Part shown: positions 1-64,000 of the stretch, piece after piece | Position numbering within the stretch: the stretch's first letter is position 1 | Layout of the letters: each line of letters opens with the position of its first letter | DNA from: Leadbetterella byssophila DSM 17132 | Lineage (GTDB): Bacteria > Bacteroidota > Bacteroidia > Cytophagales > Spirosomataceae | DNA length: 64,000 nucleotides | Direction of reading: 5' to 3' | Assembly (NCBI RefSeq): GCF_000166395.1 | Contig: NC_014655.1 | Span: forward strand, 2,914,001-2,978,000 | Position numbers and translations under genes: made by a program | The notes under the pieces: model-generated | Database searches by the model: none | The model's input: only the letters and a program-made list of their open reading frames with translations | What the model was told of the DNA's origin: nothing

Positions 1-153
1 TCCTACTCTTTCTGTAGTTAGATAGGTTTTTTCAGGTTGAGCATAAGCATAAAGAGGTCTGCCCGTGGATTTATCATTAAAAAAGGTTTCGTATTCGATT
101 TTTAGATTTTGTCCAAAAGTAGAAAAGCTCAGGAATAGAAGGAGGATTCTCAT
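1..153 (-). CDS. Secreted protein, N-terminal part only (possible GLPGLI family)
   Basis: An open frame on the minus strand runs off the left edge and gives the first 51 residues of a protein. It starts with a classic export signal, MRILLLFLSFSTFGQ, in which the Q after the hydrophobic stretch is typical of Bacteroidota secreted proteins. The mature part opens with NLKIEYETFFND, a short hydrophobic-charged strand that resembles the start of GLPGLI-family periplasmic proteins; that family call is only a guess from about 30 mature residues. It is divergent from the LOG gene at 301. The frame has no stop and ends exactly at base 1. Confidence 0.65.
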   Translation of the reverse strand, partial: MRILLLFLSFSTFGQNLKIEYETFFNDKSTGRPLYAYAQPEKTYLTTERVG

Positions 154-300
154 AATTTAGAAAATAGATGGCTAAATATAAGTGCTTTTGCTTAGTCAAT
201 GCGAAAAATGAGGAAAATTGGGGGAAGGAGATAGGCTTCTATAAAATTTTTTTCACTGCTTTCTCGTCATTATATTGCCAATATAACCAATTAAGAAACG

Positions 301-1011
301 ATGTTAAGAAACTCAGAAACCCGATTTCTGGAAGGACCACGGACCAGATGGAAAGAATTTAGATTTGCAGTAGATGTATTTATGGAGTTTATCAAAGGTT
401 TCAGGACTTTGCATTTCGTTGGACCTTGTGTTACGGTATTTGGTTCTGCCCGTTTTGATGAGAATCATATATATTACAAAAAAGCGAGGGAACTATCTGC
501 CAGGATTTCAACATTAGGTTTTACCATAATGACAGGCGGAGGTCCAGGAATCATGGAGGCAGCAAATCGCGGTGCTAAAGATGCAGGTGGACCTTCAGTG
601 GCTTGTAATATTGAATTACCGCATGAGCAGCATGCAAATCCGTATCTGGATAAATTTGTCAATTTTAAGTTCTTCTTCGTTAGAAAGACCTTGTTAATCA
701 AATACTCGTATGCTTTTGTGATTTGTCCGGGAGGCTTTGGAACCCTAGATGAATTCTTTGAGGCTTTGACCCTAATTCAGACAGAAAAGATTGAGCAGTT
801 TCCTGTGGTGGTCTTTGGTTCAGAATATCATGATCATATGATAAAGCATATTAAAAGTATGGTTGACCAAAAGACCATATCTCTAAAAGATCCTGATCTA
901 TTTATTGTTACTGATTCTATAGATGAAGCGGTGGAGTTTATCCGACAAAAAACAGATGGAAACTTCGGATTGCGCTTAAAACCTAGAATTATTTTAGGGG
1001 AAAAGAAGTAA
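301..1011 (+). CDS. LOG-family nucleotide hydrolase (TIGR00730 type)
   Basis: A 236-residue protein of the Lonely-Guy (LOG) family, cytosolic enzymes that release a base from nucleoside 5'-monophosphates (cytokinin riboside-5'-monophosphate phosphoribohydrolase in characterised members). The Rossmann-like fold is marked by GGGPGIMEAANRGA at residues 79-92 and the family signature PGGFGTLDE at 143-151, with the catalytic-site pair RK at 128-129. The N-terminal extension FLEGPRTRWKEFRF (residues 9-22) is common in Bacteroidota members. Start at 301 is chosen because that extension begins there; a frame starting at 168 overlaps it and looks spurious. A terminator follows directly. It occupies the place upstream of rplK where secE/nusG would be expected. 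The physiological substrate in this organism is unknown. Confidence 0.9.
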   Translation: MLRNSETRFLEGPRTRWKEFRFAVDVFMEFIKGFRTLHFVGPCVTVFGSARFDENHIYYKKARELSARISTLGFTIMTGGGPGIMEAANRGAKDAGGPSVACNIELPHEQHANPYLDKFVNFKFFFVRKTLLIKYSYAFVICPGGFGTLDEFFEALTLIQTEKIEQFPVVVFGSEYHDHMIKHIKSMVDQKTISLKDPDLFIVTDSIDEAVEFIRQKTDGNFGLRLKPRIILGEKK

Positions 1012-1035
1012 GGGGTTTTAAAACCCCTTTTTTTA
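1010..1035 (+). terminator. Rho-independent terminator of the LOG gene
   Basis: AAGGGGTTTT is followed directly by AAAACCCCTT, so the hairpin is effectively GGGGTT/AACCCC with a TTAA loop, ending in a T7 tract. It begins at the stop codon of the LOG gene and separates it from the ribosomal-protein operon. Confidence 0.8.
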
Positions 1036-1088
1036 TGCGTACGCTTGAGGTGGTATAGTAGGATTTACAGATAATTTTCAGATAACTA

Positions 1089-1120
1089 TTTGTTTGTCAA
1101 TTTATTTCTACTACCTTTGC
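1089..1120 (+). promoter_or_regulatory. Promoter of the rplKAJL operon
   Basis: TTTG at 1089-1092 and TACCTTTGC at 1112-1120 are separated by 19 nt, an excellent fit to the Bacteroidota housekeeping promoter (TTTG, about 19-21 nt, TAnnTTTG). Transcription should begin a few bases after 1120, leaving a leader of roughly 200 nt before rplK. Confidence 0.75.
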
Positions 1121-1330
1121 AGTCCATTTTAGGCGAAGAGTCTAAAATGGCGGAGTTCTGTTTGTCCTCTTGTCCTGTAATCAGCAGGTTACGCTTCCCC
1201 TGAGAGTACAAGACAGACTTTGGAGAATCGGATGATCGTCTTGGTCCCCTTTCTGATTGTGACTTAAGAAAGTTAGGAGTAAGATTGAGTTCGTTAGTTC
1301 GTATTTCTCAAATTTTAAAACAAAAGAAAG
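1121..1330 (+). promoter_or_regulatory. Structured 5' leader of the ribosomal-protein operon
   Basis: About 200 nt of untranslated RNA. The transcript would begin with a perfect 9-bp hairpin (CCATTTTAG at 1124-1132 pairing with CTAAAATGG at 1142-1150, 9-nt loop). A longer arm pairs TCTTGT near 1159 with ACAAGA near 1209. A third pairs AATCGGA near 1226 with TCTGATT near 1252. No T tract follows any of them, so a translational or L1-type feedback site is more likely than attenuation. A short frame at 1147-1203 (18 codons) exists but overlaps the structures and lacks a convincing ribosome site. The ligand is not known; r-protein feedback is inferred from position only. Confidence 0.5.
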
Positions 1331-1768
1331 ATGGCGAAAGAAATCGCAGGCTACTTAAAACTTCAAGCCAAAGGTGGACAGGCTAACCCTGCACCTCCGA
1401 TTGGTCCTGCTTTAGGTTCTAAGGGTATTAACATCATGGAGTTCTGTAAGCAGTTCAATGCTAGAACTCAAGATAAAATGGGACAAGTGGTTCCTGTGTT
1501 AATTACATATTACACAGATAAATCCTTTGATTTCGTAATTAAGACCCCTCCTACTGCAGTACTTTTATTGGATGCCTCTAAAGCGAAGAAAGGATCAGAT
1601 CAGCCTAACCGTAACAAGGTAGGTTCTGTGACTTGGGATCAAGTGAAAACTATCGCTGAAACCAAGATGCCTGATTTGAACTGCTTTACTATAGAGTCTG
1701 CTATGAAAATGGTGGAAGGTACAGCTAATAACATGGGCTTGAACATTACGGGTGAAAGACCGTTTTAA
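1331..1768 (+). CDS. rplK: 50S ribosomal protein L11
   Basis: A 145-residue protein, the normal length for L11, which binds 23S rRNA at the GTPase-associated centre and supports factor-dependent GTP hydrolysis. The proline-rich N-terminal segment [18 protein letters not shown] (about residues 21-38) is the L11 signature and the region contacted by thiostrepton in other bacteria. The C-terminal RNA-binding domain ends with [13 protein letters not shown]. It is first in the operon rplK-rplA-rplJ-rplL. Start is fixed by the conserved [12 protein letters not shown] opening. Confidence 0.98.
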
Positions 1769-1784
1769 TTAATTATTCATGGGA

Positions 1785-1804
1785 GTTCGAACAGAGAGTC
1801 GAAC
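1785..1804 (+). other. Hairpin in the rplK-rplA gap
   Basis: GTTCGA (1785-1790) and TCGAAC (1799-1804) form a perfect 6-bp stem with an 8-nt purine-rich loop ACAGAGAG, 18 nt before the rplA start. Position just upstream of the L1 gene suggests a translational operator or an RNA processing site, but no L1-site homology can be proven by eye. Confidence 0.3.
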
Positions 1805-1821
1805 GTTAACTACCAACAATT

Positions 1822-2523
1822 ATGGCTAAAATAAGCAAAAAAAGAAAAGAGGCCTTAGCTAAATTCGATATCGAGAAATCGTACGGTTTAGAGGAAGCCG
1901 CGAAAATTCTGAAAGAGATCTCTTACACTAAATTTGACGCTTCAGTTGATATTGACGTAAGATTAGGTGTAGACCCTCGTAAAGCTGACCAAATGGTGCG
2001 TGGCGTTGTTGCTTTGCCTCATGGTACTGGTAAACAAGTACGTGTACTTGTACTTTGTACTCCTGACAAAGCAGAAGAAGCTAAAGCAGCTGGTGCAGAT
2101 CACGTAGGTCTTGATGATTACATTCAGAAGATTGAGAAAGAAGGCTGGACGGATATCGATGTGATTATCACTATGCCTACTGTAATGGCTAAACTTGGTA
2201 GATTAGGTAAAGTTTTAGGTCCTCGTGGTCTAATGCCAAACCCTAAATCAGGTACTGTTACTTTAGAAGTAGGTAAAGCCGTGCAAGAAGTGAAAGCTGG
2301 TAAAATTGACTTCAAAGTTGATAAAACAGGTATCATTCATGCAGGAATCGGTAAAGTTTCATTTGACGCTAAAAAACTAGCTGAAAACGCAAACGAATTG
2401 ATTCAGACTTTGATCAAACTTAAGCCATCTTCGGCAAAAGGTACTTACGTAAAAGGTATTTCATTGTCCAGTACAATGAGTCCTGGTATTCAGATTGATA
2501 AATCAACAATTATAGGACTGTAA
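1822..2523 (+). CDS. rplA: 50S ribosomal protein L1
   Basis: A 233-residue L1 protein, builder of the mobile L1 stalk beside the ribosomal E site and, in characterised bacteria, a translational repressor of its own operon. The diagnostic segment [15 protein letters not shown] lies around residues 132-146. The two-domain length matches the family. It follows rplK by 53 nt, in a gap that contains a small perfect hairpin, and its TAA is only 2 nt ahead of the rplJ ATG, which indicates translational coupling. Confidence 0.98.
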
Positions 2524-2525
2524 TC

Positions 2526-3059
2526 ATGACAAGAGAAGAGAAAGCACTTATCATTCAAGAGCTGAGCGAGAAGTTTGCTGCTAACCCATTTTTCTATATT
2601 ACAGATGCTAGCGGTCTTTCAGTGGCTAAAACTAACCAACTGAGACGCAAATGCTTCGAAGCAGGTATAGAATATGTGGTAGTAAAAAACACGCTTATAG
2701 AAAAAGCTCTTGCTACACTTGATGCAGATTACACGTCATTCAAAGGTTCAGTACTTAAAGGATTCTCAGGTATCATGTTCCATCCTGAAAATGGAAAGGC
2801 AGCAGCTACCTTGATCAAAGATTTCTTAAAAGATAACAAAGAATCAATTAAGCTTAAAGGTGCTTCTATTGACGGTGGATTGTACATTGGTCACGACCAA
2901 TTGGATGCTCTATCGAAATTGAAGTCGAAAGCCGAAATGGTTGGCGAAGTAATCGGACTACTTCAATCTCCTGCGAAAAACGTTATTGGCGCTTTGCAGA
3001 GTGGTGGTCAAAACCTGGCTGGTATTCTTAAAACTCTTTCTGAGAAAGAAGCAGCCTAA
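2526..3059 (+). CDS. rplJ: 50S ribosomal protein L10
   Basis: A 177-residue L10, the stalk-base protein that anchors L7/L12 dimers to 23S rRNA. The globular N-terminal domain contains LRRKCFEAGIEYVVVKNTL (about 38-56), typical of the family. The C-terminal helix (roughly 135-175, LLQSPAKNVIGALQ onward) is the L12-binding spine. It starts 2 nt after rplA. After its stop comes a GC hairpin (GGGG at 3070-3073, CCCC at 3079-3082), which could adjust rplL expression relative to rplJ by partial termination or processing, since several L12 copies are needed for each L10. Confidence 0.97.
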   Translation: MTREEKALIIQELSEKFAANPFFYITDASGLSVAKTNQLRRKCFEAGIEYVVVKNTLIEKALATLDADYTSFKGSVLKGFSGIMFHPENGKAAATLIKDFLKDNKESIKLKGASIDGGLYIGHDQLDALSKLKSKAEMVGEVIGLLQSPAKNVIGALQSGGQNLAGILKTLSEKEAA

Positions 3060-3121
3060 TTTTTTTATCGGGGAATTTCCCCACTTTATTTAATTTTTAA
3101 ACTATCTAAATTTTTATAAAA

Positions 3122-3502
3122 ATGGCAGATATTAAAGCTTTTGCTGAACAATTAGTAAACTTAACAGTTAAAGAAGTTAACGAGCTTGCTCAAATTTTGA
3201 AAGACGAATATGGCATCGAGCCTGCAGCTGGTGGTGCAGTAGTAGTTGCTGGTCCTGCAGCTGGTGCTGATGCTCCTGCAGCTGAAGAAAAAACTTCTTT
3301 CGACGTAATCTTGAAATCAGGTGGTGCTAACAAACTTCAAGTTGTTAAGTTAGTTAAAGACCTAACTGGTCTTGGTTTGAAAGAAGCTAAAGAAGTAGTT
3401 GATGGCGCTCCTAAAGCATTGAAAGAAGGTGTTGCTAAAGACGAAGCTGATGCTCTTAAGAAACAATTGGAAGAAGCTGGTGCTGAAGTTGAAATCAAAT
3501 AA
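3122..3502 (+). CDS. rplL: 50S ribosomal protein L7/L12
   Basis: A 126-residue stalk protein that recruits and activates translational GTPases. Order is standard: N-terminal dimerisation/L10-binding helices (about 1-38), an Ala/Gly/Pro-rich hinge (about 39-55, with [13 protein letters not shown]), and the factor-binding C-terminal domain (about 56-126, with [18 protein letters not shown]). It is the last gene of this unit because a strong terminator lies 20 nt after the stop. In most bacteria transcription continues into rpoB, but here rpoB is nearly 8 kb away. Confidence 0.98.
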
Positions 3503-3520
3503 TTTATATATATTTGATAC

Positions 3521-3554
3521 AAAAGACACTGCCAAACGGCAGTGTCTTTTTTTT
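3521..3554 (+). terminator. Strong terminator after rplL and intron insertion site
   Basis: AAAAGACACTGCC (3521-3533) pairs perfectly with GGCAGTGTCTTTT (3538-3550) around an AAAC loop, followed by more T to 3554. The group II intron begins at the next base. Insertion immediately after a terminator stem and T tract is the known target rule of class C group II introns. Confidence 0.9.
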
Positions 3555-4139
3555 GTGTGCCCAGCATGTGCAATAACTCTAGGGTGTAAGTCCCGAACAC
3601 GCCTTTACAGTGGGAAGTGTTAGCTTATGACAAGGGTGTCCACCGTGAGGTGGAATCTGAAGGAAGTCTGAGGCAAAACCTCGATCCGACGAACAGAAAC
3701 TACATACAAGGCCGCAAGTGTTGGGTGAGGCTGCAAAACAAGCCAAAGCCCTAAACTGTACGGAAACACTATGGTAAATGTAGCGGATATATGAGGTGAA
3801 AGTTATTGTTCTTACCTGGGGAGATCTGACTAAACTCTGTCAAAGGTATACGCGAATGCCCGCGAAGAAACATATAGCAGAATAATAATGCTAGTATGCT
3901 TTAGTCAGAAGTCAGCAGAGGACATAGTACCCTGCTTCTCTACTTTATACAGGGGAAGGTCTGAATGTTAGAATGGCAAAGGAACCATGAAGTTTATGAC
4001 GAAGTGTTAAAAGCCGAACCACATAAGAGAACTGCTTGCATGAGGGTAGGTCGGAAACTGATAGTAAAATGCAAGAGGAGCTTAGCTGAGTCGTGCAACG
4101 AAGTGGACACAATGCCTGAGGTTTTTTTTTAGTAATACT

Positions 4140-5414
4140 ATGTTGGAAGAGATATTACACATCCGAAATGTCAAACACGCAGTTGATCGTGTCATCTCTA
4201 ATGGAGGTGCTAGCGGAGTTGATGGTATGCAGATCGATAATCTTCGTGACTACCTTAACACGCACTGGCAATCCCTGCGATCGGATATTCTCTCTGGCAC
4301 TTACCGCCCACAAGCTGTTCGGAAAGTAGAGATTCCCAAAGCAAGTGGCGGCAAGCGTATGCTGGGTATCCCAACGGTCATCGACCGTGTTATTCAGCAA
4401 AGCATTTCCCAATGGCTTGGGTTAAAGTATGAGGGTGATTTTCACGATAACAGCTACGGCTTCCGTCCGAATCGTAATGCTCATCAGGCCGTCATTAAAG
4501 CGCAAGAGTATCTGAACTTGGGCTACACGTGGGTCGTTGAACTTGATTTGGAACAATTCTTCGATCAAGTGAACCACGACATACTGATGCATCTTTTGAG
4601 CAAGAAGATTACGGATCGTCGAGTCCTAGCGCTGATCGGGAAATACCTTCGTTGTGGGATTATGGATCATGGTCTTGAACAAAAGCGAACCAAGGGCACA
4701 CCACAGGGCAGTCCTTTAAGTCCACTTTTGTCAAACATCATCCTGAACGAACTGGATACGGAACTCAGCTCCCGTGGACATCGATTTGTACGTTATGCGG
4801 ATGACTGTAGTATCTACGCGAAGAGCAATAAATCCGCCACTCGTATTATGCGCAACATCACCAGTTACATCGAATCTACACTAAAACTGAAAGTGAACCG
4901 TGAAAAGAGTAAGGTAAGCAAACCTTCCCAAAGTAGTTTACTCGGCTTTAGTTTCTTCAAAACTCAAGGAGATTGGCAGATTCGTATCTCTGCAAAGAGT
5001 ATCGAACGAATCCGAGAGAAGTTACGTCAAAATACTCGACGTAATACAGCTACTCCTATGCATGAGCGACTGACTAAACTACGGCAAATTATTCACGGCT
5101 GGGTGGATTACTTTCGTATAGCAACGAATAAGAAGGTGATGGTAACACTAGATGAACTAGTGCGAAGACGCTTGCGTGTTCTGCTTTGGAAGCAATGGAA
5201 GACCGCAGGTAATCGAATTCGGAACTTAATGAAACTGGGAGCCAAACGCTGGCTTGCCTACCAACATGCGAACACCCGTAAATCCTATACTCGGACAGGG
5301 ACAAGCCCTATCGTTCAAACAACGCTAACAAACTCATACTTTACTAAATTAGGTTACGAAGGATTTGCAGACTACTATTACTGGAGAACAACGCATCAAA
5401 CGACGTTATTCTAA
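4140..5414 (+). CDS. ltrA: Group II intron reverse transcriptase/maturase
   Basis: A 424-residue intron-encoded protein that helps the intron RNA fold and splice and copies it into DNA at a new site. Reverse transcriptase motifs appear in order: GGASGVDGM (22-30), VEIPKASGGKRMLGIP (63-78), YGFRPNRNAHQAV (106-118), ELDLEQFFD with the first catalytic Asp at 136, GTPQGSPLSPLLSNI (186-200) and the catalytic YADD at 219-222. The thumb/maturase domain (GIIM type, about 305-385) includes IIHGWVDYF and ANTRKSYTR. The protein ends at DYYYWRTTHQTTLF with no HNH endonuclease, as in class C elements, which rely on existing DNA structure for entry. All catalytic residues are present. It lies within intron domain IV. 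Confidence 0.95.
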   Translation: MLEEILHIRNVKHAVDRVISNGGASGVDGMQIDNLRDYLNTHWQSLRSDILSGTYRPQAVRKVEIPKASGGKRMLGIPTVIDRVIQQSISQWLGLKYEGDFHDNSYGFRPNRNAHQAVIKAQEYLNLGYTWVVELDLEQFFDQVNHDILMHLLSKKITDRRVLALIGKYLRCGIMDHGLEQKRTKGTPQGSPLSPLLSNIILNELDTELSSRGHRFVRYADDCSIYAKSNKSATRIMRNITSYIESTLKLKVNREKSKVSKPSQSSLLGFSFFKTQGDWQIRISAKSIERIREKLRQNTRRNTATPMHERLTKLRQIIHGWVDYFRIATNKKVMVTLDELVRRRLRVLLWKQWKTAGNRIRNLMKLGAKRWLAYQHANTRKSYTRTGTSPIVQTTLTNSYFTKLGYEGFADYYYWRTTHQTTLF

Positions 5415-5417
5415 CAA

Positions 5418-5450
5418 ACCGCCTTGGTACGGATCCGTATGCCGGGTGGT
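5418..5450 (+). ncRNA. Group II intron domain V (catalytic core)
   Basis: The segment folds as a lower stem (5418-5424 with 5444-5450, including G-U pairs), GG/CC (5426-5427 with 5442-5443), a 2-nt bulge on the 3' side (TG at 5440-5441) and an upper stem TACG/CGTA closed by GATC. The catalytic triad position reads CGC (5420-5422), the class C form, not the AGC of most other classes. It lies 3 nt after the maturase stop codon. Confidence 0.8.
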
Positions 5451-5499
5451 GTGAGAGGACAGATAGGGAAATAATCCCTATCTTCCTACTCGATTACAC

Positions 5500-6347
5500 A
5501 TGAAGAATTTTTTGGCTTACTTTTTTTCTCTCTCCCACTTCAGGCTCAGCAAGAGATTGTTAATGTAAATTATACAAATAACGTACTAAATAGAGATACA
5601 CTGAAGAGTCAAAACCATCACTTCGAGGCCAGTGTCTTGTTCCCTATTTATAAAAATGCTAAGCATCTCATAGGCGGAAAATGGATTTACACTCACGATC
5701 AATTTTCTGGCTTACATCCTCAATTAAACCGGAGTTTACAAGGACTTGATTTGAACTTGCTTTGGAAACTGGCTCTAAATGAGAATTCCAGTATTCAGTT
5801 GGGCTTTTTAATAGGTGCATTCAGTGACTTTAATGCAGGTTCTAAAGACGTTTTACGCTATAGAATTGTGGGTAATTATACTCAGCGCTTTTCAGAAGCT
5901 CTTGTAGCAGGTGTAGGAACGATATATAACCATCACTTTAATGCGCATATGTGGATTCCCATTGCCTCGGTGGATTGGAAGCTAAACAATAGATGGAAAG
6001 TTAGTGGCATGCTCCCTATCAAGCCCAAAATAAGCTATATCATCAAGGATAAGTGGAATTGGGTAAGTGAGGGTGCCGGGCACGCTGAAACGTTTAAAGT
6101 GAAGAAAGCAGTAATAGAACTTACAGGGTGGACCTTGATGAGTTCCCTACAATATACTTTTAAGAAACATCACCGTTTTCAGGCCGGCATTGGTCTAACT
6201 CTCAGTCAACGGTTACGATATTATCAGGAGCCGAAAGAGATGAAGTGGAAATTGTACAACTTTGATATAAAGGCAAATGAAGAACCTTTGGCAGATTTAA
6301 CCACCAAAGGAGGCAGATGGAATGTAGAATACACCTTTTTGTTGTAA
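5500..6347 (+). CDS. Outer-membrane beta-barrel protein (DUF6268-like), signal peptide out of frame
   Basis: The long frame (open from 5475, first possible start TTG at 5637) encodes a protein rich in alternating aromatic strands and ending EYTFLL, the C-terminal aromatic signature of outer-membrane barrels; it resembles DUF6268 proteins. Upstream in the same frame, FSLPLQAQQ is the end of a signal peptide with no methionine. The matching beginning, ATG at 5500 giving MKNFLAYFF, is in another frame and stops at 5568. One extra T in the T7 run at 5521-5527 would join them as MKNFLAYFFFSLPLQAQQE. So the gene is frameshifted, phase-variable by tract slippage, or affected by a sequencing error. 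The ATG is only 5 nt from the intron end, so the intron also separated it from any upstream promoter. Function as a barrel is inferred. Confidence 0.6.
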
Positions 6348-6775
6348 GTAAAGGTATATCTATACTTTCTTCTAAATGCTGAAATCTTTATGGAAGTATG
6401 TTCGAGCATGCTTTCTTACTCGTGGAATAGATGTTTTAATAGAAAATGGGATACTATAACAGGATTTAGCAGCATTTAATGATTGCTTTTTCTCTCTCTA
6501 TGTGCAGAATTTAATCTCCATTTAAAAAGATGTAATTTATCAGAGGACCAAGGAATTTTAAGTTTTGTAGCGACATTCTGTCCCTATTTTCTTGCATTTT
6601 ATCCCAGATTTTTTCCCGATTTCCTCTCCTACTCTACTTTTGTAGCCTATCTCGAAACCGGATAGAACCCTATGCATAAATAATTCCCCTAAAATGAGTC
6701 CTTTTGCAGATCTGCGGCTCTCCCAAACCGTAGATTTGCTTAGGTACAATAAATTCGCATTCATAACTTGCGAAT
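6348..6775. other. Gene-poor gap before the histidine kinase
   Basis: A 428-nt stretch with no convincing gene on either strand; the short frames seen at 6483 and 6558 lack family features or start context. It contains two -7 like elements on the plus strand, TACTTTTG at 6635-6642 and TAGATTTGC at 6731-6739, both pointing at the histidine kinase. No clear terminator for the barrel gene was found. Confidence 0.5.
6703..6739 (+). promoter_or_regulatory. Likely promoter of the TPR histidine kinase
   Basis: TAGATTTGC (6731-6739) is a perfect TAnnTTTGC element. A TTTG at 6703-6706 sits upstream with a 24-nt spacer, longer than ideal. The resulting leader would be about 30 nt. Confidence 0.5.
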
Positions 6776-8446
6776 ATGAAGTGGACCCTATTCCTATTCC
6801 TTACTTTTCCGACCTTCGGACAAATCATTGATCAGGATCTCATATTACTGGATAGCCTTATTCTATATCAGCAATTTAAGACCTGCGATCAGGTCATAGA
6901 TCATTTGCTTCCAGATGCTAATCAAAATAAACAATCCGAACTCAATTTCAGAAAAGCCCTTCTTCTTGAGCGCATAGATAAAAATCATGAAGCTCTAGAG
7001 ATGCTACATTCCCTTGAAAATAAAGCCATTCAGAAAGGAAATTTTGATTTACTCTGTCGTATTTACATTCAAATGGCATTAGGCTATGAGAAGTTAAATC
7101 AATACTCAACGGCCCAAAAATTTCTTGAAAAGGCAGAATTTTGGATAGAAAAATACACTTATTTAAAACCGAAAGTATTGGTAAGAAGAGCTATTCTATT
7201 TTCCCAAAATCCATCTACATGGGACAAAGCTCTGATATCTGCTATGGAAGCGGTCCGCTTAGGCATTACCTACAGAGACAGCGCATCTATAATAGATGGA
7301 CAAATAGTTCAAGGTTCAATATTTTACAAGAAAAAGGAATATGAGCATTCCAATCAGCTCTACAAAGAAGTTTTAAGCCTACATAAACATTTTAATAATG
7401 TTATGGGTAAGCCTGTTATCTATCATAACATAGCTAGGAATTATTTGGGTATGGATAACCTGGAATTGGCAAAAAAGTATAGCGATTCATCATTTGCAGG
7501 CATCCAGGTAGTAAATGACCATTATAAAGAGTTGATTTTTGGACAAAGGGCCGAGTGGTTTTATAAGATGAAAAACCTGGATTCTGCTTATGCCTACCAA
7601 AATGCTAAATATTCAGCCATGGTGGCCAACCTGAATAAAGAAGAGTTAGTTAAAGTGCGGACCATGCAACAGCAATTTGAGAATGTCAGAAACTCCAGTG
7701 TGATCAAAATACAAAAGATCTTCATTGGGGTAGCTGTGGTTCTTATTTTGATAGTTACCTTTTTGTCCATCAAGTTGCTGCGAAAGAATAGGAAAATTTC
7801 TGCTCAAAATGCCCTAATCGCGGGTCAAAGAGATGATCTTCAGGCCTTAGTAGAACAGAAATCCGTACTCTTAAAAGAACTGCAGCATAGAGTAAAAAAT
7901 AATCTGCAGCATGTGATCAGTATTTTGGAGATCCAAAAAGAGGCAGTCAATTTTAGTAATATGGAAGAACTGGTTAGGGAAAACAAAAACCGCATTCATT
8001 CCATGTCTATGCTTTATAGCCGACTAAACAGCTCAGAAGACATTCAATTTGTTAGATTAGAGGAATATTTCTTAAGTCTTGCCCATCTGGTGAGAGATTC
8101 TTATGGTTCTTTGGCTAAGAAAGTGAAGCTTGATATCAGTTGCCAAATGGACAAAATGGAGATCTCCAAAGTCTTACCATTAGGAATGATCTTAGTAGAA
8201 TTAATTTCAAATAGCATTAAACACGCTTTCTCAGATAAGGTAGAAGGTAAAATCTATCTGCACGTATGGCAAGAAGAAAGAAGCTTTAATTTTCTTTATA
8301 TGGATAATGGAAAAGGATATAATTTCAATGAAGTAAGAGAAGGTGCTCTGGGAATGGAGATCATTAAAGGTCTAATTCAGCAGTTGCAAGGCCACGTAGT
8401 TACCCGCAATTCCAATGGATTTGAAATAAAAATAGTGTTTCAATAA
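6776..8446 (+). CDS. Membrane sensor histidine kinase with periplasmic TPRs (HisKA_2)
   Basis: A 556-residue sensor kinase. Signal peptide at 1-16 (ending FPTFGQ), then about 300 periplasmic residues with a helical TPR-like pattern (for example ALGYEKLNQYSTAQKFLEKA), a transmembrane helix at roughly 316-337, a coiled coil, and a HisKA_2 phosphoacceptor region with LQHRVKNN, His at 371. The HATPase domain covers about 460-556, with N-box ELISNSIKHAF (about 473-483) and DNGKGYNF. This family autophosphorylates and passes phosphate to a response regulator. The LytTR regulator starts directly after its stop codon, so the two form a pair. TPRs suggest sensing through protein-protein contact. The signal is unknown; the convergent PKD lipoprotein is a neighbour of interest. 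Confidence 0.9.
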   Translation: MKWTLFLFLTFPTFGQIIDQDLILLDSLILYQQFKTCDQVIDHLLPDANQNKQSELNFRKALLLERIDKNHEALEMLHSLENKAIQKGNFDLLCRIYIQMALGYEKLNQYSTAQKFLEKAEFWIEKYTYLKPKVLVRRAILFSQNPSTWDKALISAMEAVRLGITYRDSASIIDGQIVQGSIFYKKKEYEHSNQLYKEVLSLHKHFNNVMGKPVIYHNIARNYLGMDNLELAKKYSDSSFAGIQVVNDHYKELIFGQRAEWFYKMKNLDSAYAYQNAKYSAMVANLNKEELVKVRTMQQQFENVRNSSVIKIQKIFIGVAVVLILIVTFLSIKLLRKNRKISAQNALIAGQRDDLQALVEQKSVLLKELQHRVKNNLQHVISILEIQKEAVNFSNMEELVRENKNRIHSMSMLYSRLNSSEDIQFVRLEEYFLSLAHLVRDSYGSLAKKVKLDISCQMDKMEISKVLPLGMILVELISNSIKHAFSDKVEGKIYLHVWQEERSFNFLYMDNGKGYNFNEVREGALGMEIIKGLIQQLQGHVVTRNSNGFEIKIVFQ

Positions 8447-9121
8447 ATGAAAAATATTCTCATAGTTGAAGATGATTTCCTTAACCGTCGCCTGATTAAG
8501 AAGGTGCTACAGGAAGAAAATTATAAAGTTCTGGAAGCCATGAGCGCTGATGAAGCTTTGAAGGTGCTCAAATACGAAAAGGTAGATTTGGCTATTCTAG
8601 ATATTCATTTGGGTAAAACAGACGGAATAAGTCTGGGGCATTTAATCAAATCTCAATTCGCCATACCTTTCCTCTATCTGACAGCTTTTGAGACACAGGA
8701 TATAGTAAGAAAGGCCATAGCTACTACTCCAATGGGGTATTTGACCAAACCCTTCAAAAGTGTGGACCTGATAAATACGGTAGAATTGGCCTTAAGGAAT
8801 TCGGAATCCGGCCCCTCCCCTTTTCTTATCGTTAAAGATGAAGACCTGAACGTTAGGGTGCCTCTATCCAGAATCTCATTTTTAGAATCTGACGGTAATT
8901 ACTTGTTGGTTCACTGCGAACATGAGGTATATAGATACAGAAGTACCATTAAACAAGCCATGGATACACTTCCGTCTATCCAGTTTATCCAGACGCATAG
9001 AGCTTTCCTTGTCAACAAAGAAAAAATCAGCCACTTTAACTCTAAGCAGCTGATTGTAGACGGGAAAAGTGTTCCCGTTTCAAAGAATTTCCTTGCCCAC
9101 GTACAAGAAGCCTTGAATTAA
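8447..9121 (+). CDS. LytTR-family response regulator
   Basis: A 224-residue cytoplasmic regulator. Receiver domain 1-118 has the acidic pocket VEDD (7-10), the phosphoacceptor Asp52 in LAILDIHLG, the conserved Thr in YLTAFE and Lys in LTKPFK. The LytTR DNA-binding domain covers about 125-224 with the typical ISFLESDGNYLLVH and QTHRAFLVNKEKI segments. Its ATG follows the kinase stop codon with no gap, so it is co-translated with the kinase at 6776. Targets cannot be read from this window. Its last 4 nt overlap the end of the convergent PKD/PQQ gene. Confidence 0.93.
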   Translation: MKNILIVEDDFLNRRLIKKVLQEENYKVLEAMSADEALKVLKYEKVDLAILDIHLGKTDGISLGHLIKSQFAIPFLYLTAFETQDIVRKAIATTPMGYLTKPFKSVDLINTVELALRNSESGPSPFLIVKDEDLNVRVPLSRISFLESDGNYLLVHCEHEVYRYRSTIKQAMDTLPSIQFIQTHRAFLVNKEKISHFNSKQLIVDGKSVPVSKNFLAHVQEALN

Positions 9122-10950
9122 GGATTTTGTCCTGTAGATCCGGGGTACCAGGATTTCCCATCTTTGCCTATTACGGTAATATCTCCCGAGCTTCCCTGCA
9201 CATTCGTCCGGAAGATCACTTGCCCATTCTTAGCATCAAGTGCTAGTAACTCACTAGAACTGCCCTTATTATCTGTGACATATACAATGTCATTGGCATA
9301 GGTAACATTCCTCGAACTAAAATTGGACCCATTAAATGACCAATTTTCAGCACCATTTCCTTTATTTATGGAAAGAACTTTGCTGCGTGCAGTGATATAG
9401 AAGGTGTTTCCTATTAATACAGGGCTTGCTTTATGGTCACTAGTACCTAAGTTAACAGACCAAATATCAGCATTATTGATCACATCAATGCGCTGGAAGA
9501 CATTTCCATCTACAACTCCAAAGATATGCTGGTCGCTTACGATAGGACTAGAGTTCTGAATCTGCTTGAAGGAATATGCTATCAAGCCTTCATGCCCGGA
9601 GCCCTGATGCTTGTTAAGGATATGGATACCTACGGAACCGCCGAAATATACGTAGTTCCCTGAGATCTGAGCCTTAGTATTCATGGAGCCTCCATAGGTC
9701 CCTCTTTGCCAATGGATACTTCCATTTGAAGCATTTAAAGCATAGAAGATTCCGCCACCTCCACTTGAAGGTGCATGAGTTCCTACGTATAGGATTTGGT
9801 TGTCCAGGATGACACTGGCGCTGATTGCGGAGGCAACAGGCGTACTCCAAATCACGTTCCCATTTGAGGCATTAATAGCATAGACATGATGGTTATTTGA
9901 ACCAAAATACACTCGTCCGTCTTGAACCAAAGGGCTTCCAGAAGAGCCTGCATTGTATCTCCATCTAACGTTTCCATTTGAAGCATCTACCGCATAAAGA
10001 TGAGTATTGGTGCAGAAATAGAGTGTGTTACCCACTGCAGTAATGGCGCCTTCTATCCTACCCTCGTATCCGTCTCTTGCCCATTTAAGTTCACCGGTGG
10101 AAGCATCTAAAGCTTCAAGGATAGTCTTATTAGTAAACGTACTTAGGTATAGGGTTTGGTTTGCTGTACTTGGTCCTAAGCCGGTGACGCTAACGGTCTT
10201 TTCTATTACGTGCTGTTCAAAAGTATTTGCTGCTGTTAATTTGACAATATAACTACCGTTACTCTTATAGGTGTGAACAGGATGATATTCTAGGCTGGAT
10301 GCTCCATCTCCAAAATCCCAGATGAAGGAATCAGCATTCGCGGAGCGGTTAGTAAAGCTCACTTTCCCTTTGTCTATCACAAAAGTGAAATTGGCTTCAG
10401 GGGGCAAAACCTGAGTTAAAGCAAGATTTTGCGAACTGGAATGTTCCCCAAACTCGTTCGTTACTTTTAGGGAAACCGTATAGTTTCCATTGTTTTTGAA
10501 GGTATGTGTGGGGTTTATTGCATGGGATTTTTCTCCGTCGCCGAAATCCCAATGGTGCTCTGTAGCAAAGCTGGCACTGCTTTTAAACTCTACCACTCCC
10601 CTACTTTTGATTTCATAGGTAAATTGTGAAATAGGTTTTGTGATATCAGAAACCTCTAGATTTTGAGATGTTGAAACATTTTGATTAGCCGACTTTACGG
10701 TCAGGGTTACTTTGTAACTTCCATTATTGTCATATTTGTGCAAAGGATTAGCTTCACTGGAAGTTTTACCATCTCCAAACTCCCATTGATAACTATCAGC
10801 ATTGGTCTCTTTGCTAGTGAATTGTACAAGATTTTTGCTTTGAAATTGAAAAGTAAATTCAGCTGAAATCTCTTCCTTTTTAGATGGCGAATCACTTTCT
10901 GTACACGCTGATAATAAAAGTAATATGAGTGGGAAAAGTAACTTTCTCAT
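9118..10950 (-). CDS. Surface lipoprotein with three PKD domains and a PQQ-like beta-propeller
   Basis: A 610-residue lipoprotein. The signal peptide ends in a lipobox LLSAC with the lipidated Cys at 16, followed by an acidic spacer. Three PKD modules follow at about 30-98, 106-178 and 184-255, each with the W(E/D)FGDG core (positions about 56, 134 and 211). From about 262 to the end runs a PQQ-type propeller with repeats such as ALDASTGELKW, AVDASNGNVRW and AINASNGNVIW. PKD modules usually present or space a binding domain at the surface and such propellers often bind proteins or polymers without cofactor; both points are family knowledge. A near-consensus minus-strand -7 element (GCAAAGTAA at 10967-10975, one mismatch) precedes it. 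It converges on the two-component genes with a 4-nt overlap. Substrate unknown. Confidence 0.88.
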   Translation of the reverse strand: MRKLLFPLILLLLSACTESDSPSKKEEISAEFTFQFQSKNLVQFTSKETNADSYQWEFGDGKTSSEANPLHKYDNNGSYKVTLTVKSANQNVSTSQNLEVSDITKPISQFTYEIKSRGVVEFKSSASFATEHHWDFGDGEKSHAINPTHTFKNNGNYTVSLKVTNEFGEHSSSQNLALTQVLPPEANFTFVIDKGKVSFTNRSANADSFIWDFGDGASSLEYHPVHTYKSNGSYIVKLTAANTFEQHVIEKTVSVTGLGPSTANQTLYLSTFTNKTILEALDASTGELKWARDGYEGRIEGAITAVGNTLYFCTNTHLYAVDASNGNVRWRYNAGSSGSPLVQDGRVYFGSNNHHVYAINASNGNVIWSTPVASAISASVILDNQILYVGTHAPSSGGGGIFYALNASNGSIHWQRGTYGGSMNTKAQISGNYVYFGGSVGIHILNKHQGSGHEGLIAYSFKQIQNSSPIVSDQHIFGVVDGNVFQRIDVINNADIWSVNLGTSDHKASPVLIGNTFYITARSKVLSINKGNGAENWSFNGSNFSSRNVTYANDIVYVTDNKGSSSELLALDAKNGQVIFRTNVQGSSGDITVIGKDGKSWYPGSTGQNP

Positions 10951-11089
10951 GATTGATGTGTTAGTGGCAAAGTAATTATAACCATTTCTAACTTTATAAA
11001 AAAGGCCGGTTTAATTTTCTAATCAATTTTTAATCTTATAGTGGCTTTAAGTGTCTCGAATTAAATTTCTTAATATACTAATCAAAAAC

Positions 11090-11121
11090 TTGCATTTGTC
11101 GACAGGATTAAATAATTTTGC
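11090..11121 (+). promoter_or_regulatory. Promoter of rpoBC
   Basis: TAATTTTGC (11113-11121) matches TAnnTTTGC exactly, with TTG at 11090-11092 and a 20-nt spacer. It gives rpoB-rpoC an independent start about 190 nt upstream of the coding region, replacing transcription from the rplK promoter. Confidence 0.7.
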
Positions 11122-11194
11122 ACTCTTTTGGTGCAAAGTAAGGAAACATTTATTATACGCACGTATTAAGTGGATTACCTACAAACCACCATTT

Positions 11195-11293
11195 ATGCCC
11201 GAGACACTTCGACCTTTCGTAGGGGTTGATGCAAAGGGGTCTTCACTGCGATTTTTTCTGACAATGCGCTTATTGTCAGCATTTTTTCAGTAG
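11195..11293 (+). CDS. Possible leader peptide upstream of rpoB
   Basis: A 32-codon frame with an ATG at 11195 and TAG at 11291-11293 lies wholly downstream of the rpoB promoter and runs straight through the terminator-like hairpin at 11258-11287. Translating ribosomes would melt that hairpin. No clear ribosome-binding site is visible and the amino-acid sequence has no recognisable family, so this may be chance. It is listed because of its position relative to the hairpin. Confidence 0.2.
   Translation: MPETLRPFVGVDAKGSSLRFFLTMRLLSAFFQ
11258..11287 (+). terminator. Terminator-like hairpin in the rpoB leader (candidate attenuator)
   Basis: CTGACAAT (11258-11265) and ATTGTCAG (11272-11279) form a perfect 8-bp stem with a GCGCTT loop, followed by CA and six T. 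It ends 30 nt before rpoB and lies between the rpoBC promoter and the coding region, so it must be read through for the polymerase subunits to be made. Stem GC content is modest, so partial termination is plausible. Confidence 0.6.
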
Positions 11294-11317
11294 TTAAACA
11301 TTAAAACAATTTAAACC

Positions 11318-14300
11318 TTGAAATTGACAGAAACCGGAAGGAAGTCCTTTGCAAGTGTTCAGCCCGCGTTAGAATATCCTGATTTTCTGGATATCCAATT
11401 GCAATCATTCACAGAGTTTTTCCAGATTGATACACCTGCTGAAAGCCGCAGAGCGGAAGGCTTGTATCAAACTTTCATGGATAACTTCCCGATTGCAGAC
11501 TCGCGCGAGAACTATGTGCTAGAGTTTGTGGATTACACCATTGACCAGCCAAAATACTCTGTAGATGAGTGTATCGATAGAGGTTTGACGTATTCTGTAC
11601 CATTGAAGGCCAAATTAAAATTGACCTGTAATGACGCAGACAACGAGGATTTTGAGACCATTGAGCAGGAGGTTTTCTTAGGAAACATCCCTTACATGAC
11701 CTCAAGAGGTTCTTTTGTGATTAACGGAGCAGAGCGTGTTATCGTTTCTCAGCTTCACCGTTCTCCGGGTGTGTTCTTCTCTATGAGTAAGCATACAAAC
11801 GGAACGAAGTTGTATTCTGCACGTGTGATCCCAATGAAAGGATCTTGGATCGAATTCTCTACTGACGTGAATAACGTCATGTATGCGTACATTGATCGTA
11901 AGAAGAAGTTTCCAGTGACTACACTACTTCGTTCTATTGGATTTGGAACGGATAAAGAAATCTTGGATCTCTTCGGACTATCTGAAGAAATCGCGGCTAC
12001 TCGTGATAACTTGAAGCAGGTTGTGGGTAGAAGATTAGCAGCAAGGGTGTTGAAAACTTGGACAGAAGACTTCGTGGATGAGGATACTGGTGAAGTAGTA
12101 TCTATTGATCGTAACGAGGTTATCTTGGAGAGGGATTCCGTTATCACTGAGGACGATGTAGAATTGATCCTTAGCACAGAATTAAAGTCGGTTATCCTTC
12201 ACAGAGAAGATGCCAACGTTTCTGAGTATAACATTATCTACAATACATTACAAAAAGATAGCTCTAACTCGGAGAAGGAAGCGGTGGAACAAATCTATCG
12301 TCAACTTCGTAACACTGAAGCTCCGGATGAAGCTACAGCGAGAGAGATTATCCAAGGTCTGTTCTTCTCTGACAAGCGTTATGACTTAGGAGAAGTAGGA
12401 CGTTACAGAGTAAATACCAAATTGAATTTGGATACTCCACTAGAGACTAGAGTTCTTTCTAAAGAGGATATCATCTCTATCGTGAAGTATTTGATCGGTT
12501 TGATAAACTCTAAAGCAGTAGTGGATGATATTGACCACTTATCTAACCGTCGTGTACGTACCGTAGGAGAGCAGTTGTCCGGACAGTTTGGTGTAGGTCT
12601 AGCCCGTATGGCCAGAACCATCAAAGAAAGAATGAACGTTAGAGATAACGAAGATTTCAAACCGGTAGATTTGATTAATGCAAGAACCTTGTCTTCTGTA
12701 ATCAACTCGTTCTTTGGTACTAACCAGTTGTCTCAGTTCATGGATCAAACGAACCCATTGGCGGAGATCACTCACAAACGTCGTCTATCCGCTTTAGGAC
12801 CTGGTGGTCTATCCAGAGAAAGAGCAGGTTTCGAGGTTCGTGACGTTCACTATACGCACTATGGTCGTCTTTGTACTATTGAAACTCCTGAAGGTCCAAA
12901 CATTGGATTGATTTCTTCGCTTTGTACTTATGCGAAAATCAACTCTATGGGCTTCATCGAGACTCCATATAACAAGATTGAAGACGGTAAGTTGACCGGA
13001 AAAATCGAATACCTAACGGCTGAAGAGGAAGATGGTAAGAACATTGCCATGGCTACTGCAGATGTAAATCCTGATGGAAGCTTTACAGTAGATACTTTGA
13101 AATGTCGTTACGAAGGTGACTTCCCAATGAAGTCTCCAGACGAGATCGAGTATATGGACATCGCTCCTAACCAGATCGTATCTATTGCGGCATCTATGAT
13201 TCCTTTCTTGGAGCATGATGATGCTAACCGTGCTTTGATGGGATCGAACATGCAGCGTCAAGCAGTGCCTTTACTTCGTCCTGAAGCTCCAATAGTAGGT
13301 ACTGGTTTGGAAGGTAAATTAGCTCGTGACTCCAGAACGCTAGTTGTAGCAGAAGGAGACGGGGTGATTGACTATGTAGATGCTGAGAAGATCGTAGTGA
13401 ACTATGACTGGACAGATAACCAGAAATTAGTAAGCTTCGATACGAACTTCACTACTTATAAATTAATCAAGTTCCGTAGAACTAACCAGGATACATGTAT
13501 TAACCTTCGTCCTATTGTATTAAAAGGACAAAGAGTTAAGAAAGGACAAATCCTTGTAGAAGGTTATGCTACTCAGGGTGGTGAACTTGCTCTAGGACGT
13601 AACCTTCAGGTAGCGTTCATGCCTTGGCAAGGTTATAACTTTGAGGATGCCATCGTAATCTCTGAACGTGTGGTTCGTGAAGATATCTTTACTTCCATCC
13701 ACATTGAGGAATTTGACCTTGAAGTACGTGATACGAAGAGGGGAGAGGAAGAATTAACTTCTGAAATTCCAAACGTATCTGAAGAAGCAGTTAAGAACCT
13801 GGACGAAAACGGTATAGTACGTGTAGGTACTCACATCAAAGAAGGTGATATCCTTATCGGTAAGATTACTCCTAAAGGAGAGTCTGATCCAACTCCGGAA
13901 GAGAAGCTATTGAGAGCTATCTTCGGTGATAAAGCCGGTGATGTGAAAGATGCTTCTAAGAAAGCACCTCCATCTCTAAGAGGGGTGATCATTGATACCA
14001 AACTCTTCTCTAGACCTTCTAAAGAAGAACGTTTGAAACACAAGGAGGAAGTTAAACGTCTGATGGTAAAACACAGCAAAGACCTTTCTGCCTTGAAAGA
14101 AGTAATGATTGATAAAATGGTAACTCTATTAGACGGTAAAACTTCTAATGGTGTGAAACATAAATTCGGAGAAGAACTAATCTCTAAAGGAGTTAAGTTT
14201 AACCGTTCGAACATTACGAATAACCTATTCCCAGAGAAAAACCCATTTGTGGATGAAAGCACTTATAACGTGCCTGAAGAAGCAAACTTATTGGGTGATA

Positions 14301-15175
14301 TTATCTTGGAAGGCTGGACTAATGATGCTGAAACGAACAGCCTTTTGGTACAATTAGTGAAAAACTATTTGACTAGAAGATCTGAAATCATCGGTGTGTT
14401 CAAGAGAGAGAAATTTGTTCTTGAAGTAGGTGATGAACTTCCAGCGGGTATCGTTAAGCTAGCTAAGGTTTACATCGCTAAGAAACGTAAACTGAAAGTA
14501 GGGGATAAGATGGCCGGTCGTCACGGTAACAAAGGGGTTGTGGCTCGTATCGTAAGAGACGAGGATATGCCATTCCTTGAAGACGGAACTACCATGGACA
14601 TCGTACTAAACCCACTAGGTGTACCTTCCCGTATGAACATCGGACAGCTGTACGAGGTTTGTTTAGGATGGGCCGGAAAGAAGCTAGGTCGTAAATATGC
14701 TACTCCAATCTTTGATGGTGCTTCTAGCGAAGAAGTGGCAGCTGAGTTGAAAGAAGCAGGTCTACAAGAATTCGGTCGTACATACCTATATAACGGTTTA
14801 ACGGGTGAGCGCTTTGACCAGCCTACAACAGTGGGTATCATGTATATGTTGAAGCTAGGTCACTTGGTAGACGATAAAATGCACGCTCGTTCTATCGGAC
14901 CATACTCTCTTATTACTCAACAACCTCTGGGTGGTAAAGCTCAGTTTGGTGGTCAGCGTTTTGGAGAGATGGAGGTATGGGCTCTGGAAGCCTTCGGTGC
15001 GTCACATGTATTAAGGGAGATCCTTACGCTGAAATCCGATGACGTACTCGGAAGAGCGAAAGCATACGAAGCCATAGTTAAAGGTGAAAACTTACCTAAA
15101 GCTAGCATTCCGGAATCGTTTAACGTATTGGTGCACGAACTAAGAGGACTTGCACTAGAGATCACTCTTAATTAA
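11318..15175 (+). CDS. rpoB: DNA-directed RNA polymerase subunit beta
   Basis: A 1285-residue beta subunit, full length for Bacteroidota. Characteristic stretches include the rifampicin-pocket region with [20 protein letters not shown] and [19 protein letters not shown], the [10 protein letters not shown] segment, and the [13 protein letters not shown] active-site element near residue 1063. With beta' it forms the catalytic centre of transcription. The only start that fits is TTG at 11318, since an in-frame TAA lies 6 nt upstream (11312-11314) and the protein already begins in the conserved [20 protein letters not shown] region. It is followed 30 nt later by rpoC. Promoter and attenuator-like hairpin precede it. 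Confidence 0.98.
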
Positions 15176-15205
15176 TTGTAATCATTTTCAAACAAAGAAT
15201 AGAAA

Positions 15206-18200
15206 ATGTCACTAAAGAAAAATAAAAAGCTGAATAGCGATTTTAATAGCTTCACCATCAGCTTGGCCTCTCCAGAATCCATTCTGGAAGGCTCTTACGG
15301 TGAAGTTACTCAGCCGGAAACCATCAACTATAGAACCTACAAACCAGAAATGGGAGGTTTGTTCTGTGAAAGGATTTTCGGTCCGGTGAAAGACTGGGAA
15401 TGTCACTGCGGTAAGTACAAGAGAATCCGTTACAAAGGAATCATTTGCGACCGTTGTGGTGTAGAAGTAACAGAGAAAAAAGTTAGACGTGAACGTATGG
15501 GACACATTGAATTAGTGGTTCCTGTAGCTCACATCTGGTACTTCAAATCCCTTCCTAACAAAATCGGTTATTTGCTAGGCCTTTCTTCTAAAAAACTAGA
15601 CCAAGTAATATACTACGAACGTTACGTGGTAATTCAGCCTGGTATTAAAGAAGAGGACGGTTTAAGCCAAATGGACTTCTTGACTGAAGAAGAATATTTG
15701 GACGTTCTTGACAAATTGCCTAGAGAAAACCAAATGTTACCTGATGAAGATCCTCAGAAATTCATCGCTAAAATGGGTGCTGAAGCGCTTTATATGCTTC
15801 TTTCTCGTTTGAAGCTAGATGAATTGTCTTACGAACTTCGTCACCAGGCAGCTACGGATAACTCTCAACAAAGAAAAGCGGAAGCTTTGAAACGTTTGAA
15901 AGTGGTAGAATCCTTCAGAGATGCTCAAACTCGTATTGAGAACAAACCTGAGTGGATGATTATCCGTATGGTACCTGTTATTCCACCGGAACTTCGTCCT
16001 CTAGTTCCTTTGGATGGTGGACGTTTCGCTACTTCGGACTTGAACGACTTGTACCGTAGAGTGATCATCCGTAATAACCGTCTGAAGAGACTTTTAGAGA
16101 TCAAAGCTCCTGAAGTGATCTTGAGAAACGAGAAACGTATGCTTCAAGAAGCTGTTGACTCGTTATTTGATAACTCTAGAAAAGTAAACGCCGTTAGATC
16201 AGATGGTAACCGTGCTTTGAAATCCCTTTCTGATATGTTGAAAGGTAAACAAGGTCGTTTCCGTCAGAACTTATTAGGTAAAAGGGTGGACTACTCTGGT
16301 CGTTCGGTAATCGTGGTAGGTCCGGAATTGAAATTGCACGAGTGTGGTCTTCCTAAAGATATGGCCGCTGAGCTTTTCAAACCGTTTATCATCCGTAAAC
16401 TGATTGAAAGAGGTATAGTTAAGACGGTGAAATCTGCGAAGAAGATCGTAGATAGAAAAGACGCGGTGATCTGGGATATCCTTGAGAATGTATTGAAAGG
16501 ACACCCTGTATTGCTAAACCGTGCTCCTACACTACACCGTTTGGGTATCCAGGCTTTCCAACCTAAACTGGTGGAAGGTAAAGCTATCCAATTACACCCT
16601 CTAGTGTGTACCGCGTTTAACGCCGACTTTGACGGTGACCAGATGGCTGTTCACGTGCCTTTGAGCCAGGAAGCTATTATGGAAGCCTCTATCTTGATGT
16701 TGTCTTCGCATAACATTCTTAACCCGGCTAACGGTGCACCTATTACCGTACCTTCTCAGGACATGGTACTTGGTCTTTATTACGTAACTAAAGGAAAACG
16801 TTCTACTCCTGAAGAGCCAATCTTAGGAGAAGACAAGATCTTCTATAGTGCGGAAGAAGTGATCATAGCCTTGAATGAAGGTCGTCTTTCTAAACATGCC
16901 TTCATCAAAGTGAAAGCAAAAGTGAAAGATGAGAACGGAGAGTTGGTAGAAAAAATGATCGATACTGTAGCAGGTAGGGTATTGTTTAACCAATTCGTCC
17001 CTGAGAAAGTAGGTTATATCAATGAACTTTTGACCAAGAAAAAGCTTCAAGGTATCATCGGTAAGGTATTTAAGGAAGTATCCTTTGCCCGTACCGCGCA
17101 GTTCCTAGATGATATCAAAGAACTTGGATTCCAGTCGGCCTTCCGTGGTGGTCTTTCCATAGGTTTAGGTGACATCATGATCCCTGAAGAAAAACAAGGT
17201 CTGATTGATAATGCTCGTGAAGAAGTAGAAGAGGTACAAAACAACTATATGTTTGGTATCATCACTGAACGTGAGCGTTATAACCAAATCATCGATATCT
17301 GGACAAGAGTTAACACTCGTTTGAGAGAGACATTGTTGCGTCAGTTGGAAAACGACAGACAAGGTTTCAACCCAGTATATATGATGATGCACTCTGGAGC
17401 AAGGGGTTCTCAAGAGCAGATTCGTCAGTTAGGTGGTATGAGGGGTCTAATGGCCAAGCCACAGAAAAACATCGCGGGTTCTGTGGGTGAGATCATCGAA
17501 AACCCAATCCTTTCTAACTTTAAAGAAGGTTTGGATGTTCTTGAGTACTTTATCTCTACTCACGGTGCTCGTAAAGGTCTTGCGGATACTGCCCTTAAAA
17601 CTGCCGATGCGGGTTACTTGACTCGTCGTCTTCATGATGTGGCTCAAGACGTTGTAGTGAACGAAGAAGACTGCGGTACTTTAAGAGGTATCAACGTTTC
17701 AGCATTGAAAGAAAACGATGATGTAATCGAACCACTTTCTGAGCGTATCCTTGGTAGAACTTCTGTTCATGACATTATCGATCCTATAACTAAGGAATTG
17801 ATTCTGGCAGCAGGAGAGGAGATTACTGAAGAAATCGCTGAGCGTGTAGATGAAACATCAATTGAAACCATAGAGATTCGTTCTCCATTGACTTGTGAAA
17901 CTAAAGTAGGGGTTTGTGCTAAATGTTATGGTAGAAACCTTGCTTCTGGTAGAATGGTTGACGTAGGTGAGGCTGTTGGTGTAATTGCTTCTCAATCTAT
18001 CGGTGAGCCTGGTACACAGTTGACACTTCGTACGTTCCACACCGGGGGTACCGCGATGAACGTTTCCGTTGAAGCGAACTTGAAAGCGAAGTTCCCAGGT
18101 AAGATCAGCTTCGAAGATGTTAGAACAGTAGAATATACAAACAAAGAGGGTGAAGTTAATACTATCGTGATCGGTCGTCGTGGAGAAATCCGTATCATCG

Positions 18201-19513
18201 ATCCGGCTACTAACCAACTTCTAATCTCTAACAACATACCTTACGGTTCAACTCTGCTTGTAAAAGATGGAGAGACTGTGGAAAAAGGTGCACCATTGTG
18301 TAACTGGGATCAGTTTAACGCGGTGATCATGACAGAATTTGATGGGGTAGTAGAATACGAATCCATTGAAGAAGGTGTAACTTATAGAGAGGAGGCTGAC
18401 GAACAGACCGGTTTCCGTGATAAAGTGATCACTGACTCTAAGGATAGAGCGAAAAACCCTGCTATCATCATTAAGTCAGCAAGCGGTGAGACGAAAGACT
18501 ATAACCTTCCTGTAAGTGCCCGTCTAATGGTGGAAAACGGACAAGAAGTGAAAGCCGGTCAAATCCTTGCTAAGATCCCAAGAGCGATCAACATGAACCG
18601 AGATATTACAGGGGGTCTTCCAAGGGTAACTGAGCTATTTGAAGCACGTAACCCTTCTAACCCTGCAGTAGTTTCTGAGATTGATGGTGTAGTTTCTTAT
18701 GGTAGCATCAAACGTGGTAACAGAGAGATCTTCGTAGAAGCAAAAGACGGTACCAAGATGAAATACATGGTATCTCTATCTAAGTTGATCCTGGTACAAG
18801 AAGGTGACTTCATCCGTGCCGGTGAACCACTTTCTGACGGTGCTATTACACCTGCGGATATCCTTAGAATTAAGGGACCAACCGCCGTTCAGGAGTACTT
18901 GGTAAATGAAACTCAAGCGGTATATCGTCAACAAGGGGTGAAAATCTCTGATAAGCACATCGAGGTAATAGTACGTCAGATGATGCAAAAAGTAGACGTG
19001 TTAGACGCAGGTGATACCATGTTCCTTGAAATGCAAGCGGTAGATAAGTGGTTGTTCCGTGAAGAAAACGATAAGATCTTTGATAAGAAAGTAGTAGTAG
19101 ATGCTGGTGCATCTGAAAACTACAAACCTGGTCAGATCATCTCTACTCGTGAATTCAAAGACGAGAACAGTCGCTTGAAACGTGAAGACAAGAAGCAGAT
19201 GACCGTGAGAGATGCTCAACCAGCAGTTTCTCAAGTTATCCTTCAAGGTATCACTACGGCATCCTTAGGTACTGAATCATTCGTATCTGCTGCATCCTTC
19301 CAGGAAACTACTAAAGTACTTTCTGAAGCTGCAGTGAAAGGTAAACGCGATGATTTAGCCGGTCTGAAAGAAAACGTGATCGTAGGTCACTTGATTCCTG
19401 CCGGTACAGGACGTAGAAAGTACCAAAATATTCAGGTTAATTCTCTGGAAGAGATACAGGCTGCAAACGCTGCCCGTGCTGCAGAGCCTCGAAAAAGAGA
19501 GTATGTAGATTAA
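15206..19513 (+). CDS. rpoC: DNA-directed RNA polymerase subunit beta'
   Basis: A 1435-residue beta' subunit. The N-terminal zinc site appears as CHCGKYK and CDRCG (about residues 71-90), the Mg-binding catalytic loop as [12 protein letters not shown] (about 472-483), and the second zinc site as [13 protein letters not shown] (about 894-906). Trigger-loop region [16 protein letters not shown] follows. Length and order match Bacteroidota orthologues. Co-transcribed with rpoB, 30 nt apart, and closed by a strong terminator 8 nt after the stop. Confidence 0.98.
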
Positions 19514-19520
19514 TCTTAGA

Positions 19521-19550
19521 AGCGCCTCACAGAAGTGGGGCGCTTTTTTT
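19521..19550 (+). terminator. Terminator of rpoBC
   Basis: AGCGCCTCAC pairs with GTGGGGCGCT (one T-G pair) around an AGAA loop, followed by T7. It lies 8 nt after rpoC. Confidence 0.9.
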
Positions 19551-19561
19551 ATCTTTGGGCT

Positions 19562-20365
19562 ATGTTTCCGAGGCCAGATCGCACTTTTTGGGAGAATATA
19601 AGATCTTCTGTTTTAGAGGGACTTGGTGTGGCTCTGTTTTTCTGGATCTTTAGACCCCTAGGCCTTGGTCTAATCCCTGAACATTCTGCTTATCCCATAG
19701 CATATGGCAGTATAGTATGTACTATCACCCTCATATATAGGTTGGTGTTTCCAAGCCTATTTCCTGATTTCTACAAGGAAGAGAATTGGACCGTAAAAAA
19801 GGAAATAATGGGGAATCTAGGTATACTCTGTTCCATCACCTTAGGCATTATTTTCTTTCACCATTATTACTACGGAGAAAACTTTGCACATCCGCTATTT
19901 GTCTTCCTTTTAGTAACGCTAATAGGAAGTATTCCCATTAGCATAAGCGTACTCTACAGATTTGCCTCCTTAAATAAGAAGTATTCAAAACCTCAAGAAT
20001 TACCTTCAGTACCTCATCAAGGAGATGTGGTCTTAGTGGCTGAAAATGGAAAGGATATCTATAGATTCAAAGAACTGTATTACGTAGAAATTACAGATAA
20101 TTATTCTACCGTTTTCCACAAAGAGGAGGGGAGGTTGAAAGGAGAACTCATTCGAAGTTCTCTCCATAGATTAGAAAAGCAATTAGTAGGGTCGCAGGTG
20201 GTCAGGTGCCACAGGTCTTATTTGGTCAACCTAGAAAAAGTGCAAAAGGTAAGCGGGAATGCCCAAGGGTATAAATTGCATTTGCTGGATGGAGAAATTC
20301 TGATTCCAGTTTCAAGAAAGTATTCAGATATTAGAGAGCTTTTTCATTCGTCCCAAAAGCTTTGA
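19562..20365 (+). CDS. Membrane-anchored LytTR transcriptional regulator
   Basis: A 267-residue protein with an N-terminal membrane domain of about four helices (residues 15-135, for example LEGLGVALFFWIF and HPLFVFLLVTLIGSI) and a C-terminal LytTR DNA-binding domain (about 165-265, with YYVEITDNYSTVF and RCHRSYLVNLEKVQ). Such proteins bind DNA directly from the membrane without a receiver domain. The start at 19562 is preferred to an in-frame start at 19535, which would lie inside the rpoC terminator. TATCTTTG (19550-19557), a perfect -7 element, lies so close that the mRNA would be nearly leaderless. No cognate kinase is adjacent. Confidence 0.85.
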   Translation: MFPRPDRTFWENIRSSVLEGLGVALFFWIFRPLGLGLIPEHSAYPIAYGSIVCTITLIYRLVFPSLFPDFYKEENWTVKKEIMGNLGILCSITLGIIFFHHYYYGENFAHPLFVFLLVTLIGSIPISISVLYRFASLNKKYSKPQELPSVPHQGDVVLVAENGKDIYRFKELYYVEITDNYSTVFHKEEGRLKGELIRSSLHRLEKQLVGSQVVRCHRSYLVNLEKVQKVSGNAQGYKLHLLDGEILIPVSRKYSDIRELFHSSQKL

Positions 20366-20403
20366 TCATCGCCCCAAAAGCCCTTTAAGCCTATATTTCC
20401 CTA

Positions 20404-20424
20404 TACTTTTGCCTGTACTTTTGC
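20404..20424 (+). promoter_or_regulatory. Two tandem -7 elements before the DUF2306-like gene
   Basis: TACTTTTGC occurs twice, at 20404-20412 and 20416-20424, exactly 12 bp apart. Both fit TAnnTTTGC. No clear TTTG -33 box is visible at ideal spacing. Leader would be 12-30 nt. Confidence 0.5.
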
Positions 20425-20442
20425 TCCATAAACTTATTGAAG

Positions 20443-21093
20443 ATGGAGAAAATATTTATGTTTTTTTTAGCTCTGCATATCCTTACAGGAGGAGTTAGCT
20501 TGGTCAGTGGAGGAGTGGTGATGTTGTCCAAAAAAGGTGATCAGAAACATAGATGGTTAGGGAAAGTCTATTTCTATGCTCTAAGTACAGCTTGTTTCTG
20601 TGCCATGCCCATGTCCTATATACATCCTAATCTTTTCCTTTTTATGGTAAGCATATTTAGTCTGTATATGCTTTTATCCGGATGGAGATATTTAAGAATT
20701 AAAGAGGTGTCAGACTTCTATTGGATTGATCATTTGTACCTGGGAATCTTAATTCTCGCAGGGATCGTACTTGCTATTTGGGGAATTTTATTGGTCCTTC
20801 AATCCAAGAACTTTGGAATAGTACTATTCATTCTTGGAGGCTTCAGTTTAAATTTTGCTCGTCAAGACTACTTAACCATGAGAGGTAAGAGTAAGTACAA
20901 GAACTTTGGTTTAGTAAGACACATACAAAGAATGGCCGGTTCCTATATCTCCTCTCTGACGGCCTTTGTGGTGGTCAATAATACTTTCCTACCGGGAGCA
21001 ATAGCTTGGCTTCTTCCAAGCCTGATTTTGGTGCCCTTGATAGTGAGATGGAGTAGGAGCTGGGGCCGACTAAGTAATAAGTTTGTATCCTAA
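20443..21093 (+). CDS. DUF2306-like integral membrane protein
   Basis: A 216-residue inner-membrane protein with about six to seven predicted helices. The opening FFLALHILTGGVSLVSGGVVML followed by KHRWLGKVYFYA, with HPNLFLF later, is the DUF2306 pattern: a conserved His near the first helix and a KxHRxxG loop. Biochemical role is unknown for the family. Start is placed at ATG 20443, not TTG 20437. Its 3' end overlaps the convergent response regulator gene by 24 nt. Confidence 0.7.
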   Translation: MEKIFMFFLALHILTGGVSLVSGGVVMLSKKGDQKHRWLGKVYFYALSTACFCAMPMSYIHPNLFLFMVSIFSLYMLLSGWRYLRIKEVSDFYWIDHLYLGILILAGIVLAIWGILLVLQSKNFGIVLFILGGFSLNFARQDYLTMRGKSKYKNFGLVRHIQRMAGSYISSLTAFVVVNNTFLPGAIAWLLPSLILVPLIVRWSRSWGRLSNKFVS

Positions 21094-21729
21094 ACCCCGA
21101 ATATTTAGGATTTGGACATTTTCATCCCCTTTTAGTCGTTTTCTCAATTTAGAAATGTAAGCGTCCATGTTTCTTGCGCTAAAGAAGTCATCATTTCCCC
21201 AAAGCGCAAGAAGCACCTCTTTTCTGGGTAAAAGTTCTCCCTTTTTTTGGCATAGATAATGCAATAAGGCAGACTCTTTGTGGGAGAGAATTTGAGTACT
21301 ATGAAGAAAACTAAGCTCCTGTCTGACGGGATTAAAGGTGAACTTTCCCAATTGAAATTGCTCCATCTTATCCGTACGCTTACCTAATTCTTCAATTCTG
21401 AAAAACAGCTCTTCTAAATGAAAAGGTTTACGAAGAAAGTCATTTCCCCCTGAGATATAGGATTGAATCATGTCTTCTTTTTCTCCTTTAGCTGTAATGA
21501 ATAGTATAGGCACGCTGGATTGAAATTTACGCACCGTTTCAGCAAGGTCCCAGCCGCTGAGTTTGGGTAACATCACGTCTAGAATTAGCAAATCAAACGT
21601 ATGCTCTTTAATGCTTAATAAGGCATCAACACCATCATTTGCAAGTGTTACTTCATGGCCCCTTTTACGTAAACTGATGGCTAAAATTTCCTGTAAGGAG
21701 GCGTCATCCTCAGCTAAAAATAGATTCAT
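21070..21729 (-). CDS. OmpR-family response regulator
   Basis: A 219-residue regulator with receiver domain 1-118 (acidic EDD at 7-9, phosphoacceptor Asp51 in LILDVMLP, Thr in FITAKG, Lys in LRKPFH) and a winged-helix DNA-binding domain at about 125-219 (FTFNPVRQEL, LSHKESALLHYL, RNMDAYISKLRKRL, NIRGLGYKLIT). Its ATG overlaps the stop of the upstream kinase by 4 nt, so they are a pair. Targets are not evident; the nearest candidates are the divergent secreted protein at 23250 and the susCD genes beyond. Confidence 0.95.
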   Translation of the reverse strand: MNLFLAEDDASLQEILAISLRKRGHEVTLANDGVDALLSIKEHTFDLLILDVMLPKLSGWDLAETVRKFQSSVPILFITAKGEKEDMIQSYISGGNDFLRKPFHLEELFFRIEELGKRTDKMEQFQLGKFTFNPVRQELSFLHSTQILSHKESALLHYLCQKKGELLPRKEVLLALWGNDDFFSARNMDAYISKLRKRLKGDENVQILNIRGLGYKLIT

Positions 21730-23129
21730 TTGGGTAAAGTTATGATGAATGTGCTACCTCCGCCCTGTGCCGATACCATTTTAATAGTTCCTTTCATCCC
21801 TTCAATAATCTTCTTAACATAGCTTAAACCTACCCCAAAACCTCTTACCTCAGTAGAAGGTATTCTGTAAAATCGTTCAAAAATTCTTTCACTATGTTCC
21901 ACTGGTATACCTATACCATTGTCAGATACTCGAATTTCTAAGGTTTTACCTTTAGTAAAAGCATCTATTTTAACCACAACATTCTCATTATTATTGTACT
22001 TGGTGGAATTGTCAAATAGATTTCTGAAAACCCGGAATAACTGCTCCTTTTTGCCCATAATTAAATGATCTCTGTCTAATTGGTATGTTAGATTAGGGAA
22101 AAGTTGTGCTGCTTCATGAATCACGGTCTTTAGGTGCAAAATCTCATTTTGGGTACCAAGCTTTGATTCTAGTAGAATTTCAGTACTAAGCTGGGCCAGA
22201 GAAGCTGCATTTTTGGATATCCTTTTTAGGAAGATTCTACGTTCCTCTTCTGTGCAGTCTAATTGTTCTAAAGCTTCAGAAGCCAACTGAATAGCAGTTA
22301 CAGGAGTCTGTATCTCATGTGTCATATTTGTAATGAAAAGATCTTTCTCCTCACTTAATTTTTCCTGGGTATACAAGGTTTTATAAATCCATAAGAATGT
22401 AATCAGAGATAAAGCGATCAGCATCCAGGTTCCTATGATAGATACCAGCTGTTGCTTTAAAAAGTAGGTGATGGGAGGATTAAAGCTTGCCCAAAAGTAG
22501 TGAGGACCATGTGGTTTATACAGGCTCAAATCTACTTTTTCAGTTGACCATCCTCCACTTAAAGAATCATTGACTAGGAAGGGATAATGGATTCCATTCT
22601 CAGCAAGTGCATTGGAAAAATTTTGCTCCATTTCTCTCAGGTCAATGGGCTGGTAGAAATAGTATTTCTCCATGTGTCTACCAATGTTTGCGGTATAGTA
22701 CCACAGCGTTGAATTCTTTAAATCACTTTTAATATTCTCGCAAAACTGTAGTATAAATTTCTCCCTTATTTCGGGAGTTATGCGGTCATATCTTGCTTTA
22801 ATCTGGTCTAAACTTAAGGTGACAGTGTGTTGGCCTATAGAGCTGCTATCCTTGTCTTTAATGGTAAATGTGGTTGTAAAGCTTTCGGGATTCCATCGAC
22901 AGGAAATTTCCGTACTATCCCGTAGAAACGTGGCTAAGTGGCTTGCGCTTTTATTTAGGTGATCTTGCCATGTTCTGGCTTTTGCGCTTACGAGACTCTC
23001 ATGAACCTTTCGCTTGAAGATCTCTTGTTCGGAATTCCAGGTCAGCCAGTTGAAATAGACCTGTAGGCCTACAATAGTGAGGAACAAACTGGCGAACAGA
23101 AAAAGTAGTAGACGGATTTTCTTCTTCAT
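21726..23129 (-). CDS. Sensor histidine kinase, two transmembrane helices
   Basis: A 467-residue kinase. TM1 at about 5-24, a periplasmic domain of about 200 residues with no recognised fold, TM2 at about 229-249, then HisKA with phosphoacceptor His in TNMTHEIQTPVTAI (about residue 271) and a HATPase_c domain (N-box FRNLFDNSTKYNN, then VSDNGIGIP, and RFYRIPSTEVRGFGVGLSYV). The start at 23129 (MKKKIRLLLFLF) is preferred over 23150 because it gives a normal membrane anchor. Partner is the OmpR-type regulator with a 4-nt overlap. This pairing resembles many Bacteroidota envelope-sensing systems; the ligand is unknown. Confidence 0.93.
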   Translation of the reverse strand: MKKKIRLLLFLFASLFLTIVGLQVYFNWLTWNSEQEIFKRKVHESLVSAKARTWQDHLNKSASHLATFLRDSTEISCRWNPESFTTTFTIKDKDSSSIGQHTVTLSLDQIKARYDRITPEIREKFILQFCENIKSDLKNSTLWYYTANIGRHMEKYYFYQPIDLREMEQNFSNALAENGIHYPFLVNDSLSGGWSTEKVDLSLYKPHGPHYFWASFNPPITYFLKQQLVSIIGTWMLIALSLITFLWIYKTLYTQEKLSEEKDLFITNMTHEIQTPVTAIQLASEALEQLDCTEEERRIFLKRISKNAASLAQLSTEILLESKLGTQNEILHLKTVIHEAAQLFPNLTYQLDRDHLIMGKKEQLFRVFRNLFDNSTKYNNNENVVVKIDAFTKGKTLEIRVSDNGIGIPVEHSERIFERFYRIPSTEVRGFGVGLSYVKKIIEGMKGTIKMVSAQGGGSTFIITLPK

Positions 23130-23220
23130 AAGGGTAGTAAAATTAAACAATCCTTTCCCTTTTTAAGGATCAATTCACACTAATTCGCACTGATTGGCAA
23201 AGTGGTCATCCTAGAGCCTC

Positions 23221-23228
23221 TAGTTTTG
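23221..23228 (+). promoter_or_regulatory. -7 element before the small secreted protein
   Basis: TAGTTTTG fits TAnnTTTG. A TTG at 23194-23196 is 24 nt upstream. The gene starts 22 nt downstream at 23250. Confidence 0.4.
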
Positions 23229-23249
23229 TTGTAATCAAATTTACATGAA

Positions 23250-23849
23250 ATGAAAAAACTGCTTTTTGCTTTACAATTTGTTTTCTATTCCGTTTATAGC
23301 CAAAGTATTAAGGTTACCACGGTGAATGGGCTGAAGGATAAGGATGCTAATTATCTCCTGGATTTTATGGATGTGTCCCTACAGAAATTTCACTTTGAAG
23401 GTGACCAATTGATAGGTAAAAGCCCCACCATACTTATCAAAGAGTTTAGAGATGGAAAATTAGTAAGAACGGATACACTTCTAAATGGGAAAGGGGATGC
23501 TAAGTACCTACAAATCAAAGAAGCTAAGTATAGCTTTTCGTTCTTTACTGAGATTAGGAATGAGAAACTTAGGACATTTATTCGTCATTCCTCCTATGGA
23601 GCAGGAAAGCGGGAGTTCGCTTTAAATAAAGACAAGTACGGATATGCACTGAAGGATTTTTTTGGTGCGAAACAAGAACTTTTATATGATGCAAAAGATC
23701 AAATTCCACTTTTGGCCATTATTACCCCACATGATCAAGGGAATGGTTTTGCGTCCTATTGTGAAGTAGTACAAACTGATATTTTACCAGAAGATCTGGG
23801 AAAGCACTTTGGAATTCCTCACTACTTTCTGGTTTATATTTCCTTCTAA
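23250..23849 (+). CDS. Secreted protein of unknown function
   Basis: A 199-residue protein with a signal peptide MKKLLFALQFVFYSVYS and a mature part beginning near QSIKVTTVNGL. The body is a mix of short strands and charged turns with no motif recognised. It has no internal Cys pair or lipobox. It is divergent from the OmpR-type two-component pair (96 nt between its start and the kinase start), so it may be a target of that system; this is inference from position. Converges on susD with a shared terminator region. Confidence 0.65.
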   Translation: MKKLLFALQFVFYSVYSQSIKVTTVNGLKDKDANYLLDFMDVSLQKFHFEGDQLIGKSPTILIKEFRDGKLVRTDTLLNGKGDAKYLQIKEAKYSFSFFTEIRNEKLRTFIRHSSYGAGKREFALNKDKYGYALKDFFGAKQELLYDAKDQIPLLAIITPHDQGNGFASYCEVVQTDILPEDLGKHFGIPHYFLVYISF

Positions 23850-23875
23850 AAAAAGAAGCTCCCGAAGGAGCTTCT
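23847..23875 (-). terminator. Terminator of the susCD operon
   Basis: On the minus strand AGAAGCTCC, loop TTCG, GGAGCTTCT then T7: a 9-bp stem right after susD. Read on the plus strand the hairpin sits just after the gene at 23250 but lacks a T tract. Confidence 0.8.
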
Positions 23876-23879
23876 GAGA

Positions 23880-25244
23880 TTATTTGGTGTATTCGTTCCA
23901 ACTTAATTCTGCCTGAGGATGAGGGAATTGTTTGAAAACCGTCCCTTTATCAAGGGAAACATCTATTTCTGATAGTTTGTCGTATCTTCTGGCATCTACC
24001 CATCTATGACCCCAAGGTTCAGCCCAAAGTGAATATCTTCTTTGGAACAAGATTTCATCTATTAATGCCGCAGTGGTGGTGGCTCCTGCATAAGGGGCTA
24101 ATCCCGCCGCGGTACGGATGATATTAATGGCGGCCACACTCTCTGCAGGCTGATTCAGTTGAGCATGTGCTTCAGCTTTAATCAATATCAGCTCTTCATT
24201 CTTAATAAATGGAATAGCCGTGGTGTTATTTGGCCACCTCTTATCTTGGTACATGCCTTCTAAAACAGCATAAGTGGTAGAATTAACTACAGGAGCAGTC
24301 CTTTGTAAGAACTTTTCTTGCACACGTTTATCCCCAGGTAAGGCATCTGTGATCAATTTAGGATGAACCACCACCATGGTATTCACATTCGCATTTGGAA
24401 CGTAATACAAGGGGTTGAAAGCATTCGGAGCAGCACCATAGGGGTGTGCAGGTCCTGCAGTTAAATTGCCATTTAAGTCCATGAAGGAGGCATTGACGGC
24501 ATCGAGCGCACCTTGCCAATCTTTTCTATAAATGGCGTTTCTCGCAGCTATAGCGCGGTTTACCTTTTTAAGGCCGTCGATGGTATTGTAACCATTAAAT
24601 CCTGCAGTCAATTTAAAGGTAAATGCACCTGTTGATTTATTCAATTCTGCATATCCTGCATCTAGTAAGGATTTTACATGATTCATGGCCTCCTGATAGG
24701 GTACAAAAGGTCCGGGATTCATGGGGTCAGACACATCGATACGTATGCCATTATCGTAAACTAAGTTGGCCGGTAACATAAATTGGTAACCTTGAATGGT
24801 TCTAGCAAACCCAATTACGGCACTTTTTTCAGCATCTGTTACTTGTGGTGCTGAGTTTACGGATTTGATTACTAATTCCGCTTGTCTAATGGCTTGGTAA
24901 GGGTTGTAATAAACGGTACCACCGGTATTACCAAAGCCAAAGAAGCTACTGTTTGGCTCTTTTAATGCTTGACCTAACCAGTCTGTTGTGAAACGTGGGT
25001 CAGATCCATTAAGATACCATACTTCCCTTCCAAAAGAACCCAAAGCTGCAGTCGAAGTAAACACATAGTTTCTATGCTTTTCTTCTAAACCAGTGATAAG
25101 GAACTGCACTTGCTGACGAGTAGCATTTTCTGTGTACCCCGCTTCTGAGGGGTTATTAGGGTCAATTACTTTGTCCACGTTTAGTGGATTACATGCTGAT
25201 AACAGCATTAGACCCAAGACTAATTTATTATATCTGCTCTTCAT
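23880..25244 (-). CDS. SusD/RagB-family nutrient-binding outer-membrane lipoprotein
   Basis: A 454-residue lipoprotein whose signal peptide ends in LMLLSAC, so it is anchored in the outer membrane. SusD-type features include the DPNNPSEAGYT region after the anchor, TPR-like helices with ARTIQGYQF, an FNPLYYVPNANVN segment and the C-terminal ELILIKAEAHAQLNQ, LFQRRYSLWAEPWGHRWVDARRYD. In the family it caps the SusC barrel and delivers glycans or peptides. Start at 25244 (MKSRYNKL) is chosen because the longer start at 25259 overlaps the SusC coding end. It follows susC by 4 nt. Confidence 0.95.
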   Translation of the reverse strand: MKSRYNKLVLGLMLLSACNPLNVDKVIDPNNPSEAGYTENATRQQVQFLITGLEEKHRNYVFTSTAALGSFGREVWYLNGSDPRFTTDWLGQALKEPNSSFFGFGNTGGTVYYNPYQAIRQAELVIKSVNSAPQVTDAEKSAVIGFARTIQGYQFMLPANLVYDNGIRIDVSDPMNPGPFVPYQEAMNHVKSLLDAGYAELNKSTGAFTFKLTAGFNGYNTIDGLKKVNRAIAARNAIYRKDWQGALDAVNASFMDLNGNLTAGPAHPYGAAPNAFNPLYYVPNANVNTMVVVHPKLITDALPGDKRVQEKFLQRTAPVVNSTTYAVLEGMYQDKRWPNNTTAIPFIKNEELILIKAEAHAQLNQPAESVAAINIIRTAAGLAPYAGATTTAALIDEILFQRRYSLWAEPWGHRWVDARRYDKLSEIDVSLDKGTVFKQFPHPQAELSWNEYTK

Positions 25245-25248
25245 AACC

Positions 25249-28218
25249 TTAAAAATCAAGTGTTAAATGGAAAAATACTCTCCTTTGCGTAGGGTAGGGG
25301 TTAATGTCTACATTGTTCGCTACAGATTGTGCTCCAAAGGTGGAAGTTTCAGGATCGTAGCCGTTATATTTGGTAAACAACAAAGCATTGTTCACAGAGC
25401 TACCTATTCTGATCTTCTCAATAGATCCATTTAAAATGGAGGAAGTGAAAGACTTAGGTAATGTATAATAAAGACCTATTTCTCTCAGTTTCACATAAGA
25501 GGCATCTTGTACCCAAGCAGAGGCAGTTGTAGGTTCACGGGCATCTATGACACCGTTTCCGTTTTTATCATCCATCCAGCCAACAGCTGTACCTCCACCG
25601 TTCAATAGGTAATGAGAAAGGTTGATGTTATCACCACCCTTCTTCCACTCAAACAAGAATGAGAAATCTAAGTTTTTGTAGATGTTCAAGTTGTTTGACC
25701 AGCTCATAGTGAACTTCGGTAAACTGTTACCTAGAACAGTAAAGTTCCCAGTAGAAGGACTGTTTGGTACAGCCGGAGTTCCAACGATAGTAGTTGGCGA
25801 GTAACCTTCTGAGTAAAGGAATGTACCCAATGAAGATCCGAATGCTCCCGCTATGTAAGTTGGAATACCTAACTTCGTCATCTTCACCCGGTTCTGCCAG
25901 TACATGATGCGCGTATTCCATTTTATGTTAGTCAACTCCACTGGCGTACCTGATAAACTCAACTCTATACCTTTGTTTTGAAGTTCAGCCTCATTACTTG
26001 AAATGGATGTCACCCCTGTACTAGGAGAAAGGCTTAAGTTTTGAAGGTTATTCTTCGTGTTTTTGATATAGTAGGAAGCTTCTAGCAATACTCTGCTATC
26101 AAATAGACCCGCATCTATACCCATTTCCAGTTCACTTGCTGATTCAGGACGAATGGCATTATTACCAATGGTATTTCCTACTACAGAGCCTAGAAGTCCG
26201 CCAATATTAGCTCCTCCCAAAGAAGTGAAGGTAGCTCCAAAACTAACCGGACCAGCCGTCTCACCATACGCAATTCTTGGTTTCAGTAGATTTATGGTTC
26301 TTCCACCCCAGTCCCCAAATTTCGCTAAGTTAACGGCTAAGGATGCTCTCGGGAAGGCATAGAACTGGGTGTGATCCGCGTTCAATGATGATTTATCCCA
26401 ACGGATACCTACCGTACCTATAACTTTGTCTAGATAATTTGCTTCTTGTTGGAGGAACAAACCTGCTTCTTGAACATTTTGGAAGAATTGCTGGTCAATA
26501 GATTGGACGGTACCCTGACTTAAGTTGATTTGCCCAGGAGTTAATCCGCGAGAACGGTTAAACAAAACATTATCCTTGAAATCTAGACGCACAATACCGC
26601 CACTTGAGTTAAAGTTTACATTACCCACATTCCAGTTGTACACTAATGAAGCCTGGAAGTTAGTATTTGTACTTTCTTGTTTACCCCAAAGCACATCACC
26701 CGGGTTAGCCTGTGCTCTCTGATATTGCAGATCCTCAGGCATATGGATAAGCGTAGTGTTCTGAACATAATCTAATCCCCCTACAATTGAAGCCTTTAAG
26801 AAGGATTTCTCTGTTTTGAAGATGTCTATACCCAGATTGAATGCTTGTACAAACCGGTTTACGGTGGAGTTGTTTGTTGCCTTGTCTGTTAATGCCACAG
26901 GGTTTTCAGCAAAGTATGGGTTATCTGGATAAGAACCGTCAGGGTTAGCACGAAGGTCAAAGTAATTAGGTACATATGCTATAGAGTAACCTATACTGGC
27001 TCCGGAGTTGTTTTGATTCCCCGTAAAACCACGATCTGTATTGGTTTTGATGTAGTTAGAAGAAACGCCCAGAGTCAGCCAACTATTGATTTTATGATCA
27101 ATGTTAGTTCTAAGTGAATAACGTTCAAAACCGGTATTTCTAATCGTTCCGTTTTCATCCGCAATGTTTCCTGAAATATAAAACTTCGTCTTATCCGTTC
27201 CACCTGTTAGGGAAAGACGAGTATTACTCAAAAGAGCCTTGTTATTATAGAAATAATCTTCATAATCTATGAAAGTATTGGTTTGAACAGCTTTTCTATA
27301 ACGTTCAAGTTCAATAGCTCTTCTAGCCTCAGGAAAGAATTCATTGATTTTAGCTTCGCTCCAGTCATCTACACCTAGAAGACGTAAAGGGTTCGCAAAA
27401 CCTATATCCTGTGAGAATGAAATTTTAGTCTTACCACTTGAACCTTTCTTGGTAGTAATTATCACTACACCAGCATTAGCACGAGTACCATAAATGGCCG
27501 CTGCTGATGGACCCTTAAGAATTTCAATGTTCTCGATATCCGCAGGGTTAATGTCAGCTAAACGGTTAGCACCGTCATCCTGATTAGAAGCACCTGCTCC
27601 TGTAAGTGTAGCTCTACCCGTTCTCTGTGAAGCGTTGTTAATGTAAACTCCATCAAGAATTATCAAGGGCTGAGACGCTCCTACCAGACTGGAAATACCT
27701 CTCAGCTGAATGGAAATACCACCGCCTGGTGCACCACCAGATGAACGAATATTAGCGCCTACTACTTTTCCATATAAGGCTCCGTCAGTAGTTTGAATAG
27801 TGGTAGTTCCCGTTAACTCTTTTGCTGATACCGAAGTTACTGCATTGGCCAAGTTACTCCTTTTCACAGAAGAGGCTAGACCACTCACTACTATCTCCTC
27901 AAGATTAGTAATATCTTCTTTCAAACTTACAGAAACGGAAGTTTGGGATGGCGATACGGGAATCGCTTGTAAGAAGTAGCCTAGAAATTTAATCTCTAAA
28001 GTAGCCTCCTGGTTAGTGGGAACTCCTAAAGAGAATTTTCCATCAGCGTCTGTTAATGTCCCTTTGGTTGGGTTTTCTTTAAGGTAAACGTTCGCCCCTA
28101 TGATGGGTTCTCCGGTTTTGCCATCCTTCACTGTTCCCGTTACAGTGTACTGGGCAAATGCCTGGCCGGACCCCACTAAAAGTAGGAGTACCACGAGCCT
28201 AAGGTAGTGTTTCATCAT
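25249..28218 (-). CDS. SusC/RagA-family TonB-dependent outer-membrane transporter
   Basis: A 989-residue transporter. Signal peptide to about residue 22 (GQAFAQ), carboxypeptidase-like regulatory domain at about 24-108 (VTGTVKDGKTGEPIIGANV), a plug with IQLRGISSLVGASQPLIILDGV and IEILKGPSAAAIYGTRANAGVVIITTK cut by short turns, then the beta-barrel ending LTLDF with a terminal Phe. It imports a ligand presented by the SusD protein using TonB energy. No glycoside hydrolase, peptidase or sulfatase lies nearby, so the substrate cannot be deduced. Its upstream region holds a palindrome at 28225-28243. Confidence 0.97.
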   Translation of the reverse strand: MMKHYLRLVVLLLLVGSGQAFAQYTVTGTVKDGKTGEPIIGANVYLKENPTKGTLTDADGKFSLGVPTNQEATLEIKFLGYFLQAIPVSPSQTSVSVSLKEDITNLEEIVVSGLASSVKRSNLANAVTSVSAKELTGTTTIQTTDGALYGKVVGANIRSSGGAPGGGISIQLRGISSLVGASQPLIILDGVYINNASQRTGRATLTGAGASNQDDGANRLADINPADIENIEILKGPSAAAIYGTRANAGVVIITTKKGSSGKTKISFSQDIGFANPLRLLGVDDWSEAKINEFFPEARRAIELERYRKAVQTNTFIDYEDYFYNNKALLSNTRLSLTGGTDKTKFYISGNIADENGTIRNTGFERYSLRTNIDHKINSWLTLGVSSNYIKTNTDRGFTGNQNNSGASIGYSIAYVPNYFDLRANPDGSYPDNPYFAENPVALTDKATNNSTVNRFVQAFNLGIDIFKTEKSFLKASIVGGLDYVQNTTLIHMPEDLQYQRAQANPGDVLWGKQESTNTNFQASLVYNWNVGNVNFNSSGGIVRLDFKDNVLFNRSRGLTPGQINLSQGTVQSIDQQFFQNVQEAGLFLQQEANYLDKVIGTVGIRWDKSSLNADHTQFYAFPRASLAVNLAKFGDWGGRTINLLKPRIAYGETAGPVSFGATFTSLGGANIGGLLGSVVGNTIGNNAIRPESASELEMGIDAGLFDSRVLLEASYYIKNTKNNLQNLSLSPSTGVTSISSNEAELQNKGIELSLSGTPVELTNIKWNTRIMYWQNRVKMTKLGIPTYIAGAFGSSLGTFLYSEGYSPTTIVGTPAVPNSPSTGNFTVLGNSLPKFTMSWSNNLNIYKNLDFSFLFEWKKGGDNINLSHYLLNGGGTAVGWMDDKNGNGVIDAREPTTASAWVQDASYVKLREIGLYYTLPKSFTSSILNGSIEKIRIGSSVNNALLFTKYNGYDPETSTFGAQSVANNVDINPYPTQRRVFFHLTLDF

Positions 28219-28593
28219 ACGTACATTATTTAGTGTAAATAATGCAATATAAGAGAGAGGAAGTGTTTGGTGAAATTAAAATATGTTAAGAGGATATTTT
28301 AAAAAATTTAAAAAATACTGCTTTTTGATTTTGTAATATTGAATTTCGATAAAATAAAATTCTATATTTTCTTTATAAGTCTTTGATTAAAAGTGTCTTT
28401 TATGTATAGTTATTAAAACAATTTTTGTCCTAACAAAAAAGTACTCAAGCCCGAGTTTAAAAAGTAGAAATTCTCTTCTTTTAGTGTAAAAAATGTTAGT
28501 TTAGTGGAGCATCGGGACAACGTCAGTTTATTTCATAATACTTTGCAGGAGCATAAAGCTTGAACTATATTGCAAGGATATACCCATATACCT
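28219..28593. other. Divergent control region between susC and the DHA2 exporter
   Basis: A 375-nt, very AT-rich gap with no gene. It holds three GTG/TGT-centred palindromic elements (28225-28243, 28388-28402 with TAAAAG/CTTTTA, and the TTTAGTGTAAA copy at 28480-28490). Near-consensus promoter elements are TATATTGC (minus strand, 28245-28252) and TAATACTTTGC (plus strand, about 28535-28545). One of them should serve each flanking gene. Confidence 0.5.
28225..28243. promoter_or_regulatory. Palindromic operator candidate before susC
   Basis: ATTATTTA GTG TAAATAAT is a perfect 8-bp inverted repeat with a 3-nt centre, 7 nt from the susC start. Its core TTTAGTGTAAA (28229-28239) recurs at 28480-28490 in the same intergenic region. 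Confidence 0.5.
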
Positions 28594-29964
28594 ATGGATG
28601 AAGCCAGCATAAAAAAGTATCTGCCCATCATTCTGTCGATAGCGATATTCATGCAGATGCTAGATTCAACTATCCTGAATACATCATTGCCTGCTATTGC
28701 CAAAGATTTCGGGGAGCCTTCCACGCATATGCAAAATGCCATCTTGGCCTATGTACTCACCTTAGCTGTTTTCATGCCCGTTACTGGTTTTTTAGCGGAC
28801 AAGTACGGGACAAAAAAGGTTTTTATCTTATCCCTTGTCCTCTTCGCTTTAGGGTCTTTTCTCTGCGGATTCTCTCAAAATTTAAACCATCTGGTGATTG
28901 CCCGCGTCATACAAGGCATAGGAGGTAGTCTCATGACACCCGTAGCGAAACTTGCGCTCATTAGGACCTTCCCGAAAAAAGAATTAGTGAAGGCCATGAA
29001 TTTTGCAATTATCCCAGCGCTTATAGGGCCTATATTAGGACCTTTAGTCGGTGGTTATATGGTAGATTACCTCTCATGGCATTGGATCTTTCTGATTAAT
29101 CTGCCCATCAGCCTTGTAGGTTTGCTATTAAGCTTGCGATATCTGCCGGATTCCAAATCCACAGTCATAGATTTTGATCTCAAAGGTTTTCTCATCTTTG
29201 CCGCAGCCTCTCTTCTTTTATCTATCTCAGTAGAGCTTTTTTCCGGAGCGCACCATGTAACACCAGTGCTCTTGATGTTTGTTGTGGGCTTTATTTTAGT
29301 TTTCAGATATTTCAGGCATTCGCATGTGGATGACAACCCCATTTTTCCCTATTCTCTTTTTCAAGTCCGAACCTTTAGACTAGGGATCTTGGGTAATCTT
29401 GCTACCCGCCTAGGCATTAGCTCCATATCCCTGCTAGTTCCCTTGATGATACAATTGGACTATGGACAAAGTGCAGTGATCTCCGGTTGGCTAGTAGCAC
29501 CCATGGCACTTACCGCCATCTTCGGAAAGTCTTTTGTGATTAGAATCCTGAACAAATTTGGATATCGGACTACGCTGATGGTTAATACCGTGATTATCGG
29601 AATCGTTATCTGTTTGTTTGCAATCCCGAATAATAATAGCTCCATTTACTGGTATATACCCCTGGTGGCAGTCCTGGGATTCTTCAACTCCATACAGTTC
29701 ACTTCCATGAATACCATTTCATTAGCTGATCTACGGGATTATCAAAATAGTAGTGGGAATTCCCTTTTGTCTGTTAACCAACAATTGGCAATAGGATTTG
29801 GGATCTCTTTCGGCCTCCTTGTTCTAAGAAGCTTTGAAGCTACTCAAAGTGATCTCCATCAAGCTTTCAGATATACCTTCTTAGTGATGGGTATTACCAC
29901 CATCATTTCCGGCGCCTTGTTTAGACGATTACATCCCACAGATGGAGCAAACTTGAGAAATTAA
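28594..29964 (+). CDS. MFS drug/efflux transporter, DHA2 family
   Basis: A 456-residue inner-membrane exporter with about 14 predicted helices. The opening MLDSTILNTSLPAIAKDFG is the DHA2 (EmrB/QacA-type) signature of helix 1, followed by the loop LADKYGTKKVF between helices 2 and 3, and motif C-like GPILGPLVGGYMVD in helix 5. The start is ATG 28594; an upstream in-frame TTG at 28570 is less likely. Family function is proton-driven export of hydrophobic compounds; the natural substrate is unknown. It ends with a 4-nt overlap with the convergent glycosyltransferase and is divergent from susC. Confidence 0.93.
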   Translation: MDEASIKKYLPIILSIAIFMQMLDSTILNTSLPAIAKDFGEPSTHMQNAILAYVLTLAVFMPVTGFLADKYGTKKVFILSLVLFALGSFLCGFSQNLNHLVIARVIQGIGGSLMTPVAKLALIRTFPKKELVKAMNFAIIPALIGPILGPLVGGYMVDYLSWHWIFLINLPISLVGLLLSLRYLPDSKSTVIDFDLKGFLIFAAASLLLSISVELFSGAHHVTPVLLMFVVGFILVFRYFRHSHVDDNPIFPYSLFQVRTFRLGILGNLATRLGISSISLLVPLMIQLDYGQSAVISGWLVAPMALTAIFGKSFVIRILNKFGYRTTLMVNTVIIGIVICLFAIPNNNSSIYWYIPLVAVLGFFNSIQFTSMNTISLADLRDYQNSSGNSLLSVNQQLAIGFGISFGLLVLRSFEATQSDLHQAFRYTFLVMGITTIISGALFRRLHPTDGANLRN

Positions 29965-31082
29965 CTACGGAATTTATCGTAAACCTGACGATTAAATACC
30001 GTACAAACCTGATTCTTCTCTAACTTCTCTCTCAATAAGCGGAGGCCATTTTCAGGAAGAGCATTGTACAGCTCATCCTTGTTTAAGACGTCTAACAAGC
30101 CTTTAGCATATGCTTCCGGTGTTAAATCTGCTACTACCGCGGCATTATAATCTTCTAATAAGGGAGATAGACCCGTTTGGTCTGAAACTACCGCCGGGAG
30201 TCCGTACATCAAGGCTTCTAAAACAGCTAATGAAAATCCTTCAGAGTAGGTAGGTAGTACAAAGATGCCCGACTTAGAAAACAGTTCTTTTTTGGGCTCA
30301 CCCGTAACGGTGCCTAAGATTTGAACCTGTTCCTGCATGCCATTCTCCTTGCAAAAGTTCTCAATATACTCCAGCATTCCGTCATCAGGCCCAGCTATGA
30401 GCAGTTTTGCATCTGGACGTTTAGCTAATACCAACTTAAATGCAGGCATTAAGATTTCAAAACCTTTCTTATGATGAAGTCTCCCGATGTACAGCAATTC
30501 ATTCCTCCTTCGGTCTGCAGGTGGGGTTACCTTCACTTCTTGAAGATCTGTGCCGTTCGGGATCACTTCCATATTATCCGGTTTGTATCCTAGATAATCA
30601 GTGACATCCTTGACCTCTCCATTATGGTTGACGTGTATAAGTTTTACTTTTCTCAGGAAGTTCTTCTGAAACCACTTCGAATATACTAACCTCTTATAAT
30701 ACACTAATCCTTTAAAAGTATAAGGATGCAAGCTGCCATGAATAGTGACAACTGTCTTGTGATGCAGGTTTAATTTGTCCACTAATAACTCCCCAAAGTT
30801 CCATAAGCAGTGCAAGTGAATGACATCTACCTCCTTTTCGTGTGCTACTACATAATCAGACAAGGCTGAACTATATAAAGGAATGACCTTGGTTAAGGTC
30901 TCAGGTTCAAATGATATCAATTCCACTCCCTCCGGTACGGGGTATGTAGTATGGCCCGCAAGGTTAGTAGATAAGATCTTGACTATATCTCCTTTTTCTC
31001 TTTGAAATGAGGCCAAATCTGCTACAAACTTTGAAGTACCCCCGTTCTCATACGAGTAGGTTAGGATGTGGTATATGGTCAT
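29961..31082 (-). CDS. Glycosyltransferase family 4
   Basis: A 373-residue GT-B fold transferase. N-terminal acceptor domain with the loop YSYENGGTSKFVADLA; C-terminal donor domain with YIGRLHHKKGFEIL and the E-x7-E type signature EGFSLAVLEALMYGLP around residue 280. Such enzymes add a sugar from a nucleotide donor to a growing glycan on the cytoplasmic face of the membrane. A perfect minus-strand -7 element lies 18 nt upstream. It is close to, but separate from, the glycan operon at 34165-38277 and may contribute to the same polymer. Confidence 0.93.
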   Translation of the reverse strand: MTIYHILTYSYENGGTSKFVADLASFQREKGDIVKILSTNLAGHTTYPVPEGVELISFEPETLTKVIPLYSSALSDYVVAHEKEVDVIHLHCLWNFGELLVDKLNLHHKTVVTIHGSLHPYTFKGLVYYKRLVYSKWFQKNFLRKVKLIHVNHNGEVKDVTDYLGYKPDNMEVIPNGTDLQEVKVTPPADRRRNELLYIGRLHHKKGFEILMPAFKLVLAKRPDAKLLIAGPDDGMLEYIENFCKENGMQEQVQILGTVTGEPKKELFSKSGIFVLPTYSEGFSLAVLEALMYGLPAVVSDQTGLSPLLEDYNAAVVADLTPEAYAKGLLDVLNKDELYNALPENGLRLLREKLEKNQVCTVFNRQVYDKFRS

Positions 31083-31099
31083 CAGTAGAAATTAATGTA

Positions 31100-31107
31100 C
31101 AAAGTTA
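31100..31107 (-). promoter_or_regulatory. -7 element of the GT4 gene
   Basis: CAAAGTTA on the plus strand is TAACTTTG on the minus strand, a match to TAnnTTTG, 18 nt before the start codon. Confidence 0.45.
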
Positions 31108-31231
31108 AAACGTAGGAGATAGAATATTCGTTCTTGAATAAAAAACTAGATTTTTTTTACATTATCCTTCTTCTACCCCTAATTAAGTTTAATTGTTCGT
31201 AATTTTAACCCCTTAAAAACCGTGACGATCA

Positions 31232-34180
31232 ATGGCTTTGCACTGGGCGGATTTGAAGAAAAACTTCAAGGGTGAGGTACTTACTGATAAGGTAACCAAA
31301 GTTTTATATGCTACAGACGCATCTGCGTATAGAGAGATTCCTTTAGGTGTAGTGTTCCCAAAGGACGAAGAAGATATCAAATCCTTGATTCAATTCGCTC
31401 ATGATTATAGAGCCACCTTAATTCCACGTACTGCCGGTACTTCTTTAGCCGGTCAGGTCGTAGGTAAAGGTATCATCGTAGATGTTTCTCGCACTTTTAC
31501 CCAAATCCTGGAAGTCAATAAAGAAGAGAGCTGGGTTCGTTTGCAGCCGGCAGTGGTGAGAGATGAATTAAACATGTTCTTAAAACCACACGGCCTGTAC
31601 TATGGACCGGAAACCTCTACGGCTAACCGTGCTATGATAGGTGGGATGGTAGGGAATAATTCCTGCGGTTCAAATTCAGTGGTGTACGGCTCAGCCAGAG
31701 ATCACCTGATGGAGGTAAAGGGTTTTCTTAGTGATGGAAGCTTTGTTACTTTTAAGGATCATAGCAAAGCAGAGTTCATTGAGAAGATTCGTGAGATCCA
31801 CCAAAAAAAACACTGGACGCTGGAAGAAAAGATCTATGTGCACATCTTCAAAACTCTAAATAATTTAGACCATCAGGATAGGATACGTGCAGAGTTTCCT
31901 AAGCGCAGTATCACAAGGAGAAATACAGGTTACGCCATAGATGAATTATTAGAAACCGAAGTTTTCACAGAAGATTCTAAGGAGCCCTTTAACTTTTGCA
32001 AACTTATTGCCGGATCAGAAGGCACCTTGATGTTCATAACGGAATTGAAAATTCATGTTAACCCTCTGCCCCCTAAGTTTCAGGGTGTAGTGGCGGTTCA
32101 CTGTTCCACAGTAGATGAATCCCTCCGCGCTAACCTGATTGCTCTTAAATATAAACCTAGTGCCGTTGAACTTATTGATCACTACATCTTAGAATGTACC
32201 AAAGCCAATAAGGAACAGTCTGCTAACAGATTCTTCGTTAACGGTGATCCCGGTGCCATACTTTGCGTGGAACTTTCTAGAGATACAGAGGAAGAAATCC
32301 AAGAGGATGCTAAACAACTAGAAGCAGAAATGAGAGCCAATGGTTTTGGCTATGATTTTCCCCTAGTACTTGGTCCTGATGTGAAAAGAATATGGTCCTT
32401 AAGAAAAGCAGGCCTCGGTCTTTTATCTAACCTTCCTGGAGATGAAAAGGCCGTAGCAGTGATTGAAGATACCGCCGTAGATGTAGAAGATTTGCCAGAA
32501 TTTATCATAGAATTTAACCAGATTCTGGAGAAAAATGGAATGTTTTGTGTGCATTATGCGCATGCTGCAACCGGTGAATTGCACTTGAGACCTATCATCA
32601 ATCTCAAGACACACGAAGGAAAAGCTCAATTCCGTTTAATCGCTGAAGAAATATCAGCTTTGGTAAAGAAATACAAAGGTTCACTTTCAGGTGAACATGG
32701 GGATGGCCGACTAAGAGGAGAATTCATCAAAGAACAAATAGGAGAGGAGAACTATGCACTCATCAAGGAACTCAAAGCAGTTTGGGATCCTGAAAATATC
32801 TTCAATGCCGGAAAAATTGTAGATACTCCTCCCATGGATGAGTTTTTGAGGTATTATCCCGGACAAATAACGCCAGAGTTTAAAACCGCCTTCCGATTTA
32901 AAGATCAAGATATATTACAACATGCCGAGCAATGTAACGGCTCCGGCGACTGTAGAAAAAGCCATCTCAGTGGAGGCACCATGTGCCCTTCCTATATGGC
33001 TACAAAGAATGAGAAAGACACTACTAGGGCAAGGGCAAATATCTTGAGAGAAACACTTACTCGTTCCAATAAGCCTAATCGATTCGATTCAGATGAAATA
33101 AAAGAGGTTCTTGACCTTTGTCTGGCTTGTAAAGCCTGTAAATCAGAGTGTCCATCAAACGTAGACATGGCGAAGTTGAAGATGGAGTTCTTACACCAGT
33201 ACTATAAAGATAACGGAGTTCCTCTTCGCTCATGGTTAGTGGGGAATTATCCAAAACTAAATAAGATTGCGTCTAAGTTTCCTAAGCTCTACAATGGTGT
33301 ATTCAAGAATGAATCCCTAAGGAGGATAGCTAACTGGACAGTAGGCTTCCATCCGGATAGAACCATGCCTTTGTTGGCCGAGCATACTTTTAAGGATTGG
33401 TTTAGAAAGGAACACGGAGACAGTGCCGGGCAGGGAAATAAGAAGGTACAACTCTTCGTGGATGAGTTTACAAACTATAACGATGTAGAAATTGGGAAAA
33501 AGGCGGTTGATGTTCTAATCAGATTAGGGTACACAGTAAAACTGGAAGACCATGCAGAATCCGGTAGATCTTACCTGTCTAAAGGATTATTAAATGCCGC
33601 CAAACGTTTAGCAAATGTGAACGTTAGTCTGTACAGCGAAATCATCACAGAGGAAGTGCCTTTAGTAGGTATAGAGCCTAGTGCTATCCTTACTTTTAGA
33701 GATGAATATCCAGATCTTGTTTCTGAACATTTGGTAGAAAAAGCTCAAGAATTGGCGAAGAATGTCCTGACCTTTGAGGAATTTATAGGAAGGTTAGTAG
33801 ATGCCAAAGAAGTGGATAGAAGTATCTTCACTCAAGAAAAGAGGCTGATCAAACTGCATGGGCATTGCCAACAAAAAGCGGTTAGCTCCCTAATTCCAAG
33901 TAAGAAAATGCTTAGTCTTCCTCAAAATTATGAGGTGCAATTAATCCCTAGTGGGTGTTGCGGAATGGCCGGATCCTTTGGATATGAAAAGGAACATTAT
34001 GAACTATCCATGAAGATTGGAGAATTAGTGCTTTTCCCTACAGTCAGAGCACAGGCAAACGACGTACTTATTGCTGCTGCCGGTACTTCTTGTAGACACC
34101 AAATCCATGATGGAACAAAACGTACTGCCTTACACCCTATAGAGATTCTTTGGGGAGCTATAGATCACCAAACCTTGTAA
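31232..34180 (+). CDS. FAD-linked/Fe-S dehydrogenase (YdiJ-like, D-lactate or 2-hydroxyacid type)
   Basis: A 982-residue single-chain enzyme that combines parts usually split over several proteins. FAD-binding domain at about 35-215 (IPRTAGTSLAGQVVGKGIIVD, MVGNNSCGSNSV), FAD-oxidase C-terminal domain at about 250-540 (with SGEHGDGRLRGEFI), ferredoxin-type Cys motifs CNGSGDC...MCPSY near 568-590 and CLACKACKSECP near 629-640, and a CCG domain with SGCCGMAGSFG near 906. Enzymes of this layout oxidise D-2-hydroxyacids such as D-lactate or D-2-hydroxyglutarate and pass electrons to quinone or another carrier. Exact substrate is not readable from sequence. It overlaps the end of the convergent glycosyltransferase by 16 nt. 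Confidence 0.93.
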   Translation: MALHWADLKKNFKGEVLTDKVTKVLYATDASAYREIPLGVVFPKDEEDIKSLIQFAHDYRATLIPRTAGTSLAGQVVGKGIIVDVSRTFTQILEVNKEESWVRLQPAVVRDELNMFLKPHGLYYGPETSTANRAMIGGMVGNNSCGSNSVVYGSARDHLMEVKGFLSDGSFVTFKDHSKAEFIEKIREIHQKKHWTLEEKIYVHIFKTLNNLDHQDRIRAEFPKRSITRRNTGYAIDELLETEVFTEDSKEPFNFCKLIAGSEGTLMFITELKIHVNPLPPKFQGVVAVHCSTVDESLRANLIALKYKPSAVELIDHYILECTKANKEQSANRFFVNGDPGAILCVELSRDTEEEIQEDAKQLEAEMRANGFGYDFPLVLGPDVKRIWSLRKAGLGLLSNLPGDEKAVAVIEDTAVDVEDLPEFIIEFNQILEKNGMFCVHYAHAATGELHLRPIINLKTHEGKAQFRLIAEEISALVKKYKGSLSGEHGDGRLRGEFIKEQIGEENYALIKELKAVWDPENIFNAGKIVDTPPMDEFLRYYPGQITPEFKTAFRFKDQDILQHAEQCNGSGDCRKSHLSGGTMCPSYMATKNEKDTTRARANILRETLTRSNKPNRFDSDEIKEVLDLCLACKACKSECPSNVDMAKLKMEFLHQYYKDNGVPLRSWLVGNYPKLNKIASKFPKLYNGVFKNESLRRIANWTVGFHPDRTMPLLAEHTFKDWFRKEHGDSAGQGNKKVQLFVDEFTNYNDVEIGKKAVDVLIRLGYTVKLEDHAESGRSYLSKGLLNAAKRLANVNVSLYSEIITEEVPLVGIEPSAILTFRDEYPDLVSEHLVEKAQELAKNVLTFEEFIGRLVDAKEVDRSIFTQEKRLIKLHGHCQQKAVSSLIPSKKMLSLPQNYEVQLIPSGCCGMAGSFGYEKEHYELSMKIGELVLFPTVRAQANDVLIAAAGTSCRHQIHDGTKRTALHPIEILWGAIDHQTL

Positions 34181-35058
34181 CGGTACCAGTTGATCAGCTT
34201 ACGATAAAGGCTAGGCCTATTGTTCTTTCTGATATATCTCGTGATTGCCTCACTTGGCTTAGGAGAGTCTTCTAAATGGATGATTCTTTCGCCAAAATGT
34301 AACTCGTCTTTTAAAGTTGATGCAGCGGGATTCGAACCTGAACCATCATCTCCCGTAGTTTTTATCTTGGAATATCTGGGAATCAGGCAGTAACCTTGAT
34401 GTTTTACATGATGGTAGGCCCAGCGAACAGCCCATGAATTGATAACACCTCGTTGCTGCTTCACAATCATAGGTAAAATGTCTTCTCCGGCATTCTTGAT
34501 ATCATCTTTTCTCTTTGGACTTTGAAGAAATTCTTCAAAATCCTTTACCTCCCAGTCTACTTTCTCCCATCTGTCCTTCCATGTTCCCCATCCTAAAGAG
34601 GATGCCCTAAAGACCAATGCCGTGTCACCAGAATAGTTCTTTACACTTCCTGTACCAAAGCTGTATCCTGAAACAGAGAAAATATGAGCCTGGTTTTCAT
34701 ATTTTTCCAATGCTTGATTCATGTACGAAAGGAAATCCGATGTACAGAGCAAATCATCTTCCATGATAATGGCTTTTCCTCTAAGTGTTATGACCTGAGT
34801 GACTCCGTCAATAACAGATCTAGCTAATCCTTTATTCTTTGGGGCGGAAATTAACTCTACCGACTTAAACCCTTTTAACTCTCCGATGAACTGTCGGACA
34901 GCTTCTACTTTTTCAATATCTGATTCCTTTCTTGGACCATCTGAAAAGACATAAAGGTCAGAGTAGGCAGCCTCAGGATTTTTTAATACAGCTTCTAATG
35001 TCCTTTTGAGGTGGTCTGGTCTGTTATAAGCAAAAGCTACTATGGGTGCGTAATTCAT
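34165..35058 (-). CDS. Glycosyltransferase, GT2-like
   Basis: A 297-residue transferase with the fold-A opening PIVAFAYNRPDHLKRTLEAV and an acidic metal/nucleotide motif EDD in KAIIMEDDLLCTSDF. It resembles GNT-I-like and related GT2 proteins found in surface glycan clusters. Donor and acceptor cannot be deduced. It is the last gene of the minus-strand operon GT2-FkbM-Wzx-GT2; its ATG overlaps the flippase stop by 4 nt. Confidence 0.85.
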   Translation of the reverse strand: MNYAPIVAFAYNRPDHLKRTLEAVLKNPEAAYSDLYVFSDGPRKESDIEKVEAVRQFIGELKGFKSVELISAPKNKGLARSVIDGVTQVITLRGKAIIMEDDLLCTSDFLSYMNQALEKYENQAHIFSVSGYSFGTGSVKNYSGDTALVFRASSLGWGTWKDRWEKVDWEVKDFEEFLQSPKRKDDIKNAGEDILPMIVKQQRGVINSWAVRWAYHHVKHQGYCLIPRYSKIKTTGDDGSGSNPAASTLKDELHFGERIIHLEDSPKPSEAITRYIRKNNRPSLYRKLINWYRYKVW

Positions 35059-36545
35059 TTTCTTTTCAAGGAATCAAGTACATTGTTTAAGTCTGGGGAT
35101 ATTCTCCAAAAGTAAACCCCACCACCAAATATGGCTACAATGGCCAAACCTTTGGCTGCAATCTCCAGCACATTGGGAATGAATCCTCCTCCTTCATGCC
35201 AATCCAATAATAAAGTACTACCAAATGCAGCAGCAGCTAGAAGAAGAACTTTAACAGTATTCAGATTGAAGGGTTGCATCCCAAATTTATACCAGATAAA
35301 TGCAAATTTCGAAAGATTATATAAAACAGTGGACAGTAATATGGCCCATGCTGCACCGTTGTACCCCGCCGTAGGAATGAGAACAAAGTTCATGGCGGAT
35401 AGAAGAACAAATCGGAACAAAAACAAGAAGAAGTCTACTTTATAGTATTTTGAATTCTTCAGTATCTCAGAATTTAGTCCTGTAGACATATCGAAGACAT
35501 TGGCTAAGCCAATCAATAATACTACCCACTTCCCCGCCTTGTACTTGTCGGGATTCGGAATGATTTCAAAAATGGAATCAATATTCGTCCAAACACCTAG
35601 AAACAAGAATAACCCTATGATGCAGAGATTTAATGCAGATTTATGATAAATGGTCTGTACCTCCTGTACATTTCCCTCCGCCCATGCTCTGGCTAATACA
35701 GGGTCACTTACAGAGGCTATGGTGTTCCTTGGAATAGATATTACCAAAGCAATACTAAGCGCAATGTTGAAAATGGCCGTATGCGTAAGTCCATTGTCAA
35801 ACATGGGTAGAATCAACTTTTCTAGATGTGGTAAGGCCGTAGCAGCAGCACTTCCGATCATAGTCCATAGACCGTATTTGATCATTTCGGGAAACAAGGG
35901 AGACCGTACGAAATCCCAATTTTTTACCAAAAAGAACTTACCTAGTCTTTTTACATAGAAAAGTAGTAGGACTACCACTAGGAGATAGATCAAAGCCAAA
36001 CCTATCACCACGCCCTGGAAGGAAATCAAATGTAGGAAATAGGCTACTACCAAAAAGGTGTTGGCCAGTTTCATCCCTATTTCTCGAATAATAGCGGGAA
36101 CTACCACCTTGAAATGAACCCTACAATATGCTTCCAGTAAGGTCTGGTAGAGCATAGAGAAAGTCAAAAGGGGCAATGCCCAAAAATATTGTACAAGTTG
36201 AGGAGACTCCGAATAAAGTCCTTTGAAAAAATCCTGGAATAAGAAAAACAGAACCAGGAAGACGATGAAGCCTATCAGGGGAACAGTTAGCAAGAAAGTG
36301 AAAATACCGTGGTATTTCTTCTCTACATCTGCAAATCTGTTGAAAAACCTTACAATAACATGCGGAACACCTAAGTTTATGAATCCTGCAGATACCACAG
36401 GAAAGCTTAGCAAAATGGCATATAGGCCGTTTTCTTCTGTACTTAAGAGCTTATTATATACAAATAGCACATTCAGTGTGCCTATGAGTACACCGGTATA
36501 ATTAACTATAGAGTTTTTTAGGCTCTCTCGAATGATAACTCCCAT
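35055..36545 (-). CDS. Polysaccharide export flippase (Wzx/MATE-like)
   Basis: A 496-residue inner-membrane protein with about 12-14 predicted helices, typical of the MVF/Wzx family that flips lipid-linked glycan repeat units to the periplasm. The N-terminal region SLKNSIVNYTGVLIGTLNVLFVYNKLL resembles the first helix pair, and the length is normal. No polymerase (Wzy) or chain-length factor lies in the window. It sits in an operon with two transferases and a methyltransferase, 4-nt overlap with the next gene and 3 nt from the previous, so it very likely exports the glycan these make. Confidence 0.9.
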   Translation of the reverse strand: MGVIIRESLKNSIVNYTGVLIGTLNVLFVYNKLLSTEENGLYAILLSFPVVSAGFINLGVPHVIVRFFNRFADVEKKYHGIFTFLLTVPLIGFIVFLVLFFLFQDFFKGLYSESPQLVQYFWALPLLTFSMLYQTLLEAYCRVHFKVVVPAIIREIGMKLANTFLVVAYFLHLISFQGVVIGLALIYLLVVVLLLFYVKRLGKFFLVKNWDFVRSPLFPEMIKYGLWTMIGSAAATALPHLEKLILPMFDNGLTHTAIFNIALSIALVISIPRNTIASVSDPVLARAWAEGNVQEVQTIYHKSALNLCIIGLFLFLGVWTNIDSIFEIIPNPDKYKAGKWVVLLIGLANVFDMSTGLNSEILKNSKYYKVDFFLFLFRFVLLSAMNFVLIPTAGYNGAAWAILLSTVLYNLSKFAFIWYKFGMQPFNLNTVKVLLLAAAAFGSTLLLDWHEGGGFIPNVLEIAAKGLAIVAIFGGGVYFWRISPDLNNVLDSLKRK

Positions 36546-36548
36546 TAT

Positions 36549-37418
36549 CTACGCAGAGTTAAACACTGCTTTTATCAGACCTTTCCTAAAAAAGGGCGGG
36601 TCAATGGTTTGAAAACTGTTTATAAAGACCATTAATCCCGGATTCGGGTAATAATGGTATCCTTTTTCATTAAAATACTGAGCATATTTTTCGAAATCCT
36701 CTTGCTTATGATAGGTGCATAAAGCAATTTTCTTCGGACGGTGTTTACCCATTCCGTCTAAAACTCGTTGCTCCGCCCCTTCCACATCTATCTTATAGAA
36801 AGAAGGATGTTCATGCTCGAAGTAGTGATCTAATCGAACCTCAGTTTCAGAGTTTTTATCTGATACATATTTGCGAATGATGACCACCTTCTCCTTCCAG
36901 GGTGCAAAGGTAGCTTGTAAAGCCTCTATCCACTCCTCATCTTGTTCAAAAAGATAGGCTTTTTCTAACTTTTGTATGTTCATTAAGGTGAATAAGCCTT
37001 CCGCGCAACCAACATCGGCTAGAATCTCACCCTCTTCAATATGGAATTTTTCATCCGTATAACAGTGTGGACTTTCCGGGTCTTGCTCCATGTAAAGTCC
37101 GTTAAGAAGAAGTTTAATGGTAGCAGGATTTTGAGATCTTTTAAAGAATAGCTTACCCCAGCGGGTGGGAACGTAAGGTAGCCCATTTTCAAAAGCTACA
37201 TGAATGCTAGATGGCGAGTATTTCTCTTGAAAAGGAGCCACAAAAACCCCTAATTTATGATCCTTAAGATATGCCAAAGCATGATTAACCTCCGGATCCG
37301 TACTAGGGTTTTCGGAATAGTACCTTAATATAGAGCTTTTCGTCTTCTCTAAATGCTTGTTAAATTGATATACTCTTTTTCTAGCTAGGAATTTTCTCTT
37401 TAGTTCTTTGAATATCAT
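36549..37418 (-). CDS. FkbM-family methyltransferase
   Basis: A 289-residue SAM-dependent methyltransferase. The SAM site appears as ILADVGCAEGLFTL followed by AYLFEQDEEWIEAL, and the FkbM hallmark FYKIDVEGAEQRVLDGM is present. Family members O-methylate sugars or other small groups; in a glycan operon a sugar substrate is the natural inference. It overlaps the end of the upstream transferase by 38 nt, unusually long for co-translated genes, but no later start gives a better N-terminus. Confidence 0.88.
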   Translation of the reverse strand: MIFKELKRKFLARKRVYQFNKHLEKTKSSILRYYSENPSTDPEVNHALAYLKDHKLGVFVAPFQEKYSPSSIHVAFENGLPYVPTRWGKLFFKRSQNPATIKLLLNGLYMEQDPESPHCYTDEKFHIEEGEILADVGCAEGLFTLMNIQKLEKAYLFEQDEEWIEALQATFAPWKEKVVIIRKYVSDKNSETEVRLDHYFEHEHPSFYKIDVEGAEQRVLDGMGKHRPKKIALCTYHKQEDFEKYAQYFNEKGYHYYPNPGLMVFINSFQTIDPPFFRKGLIKAVFNSA

Positions 37419-38277
37419 TGAGGTATGCTCCAGGTTGAATTGATTGATTTCTAAATCGTTGAATAGGTAAAGTAAGTAATTTTATCATCATTTTTAGATA
37501 AGGTATAGGACTTTGCCCTTTAACAGGGGCTAATATAGCCTTTTTCCCAGCCGCTAATACACTATATGCATAGGCACTTAATACTGATCTTTTTAAATTT
37601 ACAGCTTCCGTAATATAGTAGAGAAATTCTGAGTGCAACAGCTTTTCCGGAGAACTTGGTCTGTTCTCTCTGCAGTGAAATGCTTTAGCCTGAGGGATAT
37701 AGGCGATTTTATAACCGAAATAATGTAGCCTGTTTACATAGTCCACATCTTCCCCGTAATGAGGAAAAAGGGGACTGAAGCCTCCTACCTTTTGGATCAC
37801 AGCAGTAGGTATCCACCAAAAAGCTGCATTTATAAAGTTAACAGGCACTATATCAGCTGCCGGTATAGTATCATCTAACTTTGTATAGCTTTTAAATCCA
37901 AAATCTAATTCGCTTCCAGAGCCATTGTAATGGAGAGGGGATAAAATACCTAAAGCAGGATATTTTTCTCCAATTTGCTTTAATTTTTCTATGGTGTCAA
38001 ATTCCAAATAAGTGTCTTGGTTCACAAGGAAAACCGTATCATAATCGTTCTGAAGGGCATACTCAAAGCCTAGATTATTAGCAGCTCCAAACCCTAAGTT
38101 CTTCTTGTTTTGAAGTAGAACAACTTCTGGAAAATCCCTCATAATTCTTGTACAAGTCTGATCCGTGGAGGCATTATCCACCACCAGCACATCCGTAGAG
38201 GGGTGTTTTAAACTTTTTAAACACCTATCTAACCACGGTTCAAAATTGTAGGATACGATAACCGCTAAAATCTTCAT
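37381..38277 (-). CDS. Glycosyltransferase family 2
   Basis: A 298-residue GT-A transferase with AVIVSYNFEPWLDRCLKSL, the DxD-type VVDNASTDQT and VFLVNQD signatures, and a later FPHYGEDVDYVNRLHYFGYK. The layout is like rhamnosyltransferases of surface polysaccharide clusters, though the sugar is not certain. First gene of the operon; a TAnnTTTG element lies 6 nt upstream. Confidence 0.92.
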   Translation of the reverse strand: MKILAVIVSYNFEPWLDRCLKSLKHPSTDVLVVDNASTDQTCTRIMRDFPEVVLLQNKKNLGFGAANNLGFEYALQNDYDTVFLVNQDTYLEFDTIEKLKQIGEKYPALGILSPLHYNGSGSELDFGFKSYTKLDDTIPAADIVPVNFINAAFWWIPTAVIQKVGGFSPLFPHYGEDVDYVNRLHYFGYKIAYIPQAKAFHCRENRPSSPEKLLHSEFLYYITEAVNLKRSVLSAYAYSVLAAGKKAILAPVKGQSPIPYLKMMIKLLTLPIQRFRNQSIQPGAYLNDIQRTKEKIPS

Positions 38278-38282
38278 ACCTA

Positions 38283-38290
38283 CAAATGTA
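38283..38290 (-). promoter_or_regulatory. -7 element of the glycan operon
   Basis: CAAATGTA on the plus strand is TACATTTG on the minus strand. It lies only 6 nt before the start codon, so the mRNA would be leaderless or the match is coincidental. Confidence 0.35.
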
Positions 38291-38429
38291 TAGGCAATTT
38301 GAAGAACTTACACCTGCATGTAAATTTTTAGGAGGCACTCCTTCAGGGAAATTGCTCTATTTTAACGATTTTATCTTCATTATTGCTCAATTAACCTAGC
38401 ATTTCTATGGACATGTGAAGGCATTCCCC

Positions 38430-38438
38430 TAATTTTGC
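38430..38438 (+). promoter_or_regulatory. -7 element of the aminotransferase-division operon
   Basis: TAATTTTGC matches TAnnTTTGC exactly, 29 nt before the start of the aminotransferase at 38467. Confidence 0.55.
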
Positions 38439-38466
38439 GGCTCACTATTAAACATTTTTTCTAACC

Positions 38467-39663
38467 ATGGCACAGGTATTAGCCGACAGAATCAATAATC
38501 TGGAAGAATCCTCTACCCTCGCGATGTCCAAAAAGTCAAGAGAATTGGCTGCTCAAGGACACAAAGTCATTAACCTTTCCATAGGTGAGCCTGATTTCAA
38601 GACACCTAAACACATTTGTGATGCCGCGAAGGATGCCATAGATAAGGGTTTTCATTCCTACACTCCGGTAGCAGGAATTCCTGAACTAAGAAAAGCTATT
38701 TCTGAGAAGTTTAAACGCGATAATAATATAGATTGGGCGCCTGAAAACATTGTGGTTTCTACAGGAGCTAAGCATTCTCTAGCCAATGTGATTTCTGTAT
38801 TAGTTAACCCAGGTGATGAAGTGATCATTTTGGCACCTTATTGGGTAAGCTACTCAGAGATGGTGAAACTTGCCGAAGGAAATTCAGTAGTATTAGAAGG
38901 TGCTTTTGAAAATGATTTCAAAGTGACTGCTGAACAGTTAGAGAAAGCCATCACAGAGAAAACCAAGGTGGTGATGTTCGCTTCTCCGAATAACCCTACC
39001 GGTTCGGTTTATAGTGAGTCTGAATTGAGAGCTATCGCTAAGGTGATAGAAGAACATCCTAACGTATTCGTGTTGGCAGATGAAATCTACGAATACATCA
39101 ACTTCCGTGAGGAGGGACATTTTAGTATTGGATCTATCCCTGAGATTAAAGATAGAGTGATTACCGTGAATGGTATGGCAAAGGGATTTGCTATGACAGG
39201 TTGGAGAATAGGATTTATAGGTGCAGCAAAATGGATTGCAGATGGAGTAGAGAAACTTCAAGGACAAATCACTTCTGGAACCAACCATATCGCTCAAAGA
39301 GCATCTGTAGTGGCTTGGGATGATATGTCTGCCGCTGAAACCATGCGTAAAGCTTACCTTCAGCGAAGAGATATAGTGGTGAACTTACTGAAGGAAATCC
39401 CTGGTTTCAAAGTAAATGTACCTGAAGGAGCATTCTATGCTTTCCCTGATGTGAGTGCTTACTTTGGAAAATCAGACGGGGAAAAGGTCATTGCTAACTC
39501 GGATGACTTAGCCCTTTGGTTACTGGAAAAAGCCTATGTAGCCACGGTAGCTGGATCTGGTTTTGGAGCTCCTAATTGTATTAGAATATCTACTGCCGCC
39601 TCAGAAGAATCATTACGTGAAGCTATAGCTCGTATCAAAGAAGCCGTAGCTACATTAAAATAA
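38467..39663 (+). CDS. aspC: Aspartate aminotransferase (class I)
   Basis: A 398-residue fold-type I PLP enzyme, soluble. The PLP-lysine motif NGMAKGFAMTGWRIGF (about residues 233-248), substrate loop FASPNNPTGSVYSE and the C-terminal CIRISTAAS with its substrate-binding Arg are all present. It interconverts aspartate/oxaloacetate and glutamate/2-oxoglutarate and may also serve aromatic amino acids; subgroup Ib is likely from the IGEPDFKTP N-terminus. It is followed 3 nt later by rsmH, so both are probably one unit. Confidence 0.95.
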   Translation: MAQVLADRINNLEESSTLAMSKKSRELAAQGHKVINLSIGEPDFKTPKHICDAAKDAIDKGFHSYTPVAGIPELRKAISEKFKRDNNIDWAPENIVVSTGAKHSLANVISVLVNPGDEVIILAPYWVSYSEMVKLAEGNSVVLEGAFENDFKVTAEQLEKAITEKTKVVMFASPNNPTGSVYSESELRAIAKVIEEHPNVFVLADEIYEYINFREEGHFSIGSIPEIKDRVITVNGMAKGFAMTGWRIGFIGAAKWIADGVEKLQGQITSGTNHIAQRASVVAWDDMSAAETMRKAYLQRRDIVVNLLKEIPGFKVNVPEGAFYAFPDVSAYFGKSDGEKVIANSDDLALWLLEKAYVATVAGSGFGAPNCIRISTAASEESLREAIARIKEAVATLK

Positions 39664-39666
39664 GAG

Positions 39667-40572
39667 ATGGATTACTCGTATCATAAACCGGTAATGCTTA
39701 CAGAATGCCTTCAGGGTCTTAATATCCGCCCTGATGGCATTTATGTAGATGTTACTTTCGGAGGTGGAGGCCACTCCAGAGAAATTCTAAAGCACTTGAC
39801 TACCGGGCACCTCTATGGATTTGACCAGGATGCGGATGCCCAAGAACAAGCTTCAAAGATCTCCTCTCCGAACTTCACCTTTATCCGCGCAAACTTTAGA
39901 AATATTAGAAAGTACCTTAAGATCTACGGTGTAAGTAAAGTAGATGGCATATTAGCTGATTTAGGTATTTCTTCCCACCAGATAGATACTCCTGAGAGAG
40001 GATTCTCCACACGTTTTGATGGAGAGTTAGATATGAGAATGAATACCTCTACCGGTATAAGTGCAAAAGAGGTAGTAAATGAGTACGCTGAAGATGAATT
40101 ACATAAGATCTTTGGTATGTACGGAGAATTGAAAAATGCTAGAAGTGTAGCCCGAGCTATAGCATTGGAAAAAGGAAATATCCATACGGTTCAAGATCTC
40201 AAAGATACACTTAAACATCTGGCTCCTAGAGGGAAGGAGAATAAATTCTATGCACAGGTCTTCCAGGCACTACGTATAGAAGTTAATGAAGAACTAAAGG
40301 TTTTAGAAGAATTCTTGCTTCAAGTTCCTGAAGTTCTGGCTCCTGGAGGAAGACTAGTGGTGATGTCTTACCACTCTCTAGAAGATAGACCCGTGAAGAA
40401 TTTTATTCGCAGTGGAAAGTTCTACGGAGAAGTGGAAAAAGACTTATTTGGGAATGAAATTAAACCACTACAAGCTGTTACAAGGAAGGCTGTAGAAGCG
40501 TCTGAGGCAGAAATAGCTGAAAACCCCCGTGCCAGAAGTGCAAAACTTAGAATAGCAGAGAAGCCGGAGTAA
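39667..40572 (+). CDS. rsmH: 16S rRNA m4C1402 methyltransferase
   Basis: A 301-residue MraW/RsmH enzyme that N4-methylates C1402 in the decoding centre of 16S rRNA. The SAM motif VDVTFGGGGHSREIL (about residues 28-42), the DGILADLGISSHQID element and the family signature MSYHSLEDRPVKNFI are clear. It opens the division and cell-wall cluster and is followed by ftsL and ftsI. The usual preceding mraZ is absent from this window. Confidence 0.97.
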   Translation: MDYSYHKPVMLTECLQGLNIRPDGIYVDVTFGGGGHSREILKHLTTGHLYGFDQDADAQEQASKISSPNFTFIRANFRNIRKYLKIYGVSKVDGILADLGISSHQIDTPERGFSTRFDGELDMRMNTSTGISAKEVVNEYAEDELHKIFGMYGELKNARSVARAIALEKGNIHTVQDLKDTLKHLAPRGKENKFYAQVFQALRIEVNEELKVLEEFLLQVPEVLAPGGRLVVMSYHSLEDRPVKNFIRSGKFYGEVEKDLFGNEIKPLQAVTRKAVEASEAEIAENPRARSAKLRIAEKPE

Positions 40573-40678
40573 ACTGTCCGGATTTATTAATGCTCCGAAA
40601 TTTTCGCTAGGCTTGCCGGAATATTTCCCGATTTTCTTTATACTTTTGGGTAGTGCTTTACCTAATACTTTCACAATT

Positions 40679-41041
40679 ATGAATCAGTTCCGTTCCAGGA
40701 AGGCTGCCCCTGTGGCTGCGCCCAAAAAGAGCTGGTTAAGTTCAAGTGCCGATTGGATTACACTCAAGCTTGGCTTAGAACAGCGGTTGACTCCCAATGC
40801 TTTAGCGCGAATTCTTTGGATGGGAGCGCTAACTATAGTCTACATTTACTTTCAGCATAATTTTGACCGCCTCATCCGTGAAACGGAAAGAGCAGAAAAG
40901 ATTTTACAGGAAAAGCGAGCGATGTTTATATCGTTCAAAGCGAATTATCTGTACTCCAGTAAACAGTCGGAAATAGAGAAGAAATTAGAAGGTAAAGGTT
41001 TTACGAACAGTCAATCTCCTATAAAAATTTCTAATCCTTAA
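40679..41041 (+). CDS. ftsL: FtsL-like cell-division protein
   Basis: A 120-residue single-pass membrane protein. A cytoplasmic N-terminus rich in Lys/Ala is followed by one helix (ILWMGALTIVYIYFQ, about 45-62) and a short periplasmic segment with heptad-like charges (ERAEKILQEKRAMF), the FtsL layout. Sequence conservation in this family is weak; the identification rests mainly on position between rsmH and ftsI. The start is ATG 40679, not the upstream TTG 40613. A -7 like TACTTTTG is found at 40641-40648. Confidence 0.75.
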   Translation: MNQFRSRKAAPVAAPKKSWLSSSADWITLKLGLEQRLTPNALARILWMGALTIVYIYFQHNFDRLIRETERAEKILQEKRAMFISFKANYLYSSKQSEIEKKLEGKGFTNSQSPIKISNP

Positions 41042-41045
41042 GTCC

Positions 41046-43139
41046 ATGTCCAACAGTAAAATCAAAGATACCTTTATTCTCAGGTCCTGGAAGGTATGGG
41101 GTGGCTTATGTGTATTAGCTGCGCTCATCGTTTTTAAGATCGTTCAGTTCCAAACTACCAAAAAGGAAGAACTCATAAACCTGGTCAAAGACACCCAGAT
41201 GAAAGAAAGGGTTATTGACGCCCAAAGAGGAAACATCTATGCTGCAGATGGAGTTTCTATTCTGGCCACTTCTACGCCGGAGTATAGAATGGTGTTAGAT
41301 CCAAGCGTAGCTAAACCGGAGGTTTTTAAAGAAAATATTACTCCCCTAGCCGAAAAGTTAAGCGCATACTTCAAGGACAAAAGTGCAGCGGCGTACAAAG
41401 AGAAGATCTTGAACGCCAGAAAGGCAGGTCTTAGATATATAGTGATCAATAATAAGCGACTGACCTATAAGGAAAAGTCCTATTTAGAATCTTTTCCACT
41501 TTATGATATAGGATCCGTAAAAGGTGGAGGCTTTTTTGAAGAAAGCGAAAGGAGGTTTCACCCATTCAATACTCTTGCAGAAAGAACCATTGGTAACCTA
41601 GACAAAAAAGATAAAAAGAAAGGAGCTACCGGTCTGGAAGCTGAATTTGATGCTTATCTAAGAGGAATTGACGGAAAAGGGTTTTATGAAAGATTGCCCG
41701 GAGGTTACATGAAGCCGGTAGATTTGGAATCAGATATTGCCTCTGTTCCGGGCCAAGATATTGTGACTACATTGGATGTCAATTTCCAGGATATAGCCGA
41801 AAGCGCTTTGAGGGCGCAAGTGGAAAAAACGCAGGCAAAGTACGGTAGTGTGGTTCTTATGGAAATTGAAACAGGGGAGGTGAAGGCTATAGCGAACCTG
41901 ACTCGCCATACGGATTCCAATGGTAGAATATTTTTCAGTGATGACATCAACTATGCAGTGACCAGAGGAGGTGACCCCGGGTCCACGTTTAAACTGGCAT
42001 CCATGCTTGCCATACTGGAGAAATCAAACCTTAAACCAGATGATTTTGCGGTTGAATGCAAAGGTTCTATCAGACATAAAAACGTATCCTTCACCTGTTC
42101 CCATAGCCATGGAGAACTAACTGTTCAGCAGGTTTTCGAGAAGTCATGTAACATAGGAATTTATGCGCTGATGAAAAGGACGTTTGGCTTTGGAAAGTCA
42201 GATGAGTTCTATAATTATCTGAAGAAATTTAGACTGGATCAGCAAACGAATTTCCAACTAAAAGGGGAACCGGCTCCATTGATCAAGAGCTCAAGCAGCA
42301 AGACCTTCAGTGGAACCACCATACCTTGGATGTCAATAGGTTATGAGACAAGAATCACACCTATTCAGATGTTAACCTTCTATAATGCAGTAGCAAATAA
42401 CGGATATTGGGTTCAACCTCTCTTGGTGAAGGAGATCAGAGCAGGAAATGTTACCATACAGAATCTCAAGGCCAAAAAGGCCTCTGATTCTTTTGCATCA
42501 AAACGCTCCATAGAATATGTGCAACAAATGATGAGGGGAGTGGTGCAAAACGGAACGGCCAAAAACATTCATTACGGAGAATGCACTACAGCCGGTAAAA
42601 CCGGAACTGCACAAAAAAGAGTAGAAGGAGCATATCAAAGAGGTACCTATTACACTTCCTTCATAGGATATTTTCCCGCAAATAAACCTAGGTATACGGC
42701 CATTGTAGTGATTGATGAGCCTATAGGTCAAAACGTCTATGGTGGTGATGTATGCGCTCCAGTATTCAAAACCATAGCAGACAAGATTTATGCCTATGAT
42801 ATGGGTATGCACAGGACTTTGGTCTTAAAATCTGAAGCAGACAAAGCTGCTTCTCAGATAGCGCTTAGTAAGGCTACAGATCAGGCAGCCATAGCCAGGA
42901 AACTAAATTTTGTCAAACGTCCTACTGGAGATGGATGGTTAAAACCTACTGTGGTAAAAAGGGATTCTGTAGCTTGGAAGGAGGAAAAAGTGGAGGAGTT
43001 GAGCCACCTGATCGGTATGACCCTTAGAGACGCCCTTCCCATTTTGGAAAATAAAAACTACATTGTGCGTTATTCCGGATTTGGAAGAATTTCAGAAGTA
43101 AGGAATGAAGGAAAAGTAGTAAATTTAGTACTAAGATGA
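41046..43139 (+). CDS. ftsI: Division transpeptidase (PBP3/FtsI) with PASTA domain
   Basis: A 697-residue class B penicillin-binding protein that cross-links septal peptidoglycan. N-terminal membrane anchor at about 15-35, pedestal domain, then a transpeptidase domain with active-site Ser313 in the GSTFK motif, SCN in FEKSCNIGIY, and KTGTA in TTAGKTGTAQK. A PASTA module at about 640-697 (MTLRDALPILENKNYIV) ends the protein. The ATG is 4 nt after ftsL. In most Bacteroidota murE would follow; here an M14 peptidase follows with a 4-nt overlap. Confidence 0.95.
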   Translation: MSNSKIKDTFILRSWKVWGGLCVLAALIVFKIVQFQTTKKEELINLVKDTQMKERVIDAQRGNIYAADGVSILATSTPEYRMVLDPSVAKPEVFKENITPLAEKLSAYFKDKSAAAYKEKILNARKAGLRYIVINNKRLTYKEKSYLESFPLYDIGSVKGGGFFEESERRFHPFNTLAERTIGNLDKKDKKKGATGLEAEFDAYLRGIDGKGFYERLPGGYMKPVDLESDIASVPGQDIVTTLDVNFQDIAESALRAQVEKTQAKYGSVVLMEIETGEVKAIANLTRHTDSNGRIFFSDDINYAVTRGGDPGSTFKLASMLAILEKSNLKPDDFAVECKGSIRHKNVSFTCSHSHGELTVQQVFEKSCNIGIYALMKRTFGFGKSDEFYNYLKKFRLDQQTNFQLKGEPAPLIKSSSSKTFSGTTIPWMSIGYETRITPIQMLTFYNAVANNGYWVQPLLVKEIRAGNVTIQNLKAKKASDSFASKRSIEYVQQMMRGVVQNGTAKNIHYGECTTAGKTGTAQKRVEGAYQRGTYYTSFIGYFPANKPRYTAIVVIDEPIGQNVYGGDVCAPVFKTIADKIYAYDMGMHRTLVLKSEADKAASQIALSKATDQAAIARKLNFVKRPTGDGWLKPTVVKRDSVAWKEEKVEELSHLIGMTLRDALPILENKNYIVRYSGFGRISEVRNEGKVVNLVLR

Positions 43140-44353
43140 GGAGTTTATTTGAGGCTCACGAAAGGTTTAAAGAGAAATCATTAAAGATTAGGAGATTTAA
43201 GCATAAGGATCTTGTAGGTTTATTCGCAAAAATCCCATTTGAGAAAACAGTTGTTGGAACATCCTATGAAGGAAGACCAATCACCAAGATTAAAGTAGGG
43301 CAAGGCAAAAGAAAGATTCTTCTGTGGTCGCAAATGCATGGCGATGAGGCCACGGCCACCATGGCTATTTTTGATATATTTCATTTTCTGCAGGCAAAGG
43401 GAGATGAGTTTCAAGGTCTGAGAGATTCCATTCTTAATGAATTGGAACTTCATTTTGTGCCCATGTTAAATCCGGATGGTGCAGAAAGATTTCAAAGGAG
43501 AACCGCTCAGGAAATAGACATGAATAGAGATGCGGTCTCATTGCAATGTCCGGAAAGCCGAATTCTTAAAAGTTTGGTCCTAAATCTAAAACCTGAATTT
43601 TCTTTTAACCTCCACGATCAAGCAAAATACTATGCGGTAGGGAATACAGGTGTTCAAACCACCATCGCATTTTTAGCTACGGCGTATAATGAGGCTAGAG
43701 AATGGAATGCGGGTAGGATAAAGTCTGCACAAGTGATATCATGCATGAATTCTGCTTTACAGGAAATTATTCCTAATCGAGTAGCCAGGTTCTCTGATGA
43801 GTTTGAGCCTAGGGCATTCGGGGATAATATTCAATTGTGGGGTAGCAGCCTTATCTTAGTGGAGTCAGGATTTTATCCTTCAGATGAAGAAAAGCAATAC
43901 GTAAGGGCTCTGAACTTCCAATCCATATTAATAGGCCTACAGTCCATTGCACAGCAATCTTATACCGGCTATAAGATAGAAGATTATGAAAGTATACCAG
44001 AGAACAATAGAGTATTGCTAGATTTGAAGATAAAGAATTTAGCAGTGGGCGAAGGGGAATTTCAGTATGTTACGGAGGTTGGCGTGATGCAAACGGAAAT
44101 AAATTCAAGGAATGCAAAGAAATTTACTCTTGAGAGCGTTATTGAAGAGTTAGGTGACCTATCCGTATTTTCGGGAATTTCAGAGTGGGATGCGCAAGGA
44201 GGTAGATTTAGGCCGATAAGTGAATTTCCGGAATTGATGAAGGAGTATAAAATTAAAAATGCTCCTAAATGCTTGAAGATAGGAGAACCAGCCACCTTTG
44301 TTGTAGATTTCGGAAATGCCCAGACCCTTATTCTTGATGGTAAAATTATTTAG
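43136..44353 (+). CDS. M14-family zinc carboxypeptidase
   Basis: A 405-residue M14 metallopeptidase. Zinc ligands His68 and Glu71 are in SQMHGDEATAT, the third His160 in FNLHDQ, and the substrate-binding residues in NPDGAERF and DMNRDA. No signal peptide is obvious, so it may be cytosolic. M14 enzymes remove C-terminal residues from peptides; related bacterial members act on peptidoglycan peptides, which would suit the position behind ftsI, but that is inference. Its start overlaps the ftsI stop and its end overlaps the next gene by 17 nt, so the three are one unit. Confidence 0.85.
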   Translation: MRSLFEAHERFKEKSLKIRRFKHKDLVGLFAKIPFEKTVVGTSYEGRPITKIKVGQGKRKILLWSQMHGDEATATMAIFDIFHFLQAKGDEFQGLRDSILNELELHFVPMLNPDGAERFQRRTAQEIDMNRDAVSLQCPESRILKSLVLNLKPEFSFNLHDQAKYYAVGNTGVQTTIAFLATAYNEAREWNAGRIKSAQVISCMNSALQEIIPNRVARFSDEFEPRAFGDNIQLWGSSLILVESGFYPSDEEKQYVRALNFQSILIGLQSIAQQSYTGYKIEDYESIPENNRVLLDLKIKNLAVGEGEFQYVTEVGVMQTEINSRNAKKFTLESVIEELGDLSVFSGISEWDAQGGRFRPISEFPELMKEYKIKNAPKCLKIGEPATFVVDFGNAQTLILDGKII

Positions 44354-45071
44354 CCTGTTTCTCTTTCTTTCTACAGCTGCATTAGCTCAGGAGCGATCCA
44401 TTTACGGTAGAGTGGTAGATAGTACAAAGCACGAAGGCATTAATAACCTCATTATTCAAAATACTCGCTCCGGTCAAATGGTTAATACCAATAGATCTGG
44501 AGATTTCTTTATCCGAGCTTCTGCCGGAGACTCTATTGTGGTCATGGATATAGGATATAACCGTGTGGGTTGTGTATATGACGGCCAAAACAGATATCCA
44601 GTGATCGCTACAAAAACTCAACCTATTATGTTGAGAGAGGTAGTGATCACGGAGAAGCGAAAAAAAGAACTTCAGGATGAAATTGACGCATTTTTAGAAA
44701 ATCCTCAGAGTGCTGGTGCCATACGGAATGAAATCTTAGGTAATGTGCTTAGTACAGAGACTACCCAACCGGGGATAGGGATTTCTATTGACGCCTTGTG
44801 GGAATTATGGAGTAAAGAAGGAAAAATGAATAGGAAAGTTGCCGACTTGAAGTATCACGATCTGAAAGCTTTCTATGCCAGTTTAAAATACAATAAGCAG
44901 GTGGTTCTCCAAGTGACGAAGATGGAGGAAGATGAACTTGATGATTTTATGAGTTTTTGCAAACCTACAGAGGATTTTATTCTAAGGGCAAATGATTATG
45001 ACCTTACCCAGAAGATTCTTCAGTGTTATCGTGAATTTAAAACTTCAAGAATCTTTAGGAAGATTCGTTAA
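44337..45071 (+). CDS. Secreted protein with carboxypeptidase-like regulatory domain
   Basis: A 244-residue protein with signal peptide MVKLFSLFLFLSTAALAQ and then a small beta-sandwich of the CarbopepD_reg type (about 20-105; YGRVVDSTKHEGINNL, MLREVVITEKR). The remainder is helical (about 110-244) with no known motif. CarbopepD_reg domains are common on Bacteroidota envelope proteins and TonB-linked proteins. Start at 44337 gives the signal peptide, an upstream in-frame start at 44316 does not. It overlaps the M14 gene by 17 nt and converges on DUF3810 with a 27-nt overlap. Confidence 0.75.
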   Translation: MVKLFSLFLFLSTAALAQERSIYGRVVDSTKHEGINNLIIQNTRSGQMVNTNRSGDFFIRASAGDSIVVMDIGYNRVGCVYDGQNRYPVIATKTQPIMLREVVITEKRKKELQDEIDAFLENPQSAGAIRNEILGNVLSTETTQPGIGISIDALWELWSKEGKMNRKVADLKYHDLKAFYASLKYNKQVVLQVTKMEEDELDDFMSFCKPTEDFILRANDYDLTQKILQCYREFKTSRIFRKIR

Positions 45072-46094
45072 TTTCCTTCTTTCAAAAATCATTAAATCTA
45101 TGACCTGATCGTAAGACATGATTCCATATTCCCTTCCATTAGCTTTCAAGAAGAGGTCATAGATGGGTGCTATTATAAATTGCTGTAAGGGGTTTCTGTA
45201 AGATTTCCATGCCAGATGATCTCTGTGAGCATCTCTATAAACAGCAGAATCTAATGTTTTGTATAAGATCTTACTGCTGGTACTGTCTACATTAGAAAGC
45301 CTTGCTAATGCCCTCCAGATGACATGATAATTTGCGGAGTATGCGGTGACGGCATCTCCACTATTCCTTCCGGCCAGCCAAGCAAGATAGTTAGCTTCGT
45401 CTTCAGAAGCGAAACCCATCTGATGTGCCATTTCATGTAGGGTTACAGCAGGTAGATCAACGTCAATATTGATCTTGTTTACGTTTGCTTCTCCGGACCA
45501 AAAGGTATATATGCCGGAAGTCCCCATATATGCCAATAGTGCGCTGCCAGTAGCTTTTTTGATAGAGGGTATCCTGTACTTTAAAAATGGCAAATTTAAG
45601 TTTTCGTAGTAAGAAGGGGCATTCTCAAAAACCTTTTCGCTTGTGATATTTTGAAGTGTATGATCAGAAAATTGTCTTCTCAAAGCATTGGTTTCCTTTA
45701 CCAAATCCTCACATAAGCTTCTTAGTTCGTCAACCGTGGGCGTTTCAGTGGAGTAGCCCAAAAGTTGGCTAACAGGCATTCTATAATAGAGTAGTCCCCA
45801 GGTTATCTGGTAAAAGAAGAGAATAGGAGCTAACCAAACCAGGATTTCCCTCAAGAATCTTTTGAATCCCAACTTCCCTTGCGAGAAAAGCTTGTAGAGT
45901 AAATATATGCCTATAAGATATATGCTGAGTAATCCGGTAGAAAACGGGAAGATAGAACTTATATGTCTTAATATAGCTGAAAGCGGTTGGAATACGTAGG
46001 GAATAAAGCTGCTTTCTATCCAAGAAGTCTTTGTTCTTAGGTAGGCATACAGTATGATTTGTAGGGGTAGGCTATAGAGGGCTATTTTTCTCAT
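45045..46094 (-). CDS. DUF3810 membrane metalloprotease-like protein
   Basis: A 349-residue protein with about three N-terminal helices and a conserved zincin-like HEMAHQMGF motif (HExxH) followed by SEDEANYLAWLAG, the hallmark of DUF3810. A metal-dependent peptidase role is suggested by this motif, but no substrate is known. The start at 46094 is preferred; a longer start at 46160 would lie inside the htrA terminator and coding end. It follows htrA on the same strand but a terminator separates them. Confidence 0.85.
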   Translation of the reverse strand: MRKIALYSLPLQIILYAYLRTKTSWIESSFIPYVFQPLSAILRHISSIFPFSTGLLSIYLIGIYLLYKLFSQGKLGFKRFLREILVWLAPILFFYQITWGLLYYRMPVSQLLGYSTETPTVDELRSLCEDLVKETNALRRQFSDHTLQNITSEKVFENAPSYYENLNLPFLKYRIPSIKKATGSALLAYMGTSGIYTFWSGEANVNKINIDVDLPAVTLHEMAHQMGFASEDEANYLAWLAGRNSGDAVTAYSANYHVIWRALARLSNVDSTSSKILYKTLDSAVYRDAHRDHLAWKSYRNPLQQFIIAPIYDLFLKANGREYGIMSYDQVIDLMIFERRKLTNLPKDS

Positions 46095-46099
46095 AGGTG

Positions 46100-46130
46100 A
46101 AAAAAAGGCTGGTATAAAGATACCAGCCTT
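46100..46130 (-). terminator. Terminator of htrA
   Basis: On the minus strand AAGGCTGGTA and TACCAGCCTT form a 10-bp stem around a 6-nt loop, followed by T7. It lies between htrA and the DUF3810 gene. Confidence 0.85.
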
Positions 46131-46135
46131 TTCTA

Positions 46136-47665
46136 TTAACGGATTGGAATTCCGTCGCAACCACGACCTCCTCCCGGATAGAATCCACAGATCAGGACTC
46201 CTTCTTCTCCGTTTTCGTATGCTTTGTTAATAATTTCTTTAACTTCCTTAGATGATTTCACTTGTTGGTTACCCACGGAAGTGATGATAAATCCTTTTTC
46301 AAAGTTGGTGTTAGTAGAAAGCAGACCTGTTTCCTTAATGTCTTTAATCTTTACACCATTACGGATGTTATATCTTTTTAGGTCGTCTGAGCTAAGGTCC
46401 TCTAACACCATTCCCATCTTACCAAATGCCGTGGAGGCTTCAGGATCCTTCTTAACTAATTCCTCTCCCCCGGAGTTATTTCTCAAGGTTACGGTATAGT
46501 CTTTTACGGATCCATTTCTATTAATGGTTAGAACCACTTTCTCTCCCGGACGTTTCCTTCCTATCAGCTCTCTAAATTTAGCTTCAGAACGCATTTCTAC
46601 ACCATCAGCTTTGACAATAACGTCCCCTTTCTTGATTCCGGCCGCTTTTGCTGCGCCATTTTCCGGAACGTTATTTACATATATACCTTCATCAAGTTTC
46701 ACGTCAAATTCACGTGCGTTCTTACTATTAAGCTCTATGGGTTCTATACCTACGTAGCCTCTTTGCACATCCCCATATTTAATGATATCAGCAGAAACCT
46801 TCTTAACAATGCCTGATGGTACGGCAAATGCGTATCCGGCATAGGATCCATTTGGTGAAGCAATCGCCGTGTTAATTCCTATTAAGTGCCCCTGAAGGTT
46901 AACTAATGCACCTCCACTGTTGCCCGGGTTAACCGCAGCATCCGTTTGGATGAAGGATTCTATAGGGCTAATGGCGTTTTGGTTCTGTTCTCTGCTAAAA
47001 GGGTTACCTCTTTGATTTCTACCTAAGATATTAATATTACGACCAATGGCAGAGATGATACCGGCGGTAACGGTTGACTCAAGGTTAAATGGGTTACCTA
47101 CGGCTAATACCCATTCACCGATTCTTACTTCGTCTGAATTACCGAAAGTGATGGCTGGAAGATTCTTTTCTTCAATTTTTATAACGGCAATGTCCGTAGA
47201 TGGGTCACTTCCGATCACTTTAGCAGTATAGGACTTCTTATTGTAAGTGATCACTTCTAGATTACTAGTGCCTTCAATCACGTGATTATTCGTGACTATA
47301 TATCCATCCTCAGAAATGATTACACCTGATCCTGAGGATTCCTGTCTTTGTTGACGTGGAGCTTCATCTTCGAAGCCAAAGAAATAATCAAAGATGGAAC
47401 CAGACCTTCTGGAGTATTGACGGGTTATTATGGACTTGATATGGACAACTGAAGGGGCTGAGGTTTCGGCCGCGTAAGTAAAATCACCGGGTTTACCTGC
47501 TGGAAAATTGGTAAAAGATACCATTCCATCTTGGCTTTTGGATTCAGCGGTTTTAAACTCTACGTCTTTTGCAACGTATTTGTTGTATGCTTTAACCCCC
47601 ACTAAGGTCAATAGAGTAGACATTACCGCGATAAGTACTGTCTTTAAGTTATTGCTTAATTTCAT
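46136..47665 (-). CDS. Periplasmic serine protease HtrA/DegP-like
   Basis: A 509-residue protease with an N-terminal membrane/signal segment (about 8-26), a trypsin-like domain with the catalytic triad His128 (VTNNHVIEG), Asp158 (STDIAVIK) and Ser250 (NPGNSGGALV), and two PDZ domains after about 300 (GIYVNNVPENGAAKAAGIKK is the first). It degrades misfolded envelope proteins. The C-terminus ends in an uncommon Gly/Cys-rich tail (GFYPGGGRGCDGIPIR). The start at 47665 is preferred to 47725. A perfect -7 element lies 72 nt upstream. Hsp20 is the next gene upstream on the same strand. Confidence 0.94.
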   Translation of the reverse strand: MKLSNNLKTVLIAVMSTLLTLVGVKAYNKYVAKDVEFKTAESKSQDGMVSFTNFPAGKPGDFTYAAETSAPSVVHIKSIITRQYSRRSGSIFDYFFGFEDEAPRQQRQESSGSGVIISEDGYIVTNNHVIEGTSNLEVITYNKKSYTAKVIGSDPSTDIAVIKIEEKNLPAITFGNSDEVRIGEWVLAVGNPFNLESTVTAGIISAIGRNINILGRNQRGNPFSREQNQNAISPIESFIQTDAAVNPGNSGGALVNLQGHLIGINTAIASPNGSYAGYAFAVPSGIVKKVSADIIKYGDVQRGYVGIEPIELNSKNAREFDVKLDEGIYVNNVPENGAAKAAGIKKGDVIVKADGVEMRSEAKFRELIGRKRPGEKVVLTINRNGSVKDYTVTLRNNSGGEELVKKDPEASTAFGKMGMVLEDLSSDDLKRYNIRNGVKIKDIKETGLLSTNTNFEKGFIITSVGNQQVKSSKEVKEIINKAYENGEEGVLICGFYPGGGRGCDGIPIR

Positions 47666-47736
47666 AATATTTAGTGCTTTGAGGTAACTTTTAAAGGTGT
47701 AAATTATGGTTTTTACTGTCCACACGAATAGTTAAC

Positions 47737-47745
47737 GCAAATCTA
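47737..47745 (-). promoter_or_regulatory. -7 element of htrA
   Basis: GCAAATCTA on the plus strand is TAGATTTGC on the minus strand, an exact TAnnTTTGC, 72 nt before the htrA start. Confidence 0.5.
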
Positions 47746-47792
47746 TCACAGAAAATGTATAGGGTATTAAAGTCGTTAACAATTTTTAACGT

Positions 47793-47822
47793 AAAAGGCC
47801 TGGCCAGTTAGGCCAGGCTTTT
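47793..47822 (-). terminator. Terminator of hsp20
   Basis: AAAAGGCCTGGCC and GGCCAGGCTTTT form a near-perfect stem around AGTTA. It has T on both strands and directly follows the Hsp20 stop. Confidence 0.8.
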
Positions 47823-47825
47823 GAC

Positions 47826-48209
47826 TTATTGTATCGCGATTAAACGCGGCTCTTTGGGTTTAGCTTCTTCCAATTTTGGAAGAGTTAGAACTAAGATGCC
47901 GTTATCGTATTGTGCGGTAATATTTTCTGAATCCACAGTTTTAGGTAGTCGGAAAGACCTTTGGAAAGAAATAGAAGTAAATTCCTTTCTTAGATATTTC
48001 TTCTCTTCTGTGGCAGATTCTTTTTTAGAAGAGATAGTTAATAAACGATCTTGAACTTCTATTTTAAACTCGTCTTTGCTAAAACCAGGGATAGCTAATT
48101 CTATTTCAAACCCGTTTTCACTTTCGCTAATATTAGCAGAAGGAGTGATAGCAGGAGTATTGAAAATCTCATTAAATAAGGAGTCGTAATTTCTAACCAG
48201 CGTTTTCAT
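47826..48209 (-). CDS. Small heat-shock protein, Hsp20 family
   Basis: A 127-residue chaperone that holds unfolding proteins for refolding. The alpha-crystallin domain spans about 20-120 (ENGFEIELAIPGFSKDEFKIEV, cut here to its key part ELAIPGFSKDEF, and the I-x-I-like DNGILVLTLPK), with a short N-arm LFNEIFNTPAI. No housekeeping -7 element is visible upstream, but a 21-bp palindrome is found at 48260-48280. Together with htrA it suggests an envelope/protein-folding stress set. Confidence 0.94.
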   Translation of the reverse strand: MKTLVRNYDSLFNEIFNTPAITPSANISESENGFEIELAIPGFSKDEFKIEVQDRLLTISSKKESATEEKKYLRKEFTSISFQRSFRLPKTVDSENITAQYDNGILVLTLPKLEEAKPKEPRLIAIQ

Positions 48210-48259
48210 ATTGATTCTTGTTTAAGTTTTGTACTCCATAGATCAAAGCTGATACCAAT

Positions 48260-48280
48260 CCAATTTGTAAGACAAATTGG
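48260..48280. promoter_or_regulatory. Inverted repeat in the hsp20 control region
   Basis: CCAATTTG-N5-CAAATTGG is a perfect 8-bp inverted repeat, 51 nt from the hsp20 start and 132 nt from the divergent gene at 48412. It is not a CIRCE element. It could be an operator or part of an RNA hairpin. Confidence 0.45.
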
Positions 48281-48411
48281 CATCTTTGGCATTATAAAGG
48301 AAACGGAAGCATGTCAAATCGGCAGGGTTTTGCGGGCTGGAGGTGTAAAAGTGTCGCTTAAGAATCTTTTTGAATGGAAATTCGTTTTCCTTTCGAATAA
48401 ATAATATAGCT

Positions 48412-48906
48412 ATGTATATATCATTTGATGAGTTACCGGGCAATGCCAGGATATGGTGGTATCAGGCAGATAGAAATTTAAGTCCTTCGGAAATAGAAAT
48501 CCTAGATAGTCAGTTAAGGTCAAATATGGACAATTGGCTTACGCATGGTATGCCCATGAAAGGATCATTTACTATATTATTTGATAGAGTAATTCTGATA
48601 GGTGCAGATACTGACTTTCAGAGTCCTTCGGGCTGCTCCATAGATAGTTCCACTCGTTGGTTGAAGGATTTGGGGGCTCAGCTGGGTCTTCAGTTGTTTG
48701 ACAGGTCAATTGGATATTTTAAAGACGATGAATTGAATTTTATTTCGTTTTTTGATGCTAAAAAAGTGATTCAAGAGGGTCATATACAGTCAGATACCAA
48801 AATCTTAAATACTCAGATTTCCAGTAAGGATGATGTAGACACTCGCCTTACAATACCGGCAAGTGAGACATTTTTGAAGCGTTATTTTGAAAAGGTTACT
48901 TTATAA
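48412..48906 (+). CDS. Conserved Bacteroidota protein of unknown function
   Basis: A 164-residue cytosolic protein that I recognise as a lineage-conserved family opening MYISFDELPGNARIWWYQADR. Homologues are often labelled ABC transporter ATPase, but no Walker A or B motif can be seen here, so that label should not be used. The rest is a mixed alpha/beta fold. The start at 48412 is preferred to 48370 (TTG). It is divergent from hsp20. Confidence 0.8.
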   Translation: MYISFDELPGNARIWWYQADRNLSPSEIEILDSQLRSNMDNWLTHGMPMKGSFTILFDRVILIGADTDFQSPSGCSIDSSTRWLKDLGAQLGLQLFDRSIGYFKDDELNFISFFDAKKVIQEGHIQSDTKILNTQISSKDDVDTRLTIPASETFLKRYFEKVTL

Positions 48907-48995
48907 TTTTTACAGAGCTTAGATAAAATTAATTTTCTTTCCTAATGGTATTATTTCGAGTCTTTGCATAACTTTAGTATTATTTAACCTTTTTA

Positions 48996-50150
48996 ATGAC
49001 TGACAGTTTAAATTTTAGTTTATCCGAAGAACATAAAAGTATAAAAGAGGCTGCAAGAGATTTTGCACAAACCGTTTTGTTGCCAGGAGTTATAGAACGG
49101 GATATTGCTTGCAGTTTTCCTAAAGAGGAAGTAAAGAAATTAGGAGAGTTAGGATTTTTAGGCATGATGGTGGATCCCCAATATGGTGGATCAGGTTTAG
49201 ATACCCTTAGCTACGTAATTGCCATGGAAGAGATAGCTAAGGTGGATGCTTCTGTGGCAGTAGTGATGTCTGTAAATAATTCCTTGGTATGTTATGGTTT
49301 GGATAAATACGGTAGTCCGGAACAAAAGGAGAAGTATTTAAAGCCACTTGCGTCTGGTGAGATCATTGGGGCCTTTTGTTTATCTGAGCCAGAAGCCGGA
49401 TCTGATGCTACTTCGCAGAGAACTAGCGCTGAGGATAAAGGAGATTTCTATTTAGTAAATGGTATAAAAAACTGGATCACCAATGGGAATTCTGCCAGTG
49501 TTTATTTGGTCATTGCTCAAACCCATGCTGAATTGAGGCATAAAGGCATCAATGCCTTGATCGTGGAAAAAGGGCAAGAAGGATTTCTGGTGGGTAAGAA
49601 AGAGGATAAGTTGGGTATCCGTGCATCAGACACTCATTCTTTGAATTTTAATGATGTTAAGGTCCCAAAAGACAGAAGGATAGGGGAAGATGGGTTTGGT
49701 TTTAAGTTTGCCATGTCTACTTTGAATGGAGGTAGAATAGGGATAGCCGCTCAAGCATTGGGGATAGCCGCCGGAGCTTATGAGTTGGCCCTAAAGTACT
49801 CTAAGGAAAGGAAAGCTTTTGGTAAGCCTATATCTGAACATCAGGCTATACAATTTAAATTGGCTGAGATGCATGCCAAGATCCAAGCTGCCAGATGGAT
49901 GGTCTATAAAGCAGCTTGGGACAAGGATCAGGGGAATAGTTATATTGAATCTGCTGCCATGGCGAAATGGTATGCTTCTGAAGTTGCTATGTGGGCCACG
50001 ACAGAGGCTGTTCAAATTCACGGAGGGTATGGTTATGTGCGCGAATATCATGTGGAAAGAATGATGAGAGATGCTAAAATCACCCAGATTTATGAAGGAA
50101 CTTCGGAGATTCAGAAGCTGGTAATAGCTAGAGAGATTCTGAAATTATAA
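48996..50150 (+). CDS. Acyl-CoA dehydrogenase
   Basis: A 384-residue FAD enzyme of the ACAD superfamily. The N-terminal helical domain holds FCLSEPEAGSDATSQRTSA and WITNGNSASVYLVIA, the signature regions; the C-terminal domain ends with the catalytic-base segment YEGTSEIQKLVIAREIL. The short-chain/butyryl-CoA type is likely from length and the position of the base. It introduces a trans double bond in fatty acyl-CoA and passes electrons to ETF. No other fatty-acid gene is adjacent. Start at 48996 is the first ATG after a weak promoter-like segment. Confidence 0.94.
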   Translation: MTDSLNFSLSEEHKSIKEAARDFAQTVLLPGVIERDIACSFPKEEVKKLGELGFLGMMVDPQYGGSGLDTLSYVIAMEEIAKVDASVAVVMSVNNSLVCYGLDKYGSPEQKEKYLKPLASGEIIGAFCLSEPEAGSDATSQRTSAEDKGDFYLVNGIKNWITNGNSASVYLVIAQTHAELRHKGINALIVEKGQEGFLVGKKEDKLGIRASDTHSLNFNDVKVPKDRRIGEDGFGFKFAMSTLNGGRIGIAAQALGIAAGAYELALKYSKERKAFGKPISEHQAIQFKLAEMHAKIQAARWMVYKAAWDKDQGNSYIESAAMAKWYASEVAMWATTEAVQIHGGYGYVREYHVERMMRDAKITQIYEGTSEIQKLVIAREILKL

Positions 50151-50333
50151 ATTAAATGATGTTTAGAATTTTAGTTTTTTTGAACTAAAATGTTGAAGAA
50201 AATATAGTTAGGCCTATAATTACTTTTTTCTATAACGAGAAAATACAATTTTTTATCAGGGGAAAGTGAATATAAGCCAATAGATTGTACTATTTTTACG
50301 GGGTTTTTCATTCCCGGTTTATAACATTTACAT

Positions 50334-51254
50334 ATGGAAGATTATAACAAAATAATTGAATCCTTAGGTGTTAAATTTGGAAAGGCTAGACATATTAATA
50401 TTCTGCAGCCTATTCAAATTAAAAACTTTTACGATGTAGAGAACACCCTTTTGGTTCTGTATAACGGCGATGTCAAGATTGAAAGCGTAGAGGAGAAGGT
50501 GATGGCCGGAGATATTCTTTTCATTCCGGGAGGTAAACCTTGTACCATCACGTATGGAACAGGAGAGGCTAAGCCGGTAACTTACGAAGAGTTCATGACT
50601 CAGCGTGAAGTTTACTTTGAGCCTATGACGGACCCAGCGGAAATTGGCATAGTAAAGAATTCATTCGGTTTAGTGGCTTTTGAAGCTAAAGTCTTTGATT
50701 CCGTGAATTTCTTCTCTTCCTTGGATATACCACCTTTCTTTATCCCTCAAAACACAAAGTTGGCAAACTTGATCAAAGAGATCTTGATTGAAGATTTTAC
50801 AGATCAACCGGGTAGAGGAAGAGTCATTTCTATAAAGACGGAAGAGGCTGTTATTGAATTGATCCGTCACATCTTAAGGAATCAGTTGTTTGTAGAACAA
50901 TTAGCTACAAATAGCACCTATTTCAAGGATCCTCGATTGATAGATATCTTCACCTACATTAAGAATAATCTGGCCGGTGATTTGTCGAACAAGCAGCTGG
51001 CAAACGTGGCGAATGTATCTGAAGACTATGTTGGTCAATATTTTAAAATTCTTACCGGTATAAATCCACAGGATTATATTGAGTACCAAAGAATGGAAGA
51101 GGCAGTGAATCTACTTAGAACTACCAAGAAGAGCATCAGAGCTATTGGAGCGGAAGTGGGTTATAAAGACACCGCCTATTTCTGTAGGAGATTCAAAATG
51201 ATGTTTGGTATTCCGGCAGGAAAGATGAGAAGAAGAGATTCTCTAATGATATAG
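50334..51254 (+). CDS. AraC-family transcriptional regulator
   Basis: A 306-residue regulator. The N-terminal half looks cupin-like (DILFIPGGKPCTITYG near 64-79), typical of ligand-sensing AraC members. The C-terminal AraC domain (about 205-300) has two helix-turn-helix units, SNKQLANVANVSEDYVGQYF and TTKKSIRAIGAEVGYKDTAYF cut to its core RAIGAEVGYKDTAYF. A near-consensus TATTTTTA lies upstream (about 50290). Neighbouring target genes are not obvious. The stop is followed by a hairpin shared with nadC. Confidence 0.92.
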   Translation: MEDYNKIIESLGVKFGKARHINILQPIQIKNFYDVENTLLVLYNGDVKIESVEEKVMAGDILFIPGGKPCTITYGTGEAKPVTYEEFMTQREVYFEPMTDPAEIGIVKNSFGLVAFEAKVFDSVNFFSSLDIPPFFIPQNTKLANLIKEILIEDFTDQPGRGRVISIKTEEAVIELIRHILRNQLFVEQLATNSTYFKDPRLIDIFTYIKNNLAGDLSNKQLANVANVSEDYVGQYFKILTGINPQDYIEYQRMEEAVNLLRTTKKSIRAIGAEVGYKDTAYFCRRFKMMFGIPAGKMRRRDSLMI

Positions 51255-51258
51255 AAGA

Positions 51259-51289
51259 AAGGCCATCTGAGAAGATGGCCTTATTTTAT
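51259..51289 (+). terminator. Terminator of the AraC gene
   Basis: AAGGCCATCT and AGATGGCCTT form a 10-bp stem with GAGA loop, followed by ATTTTAT. Its right arm overlaps the stop codon of the convergent nadC gene. Confidence 0.75.
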
Positions 51290-52132
51290 GGCTTTTAGGC
51301 TTAAGTCAAGACTTTTTACAGAGTGGGTTAAATATCCCATAGATACGTAATCTACACCCGTTTCGGCATATTCTCTTACATTCTCAGGAGTGATCCCTCC
51401 AGATGCCTCAACCGGGAATCTGCCATCTATTATTTGAAGGGCTTCTCGGATTTGTCCGTAGTTAAAGTTATCAAGCATAATTCTCACAACACCCCCTACT
51501 TCCAGCACTTGCTTTAGCTCGTCTAGGTTTCGGACCTCAATTTCTATATCCAGCTTTAGTCCTTTTTCCTTCACATAGTTTTGGGCAGCTTGTAAAGCTT
51601 CTTTGATGCCTCCGGCATAATCTACATGATTATCTTTGATCAGTATCATGTCAAATAAACCGAATCTATGGTTGACTCCACCGCCAATTTGTACCGCCCA
51701 TTTCTCTAATAAACGGATTCCCGGCGTGGTTTTTCGAGTATCTAAGACTTTACAATTAGTACCTTCTAAACGGTCTACAATGGATTTGGTAACCGTTGCT
51801 ATCCCGCTCATTCTCTGCATGCAGTTCAGTACAAGTCGTTCTGCTGTTAATATGGAACGATCCGGACCTTCCACATATAAAGCTATGTCGCCAGGTTTGA
51901 TAGGTGAACCGTCTTTTAGTAAGACTTCAACTTTCAGTCGAGGGTCAACCGTCTTGAAAATTAATTCCGCTAGTTCTACGCCAGCTAATATACCTGTATC
52001 TTTTACTAGTAGCTTGGCCTTGCCTATAGCATCTGCAGGTACGGTAGATAAAGAAGTGTGGTCACCCTCTCTAACGTCTTCTTCTAGAGCAAGGTTTATA
52101 AACTTTAAAAGGTCTTCTTGGTTAATCATCAT
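51281..52132 (-). CDS. nadC: Nicotinate-nucleotide pyrophosphorylase (carboxylating)
   Basis: A 283-residue quinolinate phosphoribosyltransferase that converts quinolinate and PRPP to nicotinate mononucleotide in de novo NAD synthesis. Recognised by EEDVREGDHTSLSTVP, the ERLVLNCMQRMSGIAT segment, DTRKTTPGIR, IGGGVNHRFGLFDMILIKDNH cut to GGGVNHRFGLFDMILIKD, and EASGGITPENV. It is the last gene of a minus-strand operon; its start overlaps the upstream transferase by 11 nt. Confidence 0.97.
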   Translation of the reverse strand: MMINQEDLLKFINLALEEDVREGDHTSLSTVPADAIGKAKLLVKDTGILAGVELAELIFKTVDPRLKVEVLLKDGSPIKPGDIALYVEGPDRSILTAERLVLNCMQRMSGIATVTKSIVDRLEGTNCKVLDTRKTTPGIRLLEKWAVQIGGGVNHRFGLFDMILIKDNHVDYAGGIKEALQAAQNYVKEKGLKLDIEIEVRNLDELKQVLEVGGVVRIMLDNFNYGQIREALQIIDGRFPVEASGGITPENVREYAETGVDYVSMGYLTHSVKSLDLSLKAIK

Positions 52133-52859
52133 TGCGTTTGAAACTTTTAAAAAGACTCCAGATCTTCATCATGATCACGCCGAATACCGCTTCTTTGAAG
52201 ATCTTGGTTGACATTTTCGACTGTCCTTTGGTTCTGTCAGTAAATACAATAGGAACTTCTATAAGTTTGAATTTATAAAGATAGGCGTTAAACTTCATCT
52301 CAATCTGAAATGCATAACCTACAAACTGAATTTTATCTAGAGGGATGGTTTGAAGTACTTTTCTGGAGTAGCAAATAAACCCGCCCGTAGGGTCCATAAC
52401 CGGCATACGCGTGATCATACGAACATAAATGCCGGCAAAGTAGGACATGAGTACTCTACTCATCGGCCAGTTGATTACGTTAACCCCTTTTATATACCTA
52501 GAACCTATGGCTACGTCATTCCCTTCGTCCCTACAAGCATGAAGAAGACGGACAAGGTCTTTTGGATTATGTGAAAAGTCTGCGTCCATTTCAAAGATAT
52601 AGGAGTAGTCTCTAGCTAAGGCCCATTTGAATCCGTGGATATAGGCAGTACCAAGACCTAATTTACCTTTTCTTTCTTCCAAATGTAAGCGTCCGCTGTA
52701 TTCTTCTTGAAGATTTTTTACGATCTGGGCTGTACCATCAGGTGAGCCATCATCAACTATCAATACATCAAAGGCTTCCGGAAGCGAAAATACCGCTTTG
52801 ATAATGCTTTCAATGTTTTCGTATTCGTTATAGGTGGGAATGATGACCAGGTTCTTCAT
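52122..52859 (-). CDS. GT2 glycosyltransferase, dolichyl-phosphate-mannose-synthase-like
   Basis: A 245-residue GT2 enzyme with LVIIPTYNEYENIESII, VDDGSPDGTA, EMDADFSHNP and YAFQIEMKF, matching polyprenol-phosphate mannosyltransferases. Family members load a sugar (usually mannose) onto polyprenol phosphate for later transfer outside the cytoplasm. No C-terminal membrane domain is present. Sits between DUF4296 and nadC in one operon, with 4-nt and 11-nt overlaps, an arrangement often seen in Bacteroidota. Confidence 0.9.
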   Translation of the reverse strand: MKNLVIIPTYNEYENIESIIKAVFSLPEAFDVLIVDDGSPDGTAQIVKNLQEEYSGRLHLEERKGKLGLGTAYIHGFKWALARDYSYIFEMDADFSHNPKDLVRLLHACRDEGNDVAIGSRYIKGVNVINWPMSRVLMSYFAGIYVRMITRMPVMDPTGGFICYSRKVLQTIPLDKIQFVGYAFQIEMKFNAYLYKFKLIEVPIVFTDRTKGQSKMSTKIFKEAVFGVIMMKIWSLFKSFKRNDD

Positions 52860-53218
52860 TTCACGGCTTCTAATTTTTGTTCGGGTTCTTTCTCGGCCTC
52901 ATCTAATTTTTTTGTGGCAGCATTCAGGATGTTTAACATCTTCTTCTTGTTCTGTAAGTAATAGTCGTAACTTTCATAATAGGTAGTAGAGTCTATGCCG
53001 TGCTTTTCAAAGACCTTGTTCTGTAGATAACGGTAAGCCACCTTTGTAGAGTCTGAGGTACGAAGGAAAAAATGATCTACCTTGCTTTCTAATACCTTCA
53101 GCTCAAAGATAATTTCACTCATCTCTTTTTCGCTCACAAGTTTAGAGGGCCCGGAATCACATCCCGCTAAGGAGATTAGTAAAATAATTGCTATTTTTAT
53201 ACCCCTGTTTCTCACCAA
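52856..53218 (-). CDS. DUF4296 lipoprotein
   Basis: A 120-residue lipoprotein with signal peptide ending LISLAGC, so it is membrane anchored by lipid at Cys20. The conserved helical body (MSEIIFELKVLESKVD, FEKHGIDSTTYYESYDYY) defines DUF4296, a Bacteroidota family of unknown role. First gene of the operon with the GT2 and nadC. A perfect minus-strand -7 element sits at 53235-53243. Confidence 0.88.
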   Translation of the reverse strand: MVRNRGIKIAIILLISLAGCDSGPSKLVSEKEMSEIIFELKVLESKVDHFFLRTSDSTKVAYRYLQNKVFEKHGIDSTTYYESYDYYLQNKKKMLNILNAATKKLDEAEKEPEQKLEAVK

Positions 53219-53234
53219 AAGGCTGTTCTTTTTT

Positions 53235-53243
53235 GCAAATTTA
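53235..53243 (-). promoter_or_regulatory. -7 element of the DUF4296-GT2-nadC operon
   Basis: GCAAATTTA on the plus strand reads TAAATTTGC on the minus strand, an exact TAnnTTTGC, 17 nt before the DUF4296 start. Confidence 0.55.
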
Positions 53244-53287
53244 CGCAGAGTAAGGCGGAATAGGTGCTACATTATCTGTAATATTCC

Positions 53288-54148
53288 TTGAAAGATATCA
53301 TAAATAAACTTAATAAGTACGAGATACGTATTCGAAAGGCGGTGAATTCCCACCTTAACGGGAACTTTAGTTCCGTGTTTAAAGGTACAGGTTTAGAGTT
53401 CAGTGATTTGAGAACTTATCAATACGGAGATGATGTACGCGCCATCGACTGGGTGGCTTCTTCAAAAGGGCAGGGAACCTATGTAAAGATCTTCAAGGAA
53501 GAGAAGGAGCAAACCGTCTTTTTTATGCTTGATGTCAGTGGGTCTCAAGAGGTAGGGAAACGAGGAAATCTTAAAATGGACATGGCAAGAGAACTTTGTG
53601 GTGTCCTAACATTAGCAGCTATAAAAGAAACCAGTCAGGTAGGCCTCTATTGCTTCTCGGATGAAAAGGAGTTGTATATCAAGCCTGAGGGAGGAATGAA
53701 GCAAGCTTATAATATAATATCCAGTATTTATAAATTGCTTCCTCAGTCGCCTAGAACTGACTTGTCTAACGCCATTTCTTTTACCCTGAATATTCTAAAG
53801 AAAAGGAGTGTGGTGATCTTGATTTCAGATTTTTTGGATCAAAATTACCAGCAGAACCTGAAAGCTTTGGCCAGAAAGCATGATTTGGTGGTGCTACATA
53901 TCTATGATCTTAGGGAAATAACTCTCCCTAACTTAGGAATCATTCCTGTTCAGGATAAAGAAACAGGAGAGATTACGTGGCTAAATAGTAATTCTGCGGC
54001 TTTTAAGCGTAGTATGCGAGAGTCCTTTGAGGAAAACAGGGAGAGTTTAAGAAAGTTTTGCATTCAGAATAGAGCGAACTATTTAGATATTGAGGCCGGA
54101 GCGGATTATGTAAGTCGTTTAATTCAGCTTTTTAGAGTTAGAAAATGA
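53288..54148 (+). CDS. DUF58 (von Willebrand-like) protein
   Basis: A 286-residue DUF58 protein. Conserved region VFKGTGLEFSDLRTYQYG, then DVRAIDW, is the DUF58 signature, followed by a VWA-like core with FFMLDVSGSQE (MIDAS-like DxSxS). In Bat operons such proteins work with MoxR ATPases on envelope proteins. The start is a TTG at 53288; an in-frame stop sits just upstream (TAA 53279-53281) and no ATG fits. Translationally coupled to the next gene by a 4-nt overlap. No MoxR or VWA BatA/B gene is in the window. Confidence 0.92.
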   Translation: MKDIINKLNKYEIRIRKAVNSHLNGNFSSVFKGTGLEFSDLRTYQYGDDVRAIDWVASSKGQGTYVKIFKEEKEQTVFFMLDVSGSQEVGKRGNLKMDMARELCGVLTLAAIKETSQVGLYCFSDEKELYIKPEGGMKQAYNIISSIYKLLPQSPRTDLSNAISFTLNILKKRSVVILISDFLDQNYQQNLKALARKHDLVVLHIYDLREITLPNLGIIPVQDKETGEITWLNSNSAAFKRSMRESFEENRESLRKFCIQNRANYLDIEAGADYVSRLIQLFRVRK

Positions 54149-55002
54149 GGAGATTTTTACTCATATTCCTAAGTTGTATCCCGGCCTTTGCCCAGAAGCC
54201 CCAAGCGCATTTCCTGGAAGATTCCGTCATGGTGGGTAAAGAGATTAAGTTGGCTATGTCATATACCCATTCCAGTAAATCAGATGTGGTATTTCCGGAT
54301 TCTAGTTATGATTTTACCCCCTTTAAGTTCGTAAGTTATGAGCTTTTTGAAACAAAAACTATTGATGGTAAGAGCTTAGATAGCGTGGTCTATACTTTGG
54401 TTACATATGAGTTAGATTCCGTGCTATATTTCCAGCCCTCTATCAAGTATCTGATTTCAGGAGAAAAGGTATATGCTGATTCCGCTAAGGTCTACCTGAA
54501 ATCAAGCATAAAGGGCACACCGCGGATTAAGGAAACGGTTCCTCTGTTTGTGGTAAAGAAGGATCTAAATCTACCGAAGATTACCTATTACTTGATAGGT
54601 TTATTTCTGATCATATTTGTTATCGTTGCCTTTTTTGGGGATTGGTTTAAGCAGAAATACCGCCTATTTATTTTGGAGCGTAAGCATAAGCGATTTTTAA
54701 ATGATTTCAAGAAGAGGGCTCTCCGTCCAAAACTGTTGAACAATAATGAAAGGGCGGTTCAAGAGTGGAAAATGTACATGGAGGAGCTGGAACAGGAGCC
54801 TATTTCCACGATGTCTACTTCTGAATTAGGTAAACTCTATCAAAATCTACCTTTAGAACAAGCTTTGAAGACCTTTGACTCTGCTATTTTTGGAGGAGTG
54901 ATCAGTGAGGAACTTCCTATGGCATATAATGTTATGCAGAATTTTGCTGTAAGGCGTTATAGGCAAATCAGAAGATCTGGAGCACATTTACATAGAAGTT
55001 AA
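54145..55002 (+). CDS. Bat-operon-type membrane protein (BatD-like)
   Basis: A 285-residue protein with signal peptide MRRFLLIFLSCIPAFAQ, a beta-rich periplasmic domain (about 20-145, ending in ETVPLFVVKKDL), one transmembrane helix at about 150-170 (YYLIGLFLIIFVIVAFF) and a basic helical cytoplasmic tail. This topology fits Bat operon membrane proteins, though overall similarity to BatD is limited. It follows the DUF58 gene with a 4-nt overlap, so the pair is probably one functional unit. Confidence 0.6.
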   Translation: MRRFLLIFLSCIPAFAQKPQAHFLEDSVMVGKEIKLAMSYTHSSKSDVVFPDSSYDFTPFKFVSYELFETKTIDGKSLDSVVYTLVTYELDSVLYFQPSIKYLISGEKVYADSAKVYLKSSIKGTPRIKETVPLFVVKKDLNLPKITYYLIGLFLIIFVIVAFFGDWFKQKYRLFILERKHKRFLNDFKKRALRPKLLNNNERAVQEWKMYMEELEQEPISTMSTSELGKLYQNLPLEQALKTFDSAIFGGVISEELPMAYNVMQNFAVRRYRQIRRSGAHLHRS

Positions 55003-55117
55003 GCGAAAGTTTTGAACTATTCCTACTTAGCCCAATTAACCCTATGAATGTTAGGAATTTCATAGGAATTTATTTTAAATTGCGCCACTAAAATTTTTCA
55101 ATCCTAAAATTATTGAT

Positions 55118-56599
55118 ATGGAAAAAAGTATATGGCGAACCAAGCCGATTAGTGCTTATGAAGCGGATATGAAGAAAAGTACCTTAAAGAGGGTACTAGG
55201 AAAATGGAGTTTAACGGCGATCGGAATTGGTGCCATAATAGGTGGAGGGATATTCGTATTGACCGGTACTGCAGCTTACTATCACGCAGGACCTGCACTA
55301 GCTCTCTCCTTTGTAGTGGCAGGTATCGCATGTATTTTTGCTGCTTTGTGTTATGCTGAATTTGCCTCTATGCTTCCTGTAGAAGGTTCAGCTTATGCTT
55401 ATGCTTATGGTACAGTTGGAGAAGTTTTCGCATGGCTCATAGGCTGGGGTTTAGTGCTCGAATATATGATGGGAGCCATGACGGTTGCAGTGAGCTGGTC
55501 GGGCTATTTTAATAAGATGCTGAAGATGTTCGGCATGTACATACCGGAAAATTTGGTAACAGACTCTATTTCTTATCAAGGTGAGGGTTTTGCCTTTAAT
55601 TTGCCAGCTTTTATCATTGTTTTGGTAGTTACCTACGTATTAGCTAAGGGAACTAAAGAAGCGGCAAGTACAAATAACCTGATTGTATTGGTTAAGACCT
55701 CCGTGGTTCTTTTCATTATTATCGTAGGTGCATTCTACATTAATTTTGAAAACCTTACTCCCTTTATTCCGGAAGAAACTACTATTATTGGATCTCACGG
55801 AACACCTGAAGTAGCTTATGGTTATAAGGGTATTATCATGGGTGCTTCCGCCGTGTTCTTCGCTTATATCGGGTTTGACGCAGTTTCTACTCAGGCTGCG
55901 GAGGCTATTAATCCGAAAAAGGATATACCATTTGCTATCATAGCTTCTCTTTTGATCTGTACTGCTCTTTACATTTTGATGTCTCTTGTATTGACAGGTA
56001 TGATGAACTTTAAAGAATTTGGTACTATTCCTGATGGATTGACAGCACCGGTGGCCATTGCGTTTGAGCGTGCAACGGGCATGACTTGGGCGGTTATCTT
56101 GATTACAGTGTCTGCAACTGTAGGCTTGATCTCCGTATTGCTTGTGATGATGCTAGGTCAGTCTAGAATCTTTATGGGTATGGCGAAAGATGGTCTTCTT
56201 CCTCCTATTTTCAAAGAGATCAATCCAAATACTAAGACTCCTGTTAAAAACACCATCATTATCGGTATTATCGTGGCTCTAGTGGCTTCTTCTACTCCGA
56301 TTAGCACTTTGGTTCACATGTGTAGCTTTGGTACCTTATTCGCCTTCTCTATGGTATGTTTTGCTGTATGGAGGTTGCGTTATACACAACCTGAGTTGAA
56401 AAGAGGATTCCGTACACCGGCATTACCTTTGATCGCTACAGCAGGTATTGCCACAAACATCTATTTGATCATGAACCTGGAGCGCTCAGCCATCTACATG
56501 GCCATGGGTTGGTTAACTTTAGGTATCTTGGTTTATTTCCTTTATGGAAAAAGAAACTCCGTTCTTAATAATGGAGGGTATGATAATTTACAGGATTAA
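55118..56599 (+). CDS. APC-family amino-acid permease
   Basis: A 493-residue inner-membrane transporter with about 12 helices. The first helix has the APC consensus IGIGAIIGGGIFVLTG, followed by ALSFVVAGIACIFAALCYAE and SAYAYAYGTVGE. Layout and KSTLKRVLGKWSL N-terminus resemble the cationic amino-acid transporter subgroup (YfnA-type). Proton-driven uptake is the family rule; the actual substrate is unproven. Stands alone, with a terminator after it. Confidence 0.92.
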   Translation: MEKSIWRTKPISAYEADMKKSTLKRVLGKWSLTAIGIGAIIGGGIFVLTGTAAYYHAGPALALSFVVAGIACIFAALCYAEFASMLPVEGSAYAYAYGTVGEVFAWLIGWGLVLEYMMGAMTVAVSWSGYFNKMLKMFGMYIPENLVTDSISYQGEGFAFNLPAFIIVLVVTYVLAKGTKEAASTNNLIVLVKTSVVLFIIIVGAFYINFENLTPFIPEETTIIGSHGTPEVAYGYKGIIMGASAVFFAYIGFDAVSTQAAEAINPKKDIPFAIIASLLICTALYILMSLVLTGMMNFKEFGTIPDGLTAPVAIAFERATGMTWAVILITVSATVGLISVLLVMMLGQSRIFMGMAKDGLLPPIFKEINPNTKTPVKNTIIIGIIVALVASSTPISTLVHMCSFGTLFAFSMVCFAVWRLRYTQPELKRGFRTPALPLIATAGIATNIYLIMNLERSAIYMAMGWLTLGILVYFLYGKRNSVLNNGGYDNLQD

Positions 56600-56617
56600 A
56601 TATCAATTTTATAAGGT

Positions 56618-56652
56618 AAAGGCGGTCTAATTCGGGCCGCCTTTTCTTTTTT
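56618..56652 (+). terminator. Terminator of the amino-acid permease
   Basis: AAGGCGG and CCGCCTT stem with an 11-nt loop, then TTCTTTTTT. Confidence 0.7.
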
Positions 56653-56664
56653 CAAAAAGTTTTC

Positions 56665-56673
56665 TATTTTTGC
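56665..56673 (+). promoter_or_regulatory. -7 element of asd
   Basis: TATTTTTGC fits TAnnTTTGC. The asd start is 95 nt downstream, giving a longer than average leader in which no clear structure was identified. Confidence 0.5.
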
Positions 56674-56768
56674 CCGCTTATAAAATTTGCTCAAAGAGAA
56701 TAGACCTCTCTCTTTCAGATTTATTCATACTCTGCCATGGGTCGGGGAGACAAAAGTAAATTTTCAAC

Positions 56769-57761
56769 ATGAAAGTAGCAGTTGTGGGTGCCACCGGTCT
56801 AGTAGGTGGTGAGATTCTTAAAGTTTTAGAGGAAAGAAATTTTCCTGTTTCTGAAATTATTCCGGTAGCTTCTGAAAGGAGTATAGGTAAGAAGGTAAGC
56901 TTTAAGGGTAAAGAGTACACGGTAGTGGGCTATGATGAGGCTATAGCAAAGAAACCTAACGTGGCTATTTTTTCAGCTGGAGGTAGTACGTCATTGGCTA
57001 TAGCTCCGAAGTTCGCTGAAGCAGGGATCACAGTGGTAGATAATTCTTCTGCTTGGAGAATGGATCCTACAAAGAAATTAGTGGTGCCTGAAGTAAATGC
57101 TGATGTGTTAACAGCAGAGGACAAGATTATCGCTAATCCTAATTGCTCTACCATACAGATGGTAGTGGTTTTAAAACCTCTGCATGATAAGTATAAAATT
57201 AAACGTGTAGTAGTTTCTACTTACCAATCTGTCACAGGGACAGGTAAAGCAGCCGTTGATCAATTATTTGGTGAAAGAGCAGGGGATAGTTCAGTTGAGA
57301 AAGTGTATCCTTACACCATAGATTTAAATGTACTTCCTCATATTGACGTATTCCAAGAAAACGGATATACGAAGGAGGAAATGAAGATGATCAAAGAAAC
57401 CAATAAGATCATGGGAGATGATAGTATCCGGGTGACCGCTACTACAGTAAGAATCCCAACTATTGGCGGACATTCTGAAGCGGTGAATATTGAATTTGAA
57501 AACGATTTCGATTTGGCGGAGGTGCGTGCACTTTTGGAAGCTACTGAAGGTGTCATAGTTCAAGATGATCCTGCAAATCTGGTTTACCCAATGCCAATAA
57601 ATGCACACGGCAAAGACGAGGTTTTTGTGGGTCGCATTCGCAGAGATGAATCGCAAGATAATACACTTAACCTTTGGATCGTGGCTGATAACCTGCGCAA
57701 AGGCGCGGCCACAAATGCTGTGCAAATAGCGGAATATCTTTCCAAAAAAGGTTTGATCTAA
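56769..57761 (+). CDS. asd: Aspartate-semialdehyde dehydrogenase
   Basis: A 330-residue NADPH-dependent enzyme making aspartate semialdehyde for lysine, threonine, methionine and diaminopimelate synthesis. N-terminal Rossmann motif VVGATGLVGGEILKVLEER, the catalytic Cys126 in NPNCSTIQ, and TTVRIPTIGGHSEAVNIE with the conserved His near the C-terminal domain are all intact. It is monocistronic: its own promoter and a strong terminator flank it. Confidence 0.97.
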   Translation: MKVAVVGATGLVGGEILKVLEERNFPVSEIIPVASERSIGKKVSFKGKEYTVVGYDEAIAKKPNVAIFSAGGSTSLAIAPKFAEAGITVVDNSSAWRMDPTKKLVVPEVNADVLTAEDKIIANPNCSTIQMVVVLKPLHDKYKIKRVVVSTYQSVTGTGKAAVDQLFGERAGDSSVEKVYPYTIDLNVLPHIDVFQENGYTKEEMKMIKETNKIMGDDSIRVTATTVRIPTIGGHSEAVNIEFENDFDLAEVRALLEATEGVIVQDDPANLVYPMPINAHGKDEVFVGRIRRDESQDNTLNLWIVADNLRKGAATNAVQIAEYLSKKGLI

Positions 57762-57783
57762 GAAAAAGGCTCACCCATTAAGA

Positions 57784-57813
57784 AAGTCCCGCTGAAATGC
57801 GGGACTTTTTTTT
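57784..57813 (+). terminator. Terminator of asd
   Basis: AAGTCCCGC and GCGGGACTT form a 9-bp stem with TGAAAT loop, followed by T tract. The next ATG is 3 nt after the T tract. Confidence 0.9.
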
Positions 57814-57815
57814 CA

Positions 57816-58694
57816 ATGAACCAAAAAGGAATACTGTTTACTTTATTAGGAGCCATATGCTTTTCCGCAAAAGCTATTATGGTGAAACTAGCTTACCTTC
57901 AATACGATGCGTCAACCATGGAGCTGTTGGGGCTTCGCTATTTCTTTTCCTTGCCAATATTTCTGATTATCGCCTTGTGGCGCTATAAAAACGGAAAGTT
58001 TATCTCTCTGAAAATCAAGGAGTGGGCTATTCTATTATTGTCAGCATTTCTGGGGTACTATATGGCCAGTTGGTTAGATTTTCAGGGCTTACAATATGTC
58101 TCTGCCGGCATTGAACGGGTAATCTTGTTCACTTACCCTACCCTTGTGGTACTCTTTTCCAGATTGTTTTTCAAAAAGGCCATCTCAAGGACTTCAATTT
58201 GGGCTTTGGTCCTTTGTTATGGTGGAATATTTATCATTGCGGCTGAACCGAAGTTTTTTGCCGGGGAAAATGTCATAGTAGGTGGTGTTTTGGTTTTTCT
58301 AAGTGCGGTTACTTATGCTCTTTATCTTGTTTTTAGTGGGGAACTTAGTAGCCGACTAGGTTCCATTAACACCAACACCCTTGGAATGATCTTTTCTTCT
58401 CTGTTTGTTTTTATTCATGTAGCCTTTACGCCTGCCATATCCTGGGGGAATTTAGACCCCGGAGTGTATTATTATGGATTAGGGATTGCTTTGATCAGTA
58501 CCGTCATTCCCACTTTTCTAATGATGGAAGGGATACGACTATTAGGAGCAAATAAAGCATCCATCATTGGAAGCATTGGTCCGGTATCCACCTTAATTAT
58601 GGGCTACTTTTTTTTGAATGAAAGATTTACCCTACAGGAATTAGCAGGGTCCATATTAGTAATGATAGGGGTATTTCTGATTGGTAAGAAATAA
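57816..58694 (+). CDS. DMT-superfamily exporter (EamA family)
   Basis: A 292-residue membrane protein with ten predicted helices in two EamA repeats (about 5-138 and 150-290; GILFTLLGAICFSAKAIMVK begins the first, LGANKASIIGSIGPVSTLIM and ELAGSILVMIGVFLIG the second). EamA proteins export amino acids and related metabolites; substrate unknown. Its start codon lies only 3 nt after the T tract of the asd terminator, so it must be transcribed by readthrough or from a promoter inside asd. It ends at the border with a convergent gene. Confidence 0.9.
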   Translation: MNQKGILFTLLGAICFSAKAIMVKLAYLQYDASTMELLGLRYFFSLPIFLIIALWRYKNGKFISLKIKEWAILLLSAFLGYYMASWLDFQGLQYVSAGIERVILFTYPTLVVLFSRLFFKKAISRTSIWALVLCYGGIFIIAAEPKFFAGENVIVGGVLVFLSAVTYALYLVFSGELSSRLGSINTNTLGMIFSSLFVFIHVAFTPAISWGNLDPGVYYYGLGIALISTVIPTFLMMEGIRLLGANKASIIGSIGPVSTLIMGYFFLNERFTLQELAGSILVMIGVFLIGKK

Positions 58695-59282
58695 CTATTC
58701 GAATAGTCTACCTTGTACAAATTGAGGTTTAACCTCCTTGCCCATCAATGGAAATCTTGTGATCTCTTGATAATGGCGTTGATGAGGTTTCTTTCTCATG
58801 AAAATGAGTTCTTTAACTACGAACAAATCTTCAAAGTGCTTATTCTGCCATTTTTCAGAAATGCAGCTGCACATATCCGTATCTAAATCCTTGAAAACGG
58901 GAATGTGGAAGAGAGGATGAACATTGACATTTGTACGCGTAATATTGCGTAAATCGTTCTTTTTGTTCGTCATTCTTAGCAGCTCTTTAGGAGTGGGTTT
59001 TACCTGTATGTAAAACGTATCCGGATGGCTGCCAAAATCAGTTAATTGTAAGGTGAAGGGTTGAACCTGCGCAAAGAATTTTCTCAGTTGAGGGAGCATT
59101 CTGGCTTCATAACTTTCATGCTGAAGATAATCCAATACGGCTATACTAGGGGTGAAGAAGGGGTTTTGAACCATATTTACCTCGCTACGAATGCTGTCTC
59201 TTAGTTTTTCAATTCTAAAAGAGACTTTTTTTTCTGGTTCAATTAGTAGCAAATAAGATGCCTTCTCCTGGGAATTATCCAT
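58695..59282 (-). CDS. Unknown protein with a possible degenerate 2H (2'-5' RNA ligase-like) fold
   Basis: A 195-residue cytosolic protein. The pattern of a strand-rich core with TPSIAVLDYL near residue 43 and PLFHIPVFKDL near residue 120 recalls the two HxTx repeats of 2H phosphoesterases, but the second His/Thr set is only partly kept and the first is lost, so catalysis is doubtful. The family call is tentative. It meets the exporter gene end to end. Confidence 0.55.
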   Translation of the reverse strand: MDNSQEKASYLLLIEPEKKVSFRIEKLRDSIRSEVNMVQNPFFTPSIAVLDYLQHESYEARMLPQLRKFFAQVQPFTLQLTDFGSHPDTFYIQVKPTPKELLRMTNKKNDLRNITRTNVNVHPLFHIPVFKDLDTDMCSCISEKWQNKHFEDLFVVKELIFMRKKPHQRHYQEITRFPLMGKEVKPQFVQGRLFE

Positions 59283-59381
59283 GAACTTATCTTAAAACAT
59301 ATTGGTTGCTCAGGCATTCAAAGATATAGCATATATCTTAATTTTCAATACGAAAAAGCGAAATTCTGGAGGGGAATGAGC

Positions 59382-59389
59382 TATTTTTG
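59382..59389 (+). promoter_or_regulatory. -7 element of the NTF2-like/GNAT/nitrilase operon
   Basis: TATTTTTG fits TAnnTTTG. It lies 12 nt before the possible start at 59402 and 24 nt before the alternative start at 59414. Confidence 0.45.
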
Positions 59390-59401
59390 TATCAATAATT
59401 T

Positions 59402-59818
59402 ATGTATCTGCTAATGAATCAAAGTGTTGAAATTGTAAAGGAATATTATTCACATTTTAATAATGGCAATTGGGAGGGAATGCAATCCCTTTTATGTGAA
59501 AATATAAGACATGAACCTAATCAGGGAACACCCAGAATAGGCCTTGATAAATTCAAAGAATTTCAAGCTCACATGGAGCGCTGCTATCAGGAAACCTTAA
59601 CGGATTTAGTTTTCTTCTCAGAACCTGAAGGTAAAAGAGTAGCAGTAGAATTTGTGGTAAACGGAATATACAAATCCACTGATGAAGGATTGCCGGAAGC
59701 AAAGGGACAAAAGTATGTTCTTCCTGCAGGAGCATTTCTCGAAGTAGAGGAGGGAAAGATTACTCGTATTACCACCTACTATAATTTGCCATTATGGGAG
59801 TCCATGGTTCTGAATTGA
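59402..59818 (+). CDS. NTF2-like/SnoaL-like protein
   Basis: A 138-residue single-domain protein with the NTF2-like (SnoaL, ketosteroid isomerase-like) pattern: an N-terminal helix EIVKEYYSHFNNGNWEGMQSLL, then strands ending LEVEEGKITRITTYYNLP. Such cone-shaped folds bind small hydrophobic molecules or act as isomerases or hydrolases; none of these can be assigned. An alternative start at 59414 (MNQSVEIV) is shorter and possible. Its TGA overlaps the next ATG by one base, so the two are translationally coupled. Confidence 0.85.
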   Translation: MYLLMNQSVEIVKEYYSHFNNGNWEGMQSLLCENIRHEPNQGTPRIGLDKFKEFQAHMERCYQETLTDLVFFSEPEGKRVAVEFVVNGIYKSTDEGLPEAKGQKYVLPAGAFLEVEEGKITRITTYYNLPLWESMVLN

Positions 59819-60399
59819 TGGGAAAAAGATTTATAGGGCAGGAAATAGAAGAGGTTATACCTCAATTAGCCGAACTCCGCATCCAGGTTTTCCGCGATTT
59901 TCCCTACCTCTACGAAGGAAGCTTGGAATATGAAAAGGAATACCTTAAAACATATACAAACTCCAAGCAGTCTTTTCTTTTTGCTGTGTTTGACGGAGAT
60001 AAGATGGTGGGGGCAACTACCTGTATCCCTTTGCTGGACGAAACAGAGGAGGTAATACTACCATTTAGAGAGTCTAAATTACCTTTGGAAAAGATAGTAT
60101 ACTTTGGTGAAAGCATCCTTCTAAAGCCATATAGAGGATTAGGTTATGGGAAGCGCTTTTTTCAGGAAAGAGAGGCCCATGCTAAAAGTCTACAAGGAAT
60201 AGAGGAGGTTTACTTCTGTGGAGTAAGGAGACCTGAAAATCATCCCCTACGTCCTGCAGATTATCAGCCCCTGGATCCGTTCTGGCTTAGTCAAGGATAT
60301 AAAAAGAAAGAGGGATTGGTGTCTTATTTTTCTTGGCTAGATATTGGCAAGGATGAAGAAGATGAAAAACCTATGGATTATTGGTTTAAGAAAATATGA
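59818..60399 (+). CDS. GNAT-family N-acetyltransferase
   Basis: A 193-residue GNAT enzyme that uses acetyl-CoA. The central strand FAVFDGDKMVGATTCIPL and the acetyl-CoA-binding LLKPYRGLGYGKRFFQ (motif A, RGLGYGK) are clear. The substrate amine is unknown. ATG 59818 sits in TGATG with the upstream stop, and the gene overlaps the nitrilase by 4 nt. In other bacteria, such as the Bacillus YhcX type, a GNAT and a nitrilase domain are fused in one chain; here they are adjacent genes. Confidence 0.9.
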   Translation: MGKRFIGQEIEEVIPQLAELRIQVFRDFPYLYEGSLEYEKEYLKTYTNSKQSFLFAVFDGDKMVGATTCIPLLDETEEVILPFRESKLPLEKIVYFGESILLKPYRGLGYGKRFFQEREAHAKSLQGIEEVYFCGVRRPENHPLRPADYQPLDPFWLSQGYKKKEGLVSYFSWLDIGKDEEDEKPMDYWFKKI

Positions 60400-61289
60400 A
60401 GATTGGCGTTGCAAATTATCCCATAACCTTGCATAAAAATTTAGAGGAGTGGAAAGAGCATGTAGAGAAGTGGGTAATCCAAGGAAACGAAGCGGAATTA
60501 CTCGTTTTTCCTGAATACGGATCTATGGAAATGGCGAGCATTCTGCCTGAGGAGAAAGACCCTAAGGTGCAAGTTTCTGCCATGCAGACCTATTTGGATG
60601 CTTTTAAAAGTTGCTATGCAGCTCTAGCTGAGAAATACAAGAAGATTATAGTAGCGCCAAGCTTCCCTCTACTTTGGGAAAATAAGGTCATCAATAGAGT
60701 TTTTGTATTTGGACCAAAGGGAGAGGAAGTAGGCTATCAGGACAAATGGTTTATGACGCCTTTTGAGAGGTTTGATTGGGATGTTGCGCCAGGTGAACCT
60801 AAATTGACGGTTTTTGAAACTCCTAAAGGTAGTTTTGGGATACAAATCTGTTACGACTCAGAATTCAGCATTGGTAGCAGATTACTAGCAGAAAACGGTG
60901 CAGATCTTATTCTTTTGCCAAGTTGTACAGAAACATTGAGGGGAGCCACTAGAGTTCATGTAGGAGCAAGGGCCAGAGCATTGGAAAATCAATGTTACAC
61001 GGCCGTATCCCAAACCATAGGAGAAGCATTATGGTCTTCTGCAGTAGATTATAATTATGGTTATACAGGATTTTATTCCAGTCCGGACTTAGGACTTCCA
61101 GAAGATGGGATATTGCAGCTAGGGCCTAAACAATTGCAAGGTTGGCTGATCCAGGAACTGGATTTTTCTTTAAACCAAAGAATCAGAAAAGAGGGTGGCG
61201 TGAGGAATTTTGAGGATCATCAGAAAATTCTGCAGGTTCACAAGGATTTTAAATTTGAGATTGTTCGAAAAAAAATAGAGGTGGGTTAA
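60396..61289 (+). CDS. Carbon-nitrogen hydrolase (nitrilase superfamily)
   Basis: A 297-residue amidase-type enzyme. The catalytic Glu40 (VFPEYGSME), Lys117 (YQDKWFMTPFE) and Cys152 (IQICYDSEF) triad is complete. Members hydrolyse amides, ureido groups or nitriles; the exact substrate is open. Last gene of the operon. Its stop TAA lies in the loop of a terminator hairpin. The association with GNAT suggests joint processing of an amide/amine metabolite, as in fused homologues. Confidence 0.93.
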   Translation: MKIGVANYPITLHKNLEEWKEHVEKWVIQGNEAELLVFPEYGSMEMASILPEEKDPKVQVSAMQTYLDAFKSCYAALAEKYKKIIVAPSFPLLWENKVINRVFVFGPKGEEVGYQDKWFMTPFERFDWDVAPGEPKLTVFETPKGSFGIQICYDSEFSIGSRLLAENGADLILLPSCTETLRGATRVHVGARARALENQCYTAVSQTIGEALWSSAVDYNYGYTGFYSSPDLGLPEDGILQLGPKQLQGWLIQELDFSLNQRIRKEGGVRNFEDHQKILQVHKDFKFEIVRKKIEVG

Positions 61290-61305
61290 TCCCACCTCAT
61301 TTTAT
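61278..61305 (+). terminator. Bidirectional terminator (nitrilase/DUF4890)
   Basis: GAGGTGGG and CCCACCTC form an 8-bp stem around the nitrilase stop, with ATTTTATTTT on one side and A8 on the other, so both convergent genes can use it. Confidence 0.75.
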
Positions 61306-61643
61306 TTTCCTCGTTGCGGACGTTTGCCACGAGGCTTATTCCCCTCTTCCCATTTCTTCAATTGCTCTTGAGTCAATACAGAGCTGTATTGCTTTTTTAG
61401 TTCTGCCCTTTCGACTTTCATCTTTTCGCGCTTTTCAAGGGCCTCAGCATGTTTCTTCTTTGCTTCTTTCAGGTTGATGTCATATAGTTTCTTATATTGA
61501 GCATCATCTAAGCTTAATTTCTCTTTCATATGTTGCGTTTTGCGTTCCGCCATCTTTTCCGGAGAAAAATCTCTTTTCTGCTGAGCGAATGCACCAAAGG
61601 ACATAAATCCTGCTACTAACATCATTACTACTGTCTTTTTCAT
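61302..61643 (-). CDS. DUF4890 secreted protein
   Basis: A 113-residue protein with signal peptide MKKTVVMMLVAGFMSFGAFAQ (split here as a core of VVMMLVAGFMSFGAFAQ) and a charged helical body rich in Lys, Glu and Arg (SPEKMAERKTQHMKEKLSL, LYDINLKEAKKKHAEALEK). This is the DUF4890 layout, similar to Spy/CpxP-like periplasmic helical proteins. The role is unknown. Start at 61643 is chosen because it gives the signal peptide; an upstream in-frame start at 61703 does not. Confidence 0.85.
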   Translation of the reverse strand: MKKTVVMMLVAGFMSFGAFAQQKRDFSPEKMAERKTQHMKEKLSLDDAQYKKLYDINLKEAKKKHAEALEKREKMKVERAELKKQYSSVLTQEQLKKWEEGNKPRGKRPQRGK

Positions 61644-61748
61644 AATTTTAAAAATTGATTTGTGCATATAAGAATAAATTTCCTGTCGGAGGTTTATTCG
61701 CATTATGTTGATTTAAAGGTTATTTAACGTTATTATACATAAATTAAC

Positions 61749-62477
61749 ATGCGATTTTTACTGCTGTTATGCTTTATAAGCCACTCTCTAATAGCTCAAT
61801 ATACATGGGTTCAAGGAGGAATAATCCGGGGCGATTCTACTTCGAAAAAGATAGCTTTGGTGTTTACAGCACATGATCATGGTGAAGGTGCAGATTTTAT
61901 TCTGAAAGCTTTAAAAGGAAAGAAAGCATCCTTCTTTTTGACCGGAGAATATTTTAGAAATAACCCTAATGTAGTAAATGCTATCAAGAGAGAAGGTCAC
62001 TACTTAGGGGCACATTCCGACCAACATCTACTCTACTGTGCCTGGGAAAAAAGGGATAGCACACTGGTTTCAAAGGAAGAATTTGTGAAGGATGTAGTAG
62101 ATAATTTAGCAGAGCTGAAAAAGCAGGGAATAGATCATGCCCCCTATTATATGCCTCCCTATGAATGGTATAATGCTGAAATCAGTACTTGGGCAAAAGA
62201 ATTAGAGCTACAGATAGTAAACTTTACACCAGGAACTTTATCAAATGCTGATTATACCACTCCTGATATGAAGAACTACAGGAGTTCTGAAGTGATTTAT
62301 GAAAGTATAATCCAACTAGAAAGAAAGAAGAGTCTAAATGGATTCATTCTTCTAGTACATATGGGAACTCATCCGGACAGGAAGGATAAGTTTTATTTAA
62401 AGTTGCCCCAACTGTTTGATGCTTTACAAGATTACGAATGGGTACGGATAGATGAGCTATTAAAAAAGGGGCCTTAG
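61749..62477 (+). CDS. Secreted polysaccharide-deacetylase-like protein with altered catalytic motif
   Basis: A 242-residue protein with signal peptide MRFLLLLCFISHSLIA and a NodB/CE4 domain at about 35-235. The usual TFDD motif appears as TAHD at residues 40-43 (VFTAHDHGEG), so the position of the first Asp (catalytic base) is His; the metal-binding pair His89/His93 in AHSDQH and the SFFLTG core remain. Typical enzymes remove acetyl groups from peptidoglycan, chitin or other polymers. Activity with His at that position is uncertain; it may bind only, or work with another residue as base. Confidence 0.8.
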   Translation: MRFLLLLCFISHSLIAQYTWVQGGIIRGDSTSKKIALVFTAHDHGEGADFILKALKGKKASFFLTGEYFRNNPNVVNAIKREGHYLGAHSDQHLLYCAWEKRDSTLVSKEEFVKDVVDNLAELKKQGIDHAPYYMPPYEWYNAEISTWAKELELQIVNFTPGTLSNADYTTPDMKNYRSSEVIYESIIQLERKKSLNGFILLVHMGTHPDRKDKFYLKLPQLFDALQDYEWVRIDELLKKGP

Positions 62478-62483
62478 CCCCTT
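62466..62483. terminator. Bidirectional terminator between convergent genes
   Basis: AAGGGGC-CTTA-GCCCCTT is a 7-bp stem. On the minus strand it is followed by T6, so it mainly serves the gene at 62487-63173. Confidence 0.75.
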
Positions 62484-62486
62484 GTA

Positions 62487-63173
62487 TTATTTTATTTCGA
62501 ATGCAGAATCCGGAATTTCAGCGTTGATCTGAAGTGTAGTATACTGCTTTTCTATTGTCATTCCCATAGCTTCTTGAACCAGGGTATTAGCCATTTTAAT
62601 TCCCGAACCTTGGTCTTTGTAATCTTTATAATGTATAGATACCACTCCCGTTTGACTTTCAATCTCCTGCTTTAATTTTAATCCACTTGTCATCGAATAG
62701 AATTCTTTAATTGAATTCAAGCCTGGGATTCCTTTAACAAGGATGACATAACAATCTTCATCTCCCGCCTTTTCATTGGTGGTGCTTTCTAAAGTGATGC
62801 CTTCGTCTGCGTACATCAATTCAGGAAATATCAATGCTTGAGTCAATAATGTTTTTGCGGCATCTCCTTCTAAGGTTTGAGATTGTCCCATTTGACTTAC
62901 GAAGGCTTTTGATCCATCAAAGATTACCTTTGCCATCTCTACTCCATTCTGATCTACTACAGAAGAGTATTTATTAGGTGCTTTTTTATTTTCAACAGCC
63001 TCTATTTCCTGACCCATAACAGAGGTGGTAGAAACAGCATACAGAGATTTAACCTTATCCATGTTCTCTCTACCACCAATAGCGCTAAAGTATTTTTCCA
63101 GTACTTCCTTCGGGGTGATGTTCTGAGCAAAAGTTGTAGTGCTAACTAAAAGAGCCAAAATTAGTTTTTTCAT
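62487..63173 (-). CDS. Periplasmic protein, LolA-like fold likely
   Basis: A 228-residue protein with signal peptide MKKLILALLVSTTTFA. The mature part has alternating strands (MGQEIEAVENKKAPNKYSSV, IFDGSKAFVSQMGQS, DEDCYVILVKGI, SMTSGLKLKQEIES, IHYKDYKDQGSGIKM), a pattern of the LolA/outer-membrane-lipoprotein-sorting fold. No known motif. A near-consensus -7 element (minus strand, about 63195-63203) precedes it. Confidence 0.7.
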   Translation of the reverse strand: MKKLILALLVSTTTFAQNITPKEVLEKYFSAIGGRENMDKVKSLYAVSTTSVMGQEIEAVENKKAPNKYSSVVDQNGVEMAKVIFDGSKAFVSQMGQSQTLEGDAAKTLLTQALIFPELMYADEGITLESTTNEKAGDEDCYVILVKGIPGLNSIKEFYSMTSGLKLKQEIESQTGVVSIHYKDYKDQGSGIKMANTLVQEAMGMTIEKQYTTLQINAEIPDSAFEIK

Positions 63174-63309
63174 TGTATTTAATTATGTTCTATTTGCAAA
63201 TTAAATCAATTTACCTAACAAGCTTTTGTAAAATAGTATTAAAGGGAAATTAAATTGGTAAACGGCTGTTATAAAGGTTGAAATTCATTCCATTACGAAT
63301 TCAATTTTT

Positions 63310-63317
63310 TATCTTTG
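63310..63317 (+). promoter_or_regulatory. -7 element of the terminal OMP gene
   Basis: TATCTTTG fits TAnnTTTG, 34 nt before the start at 63351. No TTTG box at good spacing was found. Confidence 0.4.
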
Positions 63318-63350
63318 AACCCGTTTAACAGAAAAAGCATATAAACCTAG

Positions 63351-63956
63351 ATGTATAAGTACCTCATATTTATTTTGTTCTCCTTTTCCCTTTCTGCTCA
63401 AATCATTCCTCCTGTAGAAGAACTACCGGAAGAAGAAGAAGCAGTAGAATTGGAAAAGCCTAAATCTCCCTGGAAAGAGAAATTCCATTATGGTGGAAAC
63501 ATTTGGGTAGGTTTTTGGGGCACTTTATATCTAGAAGCTACTCCTATGGTAGGTTGGGATATCACCGAGAAGGGTACTGTGGCCGGAGTGGGCGCCTCCA
63601 TTCTATACTATGGAGCAGAGAAGATGTACGGCGGAGGCTTATCTGTAGGGCCTAAGGTATTTGTTCGACAAGCCATCTGGAGGACTGTATTTGCCCATGC
63701 AGAGTATGAGTTGATGAACTCTTCCCCTTATAATTTTTATGACGTAGATCCTACTACCATTACAGGATTAAACCCGAAAAACAAATGGGGCGGAACAGGG
63801 TATATTGGAGCGGGATTTTATCAAAATGGAATGCGTACACAAGGAGGCGGTTTTATATCCGTTTTGTATAATTTAAATGCCCCCAATTCCGGCTACATCA
63901 ATAGGCAATCTATTGGTGACGGACGATTTGTCTTACGAATAGGGTTCTTTATTTAA
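63351..63956 (+). CDS. Outer-membrane beta-barrel protein
   Basis: A 201-residue protein with signal peptide MYKYLIFILFSFSLSAQ, an acidic-proline linker (PPVEELPEEEEAVELEKP) and then alternating hydrophobic/aromatic strands with glycines (GGNIWVGFWGTLYLEAT, VLRIGFFI at the end), the signature of a small barrel ending in an aromatic residue. The function is unknown. The last bases overlap the end of a convergent gene. Confidence 0.8.
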   Translation: MYKYLIFILFSFSLSAQIIPPVEELPEEEEAVELEKPKSPWKEKFHYGGNIWVGFWGTLYLEATPMVGWDITEKGTVAGVGASILYYGAEKMYGGGLSVGPKVFVRQAIWRTVFAHAEYELMNSSPYNFYDVDPTTITGLNPKNKWGGTGYIGAGFYQNGMRTQGGGFISVLYNLNAPNSGYINRQSIGDGRFVLRIGFFI

Positions 63957-64000
63957 AGAATAACGGTCTTGTTGCCGTAAATGAATACTCGGTCAGAGAA
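63953..64000 (-). CDS. purU: Formyltetrahydrofolate deformylase, C-terminal end only
   Basis: The minus-strand frame entering from the right edge ends with FSDRVFIYGNKTVIL and a TAA at 63953-63955. This C-terminus closely resembles the conserved end of PurU proteins (RVFVYGN-x-T-x-I). PurU releases formate from 10-formyltetrahydrofolate. Only 15 residues are visible, so the call rests on that one motif. The stop overlaps the OMP gene by 4 nt. Confidence 0.5.
   Translation of the reverse strand, partial: FSDRVFIYGNKTVIL

Follow-up and report, generated by a model that had tools for sequence, protein, structure and literature searches.

Group IIC introns such as B.h.I1 and GsI-IIC encode a protein (IEP) with reverse transcriptase (RT) and maturase domains and without an endonuclease, insert directly behind intrinsic terminators and favour the strand that is the template of lagging-strand synthesis. 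In excerpts of a survey, terminator insertion is reported chiefly for class C and the closely neighbouring g6, U1 and U2, and the lagging-strand-template orientation bias for class C (PMC8919778); this survey, PMC4424553 and PMC3522654, each in excerpt, form our literature basis, and Robart et al. 2007 is cited through them. The intron described here resembles B.h.I1 and GsI-IIC in all three properties. It is unlike the group IIC introns covered by those excerpts in having 19 copies in one genome, two exact head-to-tail pairs, and six insertions behind genes for rRNA, tRNA, rnpB or ribosomal proteins.

An intron directly behind the rplL terminator

The window, that is, the whole stretch of 64,000 nucleotides analysed, holds the following features around the intron.

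3122..3502, + strand: rplL (ribosomal protein L7/L12), the gene upstream of the intron (open reading frame list and annotation)
3521..3554, + strand: intrinsic terminator of rplL, serving as 5' exon and landing site (stem-loop 3521-3550, T-tract to 3554)
3555..5494, + strand: complete intron, assigned to group IIC, GTGTG...CGAT, 1940 nt (copy comparison; the RF00029 alignment ends at the same 3' end)
3639..3810, + strand: match to Rfam group-II-D1D4-3 (161.8 bits)
3735..3740, + strand: candidate EBS1 (AAAACA) in a hairpin loop inside the D1D4-3 match (computed loop position, putative role)
3877..3961, + strand: match to Rfam group-II-D1D4-1 (49.5 bits)
4140..5414, + strand: intron-encoded reverse transcriptase/maturase (IEP), 424 aa, without endonuclease domain (domain and profile searches)
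5419..5449, + strand: domain V, CGC at 5420-5422 (RF00029 alignment and fold)
5453..5494, + strand: domain VI and 3' end, with a bulged branch A candidate at 5488 (fold and RF00029 alignment)
5495..5495, + strand: first 3' exon base, T (T in 18 of the 19 copies of this genome; putative IBS3)

The sequence-only reading of this locus had placed an intact group II intron at 3521-5494, on the rplL terminator. The D1D4-3 and D1D4-1 matches and the RVT_1 and GIIM domains bear out the intron, and its end at 5494 fits; the start does not, as 3521-3554, a stem of 13 pairs (3521-3550) followed by the T-tract, is 5' exon, and the intron proper begins at 3555 with GTGTGCCC. This is the base directly after the T-tract, which ends at 3554, just where the GTGTG had been reported. 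IBS1 would lie within the T-tract of the terminator, and the candidate EBS1, AAAACA, is complementary to this T-rich sequence. Weak matches to small RNAs over the rplL terminator fell below their cut-offs and were read as lookalikes with a hairpin plus T residues.

A covariance-model search, proposed earlier as a check on ends and class, was clear for the D1D4 families and fell short for domains V and VI: RF00029, the domain V/VI model, aligned over its full length (1-77 of 77) to 5417-5494 at 27.7 bits against a curated cut-off of 40 (E 3.3e-4, from a 91-base search), and was absent from the result tables of the whole-window search and of a 2.3-kb search. Domain V starts CCGCC, with what we take to be the 'CGC' triad at 5420-5422. 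When the intron and five relatives with IEPs 42-85% identical were aligned by hand (L054 and L051/L052 left out of the count), five of the 12 pairs of the hand-drawn domain V changed on both sides yet kept pairing; 71 of 72 cells held standard pairs, and one did not. Computed folds matched the drawn structure in outline, L035 excepted. The CGC-type domain V of the sequence-only reading is upheld by these comparisons, and its branch A has a candidate in the fold; the catalytic RNA domains of a group II intron, domains V and VI included, are represented.

The IEP carries the RVT_1 and GIIM (maturase) domains, and its domain search listed no endonuclease family. It scored 410 bits against TIGR04416 (group_II_RT_mat; cut-off 300), the level of an RT/maturase. 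The RT predicted earlier is present, and of the RT motifs claimed for it YADD was individually checked and confirmed. Among solved structures the closest protein was the GsI-IIC RT (427 bits, against 129 for LtrA of class IIA and 103 for 6me0 of class IIB).

Nineteen copies in one genome

A DNA search of the genome, a single contig of 4.06 Mb, returned 19 copies of the intron, 98-100% identical. The window copy (L001) and two others (L002 and L003) are letter-identical over 1940 nt; the two most distant copies differ at 48 of 1943 alignment columns when gaps are included. The 424-aa frame is uninterrupted in 17 of 19 copies, with an early stop in L008 and L012. Two types can be told apart, a minority of L017-L019 and a majority of 16 copies. 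Variants are shared in blocks among copies, which suggests gene conversion, and by its sequence the intron appears to have multiplied recently. L003 has A, not T, as its first 3' exon base; the longest flanking frame is antisense on each side of this copy, which is still co-directional with replication.

Insertion sites and orientation

Every outermost copy (17/17) passed, at its exact insertion point, a fixed hairpin-plus-T test which 1324 of 797600 positions (0.17%) passed in a control of 400 kb of the same genome; neither of the two inner tandem junctions did (0/2). Pfam and Rfam matches place the following upstream of the 17 sites: rplL, L17, two rRNA operons (5S), a five-tRNA cluster and RNase P RNA; catalase, isocitrate dehydrogenase, FKBP, an outer-membrane efflux protein, a radical-SAM protein and nitroreductase; and a GFO/IDH oxidoreductase, an FGE-sulfatase-domain protein, a histidine kinase and one small protein that has no family. 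Genes for rRNA, tRNA, rnpB or ribosomal proteins precede 6 of the 17 sites (P 6e-6 to 3e-4, for an excess noticed post hoc and with a background class assumed at 40-80 of an extrapolated 1349 terminators). The three rRNA operons share the same 5S terminator, which is empty in one (L097), holds one intron in another (L096, intron L012) and two in the third (L095, introns L019-L005); the T-run is 8 at the empty terminator versus an inferred 9 at each occupied one.

By sampled GC skew, intron orientation follows replication in 19/19 copies. Of 20 sampled stretches, those from 3.0 Mb across position 0 and on to 0.8 Mb had positive skew, apart from one sample of the wrong sign (-0.022 at 0.2 Mb, near copies at 0.1-0.27 Mb), and those at 1.0-2.8 Mb had negative skew. 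The positive part holds the 11 plus copies (2.909-3.514 and 0.028-0.274 Mb), the negative part the 8 minus copies (1.046-2.853 Mb). Within the window (2.914-2.978 Mb), 7 of 8 segments have positive skew. Strong terminator sites were co-directional with replication in 72 of 133 cases in a 400-kb sample, against which 17/17 for the introns gives P 2.9e-5. High expression commonly goes with a gene orientation that follows replication, so this strand bias and the excess of six sites in 17 are not independent. The skew changes sign between 2.82 and 2.91 Mb, next to the window, and this switch is taken as the likely origin. The dnaA gene (G000:C1:474) lies far from this switch, and the origin is therefore placed by skew alone.

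An IEP nearest to IIC proteins, the lack of an endonuclease, insertion at terminators and orientation toward the lagging-strand template are the properties of class C, and support assignment of the intron to bacterial class C (IIC), with IEP likeness measured against solved structures. Class and terminator targeting had both been proposed earlier, and each has gained from the protein comparison and from the contrast of 17/17 sites with 1324/797600 control positions. That an intron of another class (e.g. IIB, D or E) sits at terminators by chance would fit the RF00029 score below cut-off, and the D1D4 family names alone do not give a class; we consider it very improbable, given that the GsI-IIC RT is ahead of LtrA by about 300 bits, that the IEP is without an endonuclease domain, and that placement at terminators, 17/17 here, is in the survey excerpts a trait mainly of class C and of the closely neighbouring g6, U1 and U2 (PMC8919778). 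Membership of one of these three neighbours is possible.

The rplL copy and its neighbourhood

Insertion between ribosomal-protein and RNA polymerase genes had been judged a high-impact position, a view that we do not share: the terminator is intact ahead of the intron, and rpoB starts at 11318, 5.8 kb past this copy, which is one of 19. Four genes lie between, namely a DUF6268 frame, a histidine kinase, a LytTR response regulator and an antisense PKD/PQQ protein. With an intact terminator and four genes before rpoB, concern about readthrough from rplL into rpoB has little to act on, though some effect of the intron on readthrough is possible. The whole gap from rplL to rpoB measures 7.8 kb (3503-11317). 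In 7 of 9 same-genus relatives rpoB is within about 0.34-0.48 kb of rplL; it is displaced also in G004 (about 7.9 kb) and in G005 (about 5.0 kb), the latter with a PKD protein of 55% identity at that position. The DUF6268 open frame (5495-6347) extends back into the intron end, and the ATG at 5500, the first to follow the intron, stands in a different frame from the remainder.

The location behind rplL and the intact IEP could be taken to mean that this copy was domesticated and retained for tuning readthrough from rplKAJL into downstream genes. We find this hardly credible: the copy is letter-identical to two copies elsewhere and so too young for divergence under local selection, there are 16 other sites, and the next frame encodes a DUF6268 protein rather than rpoB.

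Two terminators with head-to-tail pairs

Two terminators hold a pair of introns, L018-L011 and L019-L005, in which a single T lies between the CTTGAT end of the first intron and the start of the second. If the intron is taken to end in GAT, this T belongs to the exon, and the pair corresponds to two insertions one base apart in one T-tract. An assembly error is possible as a source of such pairs, although their members differ at 43 and 48 columns. The upstream member is of the minority type (L017-L019) and the downstream member of the majority type in both pairs.

This arrangement of types would fit a newer intron landing behind an older one and taking its domain VI, which forms a short-tailed hairpin, for a terminator. 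We regard this order as unlikely, because the junction fails the terminator test, none of the majority-type copies (0/16) carries another copy behind it, and the upstream terminator hairpin is an intact normal target; in other respects domain VI as a terminator mimic is compatible with our preferred account. Insertion of the upstream member second requires just the normal target, whereas insertion of the downstream member second needs the mimicry, and neither order alone accounts for two of the three minority copies sitting in pairs.

When 395 genomes of the phylum (Sphingobacterium genomes apart) were searched for the head-to-tail junction, with a pattern built from this intron's own ends, it was found at nine places; two are those in this genome, and the other seven had no intron sequence in the 70 bases checked on each side. 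The pairs recall bacterial twintrons, in which one group II intron is inserted at another, and are unlike the nested twintrons described in the excerpts of PMC4424553 in that the introns stand side by side with one base between them. We recognised no head-to-tail class C pairs in titles and abstract beginnings of the papers inspected on tandem, nested or terminator-linked introns, which is no proof of their absence from the literature.

Relatives and empty sites

The same intron family occurs in Sphingobacterium alimentarium, S. cavernae, S. litopenaei and others, mostly behind hairpins, and its closest copies there are 95-97% identical in DNA (S. alimentarium 96%), so that the element is the same. 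The Sphingobacterium host proteins are far more distant, at 72-73% identity for rpoB (first third of the protein) and 49-52% for rplJ; the rpoB stretch compared within the window's own genus is about 94% identical. Since 96% DNA identity of the intron stands against 72-73% protein identity of rpoB, the intron moved horizontally. From these distances between introns and between proteins we infer that the host lies outside the family of Sphingobacterium. In a tree restricted to full-length copies (23 rows, four from other genomes), the 19 copies formed one clade (98/97) adjoining the two full-length S. alimentarium copies. Sphingobacterium genomes also carry relatives at 71-90% identity, whereas the DNA search of this genome listed copies at 98-100% only; given these more divergent relatives, it is simpler to suppose transfer from the Sphingobacterium side than towards it. 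The intron may also have come from a third donor.

Of the readable Sphingobacterium 5' ends, 14/17 passed the terminator test and 3 failed; both readable ends from other bacteria (L032 and L025), 70-73% identical in DNA over their 5' parts, failed. One S. litopenaei copy (L128, G169:C59:1571-2161) joins query positions 178-651 to 1822-1940, with most of the protein gene missing. At the protein level, matches to the IEP were found in 3/149 other genomes of a family sample (E 1e-100, 43-54% identity) and in 3/394 of a phylum sample (E 1e-120, 48-66% identity, the 66% match spanning residues 1-284 only). The 596 plasmid records at E 1e-80 or better were all under 60% identity, so no plasmid vehicle was found among them; viral contigs gave 0 matches to any peptide pattern.

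The sequence-only reading had called for a search for the empty site in related genomes. In 9/9 same-genus relatives the rplL terminator is without an intron (hairpin identified by eye, no intron in the 330 bases behind rplL), and in the intron's own genome the rRNA terminator L097 is an empty counterpart of two occupied ones. In 6/6 Sphingobacterium genomes rpoB is too close behind rplL for an intron to fit. A search for the empty rplL site by way of the downstream DNA matched none of the other 38 genomes in a set of 39 at the DNA level, and the downstream region was found at the protein level in 2/149 other family genomes, at 29% identity.

Discussion

Together these data make it very probable that the rplL copy belongs to a recently active group IIC mobile intron which was acquired horizontally and multiplied to 19 copies behind terminators. 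A Sphingobacterium-like host would have been the source of the intron or an intermediary; entry was probably a single event, with multiplication afterwards. By analogy with published work on class C, its ribonucleoprotein is expected to recognise the terminator hairpin and a few bases of the T-tract, through EBS1-IBS1 and EBS3-IBS3 pairing, and to reverse-splice into the strand serving as the template of lagging-strand synthesis; the intron would then be copied by its own reverse transcriptase, presumably from a replication-fork primer, since it is without an endonuclease.

After insertion the hairpin and T-tract remain intact upstream, so a site can stay usable. Class C introns may be without target immunity, such that an occupied terminator is still a full target and copies can stack head to tail within a single T-tract; terminators belonging to the operons with the strongest transcription (rRNA, tRNA, rnpB, rplL, rplQ) may be favoured because heavy transcription, or encounters between fork and transcription, expose the target. 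We offer this as a tentative proposal that has somewhat less than an even chance of being right.

The rplL copy is one of nineteen and otherwise ordinary, and the element is of a well-known kind; the mechanism of class C terminator insertion itself is already established. The horizontal move relative to Sphingobacterium, the two pairs separated by one T, and the 6/17 sites at rRNA, tRNA, rnpB or ribosomal-protein genes are modestly new. The genome provides a well-resolved case, in a single contig, of distant horizontal entry followed by a burst to 19 copies with consistent choice of terminator and strand, and its empty paralogous site and two re-used terminators lend themselves well to tests of whether class C introns re-use their targets.
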